NCBI RefSeq assembly: GCF_036226925.1
Contig: NZ_CP109031.1
Coordinates: 9,424,001 to 9,488,000 of the forward strand
Length of the DNA stretch: 64,000 nucleotides
Direction: 5' to 3'
Source: Streptomyces sp. NBC_00659
GTDB lineage: Bacteria; Actinomycetota; Actinomycetes; Streptomycetales; Streptomycetaceae
The notes under the pieces were generated by a model. The model did not search any database. It was not told the origin of the DNA and saw only the letters and a program-made list of their open reading frames with translations. Both the position numbers and the translations under genes were made by a program. Shown piece by piece: positions 1 through 64,000 of the stretch; position 1 is the first letter of the stretch, and each line of letters opens with the position of its first letter.

Positions 1-348
1 CTCCCAGCTCCAGCGCGGGGAGGCCGGACACTGTGGCGGTGCGTTCTCCGCGCCGCTCAGGTCCTTGCCCTGGAGAGCTGCGAACATGGTGAGAGTAACC
101 AGCTCGTCAATGGCAAGCGCGGTCTGACGCGCACACTGCGAGACCAGGTTGGACATCAGGTCGATGCCGCCCTTGGTCTGGAGCTGGTGAAGAGCGTCGA
201 TCTCTAGGCGGAAGCTGGAGCCCTTCGCGACGGTCATCTTCATGTACTCAAGGACCGAGTGGTCGACAGCGCCGATCTCGCCGTAAGCCTTCACCAGGCC
301 CTTGTCAGTGATTCCTAATGCGGCTTGACAGACCGCATTAGGAATCAC
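1..348 (-). CDS. Partial gene of unknown function, runs off the left edge
   Basis: A stop-free minus-strand frame runs from about position 348 to the window edge. It reads like real protein around 300-60, with mixed helix-forming residues (for example KAYGEIGAVDHSVLEYMK). A GTG at 346-348 inside the flanking hairpin is one possible start, but the frame stays open further upstream, so the 5' end is not settled. I do not recognise the family. The 3' end lies outside the window. Confidence 0.4.
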   Translation of the reverse strand, partial: MIPNAVCQAALGITDKGLVKAYGEIGAVDHSVLEYMKMTVAKGSSFRLEIDALHQLQTKGGIDLMSNLVSQCARQTALAIDELVTLTMFAALQGKDLSGAENAPPQCPASPRWSWE

Positions 349-350
349 TG
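306..350. repeat. Perfect 18-bp inverted repeat (hairpin)
   Basis: Arms 306-323 (CAGTGATTCCTAATGCGG) and 333-350 are exact reverse complements around a 9-nt loop. The stem is much more AT-rich than its surroundings, unlike a GC-rich terminator, and it overlaps the 5' part of the partial gene at 1-348. It could be an operator, an element end, or a junction hairpin. Confidence 0.8.
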
Positions 351-843
351 ATCGCCCTCTTCTCCCTCGGCAAGCCGGCAGGCTCGCTAGCCCGAACAAG
401 CACTGGCCCCAAACGGGAACGGCCAAGTGCTGTGACCACAAAGGTGTACGACGGCAATGGCAGCGCCCAACTGGCAGACCAGTCGAGTGGAACGTCGGTC
501 GTCGTATCAGGCCGGTGGACTGCTCTCGTGAACGGGTCTTGCGGCTGAAGGGTGTTGTCCACCCGTCAAGAGAGCGAGCGCTCCAGAGTGTTCAACACGC
601 CGTCATAATTGTGGTGTTCAGGCACGGGCAGCGGGTCTATCGGCGACTTCACGAGCCTGTCGATACGCCGCACCGGCACCAGTAAGATCGAAAATTTTGT
701 AATACACCAGATTGCGACCTGAGCGAGTAGAGCTGCATCCGAGTCTGGTGCATGCACGGCGGCGCCGACGGCCTCCCCGAGATGCAGCCTGGATGGGGGA
801 AGCGCACGATGAGAAAAGGGCACCATCCTTCGAGGTGATCAGG
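351..843. other. No supported gene
   Basis: Only short overlapping frames without a convincing start or composition are present. The stretch probably holds the promoter of the secreted protein that begins at 844. Confidence 0.5.
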
Positions 844-1266
844 ATGCGACGCGTACTTACCGCCCTAGCGGCCCTGGCTCTTCCGATTTCCCTTGTAGCA
901 GCGCCGGCTGTAGCGGCGTCACAGAGCCCTGCAACCACCGCAGTGGCCAGCGCTCAAGGCATGCACAATTTGAAGCGTCCAACAAACTTCGTCGATCAAG
1001 GCCCGGTTGACGTCTGTAACTACACCGATAGCCGACCGAGCCTTCGTCTCGGGGCATCCGGGCAAGCAGTCCAACAGGCTCAGTGTTACCTGAATCAGGC
1101 TGTAAGCGCAGGCCTGGACGAGGATGGAGACTTTGGCCCGGTCACTCGTTCCGCAACAGAGGACTTCCAACGATGTGCCGATATTGTCGTTGACGGGCGC
1201 ATCGGAGCTCAGACTTGGTCGTTCCTTTCCTTCTGGGCCAACGCGCCAGATGCTCCCTTCTGCTGA
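844..1266 (+). CDS. Secreted peptidoglycan-binding-domain protein
   Basis: 140 aa. The start is ATG 844, preceded by GAGGTG; the frame opens earlier, at 712, but only from 844 does it begin with a clean Sec signal (MRRVLTALAALALPISLVAA, cleavage near AVAA-SQS). The mature part (residues about 60-135) has the PG_binding_1 pattern: LRLGASGQAVQQAQ, then DEDGDFGPVTRSATEDFQR, then VDGRIGAQTW. Such domains hold exported proteins at the cell wall. No catalytic domain is attached, so the role may be wall adhesion or inhibition. Cysteines at both ends of the mature domain suggest a disulfide. Confidence 0.82.
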   Translation: MRRVLTALAALALPISLVAAPAVAASQSPATTAVASAQGMHNLKRPTNFVDQGPVDVCNYTDSRPSLRLGASGQAVQQAQCYLNQAVSAGLDEDGDFGPVTRSATEDFQRCADIVVDGRIGAQTWSFLSFWANAPDAPFC

Positions 1267-1392
1267 TGGACCCCGGGTGACTCTGTACCAGGGCATGGTG
1301 CCGCGCCATGAGTGATCGGTGCACCTCGCTGGCCGAGGCAACTCCTGGGTACCAACAGCTAAGTGGGAACTCCTGCCGAAGGGAGATTCTAG

Positions 1393-2184
1393 ATGCTCGG
1401 GAAACTAGCTCCGTTCTTCGGGACAGCAGTTCTCTTCTTTGGCATAGGAGTACCTCACGAAACTGTCAGTGCCAGGCAGATGGCCCCCGAATATTGTCGA
1501 GATCTCTACTTCTTTGGCGGGCATGGCCTTGCTGAAGGGGGAGAGGACGACTGGGGTCCTACAGTCAAAAATGTGTACGACAATTACGAAAAAGGCATAC
1601 ATGATGCCGACCCTGATGTTTCGGTGGATGGCGAAGCTATTGCATACCCAAGGGTAGAGTTCCCAGATTGGGTACGACTCGTGCGGGCGAGGTTCAGTAG
1701 ACAGCAAGAGGAAGAGGTGATTGATGGGTCCATAGCGCTGAACAACCAGCTCACGGAGAGATACAAGGCTTGCCCGGGTGAGCGCTTTATTCTCGTCGGA
1801 TATTCAGAGGGGGCATGGGTGATTCACGACTATCTCAAAAATCTTGGCGCCGGAGCCCTCGATAGAATTGCTGGTGTCGCGCTGCTTGGTGATCCCCAAT
1901 ATGTCAGAACTGGAATTATTCCGAAATTGTATCCCAATCACGCAATCGCCCCCTACTTCCCTCCAGCCCTCCAGGAGAGGGCCGCCAGCTGGTGTGTTTC
2001 CTACAATCTTCCAGCCGCAAAGCGCACTGTATTTGATCCCATCTGCCATTTCTCAGGACCCGACGTAACGAACTGCCTAAAAGCTACTCAAGGCGATATT
2101 GGTGAAAGCTGGTGTCCACATCTTCGCTACGTCGAGACGGGCGGAACCAAGCGGGCTGCCGACTTTCTCATCGGTGTGAGCTGA
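1393..2184 (+). CDS. Secreted cutinase-family serine esterase
   Basis: 263 aa with an N-terminal hydrophobic export segment (residues 5-20). ATG 1393 follows GGGAG at a spacing of 8. The alpha/beta-hydrolase nucleophile elbow GYSEG puts the catalytic Ser at 138. FDPIC (Asp215) and CPHLRY (His243) complete a triad in the order and spacing of cutinases, and the paired Cys fit the disulfides of that family. Cutinases hydrolyse cutin, polyesters or acyl-glycerols outside the cell. Sequence around the triad is unusual (GYSEG rather than GYSQG), so the substrate is uncertain. It lies in a run of same-strand surface-protein genes. Confidence 0.8.
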   Translation: MLGKLAPFFGTAVLFFGIGVPHETVSARQMAPEYCRDLYFFGGHGLAEGGEDDWGPTVKNVYDNYEKGIHDADPDVSVDGEAIAYPRVEFPDWVRLVRARFSRQQEEEVIDGSIALNNQLTERYKACPGERFILVGYSEGAWVIHDYLKNLGAGALDRIAGVALLGDPQYVRTGIIPKLYPNHAIAPYFPPALQERAASWCVSYNLPAAKRTVFDPICHFSGPDVTNCLKATQGDIGESWCPHLRYVETGGTKRAADFLIGVS

Positions 2185-2237
2185 AAGCCGAAACTTGCTG
2201 TGACGTCGCTCGGGCCCCGGCGCAAGGAGCGTGATGG

Positions 2238-2771
2238 ATGATGACAGAGATGGTTAACTGTCCGCATTGCGGTGCGGTGGCCACCCAAGAAGATTCCTTC
2301 TGTGCCATTTGCGGGCGACGGATCAGGCCGGAAGGTGTCATTAACGCGCATGAACCGATACCTGTATCAAGTCCGGAGCCTGCACCCCTTGCTACTCCGG
2401 GGCAAGTGCATGCCAACCAAGCAGAGATCGCTCCTCACGCTCTTTACGCGGAATATGATTCCCGAAAGCTCACTGTACTGACAGGGTATGTGGCGGGTGT
2501 CATTGGTTTTCCTGTCGGCTTGCATAGACTGTACGCCGGGAAACCGCTATGGTGGATCTATTTGATTCTTTTCATCCTGGGGGCCATCGGAAGCTTCATT
2601 CTCGTCGGCTTCGTCTTCTTTGGAGTCATGTTCATCTGGTGGATTGTTGACATGGCGCTGATGAAAGAATGGGTGGAGTCGCACAATCAGACTCTTCGCC
2701 ACCAGATCTTCAACTGGGCGCGGGAAGTCGAAAGGAATCCCCACTCGGACTGGGGGACGCGAGTTGGCTGA
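2238..2771 (+). CDS. Zinc-ribbon TM2-domain membrane protein
   Basis: 177 aa. ATG 2238 has AAGGAG 8 nt upstream. The N-terminus has two CxxC knuckles (CPHCG at 8-12, CAICG), a small zinc ribbon. After a Pro-rich linker comes a TM2 domain (residues about 77-145): two hydrophobic helices, a GFPVGLHRLYAGK turn and a conserved Asp in the second helix (WWIVDMALM). TM2 proteins are small bitopic or hairpin membrane proteins of mostly unknown role. The following gene also starts with zinc ribbons and has a membrane helix, so the two may work together. Confidence 0.8.
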   Translation: MMTEMVNCPHCGAVATQEDSFCAICGRRIRPEGVINAHEPIPVSSPEPAPLATPGQVHANQAEIAPHALYAEYDSRKLTVLTGYVAGVIGFPVGLHRLYAGKPLWWIYLILFILGAIGSFILVGFVFFGVMFIWWIVDMALMKEWVESHNQTLRHQIFNWAREVERNPHSDWGTRVG

Positions 2772-2854
2772 CACCCTATTGCGGCGAAACCCGATTCTGG
2801 TATCGGATGACGCGGCTTGAAATCAGAAAGACTCAGATCATTCGGGAGTCATCG

Positions 2855-3607
2855 GTGGCAGGCCAAGCGGGACTCCATTGCGTGAACGGACATACTCCGC
2901 CACCAGAAAAGGAGGCATCTAAGTTCTGCACGATTTGCGGCACCCCTATAGTGATCACTTGCCCCAATGGGCACGAGGTCAAGCCAGCTCCCTACTGCAG
3001 CGTGTGCGGTGCGTCCTGGCCTTCCAGCGATCTACCTGGCAGTGATGAGCCCCTCGAACCATCACTGCCGCCGACCAGTCCGCAGAACCCTCGACGCGCG
3101 CCACCAGTTTTCCTGATCGTCGGAGCAGTGCTAATGGCCGTACTCGTCGGTGCTGGGGTCTATTTCGGCATGTCCCGGCAGGACAACTCAGGCTCTGGAC
3201 CTGAGCTGAGCACACCCGTACAGACAGCGCAGACACCCTCGGCGCAGGCTGCCAGCGAGGTTCCGCAGGAATACCTCGGCACCTGGGACAGCACCATCGA
3301 CAATGCCACAGGGCACCACACCCGCCGTCTCGTCATCCAGCAAGGCGGGGTCGGCGATCCGGTGCTCTTGCTTACAGCGGACGGTCCCACCAAAAACGGT
3401 GGAACGTACCACTGCGGATTCACGGCCGAGCTGGCCTCAGTACCCACGAGTAACGGGCCCCTCCGCATTGAGTCCTCCGCGGTGACCGTTGCTGAACCGG
3501 TGTCAGCCTGCAGGCCGGGCGGCGCCAGCACCATCACTCTGCTGTCCGACGGCAGACTCCGGCGCGCAGACGGCAGTGAGCAGTTGATTTACACAAAGGC
3601 AGACTGA
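2855..3607 (+). CDS. Double zinc-ribbon, single-pass membrane protein
   Basis: About 250 aa. I prefer GTG 2855 (GGGAG 6 nt upstream) to the in-frame ATG at 2807 and earlier codons that overlap the previous gene; it puts the zinc ribbon at the N-terminus. Two ribbons follow: C..C / CTIC and CPNGH / CSVC. A Pro-rich linker leads to one membrane helix (VFLIVGAVLMAVLVGAGVYF) and then an external domain of about 140 aa that begins EYLGTWDS and contains two Cys. This is a cytoplasmic metal-binding head with an extracellular domain of unknown function, one gene after the TM2 protein. Confidence 0.7.
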   Translation: MAGQAGLHCVNGHTPPPEKEASKFCTICGTPIVITCPNGHEVKPAPYCSVCGASWPSSDLPGSDEPLEPSLPPTSPQNPRRAPPVFLIVGAVLMAVLVGAGVYFGMSRQDNSGSGPELSTPVQTAQTPSAQAASEVPQEYLGTWDSTIDNATGHHTRRLVIQQGGVGDPVLLLTADGPTKNGGTYHCGFTAELASVPTSNGPLRIESSAVTVAEPVSACRPGGASTITLLSDGRLRRADGSEQLIYTKAD

Positions 3608-3628
3608 ACGCTGGGCGACTGCCTCTTT

Positions 3629-5243
3629 CCTAACTTGATCTTTAACTTGTGCGGCGTGGTCGTGGGGTAGTTGGCTTCGTCTTTTGCCGCTTCGCTGAGT
3701 GTCTTCTGGCGGATGTGTGCACGTCGTAGCGTGGTGTGGGCCAGGTGTTCTTCTGGCCTGGTGGCCGCCCGGTGCCAGGGCGGGAGGGTTTCGGTGCCTG
3801 GGCTGGGCAGGCGGCTTGTGGGCGGATGTGCCGAAAGTCGCGGCGGACGCGGGCCGGGGTGAGCCTGTCCGGGGAACTCGGTTTCTCCCAGGGGTGGCGG
3901 CGGTCGGCGGCCAGGGTGCGGGCCAGTCGCAGTTGGGTGTAGACAGCCAGGACGAGCCAGGTCCAGCGGTCGGCCGCTTCCGGAGTACGGATCTTGGGGC
4001 AGGTCCAGCCGAGGGTTTGTTTGAACAGGCGGAAGGTGTGCTCGATGTCGAAGCGTCGCAGGTAGGCCTGCCAGAGTCGGTCGGTGTCCGCAGGAGTGGC
4101 GTCGGTGCCCGACCACCACAGCCAGACCGGCTTTGGAGTGGCTCCACTGGGCAGGTGGCTGATGTCCAGACGGATCACTGTGCCTTCGACGATCGGCAGG
4201 GTTGCGTCGGCTGCCGCCCAGGACGAGCGATGGGTGAGTTTCGGGTGCAACCGGTCCCAGGAGCGGGCGAGTGCGGTGCTGTAGAGGCGCGTGTGGTTGA
4301 GAGTTTCGACGTCCGGTGTGCCCCAGGTGTCGGGCCGGCCGAAGACGAACTCGGCGCCGTGTCGGGGTGGCCGGCCTGTGGTGTGCGGCTGCCGGGTTGG
4401 GATGGACCTGCGCATGACCCGGTCGGACCGCACCCGGGCCAGGACCTGGACGGGCAGGTCCTTGAGCAGGAAGGCCAGACGGGGTGCGTCGTAGCCTGCA
4501 TCGGCGACGATGAGAATGTCCGGGTCGCCCAACTGCCACTGGTCCGCGGCGATGAGCCGTTCGACCAGATCCCGCAGTTGCCCGGCGGTGACGGTGGCGG
4601 TGTCGTCGCCGGGCGCCAGACGCCGCGCGTCCAGGGGTGCGGTCCAGGAGCTGCGGCCCGGCTCGAGCGCGCAAACGATGGAGTAGGGCCAACCCGGGAC
4701 AGGAATGTGCTGGTCCTTGCCCCGCCCGTAGGTGTGACACAGAACCCGCTCCGGTGAGGTGTGAGCAGCGGGCCGCAGCCAGCAGGTGACATCCACGGCC
4801 AGGACCAGCCGGCCGTCGACGGCTCGCGGCAGCGGGACCGAAGCCAGTGCTTCCCGCAGGCGACCAGTGTCGATACGGCCTCGGGCAACAGCGGCATAGA
4901 GGCCACCGTGCCCGCGGCGATGCTCACCCACCAACGACAACCCGACCAGCGACTTCACCGGTCCGTCACCACACAGCACAGCATCGGCCAGCTCGAACAG
5001 CACATCCGAACGGGCTGTGAGACTGGCGTAGAACTCCTCCCGGAAGGATGACAGTTGAACCAACGGATCCCGCCGGGCATCACGATGCAGCAGACTCATC
5101 CTCACGGCCTTCGTACTGAAGATGTGTGTTCCTTGGTCGGATCACAGATTCAGACGAAGGCCGCCTTGCTGTCCGTCACTTCCCTGACCGAGCGATCAAG
5201 TTCGACGCAGCATTCGAGACACCGAGTTAAAGATCAAGTTAGG
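3629..5243. mobile_element. NF041680-type insertion sequence, copy 1
   Basis: Perfect 19-bp terminal inverted repeats at 3629-3647 (CCTAACTTGATCTTTAACT) and 5225-5243 bound a single transposase gene. The transposase stop TAA (3642-3644) lies inside the left repeat. I see no clear target-site duplication. Confidence 0.85.
3642..5105 (-). CDS. Transposase, NF041680-type (DDE, IS4/IS701-like)
   Basis: 487 aa. It begins MRMSLLHRDARRDPLVQLSS and contains the family landmarks VLAVDVTCWLRP, ILIVADAGYD, RSDRVMRR, a long middle domain and the C-terminal YLRRFDIEHTFRLFKQTLGW block with TPEAADRW. Asp in LAVDV, Asp in VADAGYD and Glu in DIEHTF are the expected DDE residues. The frame is intact and lies between intact repeats, so the element may be active. 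A diverged relative lies at 55287-56630. Confidence 0.85.
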   Translation of the reverse strand: MRMSLLHRDARRDPLVQLSSFREEFYASLTARSDVLFELADAVLCGDGPVKSLVGLSLVGEHRRGHGGLYAAVARGRIDTGRLREALASVPLPRAVDGRLVLAVDVTCWLRPAAHTSPERVLCHTYGRGKDQHIPVPGWPYSIVCALEPGRSSWTAPLDARRLAPGDDTATVTAGQLRDLVERLIAADQWQLGDPDILIVADAGYDAPRLAFLLKDLPVQVLARVRSDRVMRRSIPTRQPHTTGRPPRHGAEFVFGRPDTWGTPDVETLNHTRLYSTALARSWDRLHPKLTHRSSWAAADATLPIVEGTVIRLDISHLPSGATPKPVWLWWSGTDATPADTDRLWQAYLRRFDIEHTFRLFKQTLGWTCPKIRTPEAADRWTWLVLAVYTQLRLARTLAADRRHPWEKPSSPDRLTPARVRRDFRHIRPQAACPAQAPKPSRPGTGRPPGQKNTWPTPRYDVHTSARRHSAKRQKTKPTTPRPRRTS

Positions 5244-5616
5244 CCAGGCCAACGAGGCAGCCACGCACAAACCTCGCCATCCGATGGCCTCTGAAGAGAC
5301 GCCATGCCATTGGAATACCGCACAGAGCCAGCCAGATACGTGCGCTGGCGAGGACGTACCTCTCCGGTGTCAGGCGGTGCCACGCGGGGATAGCGCCTGC
5401 CGGTAATCGCTGTCAGGCGGAGACAGCCGAGCAGAGGTAGGGAATTTCGCTCACATCGACCCTTCAGTCGCTCACTGTTCCTGCGCCTCCTGGGACTTGC
5501 TCTTCCCCGGAGAGGTACCAGTGGTCGACAGCGGCAACAGGGCACCCTTGGTCAGTCCGTCGTATGCGAGCGTGCTCGCCCACTGCATCCTCCTCTTCTA
5601 GGAGAGCCAAAAACTG
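5244..5616. other. No intact gene; probable gene remnants
   Basis: Minus-strand frames next to the IS read like the interrupted end of a gene (for example RLFRGHRMARF near 5260-5300), but no start, family or continuous frame can be defined. Confidence 0.35.
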
Positions 5617-5829
5617 ATGGACCGCCTGTTGTTCCACCGTCACCGTGTCCAGGTCCGCCGGCTCAAGGGTCACATCGGACACGACCTCAACGAGACCGCC
5701 GACGTTCTTGCCGGCCTCGCTCTCCGTCGCGCCAACGGCCGGATCCCTTCCTCCGCCGCGCGGAAGGAGGAGGCACGGATCCTACGCTCGCTCGGCTCCG
5801 GAGCCGGCCCCTTCTCGGTCGCTGTCTGA
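5617..5829 (+). pseudogene. C-terminal remnant of an RNase H-like protein
   Basis: The frame contains LKGHIGHDLNETADVLAG, which matches the K-G-H-x-G-x-x-x-N-E-x-A-D motif near the C-terminus of RNase HI-type nucleases. A TAG just upstream closes the frame, so the catalytic N-terminal two-thirds is missing or out of frame. About 40 residues follow that look unrelated. I call it a fragment. Confidence 0.45.
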
Positions 5830-5948
5830 GCCCGTGGTCCGATGCGGACATGGGAAGGGACTCTCGGATGAAGGCAAAGGTCGCCGCGTCGAAAGAGGCG
5901 GCGTCGAAGGCGTCGCCTAGTGCTGCTCCGCGCAAGTTCGTGGAGGGG

Positions 5949-7037
5949 TCAGGTCGCCTCTTTGCGCGGGGTGCCCGCGTAGGTCCAGCAGAACGGGCGG
6001 GTGTGTTCGTTCCGCTTGATCACCCAGGCGTCCATCTTGTCGATCAGGTCGTCGCGGCTGGTGAAGTCGCCGTGGCGGAGGACGGCGCGGGTCAGGGCGG
6101 AGAAGACGAGTTCGACCTGGTTGAGCCAGGAGGCGTGGGGCGGGGTCCAGTGGACGTGCCAGCGCGGGTGGGCGGCGAGCCAGGCCCGGGTGTGTCTGGC
6201 GGTGTGCGAGGAGCCGTTGTCGAGGACCAGGTGGATGTCCTTGTCGTGGGGCAGGAGGCGGTCGAGCCGGTCCAGGAAGGCGGTGAAGGTGGCGGCGTCG
6301 TTGCGCTGGATGGTCTCGGTCAGGGTCTGCCCGCTGGTGACGTCGAGGGCGGCGATGATCGAGGCGGTGCTGTGGCGGCGGTACTCGAACTCGTATCGGG
6401 CTGCCCGGCCTGGCCGCGGCGGCTGGGAGGGGTGGCGGCGTTCGCGGGCCTAAATCGCGGTCTTCTCGTCGATGGACAGCACGATCGCCCCGGTCGGCGG
6501 GTTGCGGTAGAGGCCGCAGATGTCCCTGGCGCGGTCCCAGAAGTCGGGGGTGTCGCGGCGGGTGAGCCAGCTGGTGACTTTGTGCGGCTTGAGGTCCAGG
6601 CCGGCCAGGATGCGGCCGGCCTGGGAGGCGGAGATCGGCGCGAGGACGGTGCTCGCGACCCGGGTGGCGATCGCCGCGTGGGTCCAGGTGGCGGCGGGTC
6701 CCGGCGGCGTGCTGGTGGCCGCGGCGACCACGGCGACGCGGACGAGGTCGTCGTAGCGGCGCGGTCGGCCCGAGCGGGCGGCGTCCTTGAGCCCCTTCAG
6801 TCCGAGCTTGGCGAACCGACCTCGCCACTTGCGGACGGTGTTCACGCTTACCGCCAGTTGGCCGGCGATCGCCGCGTTGCCCGCCCCGTCGGCCGCGGTC
6901 AGCGCGATCTTGGCCGGGAGTACCTGCCGGACCTGCGCTTTCGCTGAGGACGCGACCCGCAGCAGCATCTCGCGCGTCTCATCGTCCAGCTCTACGGCCA
7001 CCGCCGAACCCCGCCCCGATCCCGCCCTCACAGCCAT
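5949..7037 (-). pseudogene. IS630 transposase with an in-frame amber codon
   Basis: The full frame is 362 codons. The N-terminus has a helix-turn-helix (NAAIAGQLAVSVNTVRKWRGRF) and the DDE domain begins SIDEKTAI. At 6450-6452 the next codon is TAG where relatives carry CAG (IQARERRHPSQ), a C-to-T change. Without a shift the frame continues as ARERRHPSQPP, then the second Asp (HLVLDNGSSH) and the third acidic residue (LNQVELVFSAL), ending EAT-stop in the terminal repeat. The element is therefore non-autonomous unless the stop is suppressed. Confidence 0.88.
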
Positions 7038-7079
7038 TGATCATGGCGGAGCGGCGGCCGGGTTCGACAGGATGGGTCC

Positions 7080-7409
7080 GTGCCGAAGAACCCGCCCGAG
7101 TCCATGCAGCACCACCTGAGCCAGCGGCTGAACACCCGTGCTGCCGAGCACTGGCCGCAGCTGGCCCGGGTCCACGTGCGCTTCCGGACGGGCTTCGCCT
7201 ACGTGGACGGCGAGTTGAACGACGGCGAACGGCTGCCTCTGGCCCGGTTGCGCTTCGTCGGCGTCCTGCACACGTGGGGTTTCGCCCTCTACCTCGCCAG
7301 CCGAGACGGCTACCAGGACAACTTCCTCCCCAACGGACTCCCATCCGGCAGCCCCGAAGAATGCCTGGACTGCGCCTGCGGCCTCTACCTCGACGGCATA
7401 GCAACCTGA
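7080..7409 (+). CDS. Passenger gene of the IS630 element, unknown function
   Basis: 109 aa, intact, lying entirely between the IS630 repeats and divergent from the transposase. It begins MPKNPPESMQHHLSQRL, has a central VHVRFRTGFAYVDGEL segment, and ends CACGLYLDGIAT with its TGA in the right repeat. From memory, similar proteins sit beside IS630 transposases in other Streptomyces; I know of no assigned function. It has no helix-turn-helix, signal or membrane helix. The good codon usage and intact frame beside a dead transposase argue that it is a real gene. Confidence 0.75.
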   Translation: MPKNPPESMQHHLSQRLNTRAAEHWPQLARVHVRFRTGFAYVDGELNDGERLPLARLRFVGVLHTWGFALYLASRDGYQDNFLPNGLPSGSPEECLDCACGLYLDGIAT

Positions 7410-7438
7410 CCCCTCCACGAACTTGCGCGGAGCAGCAC

Positions 7439-7785
7439 TAGCGTGACCTGATCACCCATGACCATGGAGGGATATGGCGCGTTATCAGGTCGTTCGCGCC
7501 TGTCCGGCGCACGCGGCCGTCCACCGGACACCGGTGATTTCGCCGATGCCCGCCGGTCCGCCCAGTCCCACAATGACGTCACGGCGAAGGCAGGTGCCAC
7601 ACCTGCCCCACGCACCTCCCGACATACCGTCATCCCACCCGCCGACCACCCCGTCACCGAACCGCGACGACGACAGTGACGGGACACGGCAGCGCGCGAA
7701 CAGTCCCAGCAGTCACCGGAAGTACCGGCAAGCACCGTCGCCAGACTCCGGATCCCCCACACCCCCACCAAGGACGTGACGAGCT
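7439..7785. other. Intergenic, no gene seen
   Basis: I see no supported gene. The 3' half, rich in CACC, CCCC and dinucleotide-poor stretches, is the likely promoter region of the secreted esterase at 7786. Confidence 0.5.
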
Positions 7786-8688
7786 GTGAATCGGCAGACC
7801 TCCCCCACACCCCCCGCCCCGCGCGCGCTCGCCCGGGCCGGGCGTTCACGCCTGATGCGCGCACTGACGACGCTGACGCTGTCGCTCGGCCTCGCGACAG
7901 GTCTGATGTTCGGCTCCTCCGGAACGGCGATGGCCGACGAGATCGGCCAGGCTCCCACCAGTTCCAACATCACCGGCAACGGCAGCTTCACCGTGACCAG
8001 CGCCGCCGTCACCGGCCAGAGCGGCTTCGGCGGGGGCCAGGTCTACTACCCCTCCACGGCCGGCACCTACCCGGTCGTCGCCGTCTCCCCCGGCTTCACC
8101 GCCTCCTGGTCCAGCATCAGCTGGCTCGGCCCCCGACTGGCGTCCTGGGGATTCGTGGTCGTCGGCATCGACACCAACTCCGTCTACGACCAGCCCGCCA
8201 GCCGGGGAACCCAGTTACTGGCCGCGCTGAACTGGGCGGTGAACTCCGCGCCGACCGCGGTCCGGTCACGGGCGGACGGTACCCGGCGCGGGGTGATGGG
8301 TCACTCGATGGGTGGCGGCGGCAGCCTGGAGGCGCTGGCGGCGGACACCACCGGCCTGGTCAAGGCCGCTGTACCGCTGGCCCCCTGGGACAGTGACAAG
8401 ACCTGGAACAACGTCAGTGAGCCGGTGGCCATCGTCGGCGGCCAGTCGGACACCGTCGCATCGCCGAGCAGCCACGCGATCCCCTTCTACAACACGCTCG
8501 CCGGGCAGAAGGAGTACGTCGAGATGTCCGGGGCCTCGCACGGCGCGCCCGCGGCGTCCAACACCACCACCTCCCGGGTGATGGTGTCCTGGTTCAAGCG
8601 CTACCTGAACAACGACACCCGCTTCACCCCGTTCACCTGCGGATATTCCGGCAGCGCCATCTCTTCCTTCCTGACCAACGCCTGCTGA
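7786..8688 (+). CDS. Secreted PET-hydrolase-like polyesterase (type II cutinase fold)
   Basis: 300 aa from GTG 7786 (AAGGA upstream). The signal peptide ends at GTAMA-DE (about residue 50). Triad: Ser174 in GHSMGGGGS, Asp222 in QSDTVAS, His252 in GASHGAP. The oxyanion segment SPGFTA (101-106), the Trp in APWDSDKTW (Trp201) and the C-terminal pair Cys285/Cys300, after WFKRYLNNDTRF, match the bacterial cutinase/PETase family. These enzymes hydrolyse aliphatic and aromatic polyesters outside the cell. GHS rather than GWS and the absence of a second disulfide resemble actinobacterial cutinases. Frame and start look intact. Confidence 0.88.
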   Translation: MNRQTSPTPPAPRALARAGRSRLMRALTTLTLSLGLATGLMFGSSGTAMADEIGQAPTSSNITGNGSFTVTSAAVTGQSGFGGGQVYYPSTAGTYPVVAVSPGFTASWSSISWLGPRLASWGFVVVGIDTNSVYDQPASRGTQLLAALNWAVNSAPTAVRSRADGTRRGVMGHSMGGGGSLEALAADTTGLVKAAVPLAPWDSDKTWNNVSEPVAIVGGQSDTVASPSSHAIPFYNTLAGQKEYVEMSGASHGAPAASNTTTSRVMVSWFKRYLNNDTRFTPFTCGYSGSAISSFLTNAC

Positions 8689-8707
8689 GCAGCCTGCGGG
8701 CGTCGCA

Positions 8708-8738
8708 CGGTGCCCCCGTCCTCCGGGCGGGGGCACCG
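8708..8738. terminator. Hairpin terminator between convergent genes
   Basis: A perfect 11-bp GC stem (CGGTGCCCCCG at 8708-8718 with 8728-8738) and 9-nt loop lie 20 nt after the esterase stop, before the convergent membrane gene. Confidence 0.75.
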
Positions 8739-8812
8739 GTCTGCCGCGGGACCGCGCGTACCGCTGCGGCACGGCTCCACCGGCCGGCCGTCACCCCGGG
8801 TGGCCCGGCGGC

Positions 8813-9368
8813 TCAGCGCGCGGCCGGCACGGGCGCGGGAGTCCCGTTCACGTCGAGGCGCCAGTCGCGCAGGGCGGCCAGCAGACCCGCCAGCATGAGC
8901 CCTTCACCGAGGTTGCCCAGCGGCGGCACCCTGAACGCGAGCGCGGAAGCGACGAAGACGGCGAGGGCGCCCAGGGCGACCCACGGCACCCCGTGACGTC
9001 TCCACACCACCACGCCGATCGCCAGCAGCGCCAGGATGGCGACGACCGCGGCGACGGGAGCCCCCGCGTCGGTGTAACGCAGGGTGTCCGCCCAGGTGCG
9101 GGGCTCCAGTTCGAGGCCGGGCAGGGTGGTGAGAACCCCGAGCACCGAGAGCGCTCCGGCGACCGCCCAGGCCCACCGTGCCGTACGCCGGCCCGGGCCG
9201 AGCAGCAGCGCCCCGCACACGACGGCCAGCGGGGTCAGGACCGCGTGTGCCGTGAACCGGCCCGTGTTGAGTGCCTCCAGAAGCGCGCCCTCTCCCGCCG
9301 CCGCACCCACGGCCACGACCAGTGAGTCGTACGCCAGGGCGAGGCCGAGGACGGCGATCCAGGGCGCT
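8813..9368 (-). pseudogene. Polytopic membrane protein cut by IS6
   Basis: About 185 residues of a hydrophobic protein with six or so membrane segments (for example WIAVLGLALAYDSLVVAVGA, VLTPLAVVCGALLL, AVVAILALLAIGVVVW). The 5' end is missing: coding sequence begins exactly at the left repeat of the IS6 element (NVTAPW is encoded across 9368). A longer open frame into the IS is a fusion artefact. The family is not recognised. Confidence 0.65.
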
Positions 9369-10213
9369 GTCACGTTGGCTGACCGGGTGGGATGATCTTC
9401 TGGTTGATCACGCTGGGAGGGGTCGTCCGTGGGGAGTGCGTCGCCGTCGTACAGGGGGCACCGGTACCCGGTCGAGGTGATCTCCCACTGCGTGTGGCTG
9501 TACTTCCGCTTCCCGCTCAGCTTCCGCGAGGTCGAGGAGTTGATGCTCCAGCGAGGCGTCATCGTCTCCTGCGAGACAGTGCGCCGCTGGTGCGCCAAGT
9601 TCGGCCAGGCCTACGCGAACGGACTGCGCCGCCGCCGGCCCCGGCCTGGGGACAAGTGGCACCTGGACGAGGTGTTCGTCAGGATCAACGGGGAGCTGAA
9701 GTACCTGTGGCGGGCCGTCGACCAGGACGGCAACGTCCTCGACATCCTCGTCCAGAACCGCCGCAACAAAGCCGCGGCCCGACGCTTCTTCCGCCGCCTG
9801 ATGAAGAAGACCCGGGCAGTGCCGAGGGTGATCATCACGGACAAGCTGCGTTCCTACGGCGCCGCTCACCGCGAAGTCATGCCCTCCGTCGAGCACCGCT
9901 CCCACAAGGGACTGAATAACCGGGCCGAGAACAGCCACCAGCCCACCAGGCAGCGTAAACGTGCCATGAAAGGCTTCCGCTCCGTCGGCGCGGCCCAGCG
10001 GTTCCTGTCCGCATTCAGCGGCATCTCACCCCACTTCCGACCCTACCGCCACCTGATGACCGCATCCCAACACCGAGCCGAGACGACCATCCGCCTCGCC
10101 ATCTGGGACCACGTCACCGGCGCTGCCAGCCGGCCCACCACGGCCTGACCACAGGCCCGGACCGCGGACCCCACCACGCCCCGACACGCCATCAGACACC
10201 CAACAACGTGACA
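9368..10213. mobile_element. IS6-family element
   Basis: The 10-bp ends TGTCACGTTG (9368-9377) and CAACGTGACA (10204-10213) are inverted repeats around one transposase; the length of about 846 bp fits IS6. The flanks are two different truncated genes (a membrane protein on the left, istB on the right) with no target duplication. Confidence 0.7.
9429..10148 (+). CDS. IS6-family transposase
   Basis: 239 aa from GTG 9429. It has the family order: GHRYPVEVISHCVWLYFRFP, LSFREVEELMLQRGV, an HTH region, the first DDE Asp in WHLDEVFVRI, the second in VIITDKLRSY and Glu in NNRAENSHQPTRQRER-like sequence (NRAENSHQPTRQRKRAMKGF). The protein looks complete. IS6 elements move by replicative cointegrate formation, which fits the mismatched flanking genes. 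Confidence 0.88.
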   Translation: MGSASPSYRGHRYPVEVISHCVWLYFRFPLSFREVEELMLQRGVIVSCETVRRWCAKFGQAYANGLRRRRPRPGDKWHLDEVFVRINGELKYLWRAVDQDGNVLDILVQNRRNKAAARRFFRRLMKKTRAVPRVIITDKLRSYGAAHREVMPSVEHRSHKGLNNRAENSHQPTRQRKRAMKGFRSVGAAQRFLSAFSGISPHFRPYRHLMTASQHRAETTIRLAIWDHVTGAASRPTTA

Positions 10214-10870
10214 ACGCCGGTTCGCGGTCTCGGCTTCGAAGGGGATGTAGCCGACCTCGTCCACCACGATCAGCGGGTAGCGGCTCAGCTTGGTGAGCTC
10301 GGCCTGGAGCCGTCCGGAGTGGTGGGCGGCGGCCAGGCGGTCGACCCACTCGGCCGCGGTGGCGAAGGCGACGCGGTGTCCGGTCTGACAGGCGCGGACG
10401 GCGAGGCCGATCGCCAGGTGTGTCTTCCCGGTGCCCGGCGGGCCCAGAAAGGCGGCGTTCTCCTTGCCGACGATGAAGTCGAACGTGCCCAGATGTGCGA
10501 GCTGTTGTCGCGTCATGCCGCGCAGATGGGTGACGTCGAGCTCCTCGATCGTCTTGACCGCGGGGAAACGGGCGGCACGTACTCTCGCCTCACCGCCGTG
10601 TGATTCGCAGGCGGAGACCTCGCGTTGGAGGCAGGCGACTAGGTACTCGGCGTGGGTCCAGGACTCCTTGCGGGCGCGTTCGGCGAGCCGGTCGGCGGCG
10701 TCCAGCAGGGCCGGGGCCTTCATCACGCGGGTGAGGAAAGCGAGGTCGGCGGCGGTCTGGGACCCGGTCCTGCGGCCCGCTGCGGTGCTTTCGGCCGGGG
10801 CACCGGTGGTGCGGGCATCAGCCGACCTCCCTGTCGCCGCTGCCTTCGATGACGGTGAACAGCCGGTCAT
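10214..10870 (-). pseudogene. istB: IstB-like ATPase, C-terminus removed by IS6
   Basis: The frame shows Walker A GPPGTGKTHLAIGLA and Walker B LIVVDEVGYIPFE, the AAA+ signature of IstB/DnaC-like helper ATPases that regulate IS21 transposase. Coding similarity stops after FEAETAN, at the IS6 boundary near 10214; the remaining open frame is IS6 sequence. The start is uncertain: the frame is open to 10870 and overlaps istA. The sensor regions are lost, so it should be inactive. Confidence 0.8.
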
Positions 10871-12059
10871 AGGAGCCGAGTTCGCGTTGCTCGACCTCGA
10901 CGAGCGGGCCGGCCCCGGCCTGGGTGGCCTGCTGATGGCGGGCCTGCCCGCGCATCGTCTGGCCCGCAGCGGCGTGATCGGGATCGGTGATGGTCTGGTG
11001 GCGGGCCCAGCAGCGGGGGTGGCGGGCGACGATCACGCCGCCGGGCGCCAGCGCGATGACTTCGTCGTTGTCGGTGAGCACGGTGACGTTGCGTCCGATC
11101 GCTTCGGGTTGCACGGAGTAGTCGTTGGTATCGACGCGGACGTAGTGGTCACGCCCGATGCGGGTCTGCATCCGCCACCAGGCGGGCGGGTCGACGGGCG
11201 GCAGGGTGAGCATCCCGGCCCGGTCGGTCTCCCAGCGGTCGGCGGGACGGGCCTGCAGGGTGCGGTGGATGCGCCGGTTGGCGACCGCCAGCCAGGCGGT
11301 CAGCTGGGTGTTGAAGTCGCCGGGGCCGCTGAACGTGCGGCCGGGCAGGAACGAGGTCTCGAGATAACCGTTCGCGCGTTCGACCAGCCCTTTCGCCTCG
11401 GGGCCACGGGGTCTGCAGAGGTAGATCCTGGTGGTGAGCAGGCCCGCGAACGCGGCGAACTCTGCGGTGAGTTTGCCGCGGCCGACCCCGGCCTCGTTGT
11501 CCCAGACCAGCGTTTTGGGCACGGCGCCCCACCCGTTCAGCAGCCGCCAGTGCCCGTCGATCAGGTCGCCGGTGGTGCGGGAGGGCAGCATCCGCGCGGC
11601 GATCACCCGCGAGTAGCCGGACACCATCACCAGGACCGGCGGTCGCCCCGTCTGCCCGTAGCCGAGCGGGATGTCCGCGTCGGGAAACCACAGGTCGCAC
11701 TGGGCCAGCTCGCCCGGCTGATAGGTCGTGCGGGAGACCGGGTCGACGGGAACATAGACGGGCCGCAGTTCCCGCACCCGCTCCTTGAGGACCGTCATCC
11801 CACGCTCCCATCCGATCCGCTCGGCGATCACGGTGGCAGGCATCGTCGGGGTCTCCCTGAGCAGCTCACGGATCTGCACCTCGACCGCGTCGACCACCGA
11901 GCCTTTGGCCGGCCGCTCGTACTTCGGCGGCCGATCACTCGCCAGTGCACGCTTCACCGTGTTCTTCGAGATGCCCAGATGCCGGGCGATCGCCCGGATC
12001 GGCATCTGCTCGGCCCGGTGCAGCCTGCGGATCTCTGCCCAGTCCTCCACGCGGATCAC
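10818..12059 (-). CDS. istA: IstA transposase of IS21
   Basis: 413 aa. HTH at the N-terminus (MPIRAIARHLGISKNTVKRAL), then a DDE core: Asp in GELAQCDLWFPDADIPL, Asp in VWDNEAG, Glu in GLVERANGYLETSF. The C-terminal beta-barrel portion (YSVQPEAIGRNVTV) is present, so the protein looks complete. It needs IstB, whose gene here is truncated, so the element should be stalled. Confidence 0.87.
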   Translation of the reverse strand: MIRVEDWAEIRRLHRAEQMPIRAIARHLGISKNTVKRALASDRPPKYERPAKGSVVDAVEVQIRELLRETPTMPATVIAERIGWERGMTVLKERVRELRPVYVPVDPVSRTTYQPGELAQCDLWFPDADIPLGYGQTGRPPVLVMVSGYSRVIAARMLPSRTTGDLIDGHWRLLNGWGAVPKTLVWDNEAGVGRGKLTAEFAAFAGLLTTRIYLCRPRGPEAKGLVERANGYLETSFLPGRTFSGPGDFNTQLTAWLAVANRRIHRTLQARPADRWETDRAGMLTLPPVDPPAWWRMQTRIGRDHYVRVDTNDYSVQPEAIGRNVTVLTDNDEVIALAPGGVIVARHPRCWARHQTITDPDHAAAGQTMRGQARHQQATQAGAGPLVEVEQRELGSYDRLFTVIEGSGDREVG

Positions 12060-12150
12060 CCTTCCCTCCTGACCTTCCGATCAAGATCAGGTTCAGGCGA
12101 AGACCACCGAGAGGGTCACTTTTGATCCGCCGTCAGAGGGTCAGAATTCA

Positions 12151-13886
12151 GGTTCTGGATCACTTTCAGTGCCGGGACCACGGAGGGTCACCGAAACCGC
12201 GATCATGAACGGCATCGCGCGGTGAGGAGGACCCGTTTGCGGAGCAGGTCGAAGTTGGCTCGGCCGAACATCTGCCGCTTCAACATCTTGATCTTGTTGT
12301 TCTGACCCTCGACCGCGCCGGAACTGTAGCAAAGGCTGAGGCCGGCGACGACGGCATCGAGGTCCTGGCCGAGACCGGTGACGAAGGTATGAAGGGCGGG
12401 CAGGTCGTCGGCCTGGACACTCGGGATCCACTGGTTCAGGTCCCGGCCCTGACGGTTGTTCATGAGCTCGGCAAATGTGCGGACGTGGTGGGCGGTGCGG
12501 TCGAGCGCGGGGCAGCGAGCCAGGATCGCTTTGAGCTGCTGGGTCTGGCCCTCGGTGAGGCGGTCTGGATGGCGGGTGAGCCAGCTGGTCACGTTCCGCA
12601 CGGACGGCGCCTTGCGGGGCGGGTCATGCGGGAAGTTCTCGCGGAGTTTGGCCACGTAGACCTTCACCACGTTCTCGCCGCCGGGGTAGCCACGTTCGCG
12701 TACTTCCTCGAACAGGCGGCGGGCGATGGTGCAGCCCTCCGTCCACCGCTGGTGCAGGTAAGGCTTGTAGGGGTCGAGGATGCTGGCTCGGCCGGTCCAC
12801 CGGCCGACCAGGAGTTCGTCCGCGCTTGCCGCATTGGCGAAGCGGCGGACGGTATTACGGGCCAGCCCCTGTTGGCGGGCGATCGCGCGCAGTCCGATGC
12901 CCTGCTCGAGGAGAGCGTGGACAGCCGCGTGCTGTTGCCGGACACGGTCGGAGAGTCGGCCGGTTGTCCGCGGTCCTCTGGGAGAGGGCAGATCAAGGTT
13001 CGTGTTCTCCGTGTCCGCGACGGCCTGGGCCGTGGCGGCGTCGTGCGGCTCACATAGCAGAGCTCGATGTTGGACGACTGTCTTCTCGACGGCCTCGGCG
13101 AGGTTCGACCAGATCTGCCACCGGTCCGCGACGTGGATGGCGTTCGGGGCGCCGAGCCGTCCGGCCTCGGCATAGGCGGTGGAGCGGTCCCGACAGATCA
13201 CCTCGATCCCGGGATGGTCGGCGATCCACCGGGCGACCGTCGACGTCGTCCGGTCCGGAAGCAGGTCGATGGGCTGGCGGGTTTCGATGTCGATCAGGAT
13301 CGTGCCGTACTTGTGGCCCTTGCGCAGCGCGAAGTCATCCACCCCGAGCACCCGCGGTGTCGAGGTCTCGGGCTCCGGCAGGCGACGGATCAACCGCAGC
13401 AGAGTCGACCTGCTCACCCCGACTGCCAGAGTCTGGGACAGGCGGGCACCGGCACGGCCGGCCAGCATCACCGCCACACGCTCCAGCACCGTCTGCAGCC
13501 CGGCGCTGCGTCGGCCATGCCGGACGGTCAGTCCGTCGACCTGCTCGGCGAACGTCGCCTGCCTGCATAAACGTTGGCCGCAGCGGAACCGCCGCACCTG
13601 TAACTCGATCAGCACAGGGCGGCCGCCGACCGAACTGTCGGCGAGCCGCCGTACGTACCGGCTGTGCACCCGAGACGACAGCGTCCCGCACGCTGGACGT
13701 ACGGCCCGCTCCGCAACCGCCCGGGCCCGCACGGCCACCAACTCGCCGTCAGGCACAACGTTTTCAATCACGACACTTTGGACTTGGTGGAACCACAAGT
13801 TCTGGAGGAGGACATCACCCACGACCGTTCATGATCGCGGTTTCGGTGACCCTCCGTGGTCCCGGCACTGAAAGTGATCCAGAACC
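12151..13886. mobile_element. ISL3-family element with 62-bp perfect inverted repeats
   Basis: 12151-12212 and 13825-13886 are exact reverse complements over 62 bp, far longer than the usual 15-40 bp of ISL3. The 8-bp direct repeat AGAATTCA flanks it (12143-12150 and 13887-13894), the target duplication size of ISL3. Both features point to a recent, intact insertion. Confidence 0.93.
12203..13822 (-). CDS. ISL3-family transposase
   Basis: 539 aa. N-terminal zinc-binding region, then the DDE domain: RVLGVDDFALRKGHKYGT, EVICRDRSTAYAEA, and the C-terminal SSGAVEGQNNKIKMLKRQMF with catalytic Glu. A central HTH (GIGLRAIARQQGLARNTVRRF) is of the family type. The zinc region reads RPACG where relatives usually have a CPxCG pair, so one metal-binding Cys may be missing. 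The stop lies within the left terminal repeat. Otherwise full length. Confidence 0.9.
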   Translation of the reverse strand: MGDVLLQNLWFHQVQSVVIENVVPDGELVAVRARAVAERAVRPACGTLSSRVHSRYVRRLADSSVGGRPVLIELQVRRFRCGQRLCRQATFAEQVDGLTVRHGRRSAGLQTVLERVAVMLAGRAGARLSQTLAVGVSRSTLLRLIRRLPEPETSTPRVLGVDDFALRKGHKYGTILIDIETRQPIDLLPDRTTSTVARWIADHPGIEVICRDRSTAYAEAGRLGAPNAIHVADRWQIWSNLAEAVEKTVVQHRALLCEPHDAATAQAVADTENTNLDLPSPRGPRTTGRLSDRVRQQHAAVHALLEQGIGLRAIARQQGLARNTVRRFANAASADELLVGRWTGRASILDPYKPYLHQRWTEGCTIARRLFEEVRERGYPGGENVVKVYVAKLRENFPHDPPRKAPSVRNVTSWLTRHPDRLTEGQTQQLKAILARCPALDRTAHHVRTFAELMNNRQGRDLNQWIPSVQADDLPALHTFVTGLGQDLDAVVAGLSLCYSSGAVEGQNNKIKMLKRQMFGRANFDLLRKRVLLTARCRS

Positions 13887-13894
13887 AGAATTCA

Positions 13895-14456
13895 GGCGTC
13901 GCCGAGACCGCGTCTGGACCGCGCCCTGAAGAAGATCGCGAAGCGGGGCGGAGTGGTCGTCCTGCTGGACGGCACCCTGATCCGCACCCGACACCGCACC
14001 GGAACGGACAACCGTAAGAACTACTCAGGCAAGCACAAGTCCCATGGCCTGCTGTTCCTCGCGCTGACCGACGAGAAGGGCAACCTGATCTGGATCTCCT
14101 CGGCCCGGCCCGGCCGGTCCAGCGAGATCACCACCGCCCGCCACGACAAGATCACCGCACACCTCCGCGAGGCCGGCCTTGGCGCCTTGGCCGACCTCGG
14201 CTTCGTAGGCCTGGACAACCAGCCCGACGACGACCCGGTGATCATCACCGGCCGCAAGGCCACCAAGAACCGCAGACTCACCGCCGCGGAGAAGGAAGCG
14301 AACCGCCTGCTGAACCGCGAACGCGCCGCCGTCGAGCACGGCTTCGCCAACCTCAAGTCCTGGCGCGTCCTCACCAAGGTCCGCATGAGCACCTGCCACG
14401 CGACCACCCTCCTGCGGGCCCTCCTCGTCCTTGCGAACGCCGAAGTCCAGAGGTGA
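13895..14456 (+). pseudogene. IS5-family (DDE_Tnp_4) transposase, 5' end missing
   Basis: About 185 residues remain: VVVLLDGTLIRTRHRTG (first Asp), KHKSHGLLFLALTDEKG, ADLGFVGLDN (second Asp), and ERAAVEHGFANLKSWRVL (Glu). The reading frame is open back to the ISL3 target duplication, where the N-terminal HTH domain should be. A GTG at 13953 would give a 167-aa product without the DNA-binding domain. Confidence 0.8.
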
Positions 14457-14862
14457 CAGACGATCTCCCCGGAACGATCAAGTTCCTGACCCGCACGAGT
14501 CCGCCACTCCCACCCCACACCAGCCCCGTGACCTGCGAGATCAGGATGAAACGATCTCAATGATGGAGCTGCGTCCCTGCCTGGTCGACCGGAAGGGCCG
14601 GGCAACGACCTCGTCAGCTGTCAGATATGGTCCGGCCCCGCTCCTCCTGGGGGAGCGGGGCCGGCGATGTCCATGGTGCTCAGCGGTCTTGGGCGGGGGT
14701 ATAGAGCTCGCTCAGCAGGCTTCTCTTGGTCGCGACGAGATCAGCGGGAGACTATGCACGCCCACGGGTGGGCCCTCGCCGCGCAGCCCGCCCGGCCACC
14801 TGTGCCTCGTGCCGCGTGGGCAAGGCTGAGTCGAGTGGGGACACGGCACGGGACCCGGGAAG
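14457..14862. other. Intergenic with a strong hairpin
   Basis: No gene is supported. It holds the end of the IS5 remnant and the terminator at 14632-14664. Confidence 0.6.
14632..14664. terminator. 13-bp GC hairpin terminator
   Basis: CCGGCCCCGCTCC (14632-14644) pairs perfectly with 14652-14664 around a 7-nt loop. It lies 200 nt beyond the methyltransferase stop and could end transcription from either side. Confidence 0.7.
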
Positions 14863-15555
14863 TCACCTCGAGCGGACGCACCGACGGACTCGGAAGAGCC
14901 GACATGAGACCGGGTTGCTGTCCTCAGGCGCGTCGAGGACGTCGATCTTGTCCACCAGGAATCCGTGTTCGACGAGGAGGTCCTCCCATAGCGTTGGGCC
15001 GAGGATCCACATCTGCACGTTCAGGGGCTCCCAGCCGGCGAGTGGAAGGATCTCAGGGTGGGCGGTGACCCTTTGGAAGGGGCCGCGGCCCGCTGCGTTG
15101 GTGTGCAGAACGGAGAAGAACAAGCGGCCGTCCGGCTTCAGTGCGGTGGCGATGGCAGGCAGGAGCCGGTGCGGGTCGATGTAGCCGAAGCCGTGGATCG
15201 AGTAGATCACGTCGTAAGGCTCGGCCTTCTTCAGGTACTCGACGGCGTCGGCGTGGATCAGGTTGAGTCCAGGCACATTGGCGTAGCGGGTAACAGCGCG
15301 TTCGTGCTGGGTGGTGGAGACTTCGACGGCGTGGACCACGGCGCCGTGCTCGCGCACCAGGTGGGCGGCGTACTTGCCGACTCCTGAGCCGATGCCGAGG
15401 ACCCTCTTGCCGGACAGGTCGCCCATTACCTCGGCACCGGGGCCGCCCGGCCAGAAGCCCCAGTTGATGCGGTCGGCATCGGGGATGTCGGTGCCGCGGT
15501 CGATGTGGTGTCTGCCGTACGCGGTCCAGGCAGCCAGGTTCTGCTCGCTGCTCAC
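14863..15555 (-). CDS. Class I SAM-dependent methyltransferase
   Basis: 230 aa from GTG 15555, with GGAG 9 nt upstream. Motif I is VLGIGSGVGKYAAHLV (about residues 50-65), followed by the acidic end of strand 2 in VHAVEVS, YDVIYSIHGFGY and LKPDGRLFFSVLH (motif IV/V area). N-terminal NWGFWPGGPGAEVM resembles methyltransferases of secondary metabolism and small-molecule tailoring. It is 26 nt downstream of a truncated methyltransferase, so they were probably one operon. The longer open frame up to 16200 is chance. Substrate unknown. Confidence 0.8.
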   Translation of the reverse strand: MSSEQNLAAWTAYGRHHIDRGTDIPDADRINWGFWPGGPGAEVMGDLSGKRVLGIGSGVGKYAAHLVREHGAVVHAVEVSTTQHERAVTRYANVPGLNLIHADAVEYLKKAEPYDVIYSIHGFGYIDPHRLLPAIATALKPDGRLFFSVLHTNAAGRGPFQRVTAHPEILPLAGWEPLNVQMWILGPTLWEDLLVEHGFLVDKIDVLDAPEDSNPVSCRLFRVRRCVRSR

Positions 15556-15581
15556 GATGGTGTTCTCCGATCGAAAGGGGG

Positions 15582-15857
15582 CTATGGGCGCAGGGCGAAG
15601 CAGGCCAACCGGTCGAGATCGAGGGCGGTCACGGTGGACCAGCGGGAGGTGAGGAGTTCGACGTCGGGGGCGGTAATGCCCAGGCTCTTGAGGGGATCGT
15701 CCTCGGCCCGCCGGTTGGCGAGCTCGGTGACCACCCAGAAGGTCCCGCCGGGGGCAAGGAGTTGACGGACCCTGTTCATGAAGGCGCCCTTGTCGGTGAT
15801 GAACCGGAAGACGAGCCGGCAGGTGATGACCGCGTACGCCAGATCGGGAAGCTCGCT
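15582..15857 (-). pseudogene. Second methyltransferase, 5' end removed by IS630
   Basis: About 91 C-terminal residues remain, starting at SELPDLAYAVITCRLVFRF at the IS630 TA duplication. LLAPGGTFWVVTELANRR is the methyltransferase motif after strand 5. The missing N-terminal SAM-binding half is not present beyond the neighbouring IS cluster, so material was deleted as well as interrupted. Confidence 0.7.
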
Positions 15858-15871
15858 TAGTGCTGGATTCC

Positions 15872-17028
15872 TCAAACGGTGTACACGTATCGGCGTCGTA
15901 GGGAGCGGGTTGGCGGTGCTGTTCTGCCCCAGATCCATGGGCCGGCATGGGAGTTGAGCTGGTTGGTTGCGAGGGTTGTGGCTTGGGCGATGTCGTCGGG
16001 GTTGGCGAAGGAGCGGCCGGCGAGGGCGGCTTTGCGGAAGATGCGCCACCAGCCTTCTTGGAGGTTGAGCCAGCACGCGCCGACGGGGATGAAGGCGTGG
16101 TGGATGCGGGGATGGTCCTCGAGCCAGGTCCGGGTGGACAGGCTGTTGTGGCTGGACAGGTTGTCGGTGACGATCCAGATCTCCCCGTCCGGGTTGGCAT
16201 TTTCGACCTGTTGCAGGAACTGCTGGTAGAAGACGCTGTTGCGGGAGGACGCTGTCATGGTCAGGGCCTGGCCGTCGGCCGGCCGTAGACCGCCGTAGAC
16301 CCAGGTTTTCTCCGGTCCGCGGCTGTAGTCGAGCTCCGCCTTGATCCGATGCCCGTTGGGTGACCAGGCGGGTGCGGGCGGGAAGGTCCGGGGGATCACC
16401 GGCCCCAGCTCGTCGGCGCAGATCACCGTCGCACCGTCGGGCGGGTGGGTGTAGAGGCCGATGATCCTTGTCCTTTTGGGACGAAGTCCGGGTCCTTCGA
16501 TCGCATCCAGGACCGGGTACGGCGCCAGCGCACGCCCTCGGCGAGCAGGATGCGTCTGACCTGTGAGCGGCCCACCTCGATTCCTTCGGCCTGTGCTGCT
16601 GTGGCCAGGGAATCTAGCGTCCACTCGGGCGGTCCTGACTCATCGAAGGCCCACAGTTCCCCGACGGGCTCCCACCGCAGTCGTCCCGGCGGGATGGTCT
16701 TGACCAGGGAGATGATCTGGGATCGTTCCTGTTCGGTGATGCGTCGCTTGCGGCCCTGCCCGCCCAGATCATCCAGTCCCTGCAGGCCCAGGCGGTTGAA
16801 GCGGTGCAGCCAGCAGCGGACCGTTTTCTGGCTGCAGTCCAGCTCCACGGCGATCGCAGGGACCCGCAGCCCCGACCAGCTCAGCTCGATCATCCGGGCC
16901 CGCATCACCACATCCCGAGGAGCCTTCCGTGCCCGCGACAACCTGCGAACGAGAGCCCGCTCGTCCTCGTCACGCCCCGGTCGCGCCCATAAAACCATCG
17001 CCCAGCACCCGCCCCCGAGCACCCGCAA
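15872..17028 (-). CDS. IS630 transposase made by programmed -1 frameshift
   Basis: Frame 0 (17028 to 16423) encodes the HTH half (DCSQKTVRCWLHRFNRLGLQ). Frame -1 (to 15872) encodes the DDE half: CADELGPVIPR, IVTDNLSSHNSL, LNLQEGWWRIFRKAAL (Glu in place of the usual LNxxE). Read through C CCA AAA at 16480-16474, the product becomes SKDPDFVPK-RTRIIGLYTH, which restores a normal IS630 sequence with no lost residue. The full product is about 384 aa. Without slippage only the DNA-binding half is made, a possible self-inhibitor. Confidence 0.82.
16474..16480 (-). promoter_or_regulatory. Canonical -1 slippery heptamer C CCA AAA
   Basis: On the minus strand the zero-frame codons are CCA AAA preceded by C, an exact X XXY YYZ site. 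The -1 frame then reads AGG ACA AGG, in register with the downstream DDE domain. Confidence 0.82.
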
Positions 17029-17078
17029 CTACCCCGCCACCAGCACATATACCCAGTCAAAGAGGAATCCAGCACTAA

Positions 17079-18125
17079 CGAGCTCGTGCACGGTAGGCGG
17101 TGAGACGTCGAGCCTGGATGGTTGATCATGGTCGGGTGGTGGGGAACTCGACGCGCGCGGTGATCATCAGCAATCGGCGGATCACGGGGCTGACTGCCGG
17201 AGTGATTGCTGAACTCGTCGAGGAGATCGGACCGTTGTGGCATGAGCGTCATCAGGCGAGGCTTGCCGCTCGCCCGCGGCAGAGAGCTGTGGGCGCCGGC
17301 GCGAAGTACCGGCTGGTGTTCGTCGACCGACTGCTGGCCACGCTGGTCCATCTTCGTCACGGGGTCACCCATGATGTGCTGGCCTGCTGGTTTGGAGCGG
17401 ACCGCTCCACTATCACCCGGGCCATCGGTGAGGTGCGGCCCCTGCTCGCCGAGCGGGGCTGCACCGTCAGCCCCGACGTGCGGCTGCGGTCTCTGGCTGA
17501 GGTTGTCGACCATCTCGGCGCGAGCGGGACGACCGGCATCGTCGACGGCACCGAGATCCGGGTCCGTCGGCCCGCCGCCGGACGCAAGGACCGCGACAAG
17601 TTCATTTCCGGCAAGAACAAGCAGAACGCCGTCAAGTCCATGGTGGTCACGGACGGCGGAGGCCGCGTGCTGTGGTGCAGCCCGGCCCGTCCCGCAAGCT
17701 GCGCGGACATCACCCACGCCCGCCAGTTAGGGCTGGTAAAACTCCTGGCCGACGGGCCTGCAGTCGAGATCCTGGCTGATGCCGGCTACCAGGGACTGGG
17801 CGCCCAGCCCGGTGGCCGGGTGGTGACACCACCGCACCGCAAGTTCAAGAAGAACGCCCCGGACTGGTACGAGGAGATGCACGAGCGCCAGCGCAAGGCG
17901 CACTCATCACGACGTATCCGTGTCGAGCACGGCATCGCCCATCTGAAGAACTGGCGGGCCCTGGCCCGCCACCTCGGTCGCCGCGAGCACATCAGCGACA
18001 CCGTCCAAGCCATCGCCAGCCTGCTGTCCCACCAGCAGACCGCGGACCTGAACCCGACACGGCAGATGTGAAGCCGGGCCGCACCGAAGTTCGCGACGTC
18101 TCACCGCCTACCGTGCACGAGCTCG
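17079..18125. mobile_element. IS5-family element with 32-bp perfect repeats
   Basis: 17079-17110 and 18094-18125 are perfect 32-bp inverted repeats. The 3-bp sequence TAA flanks both ends (17076-17078, 18126-18128) and fits an IS5-subgroup duplication. The element inserted immediately beside the IS630 end. Confidence 0.9.
17118..18071 (+). CDS. IS5-family transposase (DDE_Tnp_4)
   Basis: About 317 aa from ATG 17118; GTG 17160 is an alternative, and the earliest codon at 17100 lies inside the terminal repeat. It has a helix-turn-helix (THDVLACWFGADRSTITRAI), the DDE residues in GIVDGTEIRVRRP, EILADAGYQGLG and RIRVEHGIAHLKNWR, and appears complete, so this copy could be active. Confidence 0.88.
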   Translation: MVDHGRVVGNSTRAVIISNRRITGLTAGVIAELVEEIGPLWHERHQARLAARPRQRAVGAGAKYRLVFVDRLLATLVHLRHGVTHDVLACWFGADRSTITRAIGEVRPLLAERGCTVSPDVRLRSLAEVVDHLGASGTTGIVDGTEIRVRRPAAGRKDRDKFISGKNKQNAVKSMVVTDGGGRVLWCSPARPASCADITHARQLGLVKLLADGPAVEILADAGYQGLGAQPGGRVVTPPHRKFKKNAPDWYEEMHERQRKAHSSRRIRVEHGIAHLKNWRALARHLGRREHISDTVQAIASLLSHQQTADLNPTRQM

Positions 18126-18127
18126 TA

Positions 18128-18995
18128 AGCGTTGTCCCGTAAATGATCTTTGACGTGCTGGGTGACCTGCCGTTTCTCCGTCACCCGGCAAGGGTGAAGT
18201 TGTGCAGGCGGGCGATGCCGAGCATGGCGTGGTGGACGCCGTCGCCTTTGAGGCGGCAGTCGCGGAGGATCTTCCAGGTCTTCATGCGGGCGAAGGTGTG
18301 CTCGACGCGGGCGCGGACTTTGCGGTGAGAGGCGTTGTGTTCCTCTTTCCAGGCAGGGAGTTCGGCCTGGCCGGGTTCGCGGCGGTGCGGGATGATCAGG
18401 CCGGTGCCGCGGTAGCCGCCGTCCGCGATGACGGTGGTGTGGCCGACGGCGTCTTTCGCGCCGGACAGCTCCCATGCCTTGCAGTCGTTGCGGTTGCCGG
18501 GCAGTGGCCGGCCGACAGCGACGACGAGCCGGGTGTCGGCGTCGATGACGACCTGGTGGTTGGTGGAGTAGCGGTAGTTCTTCGACTGCTCGGCAACCTG
18601 GTGGTCGCGGGTGGGCACCAGAGTGCCGTCCACGATCAGCACGGTGTCCTTGCGGAACCGTCTGCGCTGCTGGAGGGCGAGCGCGGGGCCGAGGTGGTCG
18701 ATGATGCGGTCGGCCGCGGACTTGGACACCCCGAACAGCGGCGCCAGTTGGCGCAGTGTGAGGTTGGTCCGCCAGTACGCGGCGACCAGCAGCACGCGGT
18801 CCTCCAGGGGCAGGCTCCACGGCCTGCCCCTGCGGACCGGATCCGCACCCTCGCGCCGCAACGCTGTGATCAGCTTGCCGAACTGGCGCGGACTCAGCCC
18901 GGTGAACGGGGCTATCCAGGACGGCTCCGACGCCGTGATCACACCAGCCACACCAAGATCATCTCACCCGTGACCAGCAGTTACGGGACAAGTCT
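18128..18995. mobile_element. IS5-family element next to the TPR gene
   Basis: 15-bp ends AGCGTTGTCCCGTAA and AGACTTGTCCCGTAA (2 mismatches) are flanked by TA at 18126-18127 and 18996-18997. The left TA is shared with the duplication of the neighbouring IS5 element. Confidence 0.8.
18181..18951 (-). CDS. IS5-family transposase
   Basis: 256 aa, intact. HTH in LTLRQLAPLFGVSKSAADRI; DDE residues in LIVDGTLVPTRDHQ, TVIADGGYRGTG and RARVEHTFARMKTWKIL. Length and order match short Streptomyces IS5 members. The start MAGVITASEPSW is the usual one for this group. Confidence 0.88.
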   Translation of the reverse strand: MAGVITASEPSWIAPFTGLSPRQFGKLITALRREGADPVRRGRPWSLPLEDRVLLVAAYWRTNLTLRQLAPLFGVSKSAADRIIDHLGPALALQQRRRFRKDTVLIVDGTLVPTRDHQVAEQSKNYRYSTNHQVVIDADTRLVVAVGRPLPGNRNDCKAWELSGAKDAVGHTTVIADGGYRGTGLIIPHRREPGQAELPAWKEEHNASHRKVRARVEHTFARMKTWKILRDCRLKGDGVHHAMLGIARLHNFTLAG

Positions 18996-20614
18996 TAGGC
19001 TCCGCTTGCCATATTCAGGCTGTCCCTCAAATGGCGGGAGGCAGCCAGCGCATCGACGTATGCTTCAGGCAAGTCGGCGTAGAGCCGTGTATAGAGCTCC
19101 ACGGCTTCCTCTGCTACCGGAAATGCCTCCTGATGCCGGCCCACCTCAGATAGGTAGATTCCGAGGTTCTGGAGTGCTCTGGCGAGGTGGGGCGTGTGGA
19201 CGTCGGGATCGCTCGCCACCAGTTGCCGAAAGAGTTCTATCCCTTCCTTACAGGCTGCGAGTGCTTCTCGTCGCTGCCCCACGCTACTCAGTTGGATCCC
19301 GAGGTTCAGGACCGCGCCGGCGAGGTCGGGCGTGTGGACTTCAGGATCGCTCGCCACCAGTTGGCGGAAGAGTCCGACGGCTTCTCGGGAAGCTGCGAGT
19401 GCTTCTTGACGCTGCCCCACCTCCCCCGACTGGGTCCCAAGGTCCTGGAGCGCCATGGCGAGGAGTGATGTGTAGACGTCGGAATCGTTCGTCACCAGTT
19501 GGCGGAAGAGTTTCACAGCCTCTTGGAACGCTCCTAGTGCGTCTCGTCGAATTCCCGCTATACCCAGTTGGATGCCGAGGTTGTGGACCGCACTGGCGAG
19601 GTGGGGTGTGTGGACTTCGGGATCGCTTACCACCAGTTGGCGGAAGAGTCCGACGGCTTCTCGGGAAGCTGCGAGCGACTCTCGTCGCTGCCCCACCTTC
19701 CTTAGATGGGTCGCAAGGCTTTGGACCGCACTGGCGAGGAAGGGTGTGTAGGCGTCGGGATCGCTCACCACCAGTTGGCGGACCAGTTCCACGGCTTCCT
19801 GGGAAACGGCGAGTGCTTCTTGTCGCTGCCCCAGCCGGAGTCCAAGGTTATAGACCGCGCCGGCGAGGTCGGGCGTGTGGACTTCGGGATCGTTCTCCAC
19901 CAGTTGGCGGAAGAGTCCGACGGCTTTTTTCAGGGCTATGCATGCTTTTCGTCGCTGCCCCACCTCTCCCAGATGGGTCCCAAAGTTCTGGAGCGCCATG
20001 GCGAGGTCGGGCGTGTGGGTGTCTGGATCCTCCGCTACGAGTTGCTGGAAGAGCCCTACGGATTGCTCGGCTGCCGCGAGCGCCTCCCGATGCCGTCCTA
20101 GAGGGCCCAGATAAGTGCCCATGTTTTGTAGCGCCCTGGCGAGGTCGGGCGTGTGGGTGTCTGGATCCTCCGCTACGAGTTGCTGGAAGAGCCCTACGGA
20201 TTGCTCGGCTGCCGCGAGCGCCTCCCGATGCCGTCCCACTTGCCCCAGCCGAGACCCAAGCCTGCGCTGTGCCAGGGCCAGTTGCACGTTGCTCTCAGCC
20301 CGCAGGCAGCACTGTTCGGCAGCGGCGAGCGCGGCGCAGGGAAGGATGCCGGTGTTCTTTGGACTCACCTCGTCCAGCTTTCTCAACTCCTCGTAGTTGA
20401 GATTTAGGGTGCTAATCACTGCGGCCAGGGCAGTGTCGAGTGGGCCGGCCCCGTAGCGCGCGATGCTGAAGATGAGAGGGAGGAACGTTTTCGGGTCGGC
20501 GCGTATGACAGCGACGAGCCCGGTGACTGTCTCTGGGGCAGTGTGGGCGGCACGGGCGAGGTGCTTGATCAGCCGCATAGGGGCATCGGCGTCTGTGGCG
20601 GATGGTGTAGCCAT
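18995..20614 (-). CDS. Tetratricopeptide-repeat protein, partner of the NTPase gene
   Basis: 539 aa. ATG 20614 follows AGGAAGG and lies 18 nt after the NTPase stop, so the genes form an operon. After about 110 residues come roughly nine TPR-type units with a 46-residue period (GQRREALAASREAVGLFRQL ... DPEVHTPDLAGAVLNLG). Two adjacent units are encoded by a nearly exact 100-bp direct repeat (offset 138 bp). TPR arrays are protein-binding scaffolds and commonly sense ligands in STAND systems. The stop TAA is formed by the TA target site plus the first base of the IS5 element, so the natural C-terminus may be lost. Confidence 0.8.
   Translation of the reverse strand: MATPSATDADAPMRLIKHLARAAHTAPETVTGLVAVIRADPKTFLPLIFSIARYGAGPLDTALAAVISTLNLNYEELRKLDEVSPKNTGILPCAALAAAEQCCLRAESNVQLALAQRRLGSRLGQVGRHREALAAAEQSVGLFQQLVAEDPDTHTPDLARALQNMGTYLGPLGRHREALAAAEQSVGLFQQLVAEDPDTHTPDLAMALQNFGTHLGEVGQRRKACIALKKAVGLFRQLVENDPEVHTPDLAGAVYNLGLRLGQRQEALAVSQEAVELVRQLVVSDPDAYTPFLASAVQSLATHLRKVGQRRESLAASREAVGLFRQLVVSDPEVHTPHLASAVHNLGIQLGIAGIRRDALGAFQEAVKLFRQLVTNDSDVYTSLLAMALQDLGTQSGEVGQRQEALAASREAVGLFRQLVASDPEVHTPDLAGAVLNLGIQLSSVGQRREALAACKEGIELFRQLVASDPDVHTPHLARALQNLGIYLSEVGRHQEAFPVAEEAVELYTRLYADLPEAYVDALAASRHLRDSLNMASGA
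19999..20236 (-). repeat. Near-identical tandem TPR coding repeat
   Basis: About 100 bp from 19999 recurs without visible change from 20137. The offset of 138 bp equals one 46-residue TPR unit and indicates recent unit duplication. Confidence 0.75.
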
Positions 20615-20632
20615 TGTGGCTGACCCTTCCTG

Positions 20633-21919
20633 TCAGATAGTGAGAGCTGCATTGGCTAGGGCGGCAGGTAATCCGGGGTGTGCTGCTACGCATAGTGCGG
20701 CGTATCGATCGGCCAGGTAGGAAGGCAGATGCAGATCGAGCCATTGGCCTCCGCGCTGGGCGTAGAGCTGGTGGAGCCAGAGGGCCAGCTCAGTGCGGCG
20801 CTTGTCGCTGCTGCTAGTCAAGCCCGGCAGGTGGGCCAGGCGTCGCACGGCCTGTTCCAGGTTGTCAGCGCCTATTAGGGTTGCGGTGGCAATGGCGCTC
20901 TGTAGAATCGGCAGGGGCATAGTTATGGCGGAGTGTTCCGCAGCGTTCGTGCGCCACCACGCCTCCTCAGTGGTGAAAAGCTGGCGCAACGCAGTGGTGA
21001 GCTCAACCGGGCCGGTGAGTCCGTTGTAGGCGGTAATAGCAGCGGCGGCTTGCAACTCACCAACGGAGATGGCAGTTGTGACGCCGATCAGGGAGGCACT
21101 CGGCACTGGGCGGTCGAAGTAACGGGCATACTGCCTGACCGCGCCCTGAAACTGCTGGAACTGGTCAGTTGCGTCCGCGAGAGCGGAAGGAATCTGGGTG
21201 CGGCCGGCCGGACTGAGGACAGCCTGGTCAGCGGGGTCCATGGCGGCGCGGATCCGCGCCCACCAGGATGCAAACTCCCGTCCGCACAGTACAACTTTGA
21301 CCTGGTCCGACGACGCGCGCGCCAGTGTGCTCAGCATGCCGGCCAGGTCGTCCTGCTGCCGCGGCGAGGCATCCACATCGTCCACCAACAGCAGCACCCG
21401 GCCCTGGCGCAAGAGTGCGGCCTCGGCCGCGGCAACGGCCTGGCCATGTTGGACCCAGCCGCATTCGACATGCTCTCCAGCGAGCTGTTCGACAGCCTCG
21501 ATCAGCAGGCGGGTTTTCCCGCCTCCCGCGCCGCCCATAACCTGCCACATTCGCTTCCCGCCCGGCGTCCGGCACCAGTCCACCAGGCTCAGCAGCTCGC
21601 GGCGGCGCAGTGGGGAGAATGGCACGACGCGCTCGTCCGGGTTGAGTGCATAAAGGACACTGCCCGCATGTGTGCTAAGCCGAGACTCCGCCAAGGCAGC
21701 CGGGCCAGGCAACACCGCACACTCCCAGGCACTATCGGTACCCTCCCGCTCCTGGCGTCGCTGCCACCACGCGTCGCCGTACAACGCGAGAGCGCTCGCA
21801 CCTCCGCCCAACCCTGCGGCGATGGGCGGCGAAACGAAATTCGCCAACGCCGCTACCGCCCCGGCTGTCGCTCCCAGGCCACCGACAACCGTTGCTGAAA
21901 TAACGCGTGACCAGCGCAC
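20633..21919 (-). CDS. Membrane-anchored P-loop NTPase, STAND-like
   Basis: 428 aa. Two hydrophobic helices (residues 7-29 and 31-48) anchor the N-terminus. Walker A is MGGAGGGKTRLL (129-139), Walker B VLLLVDDVDASP (175-185), and a sensor-like strand KVVLCGREFASWW follows, the order of STAND/NACHT-type ATPases. The C-terminal 200 residues are helical with Trp and Arg-rich segments. There are no sensor repeats in the chain; a TPR array is encoded by the next gene instead. Such ATPases act as switches in signalling, cell death or phage defence. The exact family was not identified. Confidence 0.72.
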   Translation of the reverse strand: MRWSRVISATVVGGLGATAGAVAALANFVSPPIAAGLGGGASALALYGDAWWQRRQEREGTDSAWECAVLPGPAALAESRLSTHAGSVLYALNPDERVVPFSPLRRRELLSLVDWCRTPGGKRMWQVMGGAGGGKTRLLIEAVEQLAGEHVECGWVQHGQAVAAAEAALLRQGRVLLLVDDVDASPRQQDDLAGMLSTLARASSDQVKVVLCGREFASWWARIRAAMDPADQAVLSPAGRTQIPSALADATDQFQQFQGAVRQYARYFDRPVPSASLIGVTTAISVGELQAAAAITAYNGLTGPVELTTALRQLFTTEEAWWRTNAAEHSAITMPLPILQSAIATATLIGADNLEQAVRRLAHLPGLTSSSDKRRTELALWLHQLYAQRGGQWLDLHLPSYLADRYAALCVAAHPGLPAALANAALTI

Positions 21920-22044
21920 CGCCTACCCCCCCGCTAATTTCCCCGCCCACGGAACCTCGCGCCCTTACTCTGACTCCTGAAGAGTGAAGATGGGACTACT
22001 GAACCCACATACTTCACTAACTGCGCTGACTTTGTCGCCCCTTA

Positions 22045-22910
22045 GATCGTGTCCTATGTGGCGAGGCGGACGAGTCGTTTGCAGCAACAGAGGACTGCGG
22101 CGAGGCCGAGAAACGCCAGGTAGTTGCGGGGGTGGCGTTCGTAGCGGTGATTGAGCCGGCGGTATCCGGTCAGCCAGGACATGGTCCGTTCGATGACCCA
22201 CCTTCGGCGTCCCAGTCGTTCGTCGGACTCGATGCCCTTGCGGGCGATACGAACGCCAATGCGCCTGCCGCGTAACCATTTCCGCAGGTGGGGGATGTCG
22301 TAGGCCTTGTCGGCGTGGAGACGCTGAGGCTTGAAGTAGCGGCCCCTGTAGGGGTCGTGTCTCGTTTGGTGCCCGGTGATCATGGGCTTGAGCGCGAGAC
22401 TGTCGTGGGTGTTGGCGGCCGAGACGCCGACGAGGAGGGGCAGTCCGTTCGCGTCCGACAAGACGTGCATTTTGGAACCCGGCTTGCCTCGGTCCACGGG
22501 ACTCGGGCCTGTGAGGTCGCCCCTTTTTTCGCCCTCACGTGGGCGGAATCGAGGACTGCTCGGGAGAGGTCGAGCAGGTCGGCGTCGTCCAGGCGGTGCA
22601 GGATCTCCTCGTGCAGCCGCCCCCATACTCCCGCCCGGGACCAGATCAGGAACCGGCGATGCGCAGTCGACTTCGATATGCCAAAGCACGGCGGCAAAGC
22701 CCGCCAGGCGCACCCGCTGACCAGCACGTAGATGATGGCCGCGAACAGCGTCTCATCAGGTGTGTCCTGTGTTCCGCCACCCTGAGGCCGCACCTTCGAC
22801 GACGGGATCAGCGGCTCCGCGATCTCCCGCAGCCCGTCCGGAACAATCCAACTCCACGTACCCCGCCCCATAACCAAGTCCAACGACCCAGCCACACATA
22901 GGACACGGTC
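22045..22910. mobile_element. IS5-family element with two-frame transposase
   Basis: Ends GATCGTGTCCTATGTG and GACCGTGTCCTATGTG (one mismatch) are inverted repeats, flanked by TTA at 22042-22044 and 22911-22913. The length of 866 bp is typical. Confidence 0.85.
22054..22895 (-). CDS. IS5-family transposase, two frames joined by -1 shift
   Basis: Frame 0 (22895-22380) encodes the N-terminal domain to LDSAHVRAKKG; frame -1 (to 22054) encodes RGDLTGPSPVDRGKPGSKMH, LHADKAYDIPHLRKWL and RRWVIERTMSWLTGYRRL with the remaining catalytic residues. The frames overlap and meet at AAA AAA GGG G (22529-22520). A -1 slip yields RAKK-RGDLTGP with no gap. Two-frame transposases are known in this IS5 subgroup, so the frame change is probably functional rather than a mutation. 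Confidence 0.78.
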
Positions 22911-22913
22911 TTA

Positions 22914-23066
22914 CTCCGAGACCTCGACGCCGTGACAGTCGGACTCACCCTGGAATGGAGTTCCGGCAGCGTCGAGGGTGCCGTAAACCGCATCAAGAAG
23001 ATAAAGAGGCAGCTCTACGGACGGGCCGGATTCGAACTGCTTCGCAAGATGATCCTGCTGCAATAG
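22914..23066 (+). pseudogene. ISL3 transposase, C-terminal fragment
   Basis: Fifty codons read LRDLDAVTVGLTLEWSSGSV ... EGAVNRIKKIKRQLYGR ... LLRKMILLQ-stop, the family C-terminus with catalytic Glu. No upstream part lies on the other side of the IS5 insertion, so this is an old remnant. Confidence 0.82.
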
Positions 23067-23184
23067 CCTCCGCGGCCATCAGGCAGCATGAGCCTGGCCC
23101 CCCGTCGCGTCACGCGCATGGCCGGGAACACGGCGGCCCGGCAGGGACGGCGAGCGGTACCGAAGTGAACGACGGAGGTAAGAC

Positions 23185-23826
23185 ATGAGGACAGACGCGG
23201 ACATGGATTCGCTCCGCTGGGCGGTGGCCTGGATGTGCGTCACCTTTACCCGCGACCTGAGCCCCGAGGAGGTCTTCACCCGGTACGGGGCCGACCCGGA
23301 CCAGGCACGCCTGCTCGACTGGGACACGGCCTCGGCCCTGGTCTTGGGCGACTCCGACGACGAGATGGTCTCGCTGCTGCGGTCCGGGGGGATCGGTGAA
23401 TGGGCCTTTTGCGTCGAGGAGGAAGGTGGCATCGGCTTTGGGGAAAAATCGCTCGCGGAGTTGTCTCGCGGGACTGAGACGTACAGCCTGGCGACGACCG
23501 ACGGAATCGATGTCTTCCAGTACTGGCGTGACGGCGAGTGCGTCGAGTACTTCGAGCCCGGCATGGAGCACACCCGGTCCGAACCGCTCGGGCTCTGGTG
23601 GGATCGGGTGGAAACGGCGCTCGCCGCGCACGAGCGCGAGGATGCCGGCATGGCACCTGCGGTGGCCCTCGTGCTGGACCACCTCGGCATCACCCTGGAC
23701 GATGCCACCCTCGCCGGGCCCTGGCCCAGCCTGACGCTCGCCGAGGACGATGCGCCATCGGTGCCACTGGGCGACACCTACGCGGGCGAGGGACCGGTTC
23801 CGCCCGGGACTGTCGAGATCTGGTAG
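23185..23826 (+). CDS. DUF6461-type protein
   Basis: 213 aa from ATG 23185 (GGAGG 8 nt upstream). The first half (residues 10-115) resembles actinobacterial DUF6461: RWAVAWMCVTFTRDLSPEEV, YGADP, then a WAFCVEEEGGIGF segment typical of its antiparallel sheet. Residues 115-150 (EPLGLWWDRVE) continue the match; the tail is acidic and Pro-rich. The domain is of unknown function and often occurs singly in genome islands. No signal or membrane helix. Confidence 0.7.
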   Translation: MRTDADMDSLRWAVAWMCVTFTRDLSPEEVFTRYGADPDQARLLDWDTASALVLGDSDDEMVSLLRSGGIGEWAFCVEEEGGIGFGEKSLAELSRGTETYSLATTDGIDVFQYWRDGECVEYFEPGMEHTRSEPLGLWWDRVETALAAHEREDAGMAPAVALVLDHLGITLDDATLAGPWPSLTLAEDDAPSVPLGDTYAGEGPVPPGTVEIW

Positions 23827-23850
23827 GATCCCACAACCCTCCGATCACGG

Positions 23851-23889
23851 CGCTTGAGTTTTAAGATCGACGATCTTAAAACTCAAGCG
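23851..23889. repeat. Perfect 18-bp AT-rich inverted repeat
   Basis: Arms 23851-23868 (CGCTTGAGTTTTAAGATC) and 23872-23889 are exact complements around a 3-nt loop, 24 nt after the DUF6461 stop. It may terminate that gene, but the AT-rich stem is unusual for this genome. Confidence 0.8.
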
Positions 23890-24351
23890 TCAGTGGTCAC
23901 CCTCCGCGTTCGCTCCCCAAGATCTGTGCCAGAACCTTGTTTTGACGTCAGCAGGGGTCGCTCCGGGTCGGCGTTCGGGTCCTCGACCACCCGCCGCATC
24001 TCCTCCGGGTGCGGTAGCGGGCCCGGGCCCGCTACCGCACCCGGCCTCGGCGTAGAAGCCGTCCTGCGCCTCCTCGCCCCCACCGCCTGCGGCACGGGCG
24101 TGGACCACCAGTCGCTGGGCGGGCGAGCGGTCCGTGGCCCACATCAGTGCCTCCCGCACCGCCGACCACGGCGGCTCCGGCACCACCAACTCCCCAGGCC
24201 CAGAAGGAAATCCGGCCTCGGCGTACCAGGCGATCACCATCCATCGCAGATCCCGGTCCTGCCGCGCATGCCGCCCCGGCCACCGCCGCGTGCGTCCGGG
24301 CAACAACCCCGCCGCCTGCCACCGCTCCAGCTGCGCCCCCGGCACCACCAC
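23890..24351 (-). CDS. Possible small protein interrupted by a palindrome
   Basis: The first 95 residues look like a coding sequence: PGAQLERWQAAGLLPGRTRR resembles the start of a MerR-like or specificity HTH, then DLRWMVIAWYAEAGFPSGPG. Further on, the frame crosses the 40-bp palindrome (24005-24044) and turns low-complexity, while another minus frame after the palindrome reads HPEEMRRVVEDPNADPERP. So two gene parts may be joined or shifted at the palindrome. Start unclear. Confidence 0.35.
   Translation of the reverse strand: MVVPGAQLERWQAAGLLPGRTRRWPGRHARQDRDLRWMVIAWYAEAGFPSGPGELVVPEPPWSAVREALMWATDRSPAQRLVVHARAAGGGGEEAQDGFYAEAGCGSGPGPATAPGGDAAGGRGPERRPGATPADVKTRFWHRSWGANAEGDH
24005..24044. 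repeat. 40-bp perfect palindrome without a spacer
   Basis: 24005-24024 (CCGGGTGCGGTAGCGGGCCC) and 24025-24044 are exact reverse complements with no loop. Perfect spacer-free palindromes of this size are unstable in bacteria, so either it is functional or it marks a recent junction. Confidence 0.9.
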
Positions 24352-24654
24352 CCCGAGCGACTTACCACCGCCCTCGCCCTCCGAGCCGGCTACGCCCCGC
24401 GCCCCGCACCACCACCTGCCACACCCTCCACCTCCTGCTGTGCCTCGCCCCGTGGTACCCGACCACCCATAACTCGTCGTGAACTCCTTGCCCCGCGGAC
24501 TTTGAGCCGCGCACAGAGTCCGCCTGCCTCGAACACCCGAAGACCGCAGTAACGGCTATCCGCTGCCGAGTTCACGATCATGAGCTCCTCGCCCCCTTAA
24601 CTCTTGCCCGGCCTCAAGGACGGGTCCGCCGTATGAGCAAGGGGGGACACCCTG
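24352..24654. other. No supported gene
   Basis: Overlapping low-complexity Pro/Ala-rich frames only. The last 60 nt probably hold the promoter and ribosome site of the small membrane protein (GGGGG near 24640). Confidence 0.45.
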
Positions 24655-24900
24655 ATGGACCCGACCGTCACCGTCATCGTCTCGATCGTCATCGCCAAGG
24701 CTTGCGCGCTGCTGACCTTTTGGATCCGCCTGCGCTGGCGATCGCGCCGCGAAGAGCAGCGGCAGCGATACCTTCTTCAAGTCACCAAGACGGTGAGCCC
24801 GGGCGACCAGGTGGAACTCGATGACCGGGACGGCGACGGCCACCGCCTGCACGTGAAGATCACCCGCACTCCGGTTCCAGGAGAGGACCAGGCAGCGTGA
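24655..24900 (+). CDS. Small single-pass membrane protein, first gene of a coupled trio
   Basis: 81 aa. The N-terminus is one hydrophobic helix ([20 protein letters not shown]), followed by a basic stretch ([14 protein letters not shown]) and a short soluble tail with a [13 protein letters not shown] strand. Topology is probably N-out with a cytoplasmic tail. Its TGA overlaps the GTG of the sigma-like gene (GTGA), so the two are translationally coupled; it could be a membrane regulator of that factor, which is inference. Confidence 0.65.
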
Positions 24901-25477
24901 GCAACCACGACCTGGGAGACAGCACAGACCCCCCTGCGGCCCCCGGTTCGACGGCTCTTTCCGGCCCGCCGGCCAACGCCACGGCGCCCGGCAGCGGACG
25001 GATGAGAAGTTTTCCGCCTTCTACCGCGAGAACATCCGCCCCCTGACCGGCTTCCTGATTAACCACGGCGCCAGCGTCCAAGTGGCCGCAGACATCGCCC
25101 AGGAGGTCATGACCGATGCCTACCGCAACTGGGAGAACATCGCCCATCCGAAAGCCTGGGTCCACAAAGCCGCCTCCCGCACACTGGCCCGCAAGGTCGC
25201 CTCCGTCGAGGAACCCGTCGACGACATCCCCGAACCCTCCGCGCTGGTGCCCCGCCCCGACGCCATCGCGGAATGGGAGGCCCGGCACGACGCGCTCCCC
25301 CTGCTGCGCAGTCTGCCGATGAAGCAACGCCAGGTCATGGCCTGGACACTGGCCAGCTTCACCCCTACCGACATCGCCGACCACCTCGGCCTTCCGGCCG
25401 AGAACGTGCGCGCCAACCTGAAGAAGGCCCGTCGCACCGCAGCTGCCTACCTCAAGGCACGTGAGGAGGAACAGTGA
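24897..25477 (+). pseudogene. ECF-type sigma factor gene with a one-base frameshift
   Basis: From GTG 24897 the first frame encodes a Pro/Ala-rich leader ([17 protein letters not shown]) and stops early. From about 24996 a different frame reads DEKFSAFYRENIRPLTGFL, QVAADIAQEVMTDAYRNWEN (region 2), AWVHKAASRTLARK, and MKQRQVMAWTLASFTPTDIA ... AENVRANLKKARR (region 4 HTH). Restoring one base near GCGGACG would join them. The 3' part is well conserved, so this is a recent lesion or a sequencing error. Its TGA overlaps the next start. Confidence 0.75.
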
Positions 25478-26529
25478 CCCGCCACCTTGAACCCGATGGC
25501 CAGGCTGCGCACCACTGGCTCACCCAGCACCAGCACGGCCTGTCCCATGCCCTCGACGAGTTCCTCGACACCGAGGCTGGCCTGCGCGAAATCCTCCTTC
25601 ACTCCGGCCACGACACCGCGACAGACAATCTCGACACCGTTCTTGACACAGAAGCAGGGCTTGCCGACATCCTCCCGATCCCCACCTCCGCAACGGACGG
25701 CACACGCGGCATGCCGCATCATCACACTGAACCGACGGAACTCCTGCGCACGCTCAGCTCCGCAGACCGCATGGCCCTGCGCAACGAACCCGATGTCAAA
25801 ACAGCCAGTCTCGCACTCGCCCAGGACCTCGACATCGCCCATGCCGGCATTCCCCGGGACCTCGACGTTGCTCGCATCCTCGCCATCGATCTCGCAAATG
25901 CCATCGTCCGCGACCTCGACCTCGTTCTCGTCCGCGACCTCGTTCTCGACCCCTCCTTCAAACCTGCCATGACCCGCGCCCGGGCCATTGCGATCGACCG
26001 CGCCCGCGTCCTCTCTATCGACCTTGCAAGGGACACAGACCGCGCCCGTGCCCTCGACCTCGCTGGCGCTATCAACCGTGCCCGCGAGCTCGATCGCCAC
26101 CGCGTCTATCACCTTGATCTTGAACGAGCCTTCGGCCGAGCCTGCGACCTCGACCGCGCCTTCGAGCGTGCCCGCGACCTTGAACTCGACCGCTACCTCG
26201 ACCTCAATCTCGACCTTGGCATCATCGTCGACATTCGAACCACCGAGGTTGGCCGTGCCATCGGCCTGGTACGCCGCTGCGGGCCCGTCATGCTCGACAA
26301 GGATTCGCTGTACGCGCTCTTGGATGACTTCACTACCACTGACCTCAGCACCGTCGACCTAACCGGGGTCGACCTCAGCGGTGTCCACTGGTCCGAACAC
26401 ACCACGCAGTGGCCGCCTGCCATCGACGTAGAAGACCTCAAGGTCAGGTCGGACGAATCCCCACCCGGCAGTGGTACCTGGATCGTCCGGTCCGGCACCG
26501 CCACCATCCGAGACCTCGCCGAACGGTGA
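25474..26529 (+). CDS. Arg/Asp/Leu repeat protein with pentapeptide-like tail, unknown function
   Basis: 351 aa from GTG 25474 (GTGA overlap with the sigma gene stop). Residues about 117-250 are degenerate repeats built on RDLD, DLDxARxLAxDL and RARxLDLxxA, alternating charged and aliphatic residues and predicted to be long amphipathic helices. Residues 295-315 carry pentapeptide-like units (DLSTVDLTGVDLSGVHW), followed by a WPPAIDVEDLKVRSDE segment and a final strand pair. The N-terminal 110 residues contain HLEPDGQAAHHWLTQHQ. I know no assigned function. The clean frame contrasts with the broken sigma gene. Confidence 0.7.
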   Translation: MTRHLEPDGQAAHHWLTQHQHGLSHALDEFLDTEAGLREILLHSGHDTATDNLDTVLDTEAGLADILPIPTSATDGTRGMPHHHTEPTELLRTLSSADRMALRNEPDVKTASLALAQDLDIAHAGIPRDLDVARILAIDLANAIVRDLDLVLVRDLVLDPSFKPAMTRARAIAIDRARVLSIDLARDTDRARALDLAGAINRARELDRHRVYHLDLERAFGRACDLDRAFERARDLELDRYLDLNLDLGIIVDIRTTEVGRAIGLVRRCGPVMLDKDSLYALLDDFTTTDLSTVDLTGVDLSGVHWSEHTTQWPPAIDVEDLKVRSDESPPGSGTWIVRSGTATIRDLAER

Positions 26530-27212
26530 GGCTGCTTCGTGTTATGCGGTACAGCCCGAGTAGCCTCGGCCCGCACTGGACGGCGTTCGGAGTGCGGCTG
26601 CCCCGCGAGGTTTTTCCCGTACGGGCGCGGGCGGTGTGGCGAGATAGAGGGCGCCGGGCGTTCTCAGGACCAGCATGGACGGGCGGCCGGTTCCGCAGTG
26701 GTGGAGGAGTATGCGCGTGAGCAGAATGCGTACGTCCGGGCCGCAGAGCGGCCCCCGGGTTCCCGTGCCGCTGCTGGCGGCGATCGCGCGGGGGCTGACC
26801 GCAGTGCCGTTGCGGTGCGCCTCGGCCCGGGCCAGCTTCTGCAGCACCGGCAAGAGGATCTGAACGACCTGATCGTCAAAGAGCTCTCGGCCGGGCGTGG
26901 CTGCCGCGCCGGTCAGTGCGTAGCGATCGCGGCGTCCCTCGACGGGCAGGGGGAACAAGCGGGTGCGGCTGGCCGGCCGGCGCCGTGCGGGTGGAGGTGC
27001 GGTTCGCGCGCCGCGGGCCGCGCTGATGCGGTTGTAGACCTCGGAGTACGGGCGCTGTTCGGCCGGAAGGATGTCGCAGGCGGTCAGGAACGTCACCAGA
27101 TGGTCGATGCTGGCCGGGAGGCGTTTGCGCTTGACGATCCGCCAGGCAGCGGTTTGCGGCCGGGGGTGAGGCGGCCGTCGCTCAGCGAGGGCGCCCCGGC
27201 CCGCTGGTAGGC
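26530..27212. other. No intact gene; possible HTH-protein remnant on the minus strand
   Basis: A minus-strand frame (27096 down to about 26900, open further upstream) reads RIVKRKRLPASIDHLVTFLTACDILP, similar to the N-terminus of Xre-type HTH regulators, then becomes Arg/Pro-rich. It lacks a start and the downstream part is unconvincing. Confidence 0.3.
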
Positions 27213-27654
27213 GGCGGCACTCGAGGTCACCACCGGCACAGTGATCGGCTCACTGCATCGCCGACACTGAACGGAGGAGTTCAAGAAGTTCCTGGTCAAG
27301 CTCGAGCGCGAGATCCCGCCGAACCTTGATGCCCATCTGGTGCTCGACAACTACGCCACCCACAAGACCCAGGCCATCAAGACCTGGCTGGTGGCCCACC
27401 CCCGCTTCCACCTGTACTTCACACCCACCGGATCGTCCTGGCTCAACCTGGTGGAACGCTGGTTCGCGGAACTGACGAACAAACGGATACGGCGAGGCGT
27501 TCACAAGAGCGTCCAGGCCCTGGAGAAGGACATCCGGACCTGGATCGCCGACTGGAACACCAACCCCAGGCCATACGTCTGGACGAAGACCGCAGACGAA
27601 ATCCTTGAACGCCTCGCCGGTTATCTGAAACGGATTCCTGACTTAGAAGACTAG
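27213..27654 (+). pseudogene. IS630 transposase fragment
   Basis: The last 145 codons of an IS630 transposase: ALEVTTGTVIGSLHRRH, then TGA where relatives have CGA, then TEEFKKFLVKLEREIPPNL, HLVLDNYATHKTQ (Asp), LNLVERWFAELTNKRI (Glu). A TAG at the left marks the break. The 5' two-thirds and left end are gone, so the element is dead. Confidence 0.82.
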
Positions 27655-27777
27655 TTTGTGAGGAGTTGGTGGGTGGTCACCTCGCTGAGCGGCCGGTCCT
27701 TCACTTCGGGCGGAAGGTGGTCGTAGGGGGGCGTCCACGCTCAATGCGCGGCCGGTGTCAGCCGCCAGGGTCAGCTT

Positions 27778-28202
27778 CAGCTGCCCTCACTCGTTGCCGG
27801 ACTGCCCGAGGAGCGCCTGCGGGACATCCTCCTGGTGTCGCTGAACGCGTTCTTTGAAGGCGAGTCGACCGGGGAGACCCTCAACGGCAAGGGAAGACCG
27901 ACATCCTCCTGCGTATCGGCGACCGCAACGTGATGGTCGGCGAGTGCAAAATCTGGGGCGGATCCGCAGCGTTCGCTCAGGCCATCGACCAGCTCCTGGA
28001 CTACCTCGGTGCGTACGACAGCCAGACGGTCATCCCGCTGTTCATCCGCGCGGCGGACCCGAGCAGCGCGACGGACAAGGCTGTCGAAACCGTGAAAAGG
28101 CATCCAGCCTACACCTCAGCCGGCTCGGGGGACGCGGTGAATCGGCAGTACGAGTTCGTCCTGGTTCACAGCGGCAGGGAGGTGACGCTCGCTGCCCCAT
28201 GA
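27778..28202 (+). pseudogene. Restriction-endonuclease-like (PD-(D/E)xK) fragment
   Basis: The first frame reads LPEERLRDILLVSLNAFFEG to LNGKG; a one-base loss near 27893 shifts to TDILLRIGDRNVMVGECKIW and on to the 28202 stop. TDILL ... GECKIW is the D-x(n)-ECK core of PD-(D/E)xK nucleases (Asp, Glu, Lys). QAIDQLLDYLGAYDSQTVIPL follows, as in predicted restriction-type nucleases. The N-terminal part is missing. A phage-defence or restriction relic is likely. Confidence 0.6.
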
Positions 28203-28791
28203 GCAGCAGCACGGTGGTGGCCATCGCGACGAGCAGCCCGATCGCGGTCGGTCAGCGCTTCAAGGGCCTCGAACATGTCGTTCATGCTGCCGCTTCGGAC
28301 CGCTCGATCAAGACGCCGTGACGTGGTACGCGGACAGCCCGCGTCGGGCCTACCGGCGAGGGGCAGGGCATCGTCAGGGCTGCTGAGCGTCGCTCCGTGG
28401 CGGCTCTCCCGTACTGGGAAGGGGGCCAAGAGCCTCGGCCATCCAGGATGGCGCAGACGTCAACGGGTCCTGGACCGCAGCTGTCGCATCCAGAGGTCCG
28501 GGTCGGATTCAAGTGCGGCCCCAATCGCGTCGGCGTCGATGTTCTCCCTTCACTAGGCAAGTGGGTTGTCGGGATGACACTTGTCAGGGCTTGGGTCAGT
28601 CGCTCGGGCTCGACGAGCTGCGGTGGGGAGGTTGGGTTGGTTCCACCCCAGGGTGAGCCTGAAACCCGCTACCAGATGACCTTGAAGCCCTGACGAGGAG
28701 GCCGCGCGACCTGGCCCGCCCCCACGTCCGGCTGTCATCGGTGTGATGCGAGAACTCGGCCTTCAGGTGATACGAACCGGATCACGAGACA
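28203..28791. other. No supported gene
   Basis: Only short frames. A minus-strand frame beginning MNDMFEALEALTDR (from 28290) could be a broken small membrane protein but shifts frame within 50 nt. Confidence 0.45.
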
Positions 28792-29733
28792 CTAGCCCTG
28801 CCGGTCCAGCCATTCTGAAATCACGCGGTTGGTTTCTTCGGGCATTTCCCCCTGGATCCAGTGACCGCAGTCCAGGCCGACCACTTCCACGTTGGGCACA
28901 AACTCTGCCAGTTTTTCGAACCTCGGGCCGAAGGGGTCCCGGTCGCCGTAGATCATGAGGGTGGGCTGCTTGATGATCGGGTCCGCGTCCGCCAGCTGGT
29001 GCCAGTTGCGGTCGAGGTTTCTGTACCAGTTGATGCCGCCGGTGAATCCCGACGTCTCGAACGCGGAGATGATGACGGCCAGGTCGCCCTCGGTCATGGC
29101 GGGCTCACCGAGCGGTGTTTCCGCCTTGGCGAGATTGATGAATGCCATGCCCGGCTCAGGGGGTGCGGGGGGCACGTTCTTCCGGTAGAGGTTGCGGATG
29201 AACTGGGAGGTGTTGGCATCGAACACGGCGTCCGCGACGCCCGGCTGCCGGTTGAAGTGGACGAAGTAGAAGTCGCCGCCGAGGAAGGTTTCCATGACCT
29301 CGATCCACGGCGTTTCTCCGCGTTCCATGTAAGGCAGGCTCAGGTTGATCAGCTTGTTCACCCGGTCGGGGTGCAACAGGGCCAGGCTCCAGACGGCGAA
29401 CGCACCCCAGTCGTGGCCGACGAAGGTGGCGTCCTCGTAGCCATAGTGGTCCAGCAACGCGACGAGGTCGCCTGTCAGGTGTTCGATGTCGTAGTCGGTC
29501 ACCTCGGTCGGGCGGGATGAGTTGCCGTAACCCCGCTGGTTCGGTGCGATGACGTGGTAGCCGGCTGCGGCGAGGACGGGCATCTGGCGACGCCAGGTGA
29601 TGGCGTGCTCCGGCCAACCGTGGCAGAGCACGATGGGCTTGCCCTTGTTTTCTCGGCCTGCTTCGAAGACTTCCAGCTCCACACCGTTGACCTGGATGAG
29701 GGTGAGCTCGGGAAATTCTGCTTGATTGATCAC
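28792..29733 (-). CDS. Epoxide hydrolase-type alpha/beta hydrolase
   Basis: 313 aa. Nucleophile elbow GHDWGA gives Asp108, HGWPE (39-43) is the oxyanion segment, Asp266 in GDRDPFG and His291 in CGHWIQGE complete the triad. Cap-domain Tyr/Trp residues (INWYRNLDRNW) match soluble epoxide hydrolases, which open epoxides by water. No signal peptide. The divergent WYL regulator 115 nt away probably controls it. The dehalogenase branch is a less likely alternative, as the catalytic HDWGA and cap Tyr fit hydrolases. Confidence 0.85.
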   Translation of the reverse strand: MINQAEFPELTLIQVNGVELEVFEAGRENKGKPIVLCHGWPEHAITWRRQMPVLAAAGYHVIAPNQRGYGNSSRPTEVTDYDIEHLTGDLVALLDHYGYEDATFVGHDWGAFAVWSLALLHPDRVNKLINLSLPYMERGETPWIEVMETFLGGDFYFVHFNRQPGVADAVFDANTSQFIRNLYRKNVPPAPPEPGMAFINLAKAETPLGEPAMTEGDLAVIISAFETSGFTGGINWYRNLDRNWHQLADADPIIKQPTLMIYGDRDPFGPRFEKLAEFVPNVEVVGLDCGHWIQGEMPEETNRVISEWLDRQG

Positions 29734-29776
29734 TGCATTTCCTCTCTGGGGCGTTCGCTGGCGGTCGACCTCCTCG

Positions 29777-29820
29777 ATGAGGTCATGTCGCCAGCTTGCT
29801 GCCCAAACCGGTCACCTCAT
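29777..29820. promoter_or_regulatory. Candidate operator between the hydrolase and its regulator
   Basis: Inverted heptamers ATGAGGT (29777-29783) and ACCTCAT (29814-29820) lie in the divergent promoter region. Proposed from position only. Confidence 0.35.
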
Positions 29821-29848
29821 GGCCGGTTTTTATGAGAGTTTTGTCTGT

Positions 29849-30829
29849 ATGCGATCCGATCGGCTGGTGGCCATACTCCTCTTGCTCCAACGGCGCGAGC
29901 AGGTGACAGCCGCGGAGGTCTCCCGAGAGCTGGACGTCTCCGAGCGCACCGCCCGCCGTGACCTCGACGCCCTGGCCATGGCCGGGGTGCCCGTGTACTC
30001 CGTGCAGGGCCGAGGCGGCGGCTGGCGCCTGGTGGGCGGCGCTCGTACCGACCTGTCCGGGTTGACCGCCAGTGAGGCACGCGCCCTGTTCCTGGCTGTC
30101 GGTCCGGCCTCTGATGCGACGCCGGCGATGAAAGCAGCTCTGCGCAAGCTCGTCCATGCTCTACCGAAGCCCTTCCAGGTGCAGGCCGAGGCAGCAGCGT
30201 CGTCGCTGGTCGTAGACCCGCAGCGATGGGGGGCGAGCCGGATCGAGCACCGGCCGCCTCGCTTCCTCGACGAACTCCAGGACGCGGTGATCCGCGGCGT
30301 CCAGGTATCGCTCGGCTACGTCGACAGCAAAGGCGTCGAAACCCGGAGAACCGTCCACCCGCTGGGCATCGTCGCCAAAGGTCCTGTGTGGTACCTCGTC
30401 TCCAACACCGAGACCGGCCGACGGGTCTTCCGGATCGACCGCGTGTCGTCCGCCGACCCGACCGGCGACCCTGTGCACCGCCCCGGGGACTTTGACCTTG
30501 CCGAGAGCTGGAATGAGATCGCCAAAGAGGTCGATCGCAAACGAACGCCGCTGGAGGTCCAGGCGGTATGCACACCCGACGGGATAGGCATACTCCGGAT
30601 GGCGCTCGGCGAACGGCTCGACGTGGGAGGTTCCACGAGCGATGGCCGCATCGAGGTCGTGATCCGCGGCCCCAACGAGTACATCCTCGCCGGCGAGCTC
30701 TCCGGGCTGGTCGAATGGGTCGAGGTGACCGGCCCTCCGGGTGTCCGAGACCGCCTGGCCTCGATCGGCAACGCCCTCGTCGAGCGATACGGCCGGCCGC
30801 GCACCAGCGGAGACCTTCACCCGTCTTGA
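29849..30829 (+). CDS. WYL-domain transcriptional regulator (DeoR-type HTH)
   Basis: 326 aa from ATG 29849; longer frames from 29726 start inside the promoter. An N-terminal HTH (residues 1-60: VTAAEVSRELDVSERTARRDL, GVPVYSVQGRGGGWRLV) is followed by a WYL ligand-binding domain (about 140-225, GPVWYLVSNTETGRRVFRIDRV) and a C-terminal WCX-type region. Such proteins bind small ligands or nucleic acids and usually regulate neighbours. Divergent from the epoxide hydrolase, so likely its regulator. Confidence 0.87.
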   Translation: MRSDRLVAILLLLQRREQVTAAEVSRELDVSERTARRDLDALAMAGVPVYSVQGRGGGWRLVGGARTDLSGLTASEARALFLAVGPASDATPAMKAALRKLVHALPKPFQVQAEAAASSLVVDPQRWGASRIEHRPPRFLDELQDAVIRGVQVSLGYVDSKGVETRRTVHPLGIVAKGPVWYLVSNTETGRRVFRIDRVSSADPTGDPVHRPGDFDLAESWNEIAKEVDRKRTPLEVQAVCTPDGIGILRMALGERLDVGGSTSDGRIEVVIRGPNEYILAGELSGLVEWVEVTGPPGVRDRLASIGNALVERYGRPRTSGDLHPS

Positions 30830-31178
30830 AGCGGACGAGGCAGGGCTTCGAGGACAGTTCCGCTCAATAGCGTGGGTTTGTTCGTTCCGGCAGTCGCCTG
30901 GTCACGAGTCGGCGGGTCTGCCGGCCTGGCTTGCTGTGGGTGGACCGTCTCGTGCCGGGCCAGCATCGCCACGCACTCGGCGAGCTTCCGGGGTCGAGGT
31001 CGCGACGGGCGGTGCAGGCTGTGGTGGCGGCTGGCGCCTCGTGGGCGGCGGTGTCGATCACGGGCCGTGGGCCATGGGCGGCTAAGGCCAGCCGAGGGGT
31101 TCCCGGAGCGGCAGGTCCCGCGCTGGACGGCCGAGCTGGAGGGCTACGCGATCGCGCTCGGCCTGTTGCAGCGGGCCC
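30830..31178. other. No intact gene
   Basis: Plus-strand segments near 31090-31207 read RWTAELEGYAIALGLLQRAL and may be the end of an unidentified gene, but no start or continuous frame exists. Confidence 0.4.
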
Positions 31179-31742
31179 TCAGGTTCCAGGTCGCCGGAAC
31201 GGCTTGAGCCGCACCCCCTCCAGGCTGTCGGCGATCAGCTGGTCCAACCGCCGCTCTCGAGTCTCGTCCCGCTTGGCACTGATCACATGGTGGATGGCCG
31301 ACTTGCGGTAGGACGGCGCCTGCCCGCTGAACCACTCCCACGCCCGCGGTTCTGCCTGGAAGCGAGCCAGCTGCGCCGCCTCGAACTCCCAGACCGGCTT
31401 CTCCTCGCGGTCCCGGTCACGGGCTTCGAACACCGCGATGCCGGCCGGCCGCATGAGCCCCTGCGCGGTCAGCTCCTCGATCTTGCGGAGGTTGACCAGG
31501 CTCCAGTTGCTGCGCGGCCTGCGCGGGGTGAACCGGATCGTCCAGGAGAAGTCGTCGATCGGGCTCTGCCGGCCGTCGATCCAGCCGTAGCACAGGGCCT
31601 GGTCGACCGCCTCCGACCAGCTCAGCGTGGGCTTGCCCGTTCCCTTCTTCCACATGCCCACCCGGCATTCGGAGGCAGTCGCGTGGTGCTCCTCCAGCCA
31701 GTCCCGGAACTCCTCAGGACTTGAGAAGAAGGTTGGCTCCAT
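31179..31742 (-). CDS. YdeI/OmpD-associated family protein
   Basis: 187 aa from ATG 31742 (GGGAG 8 nt upstream); the longer frame adds an unlikely leader. Family landmarks: FFSSPEEFRDWLEEHH, LSWSEAVDQALCYGWIDGR, FTPRRPRSNWSLVN, and WFSGQAPSYRKSAIHHVISA. YdeI-like proteins are small cytosolic proteins reported in stress and cationic peptide tolerance; the actinobacterial members are uncharacterised. Frame intact. Confidence 0.82.
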   Translation of the reverse strand: MEPTFFSSPEEFRDWLEEHHATASECRVGMWKKGTGKPTLSWSEAVDQALCYGWIDGRQSPIDDFSWTIRFTPRRPRSNWSLVNLRKIEELTAQGLMRPAGIAVFEARDRDREEKPVWEFEAAQLARFQAEPRAWEWFSGQAPSYRKSAIHHVISAKRDETRERRLDQLIADSLEGVRLKPFRRPGT

Positions 31743-31954
31743 GCGCGGTGCTCCCGTCGGTCGTCTCGTCGGTTCCATTGAACCTGTCGGGTACGACAAT
31801 CCGAGAGTTTCACCGCGTCGCCCGGGATCTGCGCCGGGGTGTCATCACCATGACGGGCAGGCAGCCACAGGAGCCGAGCGGGGACGGATCGGCCGCAGGC
31901 CCCTCGTTCGAGGGAGCGGAAGAGGCGCGGGCCTCGCCAACGCGAGTGGACAGC

Positions 31955-32206
31955 TCAGCTCAAAGTGCGCTGACGATATCTTCCTCGTCCTCCGGGATCG
32001 GCGCGTTCGGATCGCGAGACGGGCTGTTGATCAACTTCGCCGAATTGTTCTTCGACGCCGCCTCGACACGCATCGTCTCCTAGGCCAGAGCCCGGGCCGC
32101 TGGAGCGGACCTGGTACCGCTCACGCACCCACGACCGGTACTGCTCGACCGTCCGACCCGACGCGTACGCCGACATCGCGCCCCCCGGCAGCTCCACCGC
32201 CGCCAT
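31955..32206 (-). CDS. Small hypothetical protein, frame uncertain
   Basis: The first 35 codons (MSAYASGRTVEQYRSWVRER, ATG near 32176) look like real coding sequence. After about 32090 a different minus frame reads MRVEAASKNNSAKLINSPSR to an acidic end DEEDIVSAL-stop, which looks more protein-like than the frame of the first part. A one-base shift near 32090 is possible. Not recognised. Confidence 0.35.
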   Translation of the reverse strand: MAAVELPGGAMSAYASGRTVEQYRSWVRERYQVRSSGPGSGLGDDACRGGVEEQFGEVDQQPVSRSERADPGGRGRYRQRTLS

Positions 32207-32220
32207 AGCCCTAGCTCTCG

Positions 32221-32604
32221 TCAGCTGTCGGATCTGGCCCGGCCAGGCAGCCGTGTAACCTGCTGGGCCGCGGCGAGTTCCTCGCGCGCCTGCTCCAGTT
32301 CTAGCGACAGCTCTGCAGCGGCCCGTACCAGGGCACGGACTCGTTCCCGCTCCGTGGCGAGGTCCGTCTTGGTCTTCGCCAGGGCTTCTCGGAGCCCGGC
32401 ATTGTCCTCGGCCATGTTCTGCACGACCTGCGGAGTGAATTTCCGGGCCCGGGCCCGCGCTCGGAAGTCATCTACGAGGTCCTTGTGATCTCCATAGACG
32501 ACGTCTCGCCGCAGCCCGCTACCGGCGGGCAGACGACGTAGAGACTGTGGCGCGACCGCAGGGGTGGTGTGATCAGAAGTCCGAGATCCCCGGGTCGTCC
32601 GCAC
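32221..32604 (-). CDS. Coiled-coil protein, possibly DUF6262/TnpC-like
   Basis: 127 aa. Residues 40-120 are a basic helix then a long heptad coiled coil (ALAKTKTDLATERERVRALV ... LSLELEQAREELAAAQQ). The layout resembles the C-terminal part of DUF6262 (TnpC-type) accessory proteins of Tn554-like recombinase loci, but no recombinase genes are nearby. The start is uncertain and overlaps the next gene by 30 nt. Confidence 0.45.
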   Translation of the reverse strand: MRTTRGSRTSDHTTPAVAPQSLRRLPAGSGLRRDVVYGDHKDLVDDFRARARARKFTPQVVQNMAEDNAGLREALAKTKTDLATERERVRALVRAAAELSLELEQAREELAAAQQVTRLPGRARSDS

Positions 32605-33106
32605 TCGGAGCCGGCCACTGTGGACCGGGCCAGGCGGGTGGGGCCGGCCTCGGGCGCTGTGTGCGGATGCGGCGCGCGTGCTCCACCGTCACCGCCACCG
32701 GGACACCGGCCAGGAGGAGGGAGAGCCCCACCGGGAGCACCCCCGTCCACAGCGTCGGTGAGACGTACGCGGTGCCGGACGTGCCGTCCACCAACCACGC
32801 ACGGACCGGTTGCGAGCGGATGTCGCCCTCGACGGTGACGTCAAACGACGAGTTGCCGTCGTCTGAGGTGAAAGTGCCCGAGCAGGACGTCGACGTTCCC
32901 GCGTTGGCGACGGTGTTGTCGTACGTCCGGCAGCGGGCTTCGGTCACGGTCCCGGGCTCGCCCCACAGCGCTGCCCGCAGCTCCCCGGTGAAGTTCGTCA
33001 GCACGACGTAGGCCAGAAGCAGCCCGACCAGGCAGGCCAGCGCCAGCCACCACACGGGTCCGTCCTGCTCCGGTTGCCCGTCCAGAACGTCCCCACCCTC
33101 GCTCAT
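32573..33106 (-). CDS. Two-helix membrane protein, unknown function
   Basis: 177 aa from ATG 33106 (GGTGGGGG upstream). Helix 1 VWWLALACLVGLLLAYVVL, an external domain of about 85 residues with two Cys (RCRTY, TSCSGTF), helix 2 VLPVGLSLLLAGVPVAVTV, then a basic Pro-rich cytoplasmic tail. This architecture is common in Streptomyces and uncharacterised. Confidence 0.7.
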   Translation of the reverse strand: MSEGGDVLDGQPEQDGPVWWLALACLVGLLLAYVVLTNFTGELRAALWGEPGTVTEARCRTYDNTVANAGTSTSCSGTFTSDDGNSSFDVTVEGDIRSQPVRAWLVDGTSGTAYVSPTLWTGVLPVGLSLLLAGVPVAVTVEHARRIRTQRPRPAPPAWPGPQWPAPSADDPGISDF

Positions 33107-33461
33107 CCCCCACCCCCCGGGTCGCCGACGGACCTCCATGGTGACCGCTCCGGAGCACCCGCGGAAGCCCATGCTGGTGGGGAGGTGAGGAAGTGCGAGG
33201 CCGTGGAGCGGTTCTCGTGCGGCCAGTACCAGGCGAAGGCGGCACCGGGAGGGCGGTCCCATCGGCCACAAGGGCCCCGGCCGAAGCACCGGGCCGGATC
33301 GGCGTCCGGACGGCTCCCCAGCGGAGGCCATCGTCCTTACCCGGCGGTCATCAGCCGGGAGTGGGCCGGGTATCTGGCCGAGTACCTGCACGCGCCGGTG
33401 GGTGACGTCCTTCACCATCTGGGGCGGGGTTTCCAGGGGTGAGGGGCCGGATGCCGGTCAA
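33107..33461. other. No supported gene
   Basis: A plus-strand frame ends YLAEYLHAPVGDVLHHLGRG near 33430, but it is Arg/Pro-rich and lacks a credible start. Confidence 0.4.
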
Positions 33462-33863
33462 CTATTCGTCTCCGTCCTCGTCTGATGCTCTCTGGCTCGG
33501 AGTGACAATGAGAGAGCGCGTGATCGTTCCGTTGCCGTTGTCGCGGTGGGGCTTCTCCTCCTGAACTTTGAAGCTGCCCCGGATCGCGCCCTTTACCTGA
33601 AGCGTGTCGGCGCTGGTGCCGCCCAGGAATACCCGCACCGTTCCCGTGCCAGGGGGCCGCAGGTGCACGGATGCGGTGAACACGTGGGGGCTGACTTGGA
33701 GGACCCATTTCCAGTCGTCGGGAAGCCCTTGAGCGGCCCGCGCGCCAGGCCACGGCGGCATGTACGCCATGAACGGGTCGAGTGCCTTGATGACCGCGCG
33801 GAAAGCCTCCTCGCTGCCGTCGAGAAGCTGCACAGCGACGAGACGGGGGTTGGCTGTTTCCAT
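33462..33863 (-). CDS. Hypothetical small soluble protein
   Basis: 133 aa from ATG 33863 with GGAG upstream. METANPRLVAVQLLDGSEEA leads into mixed sheet (VFTASVHLRPPGTGTVRVFL). No signal or membrane helix. Not recognised. It lies with several other small minus-strand genes of the kind found in integrative elements and plasmids. Confidence 0.55.
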   Translation of the reverse strand: METANPRLVAVQLLDGSEEAFRAVIKALDPFMAYMPPWPGARAAQGLPDDWKWVLQVSPHVFTASVHLRPPGTGTVRVFLGGTSADTLQVKGAIRGSFKVQEEKPHRDNGNGTITRSLIVTPSQRASDEDGDE

Positions 33864-33958
33864 GAGGCGGCGCTCCGATCGTGAGGTGGCTCCGCTCTCA
33901 CAGTGGACGCAGCCGGGACGGGGCGCGCGGCGGGTTGATCTCTTCGCGTGCAGTCCGG

Positions 33959-34132
33959 TTATGCGGTGTACCCGGGGCGGAGGCCGAGGCGAACGCGCCT
34001 GCGGCGGTTCGTGGGCGGCCACCAGAAGGGTTCGAGGGTCAGGCGACCAGCATTGTCGCGCCACTCGTACTCGCGGCCGAACAGAACGGTGACGCGGCCG
34101 TGGTCACGGCCGGGCGTCACCGCTCGCCCCAT
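33959..34132 (-). CDS. Small basic protein (57 aa)
   Basis: ATG 34132 overlaps the end of the upstream gene. The sequence VTVLFGREYEWRDNAGRLTL and a basic C-terminus look like coding sequence. Unknown function. Confidence 0.45.
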   Translation of the reverse strand: MGRAVTPGRDHGRVTVLFGREYEWRDNAGRLTLEPFWWPPTNRRRRVRLGLRPGYTA

Positions 34133-34496
34133 GGGCGAACCGAGCGCATGCCCTTGGTGGCCGCGAGGATGCGGCAGTGCGGGTCCTGGTGGCGGGTCGG
34201 CAGGACCCGCATCCGGTGCACGCTTGGCGCGAGGCGGGTCGCGATGGCCACCAGGACTTCGAGGTAGGTGGGCCGTGCGTCGCGGCGCAGCGCCCGCCCC
34301 AGGTAGAAGCCCTCTTCGTACGCGGCCGTAGTGGGGTAGGCGTAGCGGCGGGGGCTGCCTCACGCTCCGCGAGTTCCTCGGTGGTGTCCGAGCGCCGGCT
34401 GTCGGTGTGCACCCGGTCGTAGCCCCACGGGGCGCAGCAGTCCACGCCGTGCAGGCGGCAGCCGTCGAGCGGCGGGACGGCGACGTACAGGGTCAC
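34117..34496 (-). pseudogene. Frameshifted hypothetical gene
   Basis: From ATG 34496 the frame reads MTLYVAVPPLDGCRLHGVDC to TEELAERE; after a probable one-G loss near 34360 another frame continues GSPRRYAYPTTAAYEEGFYL, LEVLVAIATRLAPSVHRMRV and RILAATKGMRSVRPWGER-stop at 34117. The two parts make one 125-aa protein of mobile-element type. Either a mutation or a sequencing indel. Confidence 0.55.
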
Positions 34497-34686
34497 GGAC
34501 GGCCTCCCAGCTCTGACAGTTACGGGTGGAGGAGCGCGCCCGCCGGGACCCGGTGCCCTGACCTCCGCTAGGCAGATTTCAGCCCGGCGGCGCGCTCCGT
34601 CACCACATAGACGAGGTGGGAGGCGCAGGCGTTACAGGTTGCGCGCCCCCTACTCTTCGCAGCACAGCAACGAGCCAGGGGGCGGC
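34497..34686. other. Intergenic
   Basis: Divergent promoter region between the frameshifted gene and the membrane gene at 34687. Confidence 0.4.
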
Positions 34687-35004
34687 GTGAGTAGTACGGG
34701 GAAGCAGACGCTCGGCACGATCGCGGTGGCGGTCATCAGCGGTGTTCTGACCAATGCGGTGTGGGAGATGCCGTGGACGGACTGGTCGCGCAGCACGTCC
34801 GGCAAGTGGGTCAGCGGTGTTGCCTTCGGTGCTGCCGCGTTCGTGCTGCTCTTCTACCTCAGTGACGTGCTGGGTTCTTGGGCTGACGACCTTCAGGAAC
34901 GCAACAGGCCGGTCTACAGAATGGTGTGGGGTCTCTACTGTCTGAACGGCCTGGTCTTCGCGATCTGCGGATACACGGTACTGCGGTGGATCTTCCACCG
35001 CTGA
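34687..35004 (+). CDS. Small membrane protein, three helices
   Basis: 105 aa from GTG 34687 (GGGGGCGG upstream). Helices LGTIAVAVISGVLTNAVW, GVAFGAAAFVLLFYLSDVLG and MVWGLYCLNGLVFAICGYTV. It is convergent with the broken gene that ends at 35014. Not recognised. Confidence 0.6.
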   Translation: MSSTGKQTLGTIAVAVISGVLTNAVWEMPWTDWSRSTSGKWVSGVAFGAAAFVLLFYLSDVLGSWADDLQERNRPVYRMVWGLYCLNGLVFAICGYTVLRWIFHR

Positions 35005-35013
35005 CGAGTGTGG

Positions 35014-35880
35014 CTACGCCTGCTCGCCGCGGACCTTGCGGCGCACGGGGTCCAGGTCGGCGACGGGGATCTGTCCTTGCAGGGGCAGGCCTGCCTCGCG
35101 CCATGCCTGCCGTGCACGGGCCTCGTCGCCCTGGGCGTCGCCGACGAGGAGCTGTCGGGCGACGTTGTTGGGCAGGGTGCCCTCCCCCAGGTCGACGAGA
35201 CGCACGACCATGCGCACGTTGTCGAACTTGGTGTCCGCCTTGGGCTCGTTGACGCGGTAGACGAGTACCCAGCGGCCTTGAAGGGCCTGTGCGCGCTCGA
35301 TCATCTGGCGGCCGGGGAATGGTGGTGTCCTGGTCGGTGCGGATCGTCTCGGGGATCCCGGAGGAGGGGAGCAGCGTGAGCAGGCCGCGGCGGCTGGACT
35401 CCTCGATCTCGACCTTCTCCAGGAACGCGGGGAAGGGGTGGGAGGCGTCGAGGGTCTGCATCCGCGGCTAACCTCGCGGGCGGTGAAGGCGAGTTCCACG
35501 GCGAGGTTCTGCACGTTGGCGAGCCAGCGACTCGGGGCGGCACCGTGGGCGGGGTCGGGCTGGCTGCCTGTGCTGCGGCGGCGACCAGCGCGGTGTAGTC
35601 GGTCGCGGGAAACATCATGGCCTGTTCGGGAGCGGTGAGTTCACGGGCGTGGATGTCGAGGATGCCGTCGGCGACTTTGGCGGCCCGGGTGCTCAGGCTG
35701 TCGGTCGAGTTCCCGGCGATGAGGCCGATGATCTGCTCGCGGGCGCAGCGGGGGCTGTGGTCGCTCCCGCGGGCACCTTGGGGTCGCGGCGGTAGCGCCA
35801 CAGGGGGTGCCGTAGAAGTCGACGGGTTCGGGGTCGCGGTAGTAGACGACCACGCGGTAGGCAGTGAGCAGCGCTTTCAT
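35014..35880 (-). pseudogene. Gene broken by several frameshifts
   Basis: Coding-like segments follow one another in different frames: MKALLTAYRVVVYYRDPEPV (35880), REQIIGLIAGNSTDSLSTRA (around 35720), NVQNLAVELAFTAREVSR (around 35500), LDASHPFPAFLEKVEIEESS (around 35450), then MIERAQALQGRWVLVYRVNE ... VRRKVRGEQA-stop. Joined, they form one protein of about 285 aa. At least four indels are needed, in or near C/G runs. The preceding 28-aa ORF is coupled to it by ATGA. Family unknown. Confidence 0.6.
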
Positions 35881-35963
35881 GGTCTCTTCCGCTTGATCAT
35901 GTCGGCGGTGAGCAGCGTGGAGGGGCGGCCGCGGACGGGCAGAGGCTTCGGCGTCTCAGTCAT
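35877..35963 (-). CDS. 28-aa leader-like ORF coupled to the broken gene
   Basis: ATG 35963 encodes MTETPKPLPVRGRPSTLLTA plus a basic end; its TGA overlaps the next ATG (ATGA). It could be a leader peptide or a small protein. Confidence 0.4.
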   Translation of the reverse strand: MTETPKPLPVRGRPSTLLTADMIKRKRP

Positions 35964-36032
35964 GGCGCGGACCGTAGGAACCCGGCGAGCCTTGCGTCGC
36001 GCGCTGCCGCGCCGTTCAGCGGATGCCAGGGG

Positions 36033-36365
36033 CTACCAAGCGCGTTCGATCGCGTCAGCCAGCGCGCGGACCTGTTCTTCGTCCAGGTCGATGGCCAGGG
36101 CGTAGAGCGGGTCATGTAGGCGTTGTGCGGGCGGGAGCAGCCTGTCGACGGCATCGGTTCCGATACCGAGGATGCTGGCCAGCTCGACTTCTCCATCCAG
36201 CATCAGCCGCAGGACGGTGCGGCCGGTGTCCAAGTCGGTGTCCGTGCTGCTCGCAATGTCGAAGGTGTGGAGGTTCGCGGCAAGGCGCGCGGGCTCCGAG
36301 TCGGGCCTAGAAGAGAGCAGCCGCCGGAACTCATCCGCCGCGGCCCTCCTGTCCTGAGCGCTCAT
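36033..36365 (-). CDS. Hypothetical helical protein
   Basis: 110 aa from ATG 36365. MSAQDRRAAADEFRRLLSSR, a middle LRLMLDGEVELASILGIGTD and a C-terminal YALAIDLDEEQVRALADAIE, largely alpha-helical. Frame intact. Not recognised. Confidence 0.55.
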   Translation of the reverse strand: MSAQDRRAAADEFRRLLSSRPDSEPARLAANLHTFDIASSTDTDLDTGRTVLRLMLDGEVELASILGIGTDAVDRLLPPAQRLHDPLYALAIDLDEEQVRALADAIERAW

Positions 36366-36539
36366 CAGGGCAGCGTACGGAGCACGGTACGGCCGGGTGC
36401 CCGTTCCGCCGGAAGTGGCGCGCGGGCGGACCCGAGGCGGCCTGTTCCTGCCGCGTGACGTAAGCACCGGCGGGCCCTCATGGTGCGTGGCAGTCCGGGG
36501 CGCAGCGGTGCGCTCCGCAGCCGGCCCGGCGGCCCACCC

Positions 36540-37037
36540 ATGCTCTCTCCGTCCCTCAAGCACGCCGCGACCGCACTGCACATCCCCCTCCTGCTGCTCG
36601 TGGGCGGCTTCGCGTGGCTCACGCCGGGGTGGCTGATCACCCTCGGCCGCACCGAGTACGCCCACCCGGCGGCCGTGGTGCTCGTCGCGGCTGGCACCGC
36701 GGCGATCTGCGGCCCCCGCGTAGCCGCATACGTCGGGTACGTCTCGGCGTCCTTCCTGGCCGGGCTCGACTGGTGGCCCGCGTTTCTGCCCGCCGAGCTC
36801 GTGGTGGCGTACCGGGTCGCGGATACGGTCGTCGTCCTGGTCGCCATGCGCAGGAAGGGGGGAGCGCATACCGCGGCTCGGGTTCTGGCGGACGCTGCAA
36901 GCCACGGTGGGGTGGCGCTACTAGTGAAGCGGGCGTGGGCGCACCTGCACCTGCTGCGGCTCCGGTCCGGGGCCGCGGACGTGATCAGCCTGAAAGTGCC
37001 GGGCGAGCGGATCCGCTCGCCCGGTACGTCGGCATGA
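36540..37037 (+). CDS. Small polytopic membrane protein
   Basis: 165 aa from ATG 36540. Helices ALHIPLLLLVGGFAWLTPGW, AAVVLVAAGTAAICG, and a middle AELVVAYRVADTVVVLVAM. The last 45 residues are basic and hydrophilic, and may be in the wrong frame. Not recognised. Confidence 0.5.
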   Translation: MLSPSLKHAATALHIPLLLLVGGFAWLTPGWLITLGRTEYAHPAAVVLVAAGTAAICGPRVAAYVGYVSASFLAGLDWWPAFLPAELVVAYRVADTVVVLVAMRRKGGAHTAARVLADAASHGGVALLVKRAWAHLHLLRLRSGAADVISLKVPGERIRSPGTSA

Positions 37038-37059
37038 CCCGGCGCCGAGTTCAAGGTGC

Positions 37060-37293
37060 ATGAGCCCGGGCCGCCAACGCTGCGTACGGGAAGGCGTGCG
37101 CAACGTCCACGCCTGGGTCGTGGGCGTGCCCGCCGTGGTGTGGGAAGGCGGCACCCCGATCGTCACCCCGGACTGGAAGCGGGCGGTGTCCGACCCGTGG
37201 AAGGGGCCCGCGTTCGTCGACGCCGCCACTCTGGAGCCACTCCAGCGCGCGGACACGGCCGTACTGATTGGCAAGGCCGTCTACTACCGGTGA
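37060..37293 (+). CDS. Small hypothetical protein of mobile-element type
   Basis: 77 aa from ATG 37060. RNVHAWVVGVPAVVWEGGTP, then VTPDWKRAVSDPWKGPAFVD. Single domain; length and composition resemble small genes next to replication and transfer modules. Not recognised. Confidence 0.5.
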   Translation: MSPGRQRCVREGVRNVHAWVVGVPAVVWEGGTPIVTPDWKRAVSDPWKGPAFVDAATLEPLQRADTAVLIGKAVYYR

Positions 37294-37335
37294 GCGCCGC
37301 ACCTTCAGGTTGCGATCGAACGACTAGTGCGGGGC

Positions 37336-37665
37336 CTAGCCGGCATGGTTGAGCGAGTACCTGGGGATCTCAACGATCAGATCCTCAGTGCCCACCCGAG
37401 CCTGGCACGACAGCCGCGACTGAGGCTCCAGTCCCCACGCCCTATCCAGGTAGTCCTCTTCGAGCTCGTCTGCTTCATTCAGGGAGTCGAAGCCTTCCCG
37501 GATGATGACGTGACAGGTGCCGCCGGCAGTCGCCCCGCCACACGCAGTCTCGATCGGAATGCGGACGCCGTGCGCGACGTCGAGGATGCTCTGACCTGCT
37601 TCGGCTGTCGTCACGAGTCCGTCCGGGCAGAACTTTTCATGAGGCAAAAAGATGATTTGGGTCAT
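37336..37665 (-). CDS. 2Fe-2S ferredoxin lacking one cluster cysteine
   Basis: 109 aa from ATG 37665; longer frames start in an unrelated repeat region. The fold is that of Isc/adrenodoxin-type ferredoxins: IIFLPHEKFCPDGLVTTAEA, SILDVAHGVRIPIE, then the cluster loop TACGGATAGGTCHV and the last ligand in RLSCQARVG. The usual loop is C-x5-C-x2-C; here the second Cys position is Gly (TGC would be GGC), so only three of four ligands remain. Either a non-functional copy or a noncanonical cluster. Confidence 0.8.
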   Translation of the reverse strand: MTQIIFLPHEKFCPDGLVTTAEAGQSILDVAHGVRIPIETACGGATAGGTCHVIIREGFDSLNEADELEEDYLDRAWGLEPQSRLSCQARVGTEDLIVEIPRYSLNHAG

Positions 37666-37696
37666 AAGCAGGGGCCATAACACGCCCCGAGGCCGG

Positions 37697-38044
37697 TCAA
37701 GTGGCCTTCCCTGCCGTCTTAGCCTGGCTGGAGCACGTGAACGGGCCGCACCGGTTGATGAGGCCCGGCTGGAGCGCGTCCTGGTCGCACCCGCACGTGA
37801 ACGGGCCACACCGGTCGGTGAGCCACGTGCGGTCGGCAAGCGGCAGATCTGCCCGCTGGTCGTCCATCACCTGACCGGACGCGTCCACGCGCCTGAACGG
37901 CTCCTCGTACGGGGCGTTGCACACCGTGCACCGGGCGTTGAACCAGTAGGAGAGCTCGCCGTGTTCTTCGGCGGGGATCACGGGGTACCTGTCGCCGCCG
38001 TCGTGGAGTTGAACGCTCAGAGCAGCATTGCAGTCACAGGCCAT
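37697..38044 (-). CDS. Cysteine-rich small protein with a repeated CGPFTC motif
   Basis: 115 aa from ATG 38044. CDCNAALSVQLHDGGDRYPV leads to a CTVCNAPYEEP zinc-ribbon-like pair. The C-terminus repeats RCGPFTC twice, separated by about 15 residues, corresponding to a DNA direct repeat. Probably metal-binding, function unknown. Confidence 0.5.
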   Translation of the reverse strand: MACDCNAALSVQLHDGGDRYPVIPAEEHGELSYWFNARCTVCNAPYEEPFRRVDASGQVMDDQRADLPLADRTWLTDRCGPFTCGCDQDALQPGLINRCGPFTCSSQAKTAGKAT

Positions 38045-38092
38045 GAGCGCATCGTGCCAGGCCCGTGCCCACCTCAATACCGTCGCGAGCTG

Positions 38093-38486
38093 TCAGGCGG
38101 CCGCGGCGCGCTTGAGGGCCTGCCGCGCATCAACCTGAGCAGCGCCCGTGAAACCCTCGTCCCCGGAGCGCTCCCACCACTTGTGACAGTGGACGAACGC
38201 GGCCTTCCCTCGCATCTCCCCCATCAACCGGTCGTACTCAACCGTGTCGGTTGCCTTCCAGCCGTCCGTCTTTTCACGCCCGGCCCGCTCCCGGCCGCTC
38301 CTCCTCCGCCTCCCACCCGGGGTGCGCCTCCCGGACCCACGGGAGCGTCGCCTGGGTGGGCACGGAGAGCGGCGTACAGGCCGTCGAGCTCGCGCTGGGC
38401 GTCGATCAGCTCGGCGGGAAAGGCGTGCGGGTCGAACGGTTTGGCCGGAGTGCCGGCTGTCGGGGCGGGGGAGCAGCGGTGGTCAT
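38093..38486 (-). pseudogene. Frameshifted hypothetical gene
   Basis: Segments in three frames join to one small protein: MTTAAPPP (ATG 38486), AKPFDPHAFPAELIDAQREL ... LRAHPGDA, WVREAHPGWEAEEERPGAGR, then EKTDGWKATDTVEYDRLMGE ... AAFVHCHKWWERSGDEGF ending at 38093. The last segment resembles small proteins frequent near Streptomyces integrative elements. Three indels are needed. Confidence 0.5.
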
Positions 38487-38517
38487 GGTCCGGAGCCTAG
38501 TTCGAGCGACTGACAAC

Positions 38518-38550
38518 GCCCGGTCCCCGCGGTGAGGAGCGGGGCCGGGC
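38518..38550. terminator. GC hairpin
   Basis: GCCCGGTCCCCGC (38518-38530) pairs with GCGGGGCCGGGC (38539-38550), one bulge, 8-nt loop; upstream of the minus-strand pseudogene and convergent side of the spacer. Confidence 0.55.
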
Positions 38551-38562
38551 GCAGCGAGGCGG

Positions 38563-38612
38563 GTGAAGTGACGTGACGCGGCCCGTCAGGTGACCGCGTC
38601 ACGGCACTTCAC
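38563..38612. repeat. Two-stage inverted repeat
   Basis: GTGAAGTG (38563-38570) pairs with 38605-38612 and GTGACGCGG (38573-38581) with 38594-38602, separated by 2x2 internal mismatches; loop 12 nt. Possible regulatory or transfer/replication structure; no protein gene overlaps. Confidence 0.6.
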
Positions 38613-38717
38613 TTCACCGCCGCCTGCCTGGCAATTCATCCCACAGCGGCAGTAGCTGTGATCGCAACAGGCGCCGCTGTGTTCGTGTGCCATCTCACGT
38701 TGGCTCTGTTCGCGAGT

Positions 38718-40660
38718 TCGGGTTCTGGCTCAGCTTCTGGATGCTGTTGGTGATCTTCACTCGGTGGGGTGACTTCTGCTGACCATGGCTGTGTTCATGT
38801 CCTTGAGATGCTGGGCTGGTGGGAGCGGGGCGGTTTCGGCGGTCGGAGGGGTGACCGCAGTGGCAATGGGTTCGGTTTCGGGGCGGGTGATTCGCCGTTG
38901 ACGGTGCGGATGGCCCGGGCGAGCAGTCCACGGGGCACGGCCGCGATGTGGGTGCGTGATCGGCTGGACGGCATGTTCACGGAGGCCGATTTCGCCGACT
39001 GGTATCCGGCTGACGGACGGCCTGGGTTGTCGCCGGCTCAGCTGGCTCTCGTGTCGGTGCTGCAGTACGCGGAGAACCTCACCGACCGGCAGGCGGCGGA
39101 CGCAGTCCGCTGCCGCCTGGACTGGAAGTACTGTCTGGGCCTTGAGCTGGACGATCCGGGGTTCGACTTCACGGTCCTGAGCGAATTTCGTGGCCGGGTG
39201 GCCGAGGGCGACCGCGCGGACCGGCTCCTGGCGCTGGTCGTGGACCGGCTTGCAGAAGCCGGGCTGGTCAAAAGGCGGGGACGGATCCGAACGGATTCCA
39301 CCCACGTGCTGGCGGCGGTCCGCCGTCTGAACCGGGGTGAACTGGTCGCCGAGACGCTGCGCTGTGCTCTGGAGGAACTCACGCTGCAGGGTGAGGAATG
39401 GTTGGCCGCTCTCGTGACTCCTGACTGGGCGGACCGCTATGGCCGCCCGGTCCGCTATGAGCGGCTTCCCCGTGGTGGTGACGCATTGATCGCCTGGGTG
39501 CTGCAGGTGGGTGAGGACGGGCTGCACATCCTGCGCGCCGTTTATCGTGACGATGCCCCGCCTGGCTTGCGGGAGTTGAGGCCGGTGCAGGTCCTGCGGC
39601 AGGTCTGGGTCCAGCAGTACTGGCACGACGAGACGGGCCAACTCCGGTGGCGGGCAGCGAAGTCGACGCGTGACCGGGCCAGCCGGAGGGCGACGGATCA
39701 AAGGAATACGGGCAAGTCTTCAGCGGCCGGGCGGCCAGATCCTGGTTCAGCACGAGTGCCGTGGTCGACGATGGAGATCGTCACCCCGCACGATCCCGAG
39801 GCCCGTTACAGCCAGAAGGTCACCGCGGCCGGCCGGAACGACTGGATCGGTTATCGCGATCATCAGACCGAGACCTGCGACGAGATGAGCCCAACGTCAT
39901 CGTCCAGGTCCTCACCCGCCCGGCGCCGCAACAGGACATCGACGCCCTCGACGACATCCACCGACAGCTGATCCGGCAGGGCTTTCAGCCCATCGAGCAC
40001 GTCGTCGACGGCGGCTATGTCACCCCGGACAGCGTCCACCAGGCAGCCATGGCCTGGGACATCTCCTTGCTCGGCCCAGTCCGCGAGGACCCACACGCCG
40101 CCCAGCGGCCGGGCTTCACGAAGGAGGACTTCCACATCGACTGGGACAACCGCACCCTCACCTGCCCGAACGGCATCACCAGCCCGCCCTGGAAACCCAC
40201 CCTCGGCGACGGACACCCCCAACTGTCCGTCCTCTTCCCCCGCAAGGCATGCCGGGAATGCGAAGACCGCCTGAAGTGCACCGGCAACGTCGATGGCAAA
40301 GGACGCCACATCCTCTTGCTGCCTGAGCCCCAACAGAAGATCCAGTCCAAGGCCAGGAAAGACCAGAAGACCAGCAGCTGGCGGCGGCGCTATGCCATCC
40401 GCGCAGGCTGCGAGGCCACCGTCTCGGAAACCGTTCACGCTCACGGCCTGCGCCACTGCCGCTACCGAGGCCTGGCAAAGACGCACGTCCAACACGTGCT
40501 CACAGCCGCCGGAACCAACATCGTCCGACTCAGTGAATGCTTCCCACCCGGCACCACCCCGGCTTCTCCACCACGACCACCCAGCCACTTCCGGCAGCTC
40601 TGCGGAAGGCTGACGGCCTAGAGATCACCAACAGCATCCGGAAGTTGAGCCAGAACCCGA
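38718..40660. mobile_element. IS1182-family element
   Basis: Imperfect 39-bp inverted repeats (38718-38756, 40622-40660; two mismatches; core GGATGCTGTTGGTGATCT) bound one frameshifted transposase. The right end is directly abutted by the ISL3 element. Confidence 0.85.
38808..40621 (+). pseudogene. IS1182 transposase with a frameshift
   Basis: The first frame starts MLGWWERGGFGGRRGDRSGN and passes VRDRLDGMFTEADFADWYPA, RRGRIRTDSTHVLAAVRR and VEIVTPHDPEARYSQK-like sequence to QTETCDE (39890). The second continues EPNVIVQVLTRPAPQQDIDA, VDGGYVTPDSVHQAA, CPNGITSPPWKPT, GCEATVSETVHAHGLRHCRY to 40621. A one-base change at 39884 would fuse them to about 600 aa, the family length. The frame break removes the catalytic C-terminus. 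Confidence 0.82.
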
Positions 40661-40786
40661 GAACGGGGCTCTGGTCCACTTGGTGTGGTCGCGTACGCAG
40701 CGTGACTGTTGATCTTCTCGTGATGGTGGCTGAGATAGCCCGAAAATCGCCCGGCTGGTGTGCAGCGTGGCTGACAGTGCTGCGCC

Positions 40787-42385
40787 GTGAACGAAGTACA
40801 GCCGCAACTCGAAGAGTTGCTGTTCTCCTCGCTGGAGAACGTGTTGGTGGAGTCGGTCGAGGTGACCGACACGGCTGTCCGGATCGAGGCCCTGAGCACT
40901 GCCCGGCAGGCGACTTGCCCGGACTGCGGATGCCCGTCGAGGCGAATACACGGCTCCTATCTGCGGTTTCCCCATGACCTGCCGACGGCGGGCAAGTCCG
41001 CCGTGGTGGCGTTGAGGGTGCGCCGGTTTGTCTGCGCGGAGGGCACCTGTCCGCGCAAGACCTTCGCCGAACAGGTGCCGGGGCTCACTCGCCGGTTCAG
41101 CCGACGGACGGAACGGCTGCGATCAACACTCATCTCGGTCGGCCTCGCGCTCGCGGGCCGGGCCGGGGCTCGCATGACCGGCGCCTTCGGGGCCCCGGTC
41201 AGCCGGAACACCTTGCTCAGGCTGATCGCCTCGATCCCGGATCCACCCGCTGTCACGCCCCGCGTGGTCGGCATGGACGAATACGCCCAGCGCAAGGGAC
41301 GGATCTACGGAACGGTGCTCGTCGACGTCGAATCACGTCGTCCGATCGACCTCCTGCCCGACCGGGAGGCGGACACGCTCGCAGCCTGGCTCGCCGAGCG
41401 GCCGGGCATCGAGATCGTCTGCCGTGACCGTGCATCCTTCTTCGCAGACGGAGCCACCCGCGGTGCCCCGCAGGCCATCCAAGTCGCTGACCGGTGGCAC
41501 CTTTGGCACAACCTGGGCGAAGCCGCAGAGAAATGTGTCTACCGGCACCGCGGCTGCTTGCGTCCCCCGCCGGAACAGCCGGAGGAACCCCGGGATGAGC
41601 CGGAGTCGGCCGCGTCATCGCCCTGGCCGACAGGGCACCGGTTCGCCGAACGCACCCGCGCCAAGCACGCCACCATCCACGCGCTCCTCGCCGCCGGTCA
41701 CAGCAAGCGGTCCGTCGCCCGACAGCTCGGGATGACGCTCAACACGATCTTGCGCTTCTCCCGCGCCACCACCCCGGAGGAGATGTTCACCGGGCAGTGG
41801 CAAGACCGTGCGACCAGGCTCGACGCCTACAAGCCCTACCTCGATCAGTGCTGGCAGGAAGGCTGCACCAACGCCTGGACACTATGGGAGGAGATCAAGG
41901 AACAGGGCTATCCCCGTGGCTACGCCAGCGTCCGCGACTACGTCAGCAGGAACCTTCGCGGCAAACCCCAACCAGTCGGCCCTCGCCCGCCCTCGGCCCG
42001 CGCCGTCACGCGCTGGATCCTCACCCACCCCGACGCTCTGCCCGAAGGCGACCGGATCCGGCTCAAGGCTGTCCTGGCCAACTGCCCCGAACTGACCGCT
42101 CCTGTCGAGTACGTGCGCTCGTTCGCCCACATGGTCACCGAGCTGCAAGGCGACCAACTGCCGGAGTGGATTGCATCCGCCCGAACCACCACCGACCTGC
42201 CAAGCCTCAGCCGATTTGCCCAGCACCTCGAACGCGACCTCGACTCGGTCATCGCCGGCCTGACCCTGCCATGGAGCTCAGGCGTCGTTGAAGGACACGT
42301 CAACAGGATCAAGATGCTCAAGCGGCAGATGTACGGTCGCGCTGGCTTCAAGCTCCTGCGCAAGCGGGTACTGCTTGCCTCCTGA
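40787..42385 (+). CDS. ISL3-family transposase
   Basis: 532 aa from GTG 40787. Intact CxxC zinc ribbon (TCPDCGCPSRRIHG), then a second Cys-containing strand (RRFVCAEGTCPRKTFAEQVP), DDE residues in RVVGMDEYAQRKGRIYG and VCRDRASFFADGA, HTH in HSKRSVARQLGMTLNTILRF, and SSGVVEGHVNRIKMLKRQMY. Full length and undamaged; probably active. Confidence 0.9.
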   Translation: MNEVQPQLEELLFSSLENVLVESVEVTDTAVRIEALSTARQATCPDCGCPSRRIHGSYLRFPHDLPTAGKSAVVALRVRRFVCAEGTCPRKTFAEQVPGLTRRFSRRTERLRSTLISVGLALAGRAGARMTGAFGAPVSRNTLLRLIASIPDPPAVTPRVVGMDEYAQRKGRIYGTVLVDVESRRPIDLLPDREADTLAAWLAERPGIEIVCRDRASFFADGATRGAPQAIQVADRWHLWHNLGEAAEKCVYRHRGCLRPPPEQPEEPRDEPESAASSPWPTGHRFAERTRAKHATIHALLAAGHSKRSVARQLGMTLNTILRFSRATTPEEMFTGQWQDRATRLDAYKPYLDQCWQEGCTNAWTLWEEIKEQGYPRGYASVRDYVSRNLRGKPQPVGPRPPSARAVTRWILTHPDALPEGDRIRLKAVLANCPELTAPVEYVRSFAHMVTELQGDQLPEWIASARTTTDLPSLSRFAQHLERDLDSVIAGLTLPWSSGVVEGHVNRIKMLKRQMYGRAGFKLLRKRVLLAS

Positions 42386-42439
42386 CCTCACTGTCAGTGG
42401 CCAATGCGACGATCCCCAGACGGCCAAGCGAGGAGAGAA

Positions 42440-42877
42440 ATGGGCACCTGGGACATCGGCCCCTTCGATAACGACACCGCCGCCGACTTCGGAGGTGACC
42501 TGGACGAGGCAGCACTGGAAGAACGCGAAGCCATGATCCGCAGCGCGCTCCAACGCGCCGCTGCCTCTGCGGACTTCCTGGATACCTCCGACGGTGAGCG
42601 AGCAGTGGCCGCAGCCGCCCTGATCGTTGCTCAGCACCCTGACGGCGAACGGACATGCTCGAACTACGGTCCGTCAGAACCCCTGCCAGAGTTGCCCGCA
42701 GACCTTCGAACGCTCGCCGTCGACGCTCTGGACCAAGTGGTCTCCGAGCGGTCTGAACTCGCCGAACTCTGGGACGACGCTGCCAACGGCTCGAAGTGGC
42801 GCCACGACATCACCCGCCTTCGCGACGTCCTTGACCCTCCGGCCCCTCCACAAGAGGACGCCCTCTTCGACATCTAA
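42440..42877 (+). CDS. DUF4259 passenger gene inside the ISL3 element
   Basis: 145 aa from ATG 42440 after GAGGAGAG. MGTWDIGPFDNDTAADFGGD is the DUF4259 signature; ADFLDTSDGERAVAAAALIV and a C-terminal LAELWDDA follow. The domain has no known activity. The gene lies between the two ISL3 repeats, 55 nt after the transposase stop, in the same direction and with its own strong ribosome site, so it moves with the element. Confidence 0.82.
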   Translation: MGTWDIGPFDNDTAADFGGDLDEAALEEREAMIRSALQRAAASADFLDTSDGERAVAAAALIVAQHPDGERTCSNYGPSEPLPELPADLRTLAVDALDQVVSERSELAELWDDAANGSKWRHDITRLRDVLDPPAPPQEDALFDI

Positions 42878-43024
42878 GCGATCACCCACAGTCACGGGTC
42901 ACAGGAATTGGACCAGAGCCCGAGAACGGACAGCAGATGTCCACGAGATTGGGAGGCAGTGGGTTGCGTTGCTGTTCGAATCCCACGGATAGGCCAGCCC
43001 TTTCGGAGCGCGGTACCGAGGTGC

Positions 43025-43222
43025 CTAGCTCGGCAACATCTGGCCCAGAGGCCAATGAACGGGGTGCCAGTGCTCCAGCGCATCGTCCAGCAGAGGCGCC
43101 TCGGGGTCGTCCCAGAGCAGGCAGCCCCACACCAGGCCGGGCACATCTGGGCCCATGGCATCGGCCGGCCCATCGGTGAGCGTGCGGTGCACGGCATCGG
43201 CCACCGGCCTGCCCCACACCAT
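43025..43222 (-). CDS. Short hypothetical protein, probably a fragment
   Basis: 65 aa from ATG 43222, or read through from 43267. MVWGRPVADAVHRTLTDGPA then CLLWDDPEAPLLDDALEHWH. It has coding-like composition but overlaps the terminator of the neighbouring gene. Not recognised. Confidence 0.4.
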   Translation of the reverse strand: MVWGRPVADAVHRTLTDGPADAMGPDVPGLVWGCLLWDDPEAPLLDDALEHWHPVHWPLGQMLPS

Positions 43223-43233
43223 CCGAAACCGAA

Positions 43234-43264
43234 ACGGGTCACCAGCGAGGAGCTGGTGACCCGT
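43234..43264. terminator. 13-bp perfect hairpin
   Basis: ACGGGTCACCAGC (43234-43246) pairs with 43252-43264, 5-nt loop. It lies just beyond the stop of the secreted protein (43280), in position for a terminator. Confidence 0.75.
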
Positions 43265-43279
43265 CACGAAAGATCGTGG

Positions 43280-43717
43280 CTAGCAGTGGCTGCTGCTCTG
43301 CGAAGTGATCTTCGCCAGCTCGTTGTTGCTGACCTTCTTCCACAGGTCGCCCTTGCCGACCTGGTCGTAGGTACTCCACCAGTAAGGGATGTACTGCAGG
43401 TTCTGGTTCAGGGTGTACCAGGTGACTTTGTAGCACCATCCTGCATCGACCCGGAAGGTGTCCCAATCCCCCCTTCCAGCCGTCGACTCGTTCGGCGACA
43501 GCCATTCCGTCGCCGAACCGGAGCATGGGCCGTTGTTCCCGTCGCACCAGTCGTGGGCGGCGGTAGCGCCATAGCTTGATGCGTTCCAGGTGGTTGAGCA
43601 GATCGGATAGCTGCACGAAGGCCCGGCGCTGGCCGAGCTTGGCGCGATGATCGCCCCCGCTACGAGAGCGGACATCACTAGCGCGAACCGTGCCAGAAAC
43701 CTTCCACGCTTCCCCAC
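43280..43717 (-). CDS. Small secreted cysteine-containing protein
   Basis: 145 aa from GTG 43717 (GGGGG 6 nt upstream); a longer fr open frame from 43813 precedes the signal and is discarded. Signal peptide KRGRFLARFALVMSALVAGA ... SASA-GP. The mature chain has Cys pairs (GPSCSYPICS, DWCDGNNGPCSG, AGWCYK) and a Trp/Tyr-rich C-terminus (YIPYWWSTYDQVGKGDL). Likely disulfide-bonded; family not identified. Confidence 0.65.
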   Translation of the reverse strand: MGKRGRFLARFALVMSALVAGAIIAPSSASAGPSCSYPICSTTWNASSYGATAAHDWCDGNNGPCSGSATEWLSPNESTAGRGDWDTFRVDAGWCYKVTWYTLNQNLQYIPYWWSTYDQVGKGDLWKKVSNNELAKITSQSSSHC

Positions 43718-43947
43718 AGTGCCCCCTTGAATGCGGGCCACCCAATGCGGCCGAGCGGAACGTACCAGGGCATGTGGTTCCCGACTAGAACTGGGACGTG
43801 ACCGGCTCGCCATCGCCCTGCGAATCCCCCAAGGCCCCGGTCCCTATGCGCCCGTCTGCCGCGGTCACCCGAACCCCAGCTCAGCCTGTCCCTCCAACGG
43901 AGCCACACCCGTCGTAGGAGGGCTGCTCCCCAACCGTGTGAGCCTGA

Positions 43948-43986
43948 GCACGATAGGTGTCGTGTTTGCAGGACACCTATCGGTGC
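43948..43986. terminator. Hairpin downstream of the DUF1062 remnant
   Basis: GATAGGTGTC (43952-43961) pairs with GACACCTATC (43972-43981), plus outer pairs with one bulge. It lies about 75 nt after the DUF1062 remnant on the minus strand, so could be its terminator. Confidence 0.55.
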
Positions 43987-44059
43987 CCTGACTCCAGCGT
44001 GTCGGTTGGGCCTGTCCGGCGGATCGGATCCTGCCGGACAGGCTCCGGGCCTGAAGGGC

Positions 44060-44637
44060 TCAGCGCTTGAGCATGAAGGTGAAGTCGCCCGAGAGCTTGC
44101 CGCTCAGGCGGGCTGTCGACACGAGGTTTCCCTCGGCAGGCAGCCTCTCGGCCTAGGCTCGCGAGGAGCCGAAACCTTCGGCGCTCAGACGCACCGGTCG
44201 CACAGATTTCCGCGCCGGAAAGCGGACCGAGACCAAGCCACCCCCGGCACAGGCGCCCACCGGCCGCGGTGCCCCCGGTGCGGCGGCGGACCGTACGGCG
44301 ATTGCCAGGCCGGCCGCTCGGTTCGACCCGAGCCGCCCACATCGCGGCGCCGTACGACCGGGTCCTGGAGCAGTTCGGCTGCCAGGCCGGGGTCGTTGCC
44401 GTGCAGCATGTGCAGGAGCTCGGGTCGTACGGAACGCACGTTCATCCGCTCCAGGACAGCGAGCTTGGTGGTGTCCCCGCACTCGGTGCACAGTGCGAGG
44501 AGCCAGGCGTGGAGGAACTTGTGGTTCGCGTTGACGCGGAATTTGCCGTTCGCCCGGAAGCGCCCGGAGGCGCACCTGTGGCAACGGCGGAGAACGATCG
44601 ACAGGCAGGTGGGCACGACCACCCAGTTCTTGGACAC
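44060..44637 (-). pseudogene. DUF1062 protein, frameshift and amber codon
   Basis: From ATG 44637 the sequence reads KNWVVVPTCLSIVLRRCHRC, ANGKFRVNANHKFLHAWLLA, CTECGDTTKLAVLERMNVRS, the two-zinc-knuckle DUF1062 pattern. Near 44340 it shifts frame; the rest (VRFPARKSVRPVRLSAEGFG, then TAG, then AERLPAEGNLVSTARLSGKL ... FTFMLKR-stop) continues to 44060. The TAG stands where Glu (GAG) is expected. Two lesions make it a pseudogene. Confidence 0.7.
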
Positions 44638-45183
44638 AGAAATACACCGGTTCCAGTGAGAAGACCGCAGCGAAAAGGAGCGCGGCGCACATGTGCGACG
44701 CGCGACGGATCAGCGCTCGGGGGGTCTCACTTGGTGTACAACGGCACGTCCTTGACCGGGTGATTGTGGGCGGGAGAACGGTAACGGCACACGAGGGTGC
44801 GGTTCCACGGATTTTCGGGCGGTTGGCGATCCCTCGTGGCGGGGGCCCACATCACCCTCGACCCACCGGACATGCCTTATTGGCTCTGGCCCGCCGTAGG
44901 AACCACGAAGGTCGACTCGCCCTCCAGGCCGCGAAGAACTGCGGCAGCGCCGACCCGGTCTCACAGCGGATCAACCTCGATGACGTCCGCAGGGCCCGTC
45001 TGGAGGCCGAAGCTGTCGGCACGCACGCGCGGCCACCTCGGAGTACCTATCAAGACCGCAAAACGGCTTCCTGCCCGCACCCAGCCCGCTTCGCGTCGAA
45101 CTGGCCCGCCACACCTCGGACTTGAAGTGATCAAATAGGAGAAGTCGGCTCTGTGGCAGGAGGCCGGCGGCCATAATCCGGGG
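44638..45183. other. No intact gene; possible phage-gene scrap
   Basis: A plus frame at 44965-45010 reads SQRINLDDVRRARLEAEAVG, which resembles the N-terminus of phage tail-assembly proteins, then ends in a different composition. No complete gene. Confidence 0.3.
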
Positions 45184-45480
45184 GTGGCAGGACTCGGGGG
45201 CCGACGCCAGCGGCGCAACTGGCAGATGATCGGCGCCTTGTGCGTCCTGGCGATCGTGGTGAGCATCGTGTACGCGGTGCGGCAGCTCATCCGCGGCGGT
45301 CTCGAGCCGGCCGATACCGCGGGCCTGCTCGGTCTTCCCCTGGGCATGACCGGGCTCGTGGCGACGGTCGTGGCGCTGCGCAAGCCCGTCGAGGGCAACG
45401 ACGCCGAACTCGCCCGTGGCTGGGCCGCAATACTGGCCAGCCAGGTCCAGGCTGGGGAGAGCCGAGTGCGGGTGGGGTAG
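45184..45480 (+). pseudogene. N-terminal remnant of a membrane-anchored STAND/NACHT-type protein
   Basis: 98 aa from GTG 45184. One helix (IGALCVLAIVVSIVYAVRQL), a second (LGLPLGMTGLVATVVAL), then RKPVEGNDAELARGWAAILA, a sequence found at the N-terminus of large Streptomyces NACHT or WD40/TPR ATPases. The rest is missing, replaced by unrelated sequence after about 45475. Confidence 0.5.
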
Positions 45481-45583
45481 AGGAGTGGCCTCCGCTTGTG
45501 CTCCGCGACGGCGTCTTCGGCCCGCTGAAGCGCTTGGGCTTCGAGCTCCTTCGGGTCGCGGAAAGTGTCACCGCAGGACACCG

Positions 45584-46390
45584 TCACTGCCGGACCCAGG
45601 CGCCAGAGCGTGGCGTTGACCGCGCACAGGCTACGGCCACGGATTGCCCGGCCACGGGCCGCCCGGGCGCCGACCGGCCTGTCGGCCACCGGCCGGCTGC
45701 CCGCCGGGGCGCCGCCCGCCGACCGATGGCCGGACGCCGGGCGGCGGCGCTCGGGGCGGGGGCCGCCGCCCGGGCGGGGGTGCGTTCCTCGGCGGGAAGG
45801 CTCCCGGTGGTGCCGCATGTGTCGAGGGCCGTCACGGGGAACAGCCCGGAGACGGGCCCGGGAAGGCATGCGGGAACCCTCCCGGAGAGGGGTGCGCGGA
45901 CCGGTCCGCGGGCCGAGACGACCCGGTCCGCGTCCCGCGTCGCGGTCCCGTCCCGGTCGGCCGCGAAGACGAACAGCCGCAGCACCAGGAAGCGGCCGGT
46001 CCCGGCGAGCCCGGCCGCGCCCAGATAGACGGCCTGCTCCGTGACCGCCCCGGGCGACGACCGCACCAGGTGCAGGACGAACATCGCCAACGACGTCACC
46101 GCGTAGGCGGCGGTGGCCGATCCTGCGGACTGCCAGTGGCGCCGCCACCCGGCCCGGCGCCCGGTCCCGAAGGTGAAGAGCGCGTGCAGCTCCGTGCACA
46201 GGGCGGTCGACGCGACGGTGACCACGGCGTTCGCCGCGGACCACGGCATCAGCGCGGCCAGCAGCGCAACGGCACCGCTGGAGAGGACCCCGACACCTCC
46301 GCCGCACACCACGAACCGGACGAACGAGGCGAGCGGCCCGGGAACGGCCGCGCCGACCGTCTCCGGTCCCGGCTCGGGCTGCGGCGTCAT
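45584..46390 (-). CDS. GtrA-like membrane protein with a long basic tail
   Basis: 268 aa from ATG 46390 (GGAAGG 8 nt upstream). Four hydrophobic segments (residues about 17-140: FVRFVVCGGGVGVLSSGAVA, AANAVVTVASTALCTELHAL, AYAVTSLAMFVLHLV, AVYLGAAGLAGTGRFLVLRL) match the GtrA family, which moves lipid-linked sugars. The C-terminal 110 residues are Pro/Ala/Arg-rich without known domain and may be a read-through tail because the reading frame lacks stops in this GC-rich DNA. Confidence 0.65.
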   Translation of the reverse strand: MTPQPEPGPETVGAAVPGPLASFVRFVVCGGGVGVLSSGAVALLAALMPWSAANAVVTVASTALCTELHALFTFGTGRRAGWRRHWQSAGSATAAYAVTSLAMFVLHLVRSSPGAVTEQAVYLGAAGLAGTGRFLVLRLFVFAADRDGTATRDADRVVSARGPVRAPLSGRVPACLPGPVSGLFPVTALDTCGTTGSLPAEERTPARAAAPAPSAAARRPAIGRRAAPRRAAGRWPTGRSAPGRPVAGQSVAVACARSTPRSGAWVRQ

Positions 46391-46646
46391 GGTGAATTCC
46401 CTTCCGGCGGGCGGGTCCTGGACCGCGGTGGTCGACCCGGTTCCACCCTGCCGTCGCCCGCGCGCGGCCACGAGACGGTCCGCACCCGGATCCATGGTGG
46501 AGCTGGCCCCACCCCGGGCCGAGGGCTCCGCCCACCAGGGGACCGGCGGAGCCGCGCCGGAGAGCCTGAATAGGAGCGGGGACAGAGCGTGCTGACATCA
46601 GGGCAGCGACACCGCCCGCACCCGTCCGCACCCCGGAGGAGTCCGC

Positions 46647-47072
46647 ATGGCCCTGTCCCGTGAAGAGCGTCAGAAGTTCCTGGCAGAACCGCACGTCGCC
46701 GCCTTCGCGGTGGACGGCGGGGCGGGACGCGCCCCGCTGACCGTGCCGATCTGGTACCAGTACGAACCCGACGGCACCGTGTGGATCATGACCGGGTCGG
46801 AGTCCCGCAAGAACCGGCTGATCGAGGCGGCGGGGCGGTTCTCCCTGATGATCGACCGGCTCGAACCCACCATCCGGTACGTGTCCGTGGAAGGTCCGGT
46901 CCTGGACACGACTCCCGCCACCCGCGAGAAGTTGCGGGAGATCTCGGCGCGCTATCTGCCGGCCGAGAAGGTCGACGCGTACGTCGACTTCGCGTGGAAG
47001 GAGCACGGCACGCAGGTCGTCGTGCGCATGCGCCCCGAGCACTGGTTCTCGTCCGACCTCGGTTCGGTCTGA
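46647..47072 (+). CDS. Pyridoxamine 5'-phosphate oxidase-fold (F420/FMN) protein
   Basis: 141 aa from ATG 46647 (GGAGGAG 7 nt upstream). MALSREERQKFLAEPHVAAF, VPIWYQYEPDGTVWIMTG, KNRLIEAAGRFSLMIDRLEP, VEGPVLDTTPA, EHWFSSDLG follow the split-barrel pattern of PPOX/F420-dependent oxidoreductases. These reduce or bind flavin cofactors; substrate unknown. Intact. Confidence 0.82.
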   Translation: MALSREERQKFLAEPHVAAFAVDGGAGRAPLTVPIWYQYEPDGTVWIMTGSESRKNRLIEAAGRFSLMIDRLEPTIRYVSVEGPVLDTTPATREKLREISARYLPAEKVDAYVDFAWKEHGTQVVVRMRPEHWFSSDLGSV

Positions 47073-47162
47073 GCCGTCGCCCCGGTCCGGTCCGAGGCGG
47101 AGTCGGGCCGGGCGCGCGGGGCGTCCGCCGCGACCCCGTGCGACGCCGCGTGAAGCAGGTCG

Positions 47163-47622
47163 ATGTCGGACAGCTCGCCCCCGGCCGGTCCGCGGCTGCT
47201 GGCGGCCGCCCTGTGCGTGGGCGCGGCTGGAGCGTTCTGCCGGCTTCGTGCGGCACACGGCCGCCCCTATGCCCGTCGGCTGTCCGAGTCCGAGGAGGCG
47301 AGGGGGCGGCCGCTGGAGGTCGAGGACCACGACGAGGCTTTGGCCAGCGCCCGTCATCTGCGCGCGGGGATCATCCTGACCTGCCTGTGCACGGCCCTGC
47401 TCGTCACCGCGGTCGGCGTTACGCTGGTACGCCCCGCCGAAGAACCTTCCGCAATTGATGATCCGGCAGGGCACGACCACACTGTGCGGGGAGGTCGTCG
47501 CGGTCCGACCTGGCACGGCCGTGCTCAAGACCGACGGCGTCGCTGTGACAGTCCGCCTGTCCCGAGCCGACTCCGTCACCCCGGTCGCGGCGTGTCCCGT
47601 CGCCCCTTCCTGCACCGGGTAG
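47163..47622 (+). pseudogene. Membrane protein with a frameshift
   Basis: The first frame encodes a helix (PRLLAAALCVGAAGAFCRL), an acidic linker and a second helix (AGIILTCLCTALLVTAVGVT) to RPAEEP. After a shift near 47447 the DNA continues LMIRQGTTTLCGEVVAVRPG, AVLKTDGVAVTVRLSR ... CPVAPSCTG-stop at 47622, a compact beta-type domain. One indel separates them. Confidence 0.55.
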
Positions 47623-47744
47623 GCCGACGGGCCACGATCCTCCGTGGGTCTACGGGGGACTGAGAAGCCGACGAGCAGCCCTCATGCTGAGGGCCGAAGG
47701 AGTGCCATGTCGGGTCGGGGCGCGTGGTTGTGCTCGGGTGGCAG

Positions 47745-49523
<1,779 letters not shown>

Positions 49524-49553
<30 letters not shown>

Positions 49554-49680
49554 ATGACGGACGCGGAGTGGGCCGAGATCCGGCTTTTGCTGCCGGTGCC
49601 GGCCTGGCTTCAAGGGCGGGGCGGACACCCCGAGGGCTACTGCCACCGCCAGCTGCTGGACGCGATCGCCTCTACTCTGA
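49524..49680 (+). pseudogene. IS5-family transposase, N-terminal fragment
   Basis: RVRRYPSDMTDAEWAEIRLL LP... and GHPEGYCHRQLLDAIASTLI are the family N-terminus. It stops at the left end of the IS200/IS605 element; a C-terminal piece of an IS5 transposase lies beyond its right end at 51481-51567. The middle of the gene is absent. Confidence 0.75.
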
Positions 49681-49795
49681 TCTTGCGAGAGTGCCCCGGC
49701 TTTCAGGCCGGGGGTGAATCGCGTCTCTGGGCTGCTCTGGCCTCGGCCGTGGGCATGGGTCAGCGCTGTCTGCCCGCGCCCACGGCTGCCCGCGC

Positions 49796-50224
49796 TCAGT
49801 CCGGGCGCTTGTGCTGTGCGATGTAGTCCTTGACTGCTTGGAGTGGCGCGCCGCCGCACGAGCCGGCGAAGTAGGAGGGCGACCAGAACCGGCCGGGCGT
49901 GATCGCCTGGTTGACCCGGCCGGTGAACTCCGCGTGCAGGCGGCGGGAGGAGACGCCCTTGAGGCTGTTGACCAGGCTGGCGAGTGCGACCTTGGGCGGG
50001 TGGTGCACGAGCAGGTGGACATGGTCGGTTTCGCCGTTGAACTCCTTCAGCTTGGCGTCGAAGTCCTCGCACACCTTGCGCATGATCTCTTCGCAGCGCG
50101 TCAGCATCTCGTCGTCCAGGGCGCCGTGCCGGTACTTGGTGACGAACACCAAATGCGCGTGCAGGTTGTAGACGACTGTTCGACCCCTGCGGATATCCGG
50201 GTTTGGTTCCCATCGTGGCGACAT
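49796..50224 (-). CDS. tnpA: Y1/HUH transposase TnpA of the IS200/IS605 element
   Basis: 142 aa from ATG 50224 (longer frame discarded). YNLHAHLVFVTKYRHG, then the HUH motif in DHVHLLVHHPP and catalytic Tyr in QAVKDYIAQHK. This enzyme cuts single-stranded ends near the subterminal hairpins. The C-terminal end reads APLQAVKDYIAQHKRPD. Complete by length. Confidence 0.85.
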   Translation of the reverse strand: MSPRWEPNPDIRRGRTVVYNLHAHLVFVTKYRHGALDDEMLTRCEEIMRKVCEDFDAKLKEFNGETDHVHLLVHHPPKVALASLVNSLKGVSSRRLHAEFTGRVNQAITPGRFWSPSYFAGSCGGAPLQAVKDYIAQHKRPD

Positions 50225-50246
50225 AGGCCAATGCCAAAGTGCTCTG

Positions 50247-51471
50247 ATGCAGCTTCGGTACAGCTTCCGCCTGTATCCGAGCACTGGTCAGCGTGCTGCG
50301 TTGGCGAGGGCGTTCGGGTGCGCGCGGGTGGTCTTCAGCGACGCGTTGCGCGTCCGCGAGGAGGCCCGTGCGGCGGGGCTGGGGTTCGTCGCCTCGGCGG
50401 AGCTGTCCAAGCGCCTCACCGCTGCGAAGAAGACACCGCAACGGGCCTGGCTCGGCGAGGTCTCGGCGGTGGTCCTCCAGCAGTCCCTCCGCGACCTGGA
50501 CACCGCCTACCGGAACTTCTTCGACGGCCTCAAGGGCAAACGCCCGAAGACGGGCGCGCCGCGGTTCAAGTCGAAGCGGGACAACCGGCAGTCGGTCCGT
50601 TTCACCGCGAACGCCTCGTGGCGGATCACGCCGGGCAAAAAGCTGCGTCTGCCGAAGATCGGCGACGTGAAGGTGAAGTGGTCGCGTGTCCTGCCCTCCA
50701 CTCCGTCAACGGTGACGGTGGTCAAGGATGCGGCCGGCCGGTACTTCGCGAGCTTCGTCATCGAGACGGACGCCTCGGAGGTACTGCCCCAGGCGACGCC
50801 GGAGGTCGGCATCGATCTGACACTTCGCCGTCCTCTCCGACGGCCGCAAGATCGGCTCCCCGCGCTTCCTGCGCCGGGCCGAGAAGAAGCTCAAGCGGGA
50901 GCAGCAGCGGCTGTCCCGTAAGACCAAGGGCTCCAGCAACCGGACCAAAGCCAGGCTGAAGGTCGCCCGCGCTCACGCCCGGGTGGCGGACGCGCGCCGC
51001 GAGTTCCACCACCAGCTCTCCACCCAGCTGATCCGCGAGAACCAAGCGATCGCCGTGGAAGACCTGGCGGTGAAGGGACTCGCCCGCACACGCCTGGCCA
51101 AATCCGTCCACGACGCCGGCTGGTCGGCGTTCGTGACCATGCTGGAGTACAAAGCCGCCCGGTACGGGCGCGCCTTCCACCGGATTGGCCGCTTCGAGCC
51201 CACCAGTCAGGTGTGCTCACGCTGCGGCGTCAAGGACGGCCCCAAGCCCCTCGACGTCCGTATGTGGACGTGTGGAGCATGCGGGGCGGTCCTGGACCGG
51301 GATGTGAACGCGGCAGTCAACGTCGCCAAGGCCGCCGGACTGGCGGTGCCGGCCTGTGGAGCGCAGGTAAGACAGGCACCCGTGCCCGCACCGCGCAGCG
51401 AAACAGGAACCCACCAAGAGCTACCCACCGCGTCGCCGCAGTGGGAGCAGATCGGAATCCCGAGCCTTTAG
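50247..51471 (+). pseudogene. tnpB: TnpB (RNA-guided nuclease family) with a frameshift at the first catalytic site
   Basis: The first frame reads MQLRYSFRLYPSTGQRAALA, FKSKRDNRQSVRFTANASWR, then EVGIDLTLRRP, where relatives have GIDLGLTHFAVLSDGR. A few bases are missing near 50817, so the rest continues in another frame: AVLSDGRKIGSPRFLRRAE, IAVEDLAVKGLA (Glu), CSRCG ... CGACG zinc finger, and DRDVNAAVNVAK (last Asp) to 51471. The lesion is at the first RuvC Asp loop; the guide RNA region at the 3' end may persist. Confidence 0.75.
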
Positions 51472-51480
51472 GCCCGGGAG

Positions 51481-51567
51481 GATGTCAACAGCAGTACAAC
51501 CGCGACCATGCCCGCCTGCGCGCACTCGGCGAACGCGCCTTCGCCCAGCTCAAGTCCTGGCGCCTGT
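51481..51567 (+). pseudogene. IS5-family transposase, C-terminal fragment
   Basis: QQQYNRDHARLRALGERAFA QLKSWRL is the end of the IS5 DDE domain with the Glu-containing helix changed. It is the far side of the IS5 split by the IS200/IS605 element, or a different copy. Confidence 0.6.
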
Positions 51568-51587
51568 CGCGGAAACCTTCGCGCGCC

Positions 51588-52082
51588 TCAGGTCGGCAGC
51601 CACTTCACCACCGCGTCCCCACACTCGGCCGTCTGTGCGTAGAACGCCCTCAGCTCCTGGTGCGCCGCCGCGAACGCCTGCCACGTCTCGGGCTCCGCGG
51701 TCACGCCGCCGTAGTGCGGCAGCAGTTCGGCGCGGGCGAAATCCCACAGTGCGTCGAAGTCGGCCATCGCCAGGAACCTGGCCACCCGGCGGGCCTGAGC
51801 CGCCGTCAGCACCAGGAGCGGCGGCTTGTGCCGGTCGGCGCGGAACACCGGCCGACCACCGAGCACCACCTGGGCCTGGGGCCGGTCTTCGACACGATGC
51901 GGGGGAGCGGCGGCGTAGATGCGTTGCTGGTCCAGATAGCGCTTGTCCAGTGCCTCTTCACGGTGCCGGCCGACCCGGTGCCGGACGGTCTCCGAGTCGT
52001 CCTCGAAGAGTCGTTCAAGCCAGGTCGTGCTGTTGCGTAGTGCGGGGGGCGGCACCGCTCGCAGACGGAGGTACGTACTCAT
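51588..52082 (-). CDS. DUF1877 family protein
   Basis: 164 aa from ATG 52082 (the longer frame adds an unlikely leader). MSTYLRLRAVPPPALRNSTT, VRHRVGRHREEALDKRYLDQ, VVLGGRPVF, LTAAQARRVARFLAMADFDA and YGGVTAEPETWQAFAAAHQE match DUF1877. Function unknown. Frame intact. Confidence 0.8.
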   Translation of the reverse strand: MSTYLRLRAVPPPALRNSTTWLERLFEDDSETVRHRVGRHREEALDKRYLDQQRIYAAAPPHRVEDRPQAQVVLGGRPVFRADRHKPPLLVLTAAQARRVARFLAMADFDALWDFARAELLPHYGGVTAEPETWQAFAAAHQELRAFYAQTAECGDAVVKWLPT

Positions 52083-52660
52083 GCCAGAGGGAGCGCACGG
52101 GGGCGCCGAAGCATTACGCGGCCGACGGACCCCGTTTGAGGGAAGACACTCGACCGTGGTGCGCGCGGGGATGGGGCGGTACCGCTCCGGTTGTCGGAAA
52201 GGGCGGACGGCGACCACTGGATCCCTCTCCGTGCCACTCACGGAGAGAGGAAGAGCGGCACGACGAGCGGTCCGGGGGCGTGGCGCTGGCGTCCGGTGGG
52301 CGGGCGCCTCGGCCTGCGCGGTACAGGAGCGGTACAGGACCGGGCGCTCACCCAGCGAATGGCCGGCGCGAAACGTGACCTGACCGGGACTGTGCCGGTT
52401 GCGCTGCGTCCTATGCACCGGATCCGCAGGGTGCCGAGAAGCCGTCAGGCGGCCCCGGACGCCGCGGCGCGGGCACGTGTCCCCGGCGCGGCGCGGCTAT
52501 CCGGAGCTCCTCGCGTGGGGCTGCGCGTCCTCGTTGGCTGGGTGGCGGGCACCGGCGACGACGTGGGGGGCGGAGCGTTGTGACACTTCTGCAAGGACGG
52601 ACGCTGGTAGCCATGGGGCCGTCGATGCGACCGGAGCACGGCGGACGGCATGCACTCGCC
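52083..52660. other. Intergenic
   Basis: No gene is supported on either strand; the right part must hold the promoter of the sigma factor gene at 52661. Several ATG codons (52580, 52616, 52661) share the sigma frame, so the leader could be longer. Confidence 0.45.
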
Positions 52661-53320
52661 ATGAACCCGGTACGAACGAGGACAGTCTTGGGCCAGGTAC
52701 GGCAACCCCGGCGTGTACATGAGTGCAATGGGGAATTGGGCGCGGCGGTCGCGCGGGCGCAGGAGGGCGACGAGGCTGCTTTCGCGGTCGCGTACCGGAT
52801 CGTGCAGCCGGGCCTGCTCGGCTATCTGCGTGGCCTGGTCGGTGGCGACGCGGAGGACGTGGCCTCCGACGCCTGGCTGGAGATCGCCCGTGACCTCGGC
52901 CGTTTCAAGGGGGACGGGTCCGGGTTCCGCGGCTGGACCTCGACCATCGCCCGGCACCGGGCGCTGGACCATCTGCGCCGACAGCGGGTACGGCCCCGGG
53001 CAGGAGGAAGCGAACGGGACGTACTGGACCTGCCCAGCCGGAACAGCACCCACGACGAAGCCCTGGAGTCCTTGTCCACCGAGCGGGCGCTGGAACTGGT
53101 CCGCCGACTGCCGCGGGACCAGGCCGAGGCCGTACTTCTGCGGGTCGTCGTCGGCCTGGACGGTCCCGCCGCCGCACGCGTCCTCGGCAAGCGTCCGGGA
53201 GCGGTGCGAACTGCTGCCCACCGGGGCCTGAAACGCCTCGCCCGTCAGCTGGGCGTCGACGGTGAAGCGGACAAGGGTGTGACGAATGAGGCTTCCTCGG
53301 CGCTGGGTGAGTCGAAATGA
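52661..53320 (+). CDS. ECF-type RNA polymerase sigma factor
   Basis: 219 aa from ATG 52661; ATG 52616 or 52580 are possible starts. Region 2: EAAFAVAYRIVQPGLLGYLR, GGDAEDVASDAWLEIARDLG, FRGWTSTIARHRALDHLRRQ. Region 4: ALELVRRLPRDQAEAVLLRV, HTH in GPAAARVLGKRPGAVRTAAH, RGLKRLARQLG. The middle linker carries a DDE-rich DLPSRNSTHDEALESL. The next gene encodes a membrane protein, probably its partner. Confidence 0.87.
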   Translation: MNPVRTRTVLGQVRQPRRVHECNGELGAAVARAQEGDEAAFAVAYRIVQPGLLGYLRGLVGGDAEDVASDAWLEIARDLGRFKGDGSGFRGWTSTIARHRALDHLRRQRVRPRAGGSERDVLDLPSRNSTHDEALESLSTERALELVRRLPRDQAEAVLLRVVVGLDGPAAARVLGKRPGAVRTAAHRGLKRLARQLGVDGEADKGVTNEASSALGESK

Positions 53321-53407
53321 ACAACGTCGGCAACAGTTACCGACGGACAGGCATCAGACCCGGAACGCCGAACGAATTGAACCGGTCGAACAGGAACGGA
53401 AGCGGAC

Positions 53408-54169
53408 ATGGGTGAACGGTTGGGCGGTGACGGAGTTCCGGGCCGTCGACGTGCGCACCCTGGCGGCGCCGTGTCCGACCCGTGGGAGGTGCGTGACGCT
53501 GCCACGCTGGAAATGGAGTTGGGTGCCGTTCTACGCGCAGGCCATCTCGACCCCGAGGCCGAGCAGCGGGCCCTGACCGCCTTCCGGGCTGCCCATGAAG
53601 AAGGCGCGCAGCAAGCGCGCCCCCGGCGCAGGGACGACTGGCGGTTGCCCGCGGAGCGGCGTGCCAGGCGTCCCGTGAAGATGACGCTCGGCGTGGTGTT
53701 CGCCAGCCTCACGCTGGGTGGAGTCGCGGTCGCGGCCATCGGGTCCGTCGGCTCGTCCACGGACGGTGACGGCGCCGCGCGGGGGACCGCGCACCCGTCG
53801 GCCGCCGCCCCGGACGAGCCGGGCGGTGAGGCCCCTTCGGCGTCCTCCGACGTCCCCGGACCGACGGACGGCCCGGCCACCGCCCAGGACACCGAAGCCC
53901 ATTGCCGCGCCTACGAGCAGGTCAAGGATCGCGGCAAAGCGCTCGAGGGAACGGCTTGGCAGCGACTCGTGACGGCCTCCGGCGGGACGGACAAGGTCGC
54001 CGCATACTGTTCCGAGCAGTTGGCGCGGGCGACCGCCGCGCCGAGCAGGCCCGCCGGCAACGGCAAGGCGGGAAGCGCTGGCGACTCCGGCAACGACGTC
54101 GGCGGCACGGGCAACGCGGCCGGAAACGGCCAGGCAAGCGTCCCGGCGGGCAGCGGCAAGCAGAAGTAG
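53408..54169 (+). CDS. Membrane protein downstream of the sigma gene, probable anti-sigma-like partner
   Basis: 253 aa from ATG 53408 (GGAAG upstream). An N-terminal soluble segment (residues 22-90) reads VSDPWEVRDAATLEMELGAV, LDPEAEQRALTAFRAAHEEG; one membrane helix at 93-112 (MTLGVVFASLTLGGVAVAAI) follows; the rest is a Ser/Gly/Pro-rich external region with two Cys (AHCRAY, AAYCSEQ). The order after an ECF gene and the topology fit a regulator, but no zinc-binding anti-sigma motif (HxxxCxxC) is visible. Confidence 0.6.
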   Translation: MGERLGGDGVPGRRRAHPGGAVSDPWEVRDAATLEMELGAVLRAGHLDPEAEQRALTAFRAAHEEGAQQARPRRRDDWRLPAERRARRPVKMTLGVVFASLTLGGVAVAAIGSVGSSTDGDGAARGTAHPSAAAPDEPGGEAPSASSDVPGPTDGPATAQDTEAHCRAYEQVKDRGKALEGTAWQRLVTASGGTDKVAAYCSEQLARATAAPSRPAGNGKAGSAGDSGNDVGGTGNAAGNGQASVPAGSGKQK

Positions 54170-54301
54170 CCCCCGCCGTGCCTAATCCATGCCCGTGAAG
54201 AACGGACAACCACGGTCGACAGCGGTGCGATCAGACCCGTGCAACAGGGGCGGCGCAATGAATCAACACAGGTCAGCGACCATCTGGGCGCCCAGCTCCG
54301 T

Positions 54302-54350
54302 CGCTTCCCAAGCTGAGAGAGCGCGAGTTCGATTCTCGTCACCCGTTCCA
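54302..54350 (+). tRNA. 3' fragment of a tRNA-Gly(CCC), probable attachment site
   Basis: The sequence has a TTCCCAA anticodon loop (54305-54311), a T arm with GTTCGATTC (54328-54336) and ends CCCGTTCCA at 54350, matching the 3' half of Streptomyces tRNA-Gly(CCC). The 5' half is missing and the anticodon stem pairs poorly. A 3' tRNA fragment is the usual mark of an integrated element (att site). Confidence 0.6.
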
Positions 54351-54552
54351 TGCCCGCCAGGTCGTCGACGGGCGGGTGTTTGTTGTGCGGAGTCAGCATC
54401 GAGGTCGTAGCGCAGGAAGCCGGGCCCGTGTTCCTGACCCGAGGCGACCGCGGGTGTCAGGGCAAGCCCCGGCCGCTAGGGTCGCAGCATCCGATCAACC
54501 CAAGGCCACGGCGACCAACAGGTCGAACGAGGCCACCACCAGGGGGAGTTCA

Positions 54553-55002
54553 GTGCGACGAGCCATTGTGCTGGGCGGGAGCTGGGCCGGACTGCTCGCA
54601 GCACGCGTCCTGTGCGACCAGGCGGACGAAGTTGTCATCCTCGAGCCCGACAGCGCCAGCAGCCCAGGCAACGGCGCCCCCGCCGCCGCCAACTGCACGC
54701 CCTGCTCTCCTTCTTGGGGCACACCAACTGGAACGCTGGTTCCCCGGAATCGTCGACGCCCTCGTCCAAGACGGCGCGCAGCTGGGAACAGGGACAGCGT
54801 TGCAGTACTACGTCGATGGGACACGCAAACCAGCCGTTCCCGACAACGTGATGATCGGCGCAACGCGCCCCTTCCTCGAAGAGCACATACGTCGTCGGGT
54901 GCATGCCCTCGCCAACGTCACGGTGCGATCTGCACGAGCTCACGGACTCCTCTTCCGCGGCAGCCAGGTGCGCGGAGCACGCTTCTCGGCCCCCGGAACA
55001 TC
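54553..55002 (+). pseudogene. FAD-dependent oxidoreductase fragment with frameshifts
   Basis: From GTG 54553 (AGGGGGAG upstream): RRAIVLGGSWAGLLAARVLC, EVVILEPD. GGSWAG is the dinucleotide-binding motif. Later segments lie in other frames: RRQLHALLSF, then LGAHQLERWFPGIVDALVQD, ALQYYVDGTRKP, RPFLEEHIRRRVHALANVTV. Two shifts (near 54690 and 54712) are needed. The gene ends at the MITE-like repeat at 55003. Confidence 0.65.
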
Positions 55003-55273
55003 TGAGAGGTCGTTTTCATCGGCAGAGTCTGTTTGATCCCAACATGCCGCTGTAACGAAACTCGGCTCTTGAGGCGCTGGTGTTCCTTGCGGTCGGTGCG
55101 GCGGAGTGAACGACCGTATCGCCTGTCTCATCCCGGCAAGCCTGTCTCATTCCAAAAAATAGCTATATCAGCGGTTCCCCTCGTCGTGCCGCATGCGGAA
55201 CCGACACGTAAGAGGCGCGAGTGCAGTTCCGAGGTGCATGTGGTGGCGCAAATTAGATGAAAACGACCTCTGA
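55003..55273. repeat. MITE-like unit with 18-bp inverted repeats
   Basis: TGAGAGGTCGTTTTCATC (55003-55020) and its complement with one mismatch (55256-55273) bound 271 bp without a gene. It cuts the flavoprotein gene, and the next IS begins inside its right repeat. Confidence 0.7.
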
Positions 55274-55286
55274 GCTTGTTCTTTAT

Positions 55287-56630
55287 CTACCAGGACCTGC
55301 CAGGCTTGCCGATGGCCTTGAGGGTCTCGGGGCGTTTGACGGTCTTGCCGACGTCGTAGCGGGGTGCCCGGTGTTTGTTCTTCGCGCCGGATGGCCGTCC
55401 GGGGCCGGTGCCGGTGGGTTTGGGAACACGGGTCGGACAGGCCAGGTGAGCGCGGATGTTCCTGAACCCCCGGCGGACCCGGGCCGGAGTGAGCCGGTCG
55501 GAGTTGGCGGGTTTCTCCCAGGGCCGGCGGAGGTCCGCGGCAAGCGGCCGGGCGAGCCGGAGTTGGGTGTGGGCGACGATCAGGATCCAGGTCCAGCGGT
55601 CCGCCGCCTCCGGGGTGCGGAGTTTCGGGGTGGTCCAGCCGAGGGTCTGCTTCGCGAAGCGGAAGGTGTGTTCCAGATCGAAGCGACGGAGAAATGCCTG
55701 CCAGCAACGGTCCACATCGTCCGGGGTGGCGCCGGTCTTCGAGGACCACAACCACACCGGCGGAGCGTCCCTTTCCTTCGACAGGTGCTCGACCTTCAGC
55801 CGGATCAACGTGCCCTCGACCAGAGGAAGTTCACCCTCGTGATCAAGCCATGAGGAGCGGTGGGTGAGCCGGAGGTGGACCCGGTCCCATGCCTGGGTCT
55901 CGGCCTTGCCGTAATTGGTGGTGTCCGTGACCGTGGTGATCGCGGGCTCAGGCCAGGTCTCCGGCTTCTTGAAGCGGAATTCCGGGCCGTGCTTGGGCGG
56001 ACGGCCATTGACGCCGTGCATCCTGGGCGGTTTCGGCAGACGCATGACGCGGTCGGAGCGGACCCGGCCGACCAACTCGACCGGAAGGTCGCGCAGGACC
56101 CAGGCCAGGTGGGTGACGTCGTAGCCGGCATCACTGACGATCACGATATGCGGGTCCCCGGCCTGCCACTGGCCCGCAGTGATGAGCCGTTCAACGACTC
56201 CCCGGAGCTGGTCAGCGGTGGCTGCTGTCGCGTCGTCGACCGGACCGAGCCGGACCGCGTCCAGGATCGCGGTCCAGGACGTGGCGCCGGGCTCCAGCAC
56301 AGCGACGAAGGAGTAGGGCCAGCCCGGGATGAACTGCGAGGCTGTTTTCGCACGGCCGTAGACGTGGCAGAACAGGCGCTCCGCCGAGCACGGTGCGTCC
56401 GATCGAAGCCACGGCGACACATCGACCGCCAGGACCAGGCGCCCGCCGTCGAAACGCGGCAGTCGCAGCCCGGCCAGCACCGTCCGTAGCCGTTCGGTGT
56501 CGATCCGGCCGTGGTTCAGGCCGCCGTACATCGCTCCGTGCCCACGACGATGCTCGGGCAACAACGTCAAGTCCACCGGCGACTTCACCGCACCGTCCGC
56601 ACACAGCACCGCGTCCACCAACTCGAACAA
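55287..56630 (-). CDS. Transposase, NF041680-type, copy 2
   Basis: 447 aa from TTG 56630; the real start may be GTG 56730, because the sequence upstream encodes the usual N-terminus (SRFRGEFYECLTARRDEL) with a one-base offset near 56715-56722. Landmarks: LVLAVDVSPWLRS, HIVIVSDAGYDVTHLAWVL, RSDRVMRLPKPP, FLRRFDLEHTFRFAKQTLGW, TPEAADRWTW. About 60% similar by eye to copy 1. The stop is at the left repeat. Confidence 0.85.
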   Translation of the reverse strand: MFELVDAVLCADGAVKSPVDLTLLPEHRRGHGAMYGGLNHGRIDTERLRTVLAGLRLPRFDGGRLVLAVDVSPWLRSDAPCSAERLFCHVYGRAKTASQFIPGWPYSFVAVLEPGATSWTAILDAVRLGPVDDATAATADQLRGVVERLITAGQWQAGDPHIVIVSDAGYDVTHLAWVLRDLPVELVGRVRSDRVMRLPKPPRMHGVNGRPPKHGPEFRFKKPETWPEPAITTVTDTTNYGKAETQAWDRVHLRLTHRSSWLDHEGELPLVEGTLIRLKVEHLSKERDAPPVWLWSSKTGATPDDVDRCWQAFLRRFDLEHTFRFAKQTLGWTTPKLRTPEAADRWTWILIVAHTQLRLARPLAADLRRPWEKPANSDRLTPARVRRGFRNIRAHLACPTRVPKPTGTGPGRPSGAKNKHRAPRYDVGKTVKRPETLKAIGKPGRSW

Positions 56631-56889
56631 CTCATCGCGCCGAGCGGTCAGACACTCGTAGAACTCGCCCCGGAAGCGTGACGCTTCCGCGAACGCCTCC
56701 CTCTGGACAGCATCCAGCCAGCAGACTCACCCTCACGGCCTTCGTCGTGGTCACGTGCACCTTGGTCGGAGCACATGATCAAACGGAGGCCGCCCCTACG
56801 TCCGGTGAATCCCCATGCGAGCGAATCCGTTCGAGACGCCATTCGAGACCGTGGCACCATGTACCGCATGACGACGAACCGAAAGGTCC

Positions 56890-57288
56890 ATGCCGCGTAG
56901 ACGGCCAGGACAGATCCGCGCCGGTGCCTTCGACAGCCACCGGACAACGGGTACAAGGCCAGTCATCGACGGCCTGTCTTCGCATGCACTGTCCGAGATC
57001 ATCCGTCTCGAGCACACCCGCAACTATCTGCAGCCAGGCGACGTCAGCGCGGCTGTGAGCCTGTGGAAGGACTACGTCCACCAGCCCGAGCATGATCTGT
57101 GGCACGACTACGAGTGGGGCAACGTGCACTGGTACTGCTGCGGCAACCCTCTCGAAGCACGAGCTCTCCTCGACACCGTGATGCAGGCCGTATCACCACG
57201 AAGCGCCCGCGAACTACGAAGGATCGTCAGCCGGTCAGACGCCGTCTGGAACCTTCCGACCCCGCCCTACGACGCTGACGGCAGATAA
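56890..57288 (+). CDS. Passenger gene of the NF041680-type IS
   Basis: 132 aa, divergent from the transposase and ending (TAA 57286-57288) inside the right repeat. Features: HALSEIIRLEHTRNYLQPGD, SLWKDYVHQPEHDLWHDYEW, GNVHWYCCGNPLEARALLDT. It is soluble, rich in Trp/His. No family was recognised. The mirrored arrangement with the IS630 passenger (stop inside the repeat) argues it is part of the element. Confidence 0.7.
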   Translation: MPRRRPGQIRAGAFDSHRTTGTRPVIDGLSSHALSEIIRLEHTRNYLQPGDVSAAVSLWKDYVHQPEHDLWHDYEWGNVHWYCCGNPLEARALLDTVMQAVSPRSARELRRIVSRSDAVWNLPTPPYDADGR

Positions 57289-57314
57289 AGAACAAGCTGA
57301 GGCGCGCGAGGTGG

Positions 57315-57521
57315 TCAGCGGGTCGAGATTTGGTAGTCGTCGACGGGTGGTGCTGCCCCGATGCCCCAGCCCTGGACGATTTGCGCTGCGGTGAGATTGG
57401 ACATTCTGACCTGTGCTGCAACGTTCTCGATCAAGTATGGCGGGGTCGATCGGCGGCGCGAGGCGCGAGTCCGTTGAGCTTGCCTGAATGCACGTTCTCG
57501 ATTGGGACGGCGGTAGGTCAT
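57315..57521 (-). CDS. Small basic hypothetical protein
   Basis: 68 aa from ATG 57521: MTYRRPNRERAFRQAQRTRA, then TPPYLIENVAAQVRMSNLTA. It ends 14 nt from the IS. Unknown; could be a truncated end of a longer gene. Confidence 0.4.
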   Translation of the reverse strand: MTYRRPNRERAFRQAQRTRASRRRSTPPYLIENVAAQVRMSNLTAAQIVQGWGIGAAPPVDDYQISTR

Positions 57522-57541
57522 GACGCCAGGATCGCAGGCGT

Positions 57542-57556
57542 TTAGACCTCGTCTAA
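57542..57556. promoter_or_regulatory. Palindrome TTAGAC-CTC-GTCTAA
   Basis: A perfect 6-3-6 inverted repeat upstream of the phosphatase gene; candidate operator, position only. Confidence 0.4.
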
Positions 57557-57777
57557 GGCGGTCGTCGCATACTGGTGGCCGACGCCCCCGGCAAGGTGAG
57601 CACGGTCCCGCCGGCCGCGGTATTCCCTCATGGTCAGCGTTCACCGCGCGATCCGCTGGTGTGGGCGAAGCGACCCCCGGTGTTATTCAATGAGGTGTGC
57701 GGTCAGGGATCTCGGTGCCCCGACGCACGGGTCCGAGTACAGCCCCGGCGCTGCGCCGGGGATTGCGAGAGAGCCGC

Positions 57778-59943
57778 ATGGACTCCACACCCTCCCCCTC
57801 GTCCTCTTCGCCGTTTGACCTGGTCAGCAGCGCCCTGGGGCGCTACGTCCCGCGCGGCGGAGCGGCAGCGGCGGCCGGTCCTGCGAACGCGCAGGGCGAC
57901 CGCACCACCCGCCAACGCGTACCCGACAATCCGGCAGCCGACCGTCAGGATCGGATTCTCGGCGTGGTCAACCTGGACAGGGATCTGAGAATCACCGGCT
58001 GCAATCTGGACGCCCCCGTATTCGCGGGTCTGGACGTCGAGGCCGGGAGTCCGTTCGCCGATCTCCTGCCCGCCGGGGACGTACCGACGGTCACACGGCG
58101 GTTGCGGCAGGTCCTGGAGATCGGTGAGGCGCACGTCGCCCGGATCCAGCGCCTGCGGCGCGGCGACGGGTCGGAGCTGGTGGTCTCGCTGAGCATTCTG
58201 CCCGCCGCGGCGCCTCAGGAGGGCTTGACCGTCTCCGTGATCGCCATGGCCAGGAGGCTGCACCTGTACGCCGCCGAGACCGCGATCGGCACCTCGCTGG
58301 ACATCGGCGAGACCGCGCAGTCGCTGGCGGAGTCCCTGCTGGCTTGGGGAGACGTGGCCGCCGTCGATCTCGACTTCGCCGTGTGGACGGGCGAGGGAGT
58401 CACCGAGCACGCGCAGGGGCGCATCCGGCTACGGCGGGCAGCCCTGGTGCCGGACCGGGCGTGGCCCGAGGGTTACGTGACTCCGGGCGGGGATCTTCCG
58501 AGCGACGCGAGTCGCCTGCTGGCACAGGCGGTACGGCGGGACGATGCCCCGCAACCCCTCGTCATACCCGACCGGGAGGCGGTCGAGCGGCTGCTCGGCA
58601 GTCAGCGAGTGATCCGTGCCCTGGTGCCCGGTGACCGGTCGGCGAGTGTGGCGTGCGTACCGCTGGTCCTGGACGGCGCGCCACCCGTCGTGCTGGGCCT
58701 GGCGGAGGTCTGGCGGCGGGCGGACCGCCCCTTCCGCGACAGCGAGTTGTTCGACCTGCAGGAACTGGTGGCCAGGACCGCACATCACGTCGACCTGGCC
58801 CGTCAACACCAGCGCGAGCACACCCAGGTGCTGGCGTTGCAGCGCCGGCTGCTGCCCCGGACCGGCGGCCATACCATTGAGATCGCCAGCGTCTACCAGC
58901 CCGCCACCCCCGACAGCGCGGGCGTCGGCGGCGACTGGGTGAACAGCTTTCCTCTCCCGGACGGCCGTACCGCGCTGGTGGTCGGTGACGTCGTCGGGCA
59001 CGGCCTGGGAGCCGCGGCAACCATGGGCCAGCTGAGCATGGAGGCCCGCGCGCTGTTGTCCGCGGGGTTGGCACCCGACGAGGTGCTGGAGCACCTGGAC
59101 GAGACCGTGACGCTGCTGGACGACGCGGAGTCCGGGCTGGCGGCCGGCTACAGCGCCCTCGGATCCACCTGCTGCATCGCCCTCTACGACCCGGTCAGCC
59201 ACCACGTGGTCCTCTCCAGCGCGGGCCACCTCCCTCCGGTCCTGGTGCTTCCGAACGGGCAAGCAGGCCCGCTCGCGGTCCGCCCTCACCCGGGCCTGGG
59301 CGCAGAGTTCGCGCTGCGGGAGCCGTTCGACGTGCACACGTTCGGCGCACCGCCGGGTTCCCTGCTCGCCCTCTACACCGACGGTCTGGTGGAGGATCCG
59401 GCCCTGTCGATCGACGAGGGCATCAGCAGGCTGGCGGAAACCGTGTCCTCGGTGCACCCCTGGGATGCCCTGCAGCAGGCCGCACGGCACGTCGTCTCCG
59501 CGCTGGCGCCCGTGCGCCAGCGCGACGACGTGACCCTGCTGCTCGCGCGCATGATCGGCTACCGCAAGGGGGACACCGCGACCTGGCGGCTGCCCGCTCG
59601 CGACGACGCGCCCGCCCGTGCCCGCGCGCACGTCTCCGCACTGCTGCGGCAGTGGCACACCAGGAGCGACACCCAGGACGACGTGGCGCTGCTGGTCAGC
59701 GAGCTGGTGACGAACGCGGTGCGCTTTGCCGCCGGTCCCATCACGATACGACTGATCAGGGCCGGTGGTCACGGCCTGCTGTGCGAGGTGGGCGACACCG
59801 GCAACGGCAGGCCGCGTCTGAGTCGGGGCGGCCTCATCGACGACGGCGGGCGTGGCCTGCACATCGTGCACCGGCTCACCACCCGCTGGGGGGTGCGGTG
59901 GACGGAGACCGGCAAGGTGGTCTGGGCGGAAGTCGCAAGATGA
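57778..59943 (+). CDS. PAS-GAF-PP2C(SpoIIE)-HATPase regulator
   Basis: 721 aa from ATG 57778. A PAS-like fold (about 55-150), a GAF-like region (160-335), the PP2C/SpoIIE phosphatase domain (345-570: VGGDWVNSFPLPDGR, ALVVGDVVGHGLGAA, YSALGSTCCIALYDP, RQRDDVTLLLAR with metal-binding Asp) and a C-terminal HATPase domain (ALLVSELVTNAVRFAAGP, GDTGNGRPR, GGRGLHIVHRL). Such proteins control sigma factors through antagonists and are abundant in Streptomyces. The fusion of phosphatase and kinase-like ATPase gives opposing activities in one chain. Confidence 0.9.
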   Translation: MDSTPSPSSSSPFDLVSSALGRYVPRGGAAAAAGPANAQGDRTTRQRVPDNPAADRQDRILGVVNLDRDLRITGCNLDAPVFAGLDVEAGSPFADLLPAGDVPTVTRRLRQVLEIGEAHVARIQRLRRGDGSELVVSLSILPAAAPQEGLTVSVIAMARRLHLYAAETAIGTSLDIGETAQSLAESLLAWGDVAAVDLDFAVWTGEGVTEHAQGRIRLRRAALVPDRAWPEGYVTPGGDLPSDASRLLAQAVRRDDAPQPLVIPDREAVERLLGSQRVIRALVPGDRSASVACVPLVLDGAPPVVLGLAEVWRRADRPFRDSELFDLQELVARTAHHVDLARQHQREHTQVLALQRRLLPRTGGHTIEIASVYQPATPDSAGVGGDWVNSFPLPDGRTALVVGDVVGHGLGAAATMGQLSMEARALLSAGLAPDEVLEHLDETVTLLDDAESGLAAGYSALGSTCCIALYDPVSHHVVLSSAGHLPPVLVLPNGQAGPLAVRPHPGLGAEFALREPFDVHTFGAPPGSLLALYTDGLVEDPALSIDEGISRLAETVSSVHPWDALQQAARHVVSALAPVRQRDDVTLLLARMIGYRKGDTATWRLPARDDAPARARAHVSALLRQWHTRSDTQDDVALLVSELVTNAVRFAAGPITIRLIRAGGHGLLCEVGDTGNGRPRLSRGGLIDDGGRGLHIVHRLTTRWGVRWTETGKVVWAEVAR

Positions 59944-60103
59944 CGCGGCTGCGGGGCGGGGCGCGGCCGGGCGTACGCGAGGGCAGGGGCGGCGTGCGCG
60001 TCAGCCGGCGCCACCGACGGTACGAACGGCGCCCTCGGTGGTATCGGTGGCGTGACCGGTGATGCGGGCGGCCCGTTCGCTGTTGGGGTGGCGCGGGCTC
60101 TCA

Positions 60104-61288
60104 CTACAGCCACTCCCCTTCCAGGGCGGTGGCGGTGAGGCCCGGTGCCGCCGCGTACAGGACGGCGCGACTGCCCGACTTCTGTCCGGCGTCGTGCGCC
60201 CGCCTCAGGATGTCGAACACGGCGGCGCCTCCGCGGTTGCCGCTGGTGTAGCTGTCCCGGCTGTAGTCCAGCAACCCGGACGGCCATGCGTCGGGCATCG
60301 TCTGCTCCATGTACTCCAGCACCCGGGTCCCGCCGGGGTGCGCGAGCAGCACGTCGGGGTGCCAGGAGTCGGGGTCGTCCTGGTAACGGACGCGCAGCCA
60401 CTCCCACATCGCGGTGACCGTCTCCTGTACGGCGCGCGGCCCGCGCCGGTCCATCACGAAGTGGGTGCCGTCCGCCCGTGTTTCCAGGCAGTGCAGGTCT
60501 TGGGTGTCGGGCACGGTGTGGTGCCAGGCCGCGTCCAGCCGCAGCACCGACTCGCGCCTCGGGCGGCCCGTGACCACCGCGGCGACAGCGGTGTCCGCGA
60601 ACAGCAACCGGACGATCAGGGACTCGAGGGTGTCGTCCGCGGGCTGGTAGGTCGTGCTCAGCGCTTCCGCGATCACGACCAGGACCACCCGATCGGGGTC
60701 CGCGGCCACGAGATCAGCCGCCAGGGCCAGGGAGCGGGTCCCCGCGACACAGGCCCACTGCGTGGCTGGCAGCAGCATCACGTCGTTGCGGAGCGCAAGC
60801 TTGTTGGCCAGGGCGATGTCCAGACCGGGCAGCGCCGGGGTGGTGGAGTGACTGGTGATCAGGCAGTCGATGTCTGCGGCGTCCAGCCCGGCGATCTGCA
60901 GGGCCCCGCGCGCCGCACGCTCCCCGTAGGACTGCACGGCCTCCCAGGCCGGAGCGGTGCGCTCCTGGACGGTCTGCGGCGCGGGTATCGACTCGAGCGC
61001 GGCGATCACGCGGTCCACGTCCTGCTGGGTGAACCCGTCGCGTGCCAGCGCCTCTTGGGCGGTCCCGATGCCGACAGCCTGCAGGCCGCTGCCGTCGCCG
61101 GGCGCGACGGCGGTCTCCAACGGCAGCATCCACCCGCGGGTCTCGATGCCCGTACTGGCCGCGATGCCGTCGATCCGCGGCGCCCACGCCGCATGCGGGT
61201 GCCGGGCGCGCACCTCCGCCACGATCTGGCGGGTCTCCACGGTGTGCTCGCCGTGTATCACGGCAGGAGGACAGAGGTATGCGGCCAT
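60104..61288 (-). CDS. Type III polyketide synthase
   Basis: 394 aa from ATG 61288 (GGAAAGGTG upstream). Catalytic triad: Cys180 in TQWACVAGTRSLA, His317 in LLAHPGGTRVLEY, Asn351 in TSGNRGGAAVFDIL. The N-terminus MAAYLCPPAVIHGEHTVETR resembles germicidin/alkylresorcinol-type synthases, which condense acyl-CoA starters with malonyl-CoA to pyrones or resorcinols. The end (APGLTATALEGEWL) varies from the family GPG-F loop. Starter and product not predictable by eye. Confidence 0.88.
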   Translation of the reverse strand: MAAYLCPPAVIHGEHTVETRQIVAEVRARHPHAAWAPRIDGIAASTGIETRGWMLPLETAVAPGDGSGLQAVGIGTAQEALARDGFTQQDVDRVIAALESIPAPQTVQERTAPAWEAVQSYGERAARGALQIAGLDAADIDCLITSHSTTPALPGLDIALANKLALRNDVMLLPATQWACVAGTRSLALAADLVAADPDRVVLVVIAEALSTTYQPADDTLESLIVRLLFADTAVAAVVTGRPRRESVLRLDAAWHHTVPDTQDLHCLETRADGTHFVMDRRGPRAVQETVTAMWEWLRVRYQDDPDSWHPDVLLAHPGGTRVLEYMEQTMPDAWPSGLLDYSRDSYTSGNRGGAAVFDILRRAHDAGQKSGSRAVLYAAAPGLTATALEGEWL

Positions 61289-61589
61289 GATGGGCACCTT
61301 TCCAAGGGAACAAGGAGGAACGTCACGAGGGCTGCGTCATGGGCCGCTTCGGAACTTCGCGCCCATGCAGACGGGCTCCACTTCGGGAGTCGCTGTCCAG
61401 GTCGAGCATGGACACGAAAGGGACATTTGCGCTGTGACTAAGACAACTTAGGTGATCCTCGGGGGCGTGATGCGGCACACACCGCCGAAACAGAGGGGCC
61501 CTCGGGGCGGTTCCGTAGGCCTTACCTGACTCACCGTCAGCAAGGGGGCTTGTCAGGTCCGGGCGCGCACCGTCGGCGGGCTGGTGTTG
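61289..61589. other. Promoter region, no gene
   Basis: Upstream region of the synthase. AAGGAGGAA at 61308 is a good ribosome site but is followed by no start on the plus strand. Confidence 0.4.
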
Positions 61590-61745
61590 GCGCCCGCCGT
61601 GACGGTCCCGCGGAGGCGGCCCTGCCGGAGGCCACCCGGCTGATGACGCGACACGGCATCGAATGACTCCCGCTGGTCGACGAAAAGGACCGGCTCGTCG
61701 ATATCGTCAGCTGCCGTGACCTGTTCCAGGTCTTCCTGCGCTCTG
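61590..61745 (+). pseudogene. CBS-domain protein remnant
   Basis: ALPEATRLMTRHGIE, an in-frame TGA, then LPLVDEKDRLVDIVSCRDLF QVFLR, the typical CBS beta-alpha-beta end. The nonsense codon and missing N-terminal half mark a pseudogene. Confidence 0.55.
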
Positions 61746-61814
61746 CTGAATCGAGCCAGGGCGGCAGGGGGCCGGCGTCGCGATTGTCGAGCATGGCGGC
61801 GAACCGGCGGCCTG

Positions 61815-62720
61815 GTGTCACCCACCGAAGTCCCACTCCTCGACCTCAGTACCGTCGTCACCGCAGTTCAGCGGGTAGTAGGGCACTTCCCCAAGGCGCG
61901 TACCGCACAGACTTCCGGCAGTTCTCTCCCATCCGTCCTCCGTGAACTCGGGCAACCGCATCGCACCATTGCCGTAACCCTCCATCCACCCGATGCCGAA
62001 CGGAGCCAGCGCCGTCTCCCCGGTATTGAGCAGCCGATCATCCCTTCAAAGGATCCGCACCCAATTTCGACGGTCGCCGACCTGCGGAGATATCTGGTCG
62101 CGGTGCCTGATCCACGGGCTCGTCGCGGCATCCGTCATCCGTGGACAGCCCTGCTGACCGCCGCAGCCGCTGCCGTACTGTCCGGCGCCGCTTCGATCAC
62201 GGCGATCGGCGAGTGGGTCGCGGACGCGCCGCAGCGCGTCCTGTCCCGGATCGGGTTCCGCCCCGACCCGCTGACCGGTCTCCTCCGCGTACCGCACCCC
62301 ACGACCCTCCGCCTCGTCCTGGCCGCAGCGGACGGCGACGCCCTGGACCGGGCTGTCGGCCTCTTCCTCGCCGAACGCCAGAAGCCGGGGCCCGGCCGGC
62401 GGGTCATCGCCGTCGACGGCAAAACACTTCGGGGCTCCCGCACCGCGAAGCGGCCAGCCGTCGCACTGATCGCGGCGATGCCCCACACCGGCCAGGTCCT
62501 CGCCCAACGGCAGATCGACGACAAGAGCAACGAGACCCCGGCCTTCGCCCCGCTCCTGGACGGCATCGACCTGACCGGCGCGGTGATCACCGCCGACGCT
62601 CTCCACAGCCAGCACGATCACGCCTCCTACCTGCGCGAACGCGGCGCCCACCACCTGGCCGTCGTCAAAGGGAACCACCCCGCGCTGTACGAGAGGGTCC
62701 GCGGGCCCGCAGTTCGGTGA
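61815..62720 (+). pseudogene. ISAs1-family transposase, C-terminal part lost
   Basis: The middle of the family is clear: TVADLRRYLVAVPDPRARRG, TAAAAAVLSGAASITAIGEW, RRVIAVDGKTLRGSRTAKRP (Asp), QVLAQRQIDDKSNETPAFAP, AVITADALHSQHDHASYLRE and AVVKGNHPALYERVR. At about 62693 similarity stops; the remaining C-terminal third with the last acidic residue is gone. The N-terminal 60 codons of the open frame are unconvincing. Confidence 0.8.
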
Positions 62721-62886
62721 CCAGCCCGCCGGCGGGCAGGCCGTGCTGCTGCCCAGCCGCCGGCACACCATCGAGGGCGGGCGGCGTCCGGCCTGTGTGG
62801 TCACCCTGCGCGACGGAGACCAGCGTCCGGAACCCGTCCCACTTCGGCTCCGCAGCGCAGCCCGGTCGTCGATCGGGCTCGGGCAC
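62700..62886 (-). pseudogene. Possible ATP-dependent DNA ligase fragment
   Basis: The minus frame reads CAAEPKWDGFRTLVSV; EPKWDGFR resembles the nucleotidyl-lysine motif (KxDGxR) of ATP-dependent DNA ligases. The next residues do not match, so it is a short remnant at best. Confidence 0.4.
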
Positions 62887-63601
62887 GGGGGGCGCTCGGC
62901 ATCGGTTCTGGCAGCATCCACGTCGCAGTGGATGCCTTCCACCAGATGTCCCGGTGCTGTCCTCTTGCCTTTACGCGGGGACCGAGGCGAGGGCGTGTTC
63001 GTCGCCCGGCGCCGCGAGGTGGCGTCCGGCGTCCGGGGCGGCCTGGCAGCCGCTGGCGGCGGCGGTGATGGCCTGGCGGTAGGTGTGGTCGACGACGTCA
63101 CGGCATATACGCCGGCGGCCTCGACGTGCTCCTGCGCACGGTCACCGCCGCCTGACTGCACCCCCCGCACGCCGGGCACCGAAAGGGTTGTGGGGAAAGT
63201 CAGTGACATCCCTCACGTGCCCGGTCCCATCAACGTGCCGCGATAGTACGTGGCGTGTGGCTGATATAAGCGGATCTGGCATACGGAAGCAGGCATACGC
63301 GGCATCTCGGCCGAGGTCACCGGCCCGGGTCACCGGCCTCGAGCCGCCGGACCGCCTCTGCCGCCCTTCTGACGGAGTGTGAGGCGCCGTCGGCGTCCGG
63401 AGCGGCGGCCCGGCATAATCCCGGGCCGGATTCAAGGGTGCCCTCGCCTACTAGGCGAGGTAGTGGAAGCCCCCGTTGTCGTGCCCTCCTGCGGCTTTTA
63501 ACAATGGCGGCCCCGCAAGGCGTCCCCGCAGGTCAAGCGCAGTATCTGTGCGAAACCGAGCCCGCCGGAGGCGCAAGGAGAGTCGACCGAACGAGGTCCG
63601 C
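62887..63601. other. No supported gene
   Basis: GC-rich sequence with overlapping frames on both strands and no family match. The last 60 nt hold the ribosome site (GAGG) of the terminal secreted gene. Confidence 0.45.
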
Positions 63602-64000
63602 ATGAGGAACCACCGGAAGCACGGCAGGAAGACGCGCCGCCGGCCCATAGTCGTCGCCGTCCTGGCGATGGGCGCGGTGGCGGTGCCGTCGGCCGCCATG
63701 GCGTGCATGGGCGACGAAGGAGCCGAGGCCGTCACCGCCACGGCCAGCGGTCCCTGGACGGACGGGAGGAAAGCGTCCTGGGACGGACACCGGACGGACG
63801 GGAGGAAGGAGTCCTGGGACGGGCACCGGGGGCGGGACGTCCGGACCGCGAAGCCCACGGCGACGGCTTCGCCCCCGGCCTCGCCGACGACCTCTCCCAG
63901 GACTGAGGCGCCCGCCCCGGAGAAGTCCAAGGCACCCGTCTCGAAGGCGATTACCCCGCCCGCCCCGACGAGGACCGCCGCCGCGCCGAAGCCGACCGCC
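63602..64000 (+). CDS. Secreted protein with a basic repeat, partial (runs off the right edge)
   Basis: From ATG 63602 (GAGG upstream): a twin-basic N-region (MRNHRKHGRKTRRRP), a hydrophobic segment (IVVAVLAMGAVAVPSAAMA) with cleavage near AMA-CM, then SWDGHRTDGRKESWDGHR, where the unit SWDGHR and TDGRK is repeated twice, followed by Thr/Ala/Pro-rich linker. The domain carried beyond the edge is unknown; CAP or cell-wall domains are common after such linkers. Confidence 0.55.
   Translation, partial: MRNHRKHGRKTRRRPIVVAVLAMGAVAVPSAAMACMGDEGAEAVTATASGPWTDGRKASWDGHRTDGRKESWDGHRGRDVRTAKPTATASPPASPTTSPRTEAPAPEKSKAPVSKAITPPAPTRTAAAPKPTA

Follow-up and report, generated by a model that had tools for sequence, protein, structure and literature searches.

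In current models of STAND (NLR-like) switches, the ATPase and the repeat arm belong to one chain, in which an intramolecular lock holds the switch off. The question raised by a locus of Streptomyces sp. NBC_00659, contained in an analysed stretch of 64,000 nucleotides (the window), is whether such a switch may also be built from two proteins, as was proposed in a first-pass annotation that described here a membrane NTPase and a separate TPR sensor encoded by adjacent genes. A natural two-protein version would let the need for covalent linkage be asked directly, with sensor and engine being mixed and titrated and the locking interface mapped without engineering. Re-reading of the sequence bore out the coordinates, the strand and the 18-nt gap (Table 1) and also revealed a feature absent from that annotation, which is that the two ORFs share one frame with a single stop between them; a recent nonsense mutation was thus the first rival reading to be tested. 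Both genes are intact and the cut falls at the boundary between the domains. A Shine-Dalgarno-like AGGAAGGG is located within the spacer ~10 nt ahead of the ATG of the TPR gene.

Table 1. Positions and layout of the features at the window locus and at two related split loci.
Feature	Position	Strand	Description
IS element, left	18126..18997	(-)	terminal inverted repeats 18126-18145/18978-18997; DDE transposase 18181-18951
Gene 2	18995..20614	(-)	539-aa TPR array protein, downstream of the NTPase gene
Gene 2 product, layout			~118-residue N-terminal region, then ~9 TPR units of 46 residues each
N-terminal (joining) region of TPR protein	20261..20614	(-)	matches the NTPase-TPR joining segment of some single-chain relatives
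Spacer, 18 nt	20615..20632	(-)	from sequence; frame register kept between genes 1 and 2
Gene 1	20633..21919	(-)	428-aa nSTAND_NTPase5 protein
Gene 1 product, layout			hydrophobic N-terminus (~residues 8-50), nSTAND_NTPase5 ATPase, C-terminal region
IS element upstream of NTPase gene	22044..22911	(-)	17-nt inverted repeats 22044-22060/22895-22911, 94% complementary
Split locus, Streptomyces sp. 8K308	L069: 1-1287, 1318-3012		profile search of genome contigs
Split locus, S. hainanensis	L029: 7570-8910, 9113-10819		profile search of genome contigs

The NTPase scores 39.0 bits against the Pfam family PF25199 (nSTAND_NTPase5), above the gathering cut-off of 34, and its best family match is a STAND family; a structural match to a housekeeping family was the outcome that the annotation had set against its own proposal. 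A housekeeping ATPase is disfavoured by this match together with the sporadic distribution, 1/61 genomes (the window's own) in one search and 2/61 (G144 itself and G032) in another. The Walker A (GGAGGGKT) and Walker B (LLLVDD) motifs claimed earlier are present, followed downstream by a conserved arginine (GREFASWW); the G-x-G-K-x-R, D and R columns that are invariant in 45 single-chain relatives are all found in the window protein. Its C-terminal region stops where the single-chain relatives run on into the TPR arm. The N-terminal effector position, judged by hydropathy only, is occupied by a hydrophobic stretch, which can be read as a predicted two-helix hairpin, and no catalytic effector domain was detected in the protein by Pfam. 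The description as membrane-anchored keeps moderate support, with a marginal hydropathy as the sole predictor of insertion: the best window scores 1.69, compared with 1.68 and 1.98 in the split relatives, while two short relatives with a single chain reach 2.36 (G1072) and 2.13 (G457). The NTPase matches no solved structure. In PADLOC-DB 2.0.0 it gives weak partial matches to HEC-01B (9e-5, 1.6e-4) and GajB (0.01 and weaker), the TPR protein gives none, and for the pair there is neither a convincing match nor a system model that it satisfies. No relatives of the NTPase were found in phage records or viral contigs, and among plasmids two Kitasatospora records were returned, in which a protein annotated as TPR is 28.7% identical.

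The second protein scores 70.6 bits for Pfam TPR_12, and among solved structures it matches kinesin light chains. The 46-residue period of the earlier description is evident from a self-identity of 0.507 at lag 46, where every other lag between 28 and 59 gives 0.03-0.14, and TRF identified the corresponding 138-bp units in the gene. Its homologues in Streptomyces sp. 8K308 and S. hainanensis are 38 and 37% identical, respectively. A profile of the joining region matches the single-chain relative G457 (1.9e-10), and at 1e-5 the region was found in 3/286 genomes, namely the window genome, G144 and G219; it belongs to a split pair in the first two and to a single chain in G219, and in none does it occur without its NTPase.

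Inverted repeats were located on either side of the pair, in agreement with the claim that it is flanked by IS elements; the ORFs of the element upstream of the NTPase gene were judged transposase-like by reading. The annotation had further stated that the right-hand stop of the TPR gene is made by an IS junction. The junction is real, since the stop (18995-18997) coincides with the final three bases of the inverted-repeat arm, whereas the side has to be corrected, the 3' end of the gene being on the left in window coordinates. For the neighbourhood, 20 ORFs were hand-picked from the 207 window ORFs of at least 120 aa, many of which are spurious; all 20 were run against Pfam and 10 against PADLOC as well. 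They comprise transposases, a methyltransferase, a SpoIIE-type phosphatase, an M28 peptidase, an alpha/beta hydrolase, a DUF6461 protein and unknowns, with no convincing defence gene among them and one weak partial PADLOC match (PD-T4-6, 4.4e-6). These 20 ORFs, which cover part of the window, show no defence island around the pair.

That NTPase and repeat sensor usually occupy one chain, as the annotation had stated for STAND proteins, holds for the nSTAND_NTPase5 relatives recovered here: with the HMMER filters off, 54 of 64 distinct NTPase ORFs, the window's included, are single chains, and 3/64 are clean splits. The default filters gave 45/54, losing ten ORFs; G876, a single chain in that smaller count, is no longer among the single chains of the larger one, as it is cut by a contig end. 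The other ORFs that are not single chains, apart from the three clean splits and G876, are G475 and G428, which on reading resemble single-chain genes with a frameshift, G928 and G840, whose TPR arrays contain unread runs, G839, which on reading is shortened near transposase-like sequence, and G032. In G032, the trypsin-nSTAND5 gene ends in a short TPR tail and overlaps a CHAT-domain gene by 8 nt, a layout that hints that division of the repeat arm happened more than once. A domain scan of 45 single chains (E 0.001) found nSTAND_NTPase5 in 44, Trypsin_2 in 21, TIR_2 in 2 and EAD1 in 2, and PADLOC-DB 2.0.0 assigned none of them to a family at 1e-5. The TPR profile begins at its own position 5-10 in 22 of the 45 single chains of the default-filter count, and the gap between the end of the NTPase match and the start of this profile is 0-16 residues in 21 of these 22 and 34 in the remaining one.

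The reading of the pair as a pseudogene, left when a single nonsense codon recently interrupted a one-chain STAND gene in an IS-rich mobile chromosome arm, draws on the shared frame with its one stop, on the prevalence of single chains among the relatives, on the surrounding IS elements and on an unusual GC3 (0.69-0.72 for the pair vs 0.94-0.95 in 8K308, with three other window ORFs at 0.87-0.90); the frameshifted appearance of G475 and G428 adds that breakage does occur in this family. The first-pass annotation had staked its proposal on the pairing recurring in other genomes. A scan of genome contigs with the single NTPase query returned no relative, and the same scan with a two-row alignment returned the loci of 8K308 and S. 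hainanensis, where adjacent genes encode NTPases 41 and 39% identical to the window copy (39.9 bits for nSTAND_NTPase5 in 8K308) in the same gene order and with the same cut boundary. When 30 ORFs were placed in a tree, the three split ones formed a single clade (support 100/98). An adjacent pair has been retained in three species across ~60% protein divergence. The spacers differ, with 18 nt in the window, 30 nt in 8K308 and ~200 nt in S. hainanensis, where the second gene is in a different frame from the first; a Shine-Dalgarno-like site precedes the second gene in all three, of a stronger GGAGG type in both relatives, and at the start of the split TPR proteins there are ~10 residues for which the profile finds no counterpart in the single chains. 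Nor have stops accumulated, while under simulated neutral change at 0.4 substitutions per site only 3/300 runs stayed free of stops for the NTPase and 0/300 for the TPR gene. With the split shared by two divergent relatives, one of them out of frame, a fresh break is largely refuted, and it was rejected, along with an assembly error, as the leading reading; we regard it as very improbable. The NG86 dN/dS, well measurable for the 8K308/S. hainanensis pair of loci only, is ~0.32 for the NTPase, 0.44 for the TPR gene and 0.11 for the neighbouring gnd, and dN below dS in both genes was counted in favour of a functional split switch. Its conservation in two other Streptomyces makes the two-gene arrangement look like a genuine variant, as opposed to a gene broken recently.

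A related reading, in which the pair functions elsewhere and the window copy has been decaying since an IS landed at the 3' end of its TPR gene, would account for the stop at the IS junction, the low GC3 and the loss of a C-terminal tail of ~27 residues that is present in the relatives; the lack of a sigma-70-type promoter-like match in 20500-22100 points the same way and carries little weight, as 0.1 matches are expected by chance. On these grounds the window copy could be decaying, but both ORFs and their recognised motifs are intact, the lost tail lies outside the TPRs, and a recent 138-bp duplication in the TPR gene preserved the frame, so that this reading appears quite unlikely. It is also unlikely, if slightly less so, that the TPR protein, instead of sensing an external trigger, is dedicated to inhibiting (as an antitoxin-like lid) or localising a membrane ATPase that serves housekeeping or development. 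Such a role would fit with the 8K308 and S. hainanensis pairs, which lie at the same site beside gnd and, judged by eye in short contigs, have no recognisable defence neighbours, and with the finding of neither a phage nor a PADLOC link; against it stand the sporadic distribution and the TIR, EAD1 and trypsin-like domains of the relatives. Those domains also lend indirect support to an inferred function in defence or cell death.

The reading favoured here, held with modest confidence, is a STAND (NLR-like) switch in two parts, with a TPR sensor made apart from its membrane-associated NTPase and reassembling with it in trans. The caveat is that the examples number just three, of which two share the gnd site. 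In all three the repeats lie in a separate gene and not in the chain expected of STAND/NLR proteins. In the model proposed, the first gene would provide a membrane-associated nSTAND5 ATPase with a hydrophobic hairpin in the effector position, and the second a TPR sensor or lid equivalent to the C-terminal half of the relatives' single chain. The C-terminal region of the NTPase would dock against the first ~118 residues of the TPR protein, and the TPR protein would hold the ATPase shut while ADP is bound. A trigger, probably an invader's protein, would on binding allow the ATPase to exchange its nucleotide and oligomerise at the membrane, following which the hairpin would perturb the membrane, leading to growth arrest or cell death. 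More tentatively, a bacterial STAND immune switch may here have been split for good into two products of separate translation, an ATPase bound to the membrane and a TPR sensor that is free, with sensing coupled to triggering through non-covalent contact only. A sensor of that kind could be swapped for another, shared, or supplied in excess or in shortage, for which plant helper and sensor NLRs provide a parallel. The pair also adds a predicted hydrophobic-hairpin form to relatives that otherwise bear trypsin-like, TIR or EAD1 domains, and these nSTAND5-TPR relatives are not covered by PADLOC-DB 2.0.0, the one defence-gene library compared.

Among known systems, Avs5, described in PMC12931631 as SIR2-nSTAND3-repeats with C-terminal repeats proposed to restrain the protein and to sense a phage protein, shares with the window pair the tripartite logic of effector, STAND ATPase and repeats; it differs in its STAND family, its catalytic SIR2 effector, its single chain and its having been tested with phage. 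PMC8195603 and PMC7159879 describe conflict operons with STAND or membrane parts, the nSTAND2 two-gene operon and the EACC1 two-gene system, neither of which, as described there, parts one STAND ATPase from its own repeat arm. The former, in that account, encodes a STAND ATPase in each of its two genes, unlike the window pair; the latter includes a caspase-domain protein, whereas by Pfam (E up to 1) no EACC1 or caspase domain was found in the NTPase or among the matches listed for the TPR protein. The trypsin-, TIR- or EAD1-carrying nSTAND5-TPR proteins, which are of the type treated as predicted conflict systems in the same two papers (PMC7159879, PMC8195603), have the same ATPase and TPR families as the window pair, but in a single chain and with a catalytic or adaptor domain in place of the hydrophobic hairpin. 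The same order of hydrophobic N-terminus, nSTAND-type ATPase, joining region of ~100 residues and TPRs is found in the Actinomycetes proteins G457 (757 aa) and G1072 (853 aa), which score 28.4 and 30.8 for nSTAND_NTPase5, both below the Pfam cut-off of 34; in these it is laid out along one polypeptide, and in the window pair over two genes with separate starts.

The two genes follow one another on the same strand, NTPase and then TPR, 18 nt apart, an arrangement proposed in the first-pass annotation and borne out by the coordinates and the Pfam matches; the window itself covers bases 9,424,001-9,488,000 of a 9.66-Mb single contig. The NTPase protein matches nSTAND_NTPase5 at 39.0 bits, over the Pfam cut-off of 34, as well as AAA_16 at 17.6 bits, which is under the Pfam cut-off for that family, and the TPR protein matches TPR_12 at 70.6 bits and TPR_10 at 60.8 bits. 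Consistent with the 46-residue period described earlier, self-identity of the TPR part peaks at 0.507 at lag 46, with 0.413 at lag 92 and 0.314 at lag 138, over a background of 0.03-0.14 at the remaining lags within 28-59. The array contains a tandem duplication of 252 bp (window 19985-20236; a 138-bp unit in 1.8 copies with 97% matches; best identity across two full 138-bp units 90.6%), which is recent, the repeat number having thus changed recently.

Coordinates of the paired genes and flanking IS arms (window positions unless a locus is named)
Feature	Position	Strand	Product or type
NTPase gene	20633-21919	(-)	428 aa
TPR gene	18995-20614	(-)	539 aa
IS arms, one flank of the pair	18126-18145/18978-18997		inverted repeats
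IS arms, other flank of the pair	22044-22060/22895-22911		inverted repeats
NTPase gene, Streptomyces sp. 8K308	L069 1-1287
TPR gene, Streptomyces sp. 8K308	L069 1318-3012

Inverted-repeat arms were found both left and right of the pair, as expected from the earlier reading of IS elements on its two sides, and the TPR stop codon, which had been placed at an IS junction, is indeed the end of the arm 18978-18997. A third IS (window 17070-18134; 41-nt inverted repeats, 93%) has an outer arm that extends into the terminus of the IS spanning 18126-18997, so that the original sequence beyond the TPR gene is hidden. The right-hand IS is adjoined by a DUF6461 protein (window 23185-23826, 1.1e-11), and window 25082-26529 holds a small sigma-70 region-4-like ORF (1.6e-5, slightly below the Pfam cut-off), followed by a 351-aa ORF with many D/R/A/L repeats and zero Pfam matches. 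No defence island is apparent among the ORFs tested around the pair. Very large TPR proteins, with open frames of 1921 and 2111 aa and at most 40% identity to the TPR array, are encoded elsewhere in the genome (G000 C1:7083832-7087797).

The window NTPase had matches in 12 of 392 sampled genomes of the genus (1e-10), the window genome counted. Relatives were also searched with two- and three-row alignments in overlapping genome draws, which gave matches, again counting the window genome, in 30 of 394 genomes of the family (1e-20), 34 of 391 of the order (1e-12) and 19 of 394 of the class (1e-15). A profile run on the fetched loci yielded 64 distinct NTPase ORFs, window counted (54 in a first run with default filters), and the TPR arm is in the same chain in 54 of the 64 (45/54 in the first count), in agreement with the initial statement that NTPase and repeats normally form one chain. 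Only three are clean splits, those of the window, Streptomyces sp. 8K308 and S. hainanensis, two of which are closely related. Among the remaining seven, two seem frameshifted, two contain unread stretches within the array, one is truncated near transposase-like sequence, one is cut by a contig end and one is the G032 locus. The latter is a second, different two-gene layout within the same family: at L073 6531-12981, the first gene is of the trypsin-like-nSTAND5 type, ends in a short TPR tail and overlaps the next gene by 8 nt (ATGCCTGA), and this second gene encodes 1330 aa with a CHAT domain at its end (1.5e-31).

In 22 of the 45 first-count single chains the TPR profile match starts at profile position 5-10, and in 21 of these 22 it does so 0-16 residues past the end of the NTPase match (412-425 of 428); since the TPR match begins right after the NTPase match ends, the split point lies between the two parts. 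At 1e-5, three of 286 genomes gave a match to the joining region, which makes up the N-terminal ~118 residues of the split TPR protein. They are the window genome, G144 (evidently S. hainanensis) and G219, where the same chain also carries the NTPase; no solitary TPR subunit turned up in this 286-genome sample.

In the genus sample, the best NTPase match outside the window genome is that of G144, evidently the S. hainanensis genome (40% identity across nearly the full length), with a short frame of 450 codons; frames in the other ten matching genomes measure 954-1633. Its TPR homologue is a separate ORF in a different frame, about 200 nt on, or 130 nt on if translation begins at an earlier GTG. 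Scanning named genomes yielded two loci, one in Streptomyces sp. 8K308 and the other in S. hainanensis DSM 41900, so that the pairing recurs, with NTPase identities to the window protein of 41 and 39% and TPR protein identities of 38 and 37%, respectively. The 8K308 genes share one frame across a 30-nt gap. Upstream of the TPR start stand GAAGGAGG in 8K308 and GAGGAGG in S. hainanensis, both stronger than the AGGAAGGG of the window. Both pairs adjoin a gene read as 6-phosphogluconate dehydrogenase, a neighbour that the window pair lacks.

In a tree of 30 NTPase ORFs from the recovered set, the three splits form one group (support 100/98), to which G1072, G869 and G738, NTPases of other genomes, are nearest by path. 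The remaining group of 22 does not include these three or G457, whose branching order the tree leaves unsettled. A hydrophobic N-terminal stretch is present in G1072, G457 and G869 (best windows 2.36, 2.13 and 1.94) and is less hydrophobic in G738 (1.44).

The simplest rival explanation is that a single-chain gene was broken by one new stop codon, as the common frame of the two window ORFs would allow; however, the S. hainanensis pair is also split, with its second gene in another frame. Between 8K308 and S. hainanensis, NG86 estimates give the NTPase a dN of 0.119 and a dS of 0.370, the TPR gene 0.166 and 0.381, and gnd 0.030 and 0.282, with YN00 ratios below the NG86 ones; from the window copy to its split relatives dS is 1.38-1.48 (NG86), near saturation. 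In 300 simulations per gene of random neutral change at 0.4 substitutions per site, the NTPase came through without a stop three times and the TPR gene never. With the change reduced to 0.05 per site, the numbers were 115/300 and 98/300, so the open-frame argument depends on large divergence. It is concluded from these sequence comparisons that the split is old and that both genes have been kept open.

The window copy itself deviates in GC3 (0.69-0.72, versus 0.94-0.95 in 8K308; 0.87-0.90 in three other window ORFs), and its TPR protein is without the ~27-residue tail present in its relatives, which suggests that this copy may be a recent arrival in the genome or may be in the course of being lost.

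With regard to function, the 45 first-count single chains gave, at E 0.001, nSTAND_NTPase5 in 44, Trypsin_2 in 21, TIR_2 in 2 and EAD1 in 2, some of these matches being under Pfam's own cut-offs. The trypsin-like or TIR domain is N-terminal in all six proteins whose domain position was seen (one TIR protein and five trypsin-like ones, of which one is a weak match). Predicted conflict systems of this sort are introduced in PMC7159879, and in Avs5 the C-terminal repeats are proposed to have two roles, keeping the protein inactive and sensing a phage protein (PMC12931631). The hydrophobic hairpin of the split NTPase would, by analogy, occupy the effector place, and the TPR protein could act as both lid and sensor. 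Known defence models gave no convincing match to the pair or to its single-chain relatives, and NTPase relatives were absent from the phage records and viral contigs searched.

A keyword search of open-licence literature, including passages of PMC7159879, PMC8195603, PMC10907252, PMC12931631 and PMC13236601, returned no description of a STAND ATPase and its repeat arm encoded by two separate genes. The nSTAND2 two-gene operon and the EACC1 two-gene system, as described in these passages, differ from the split pair in construction.
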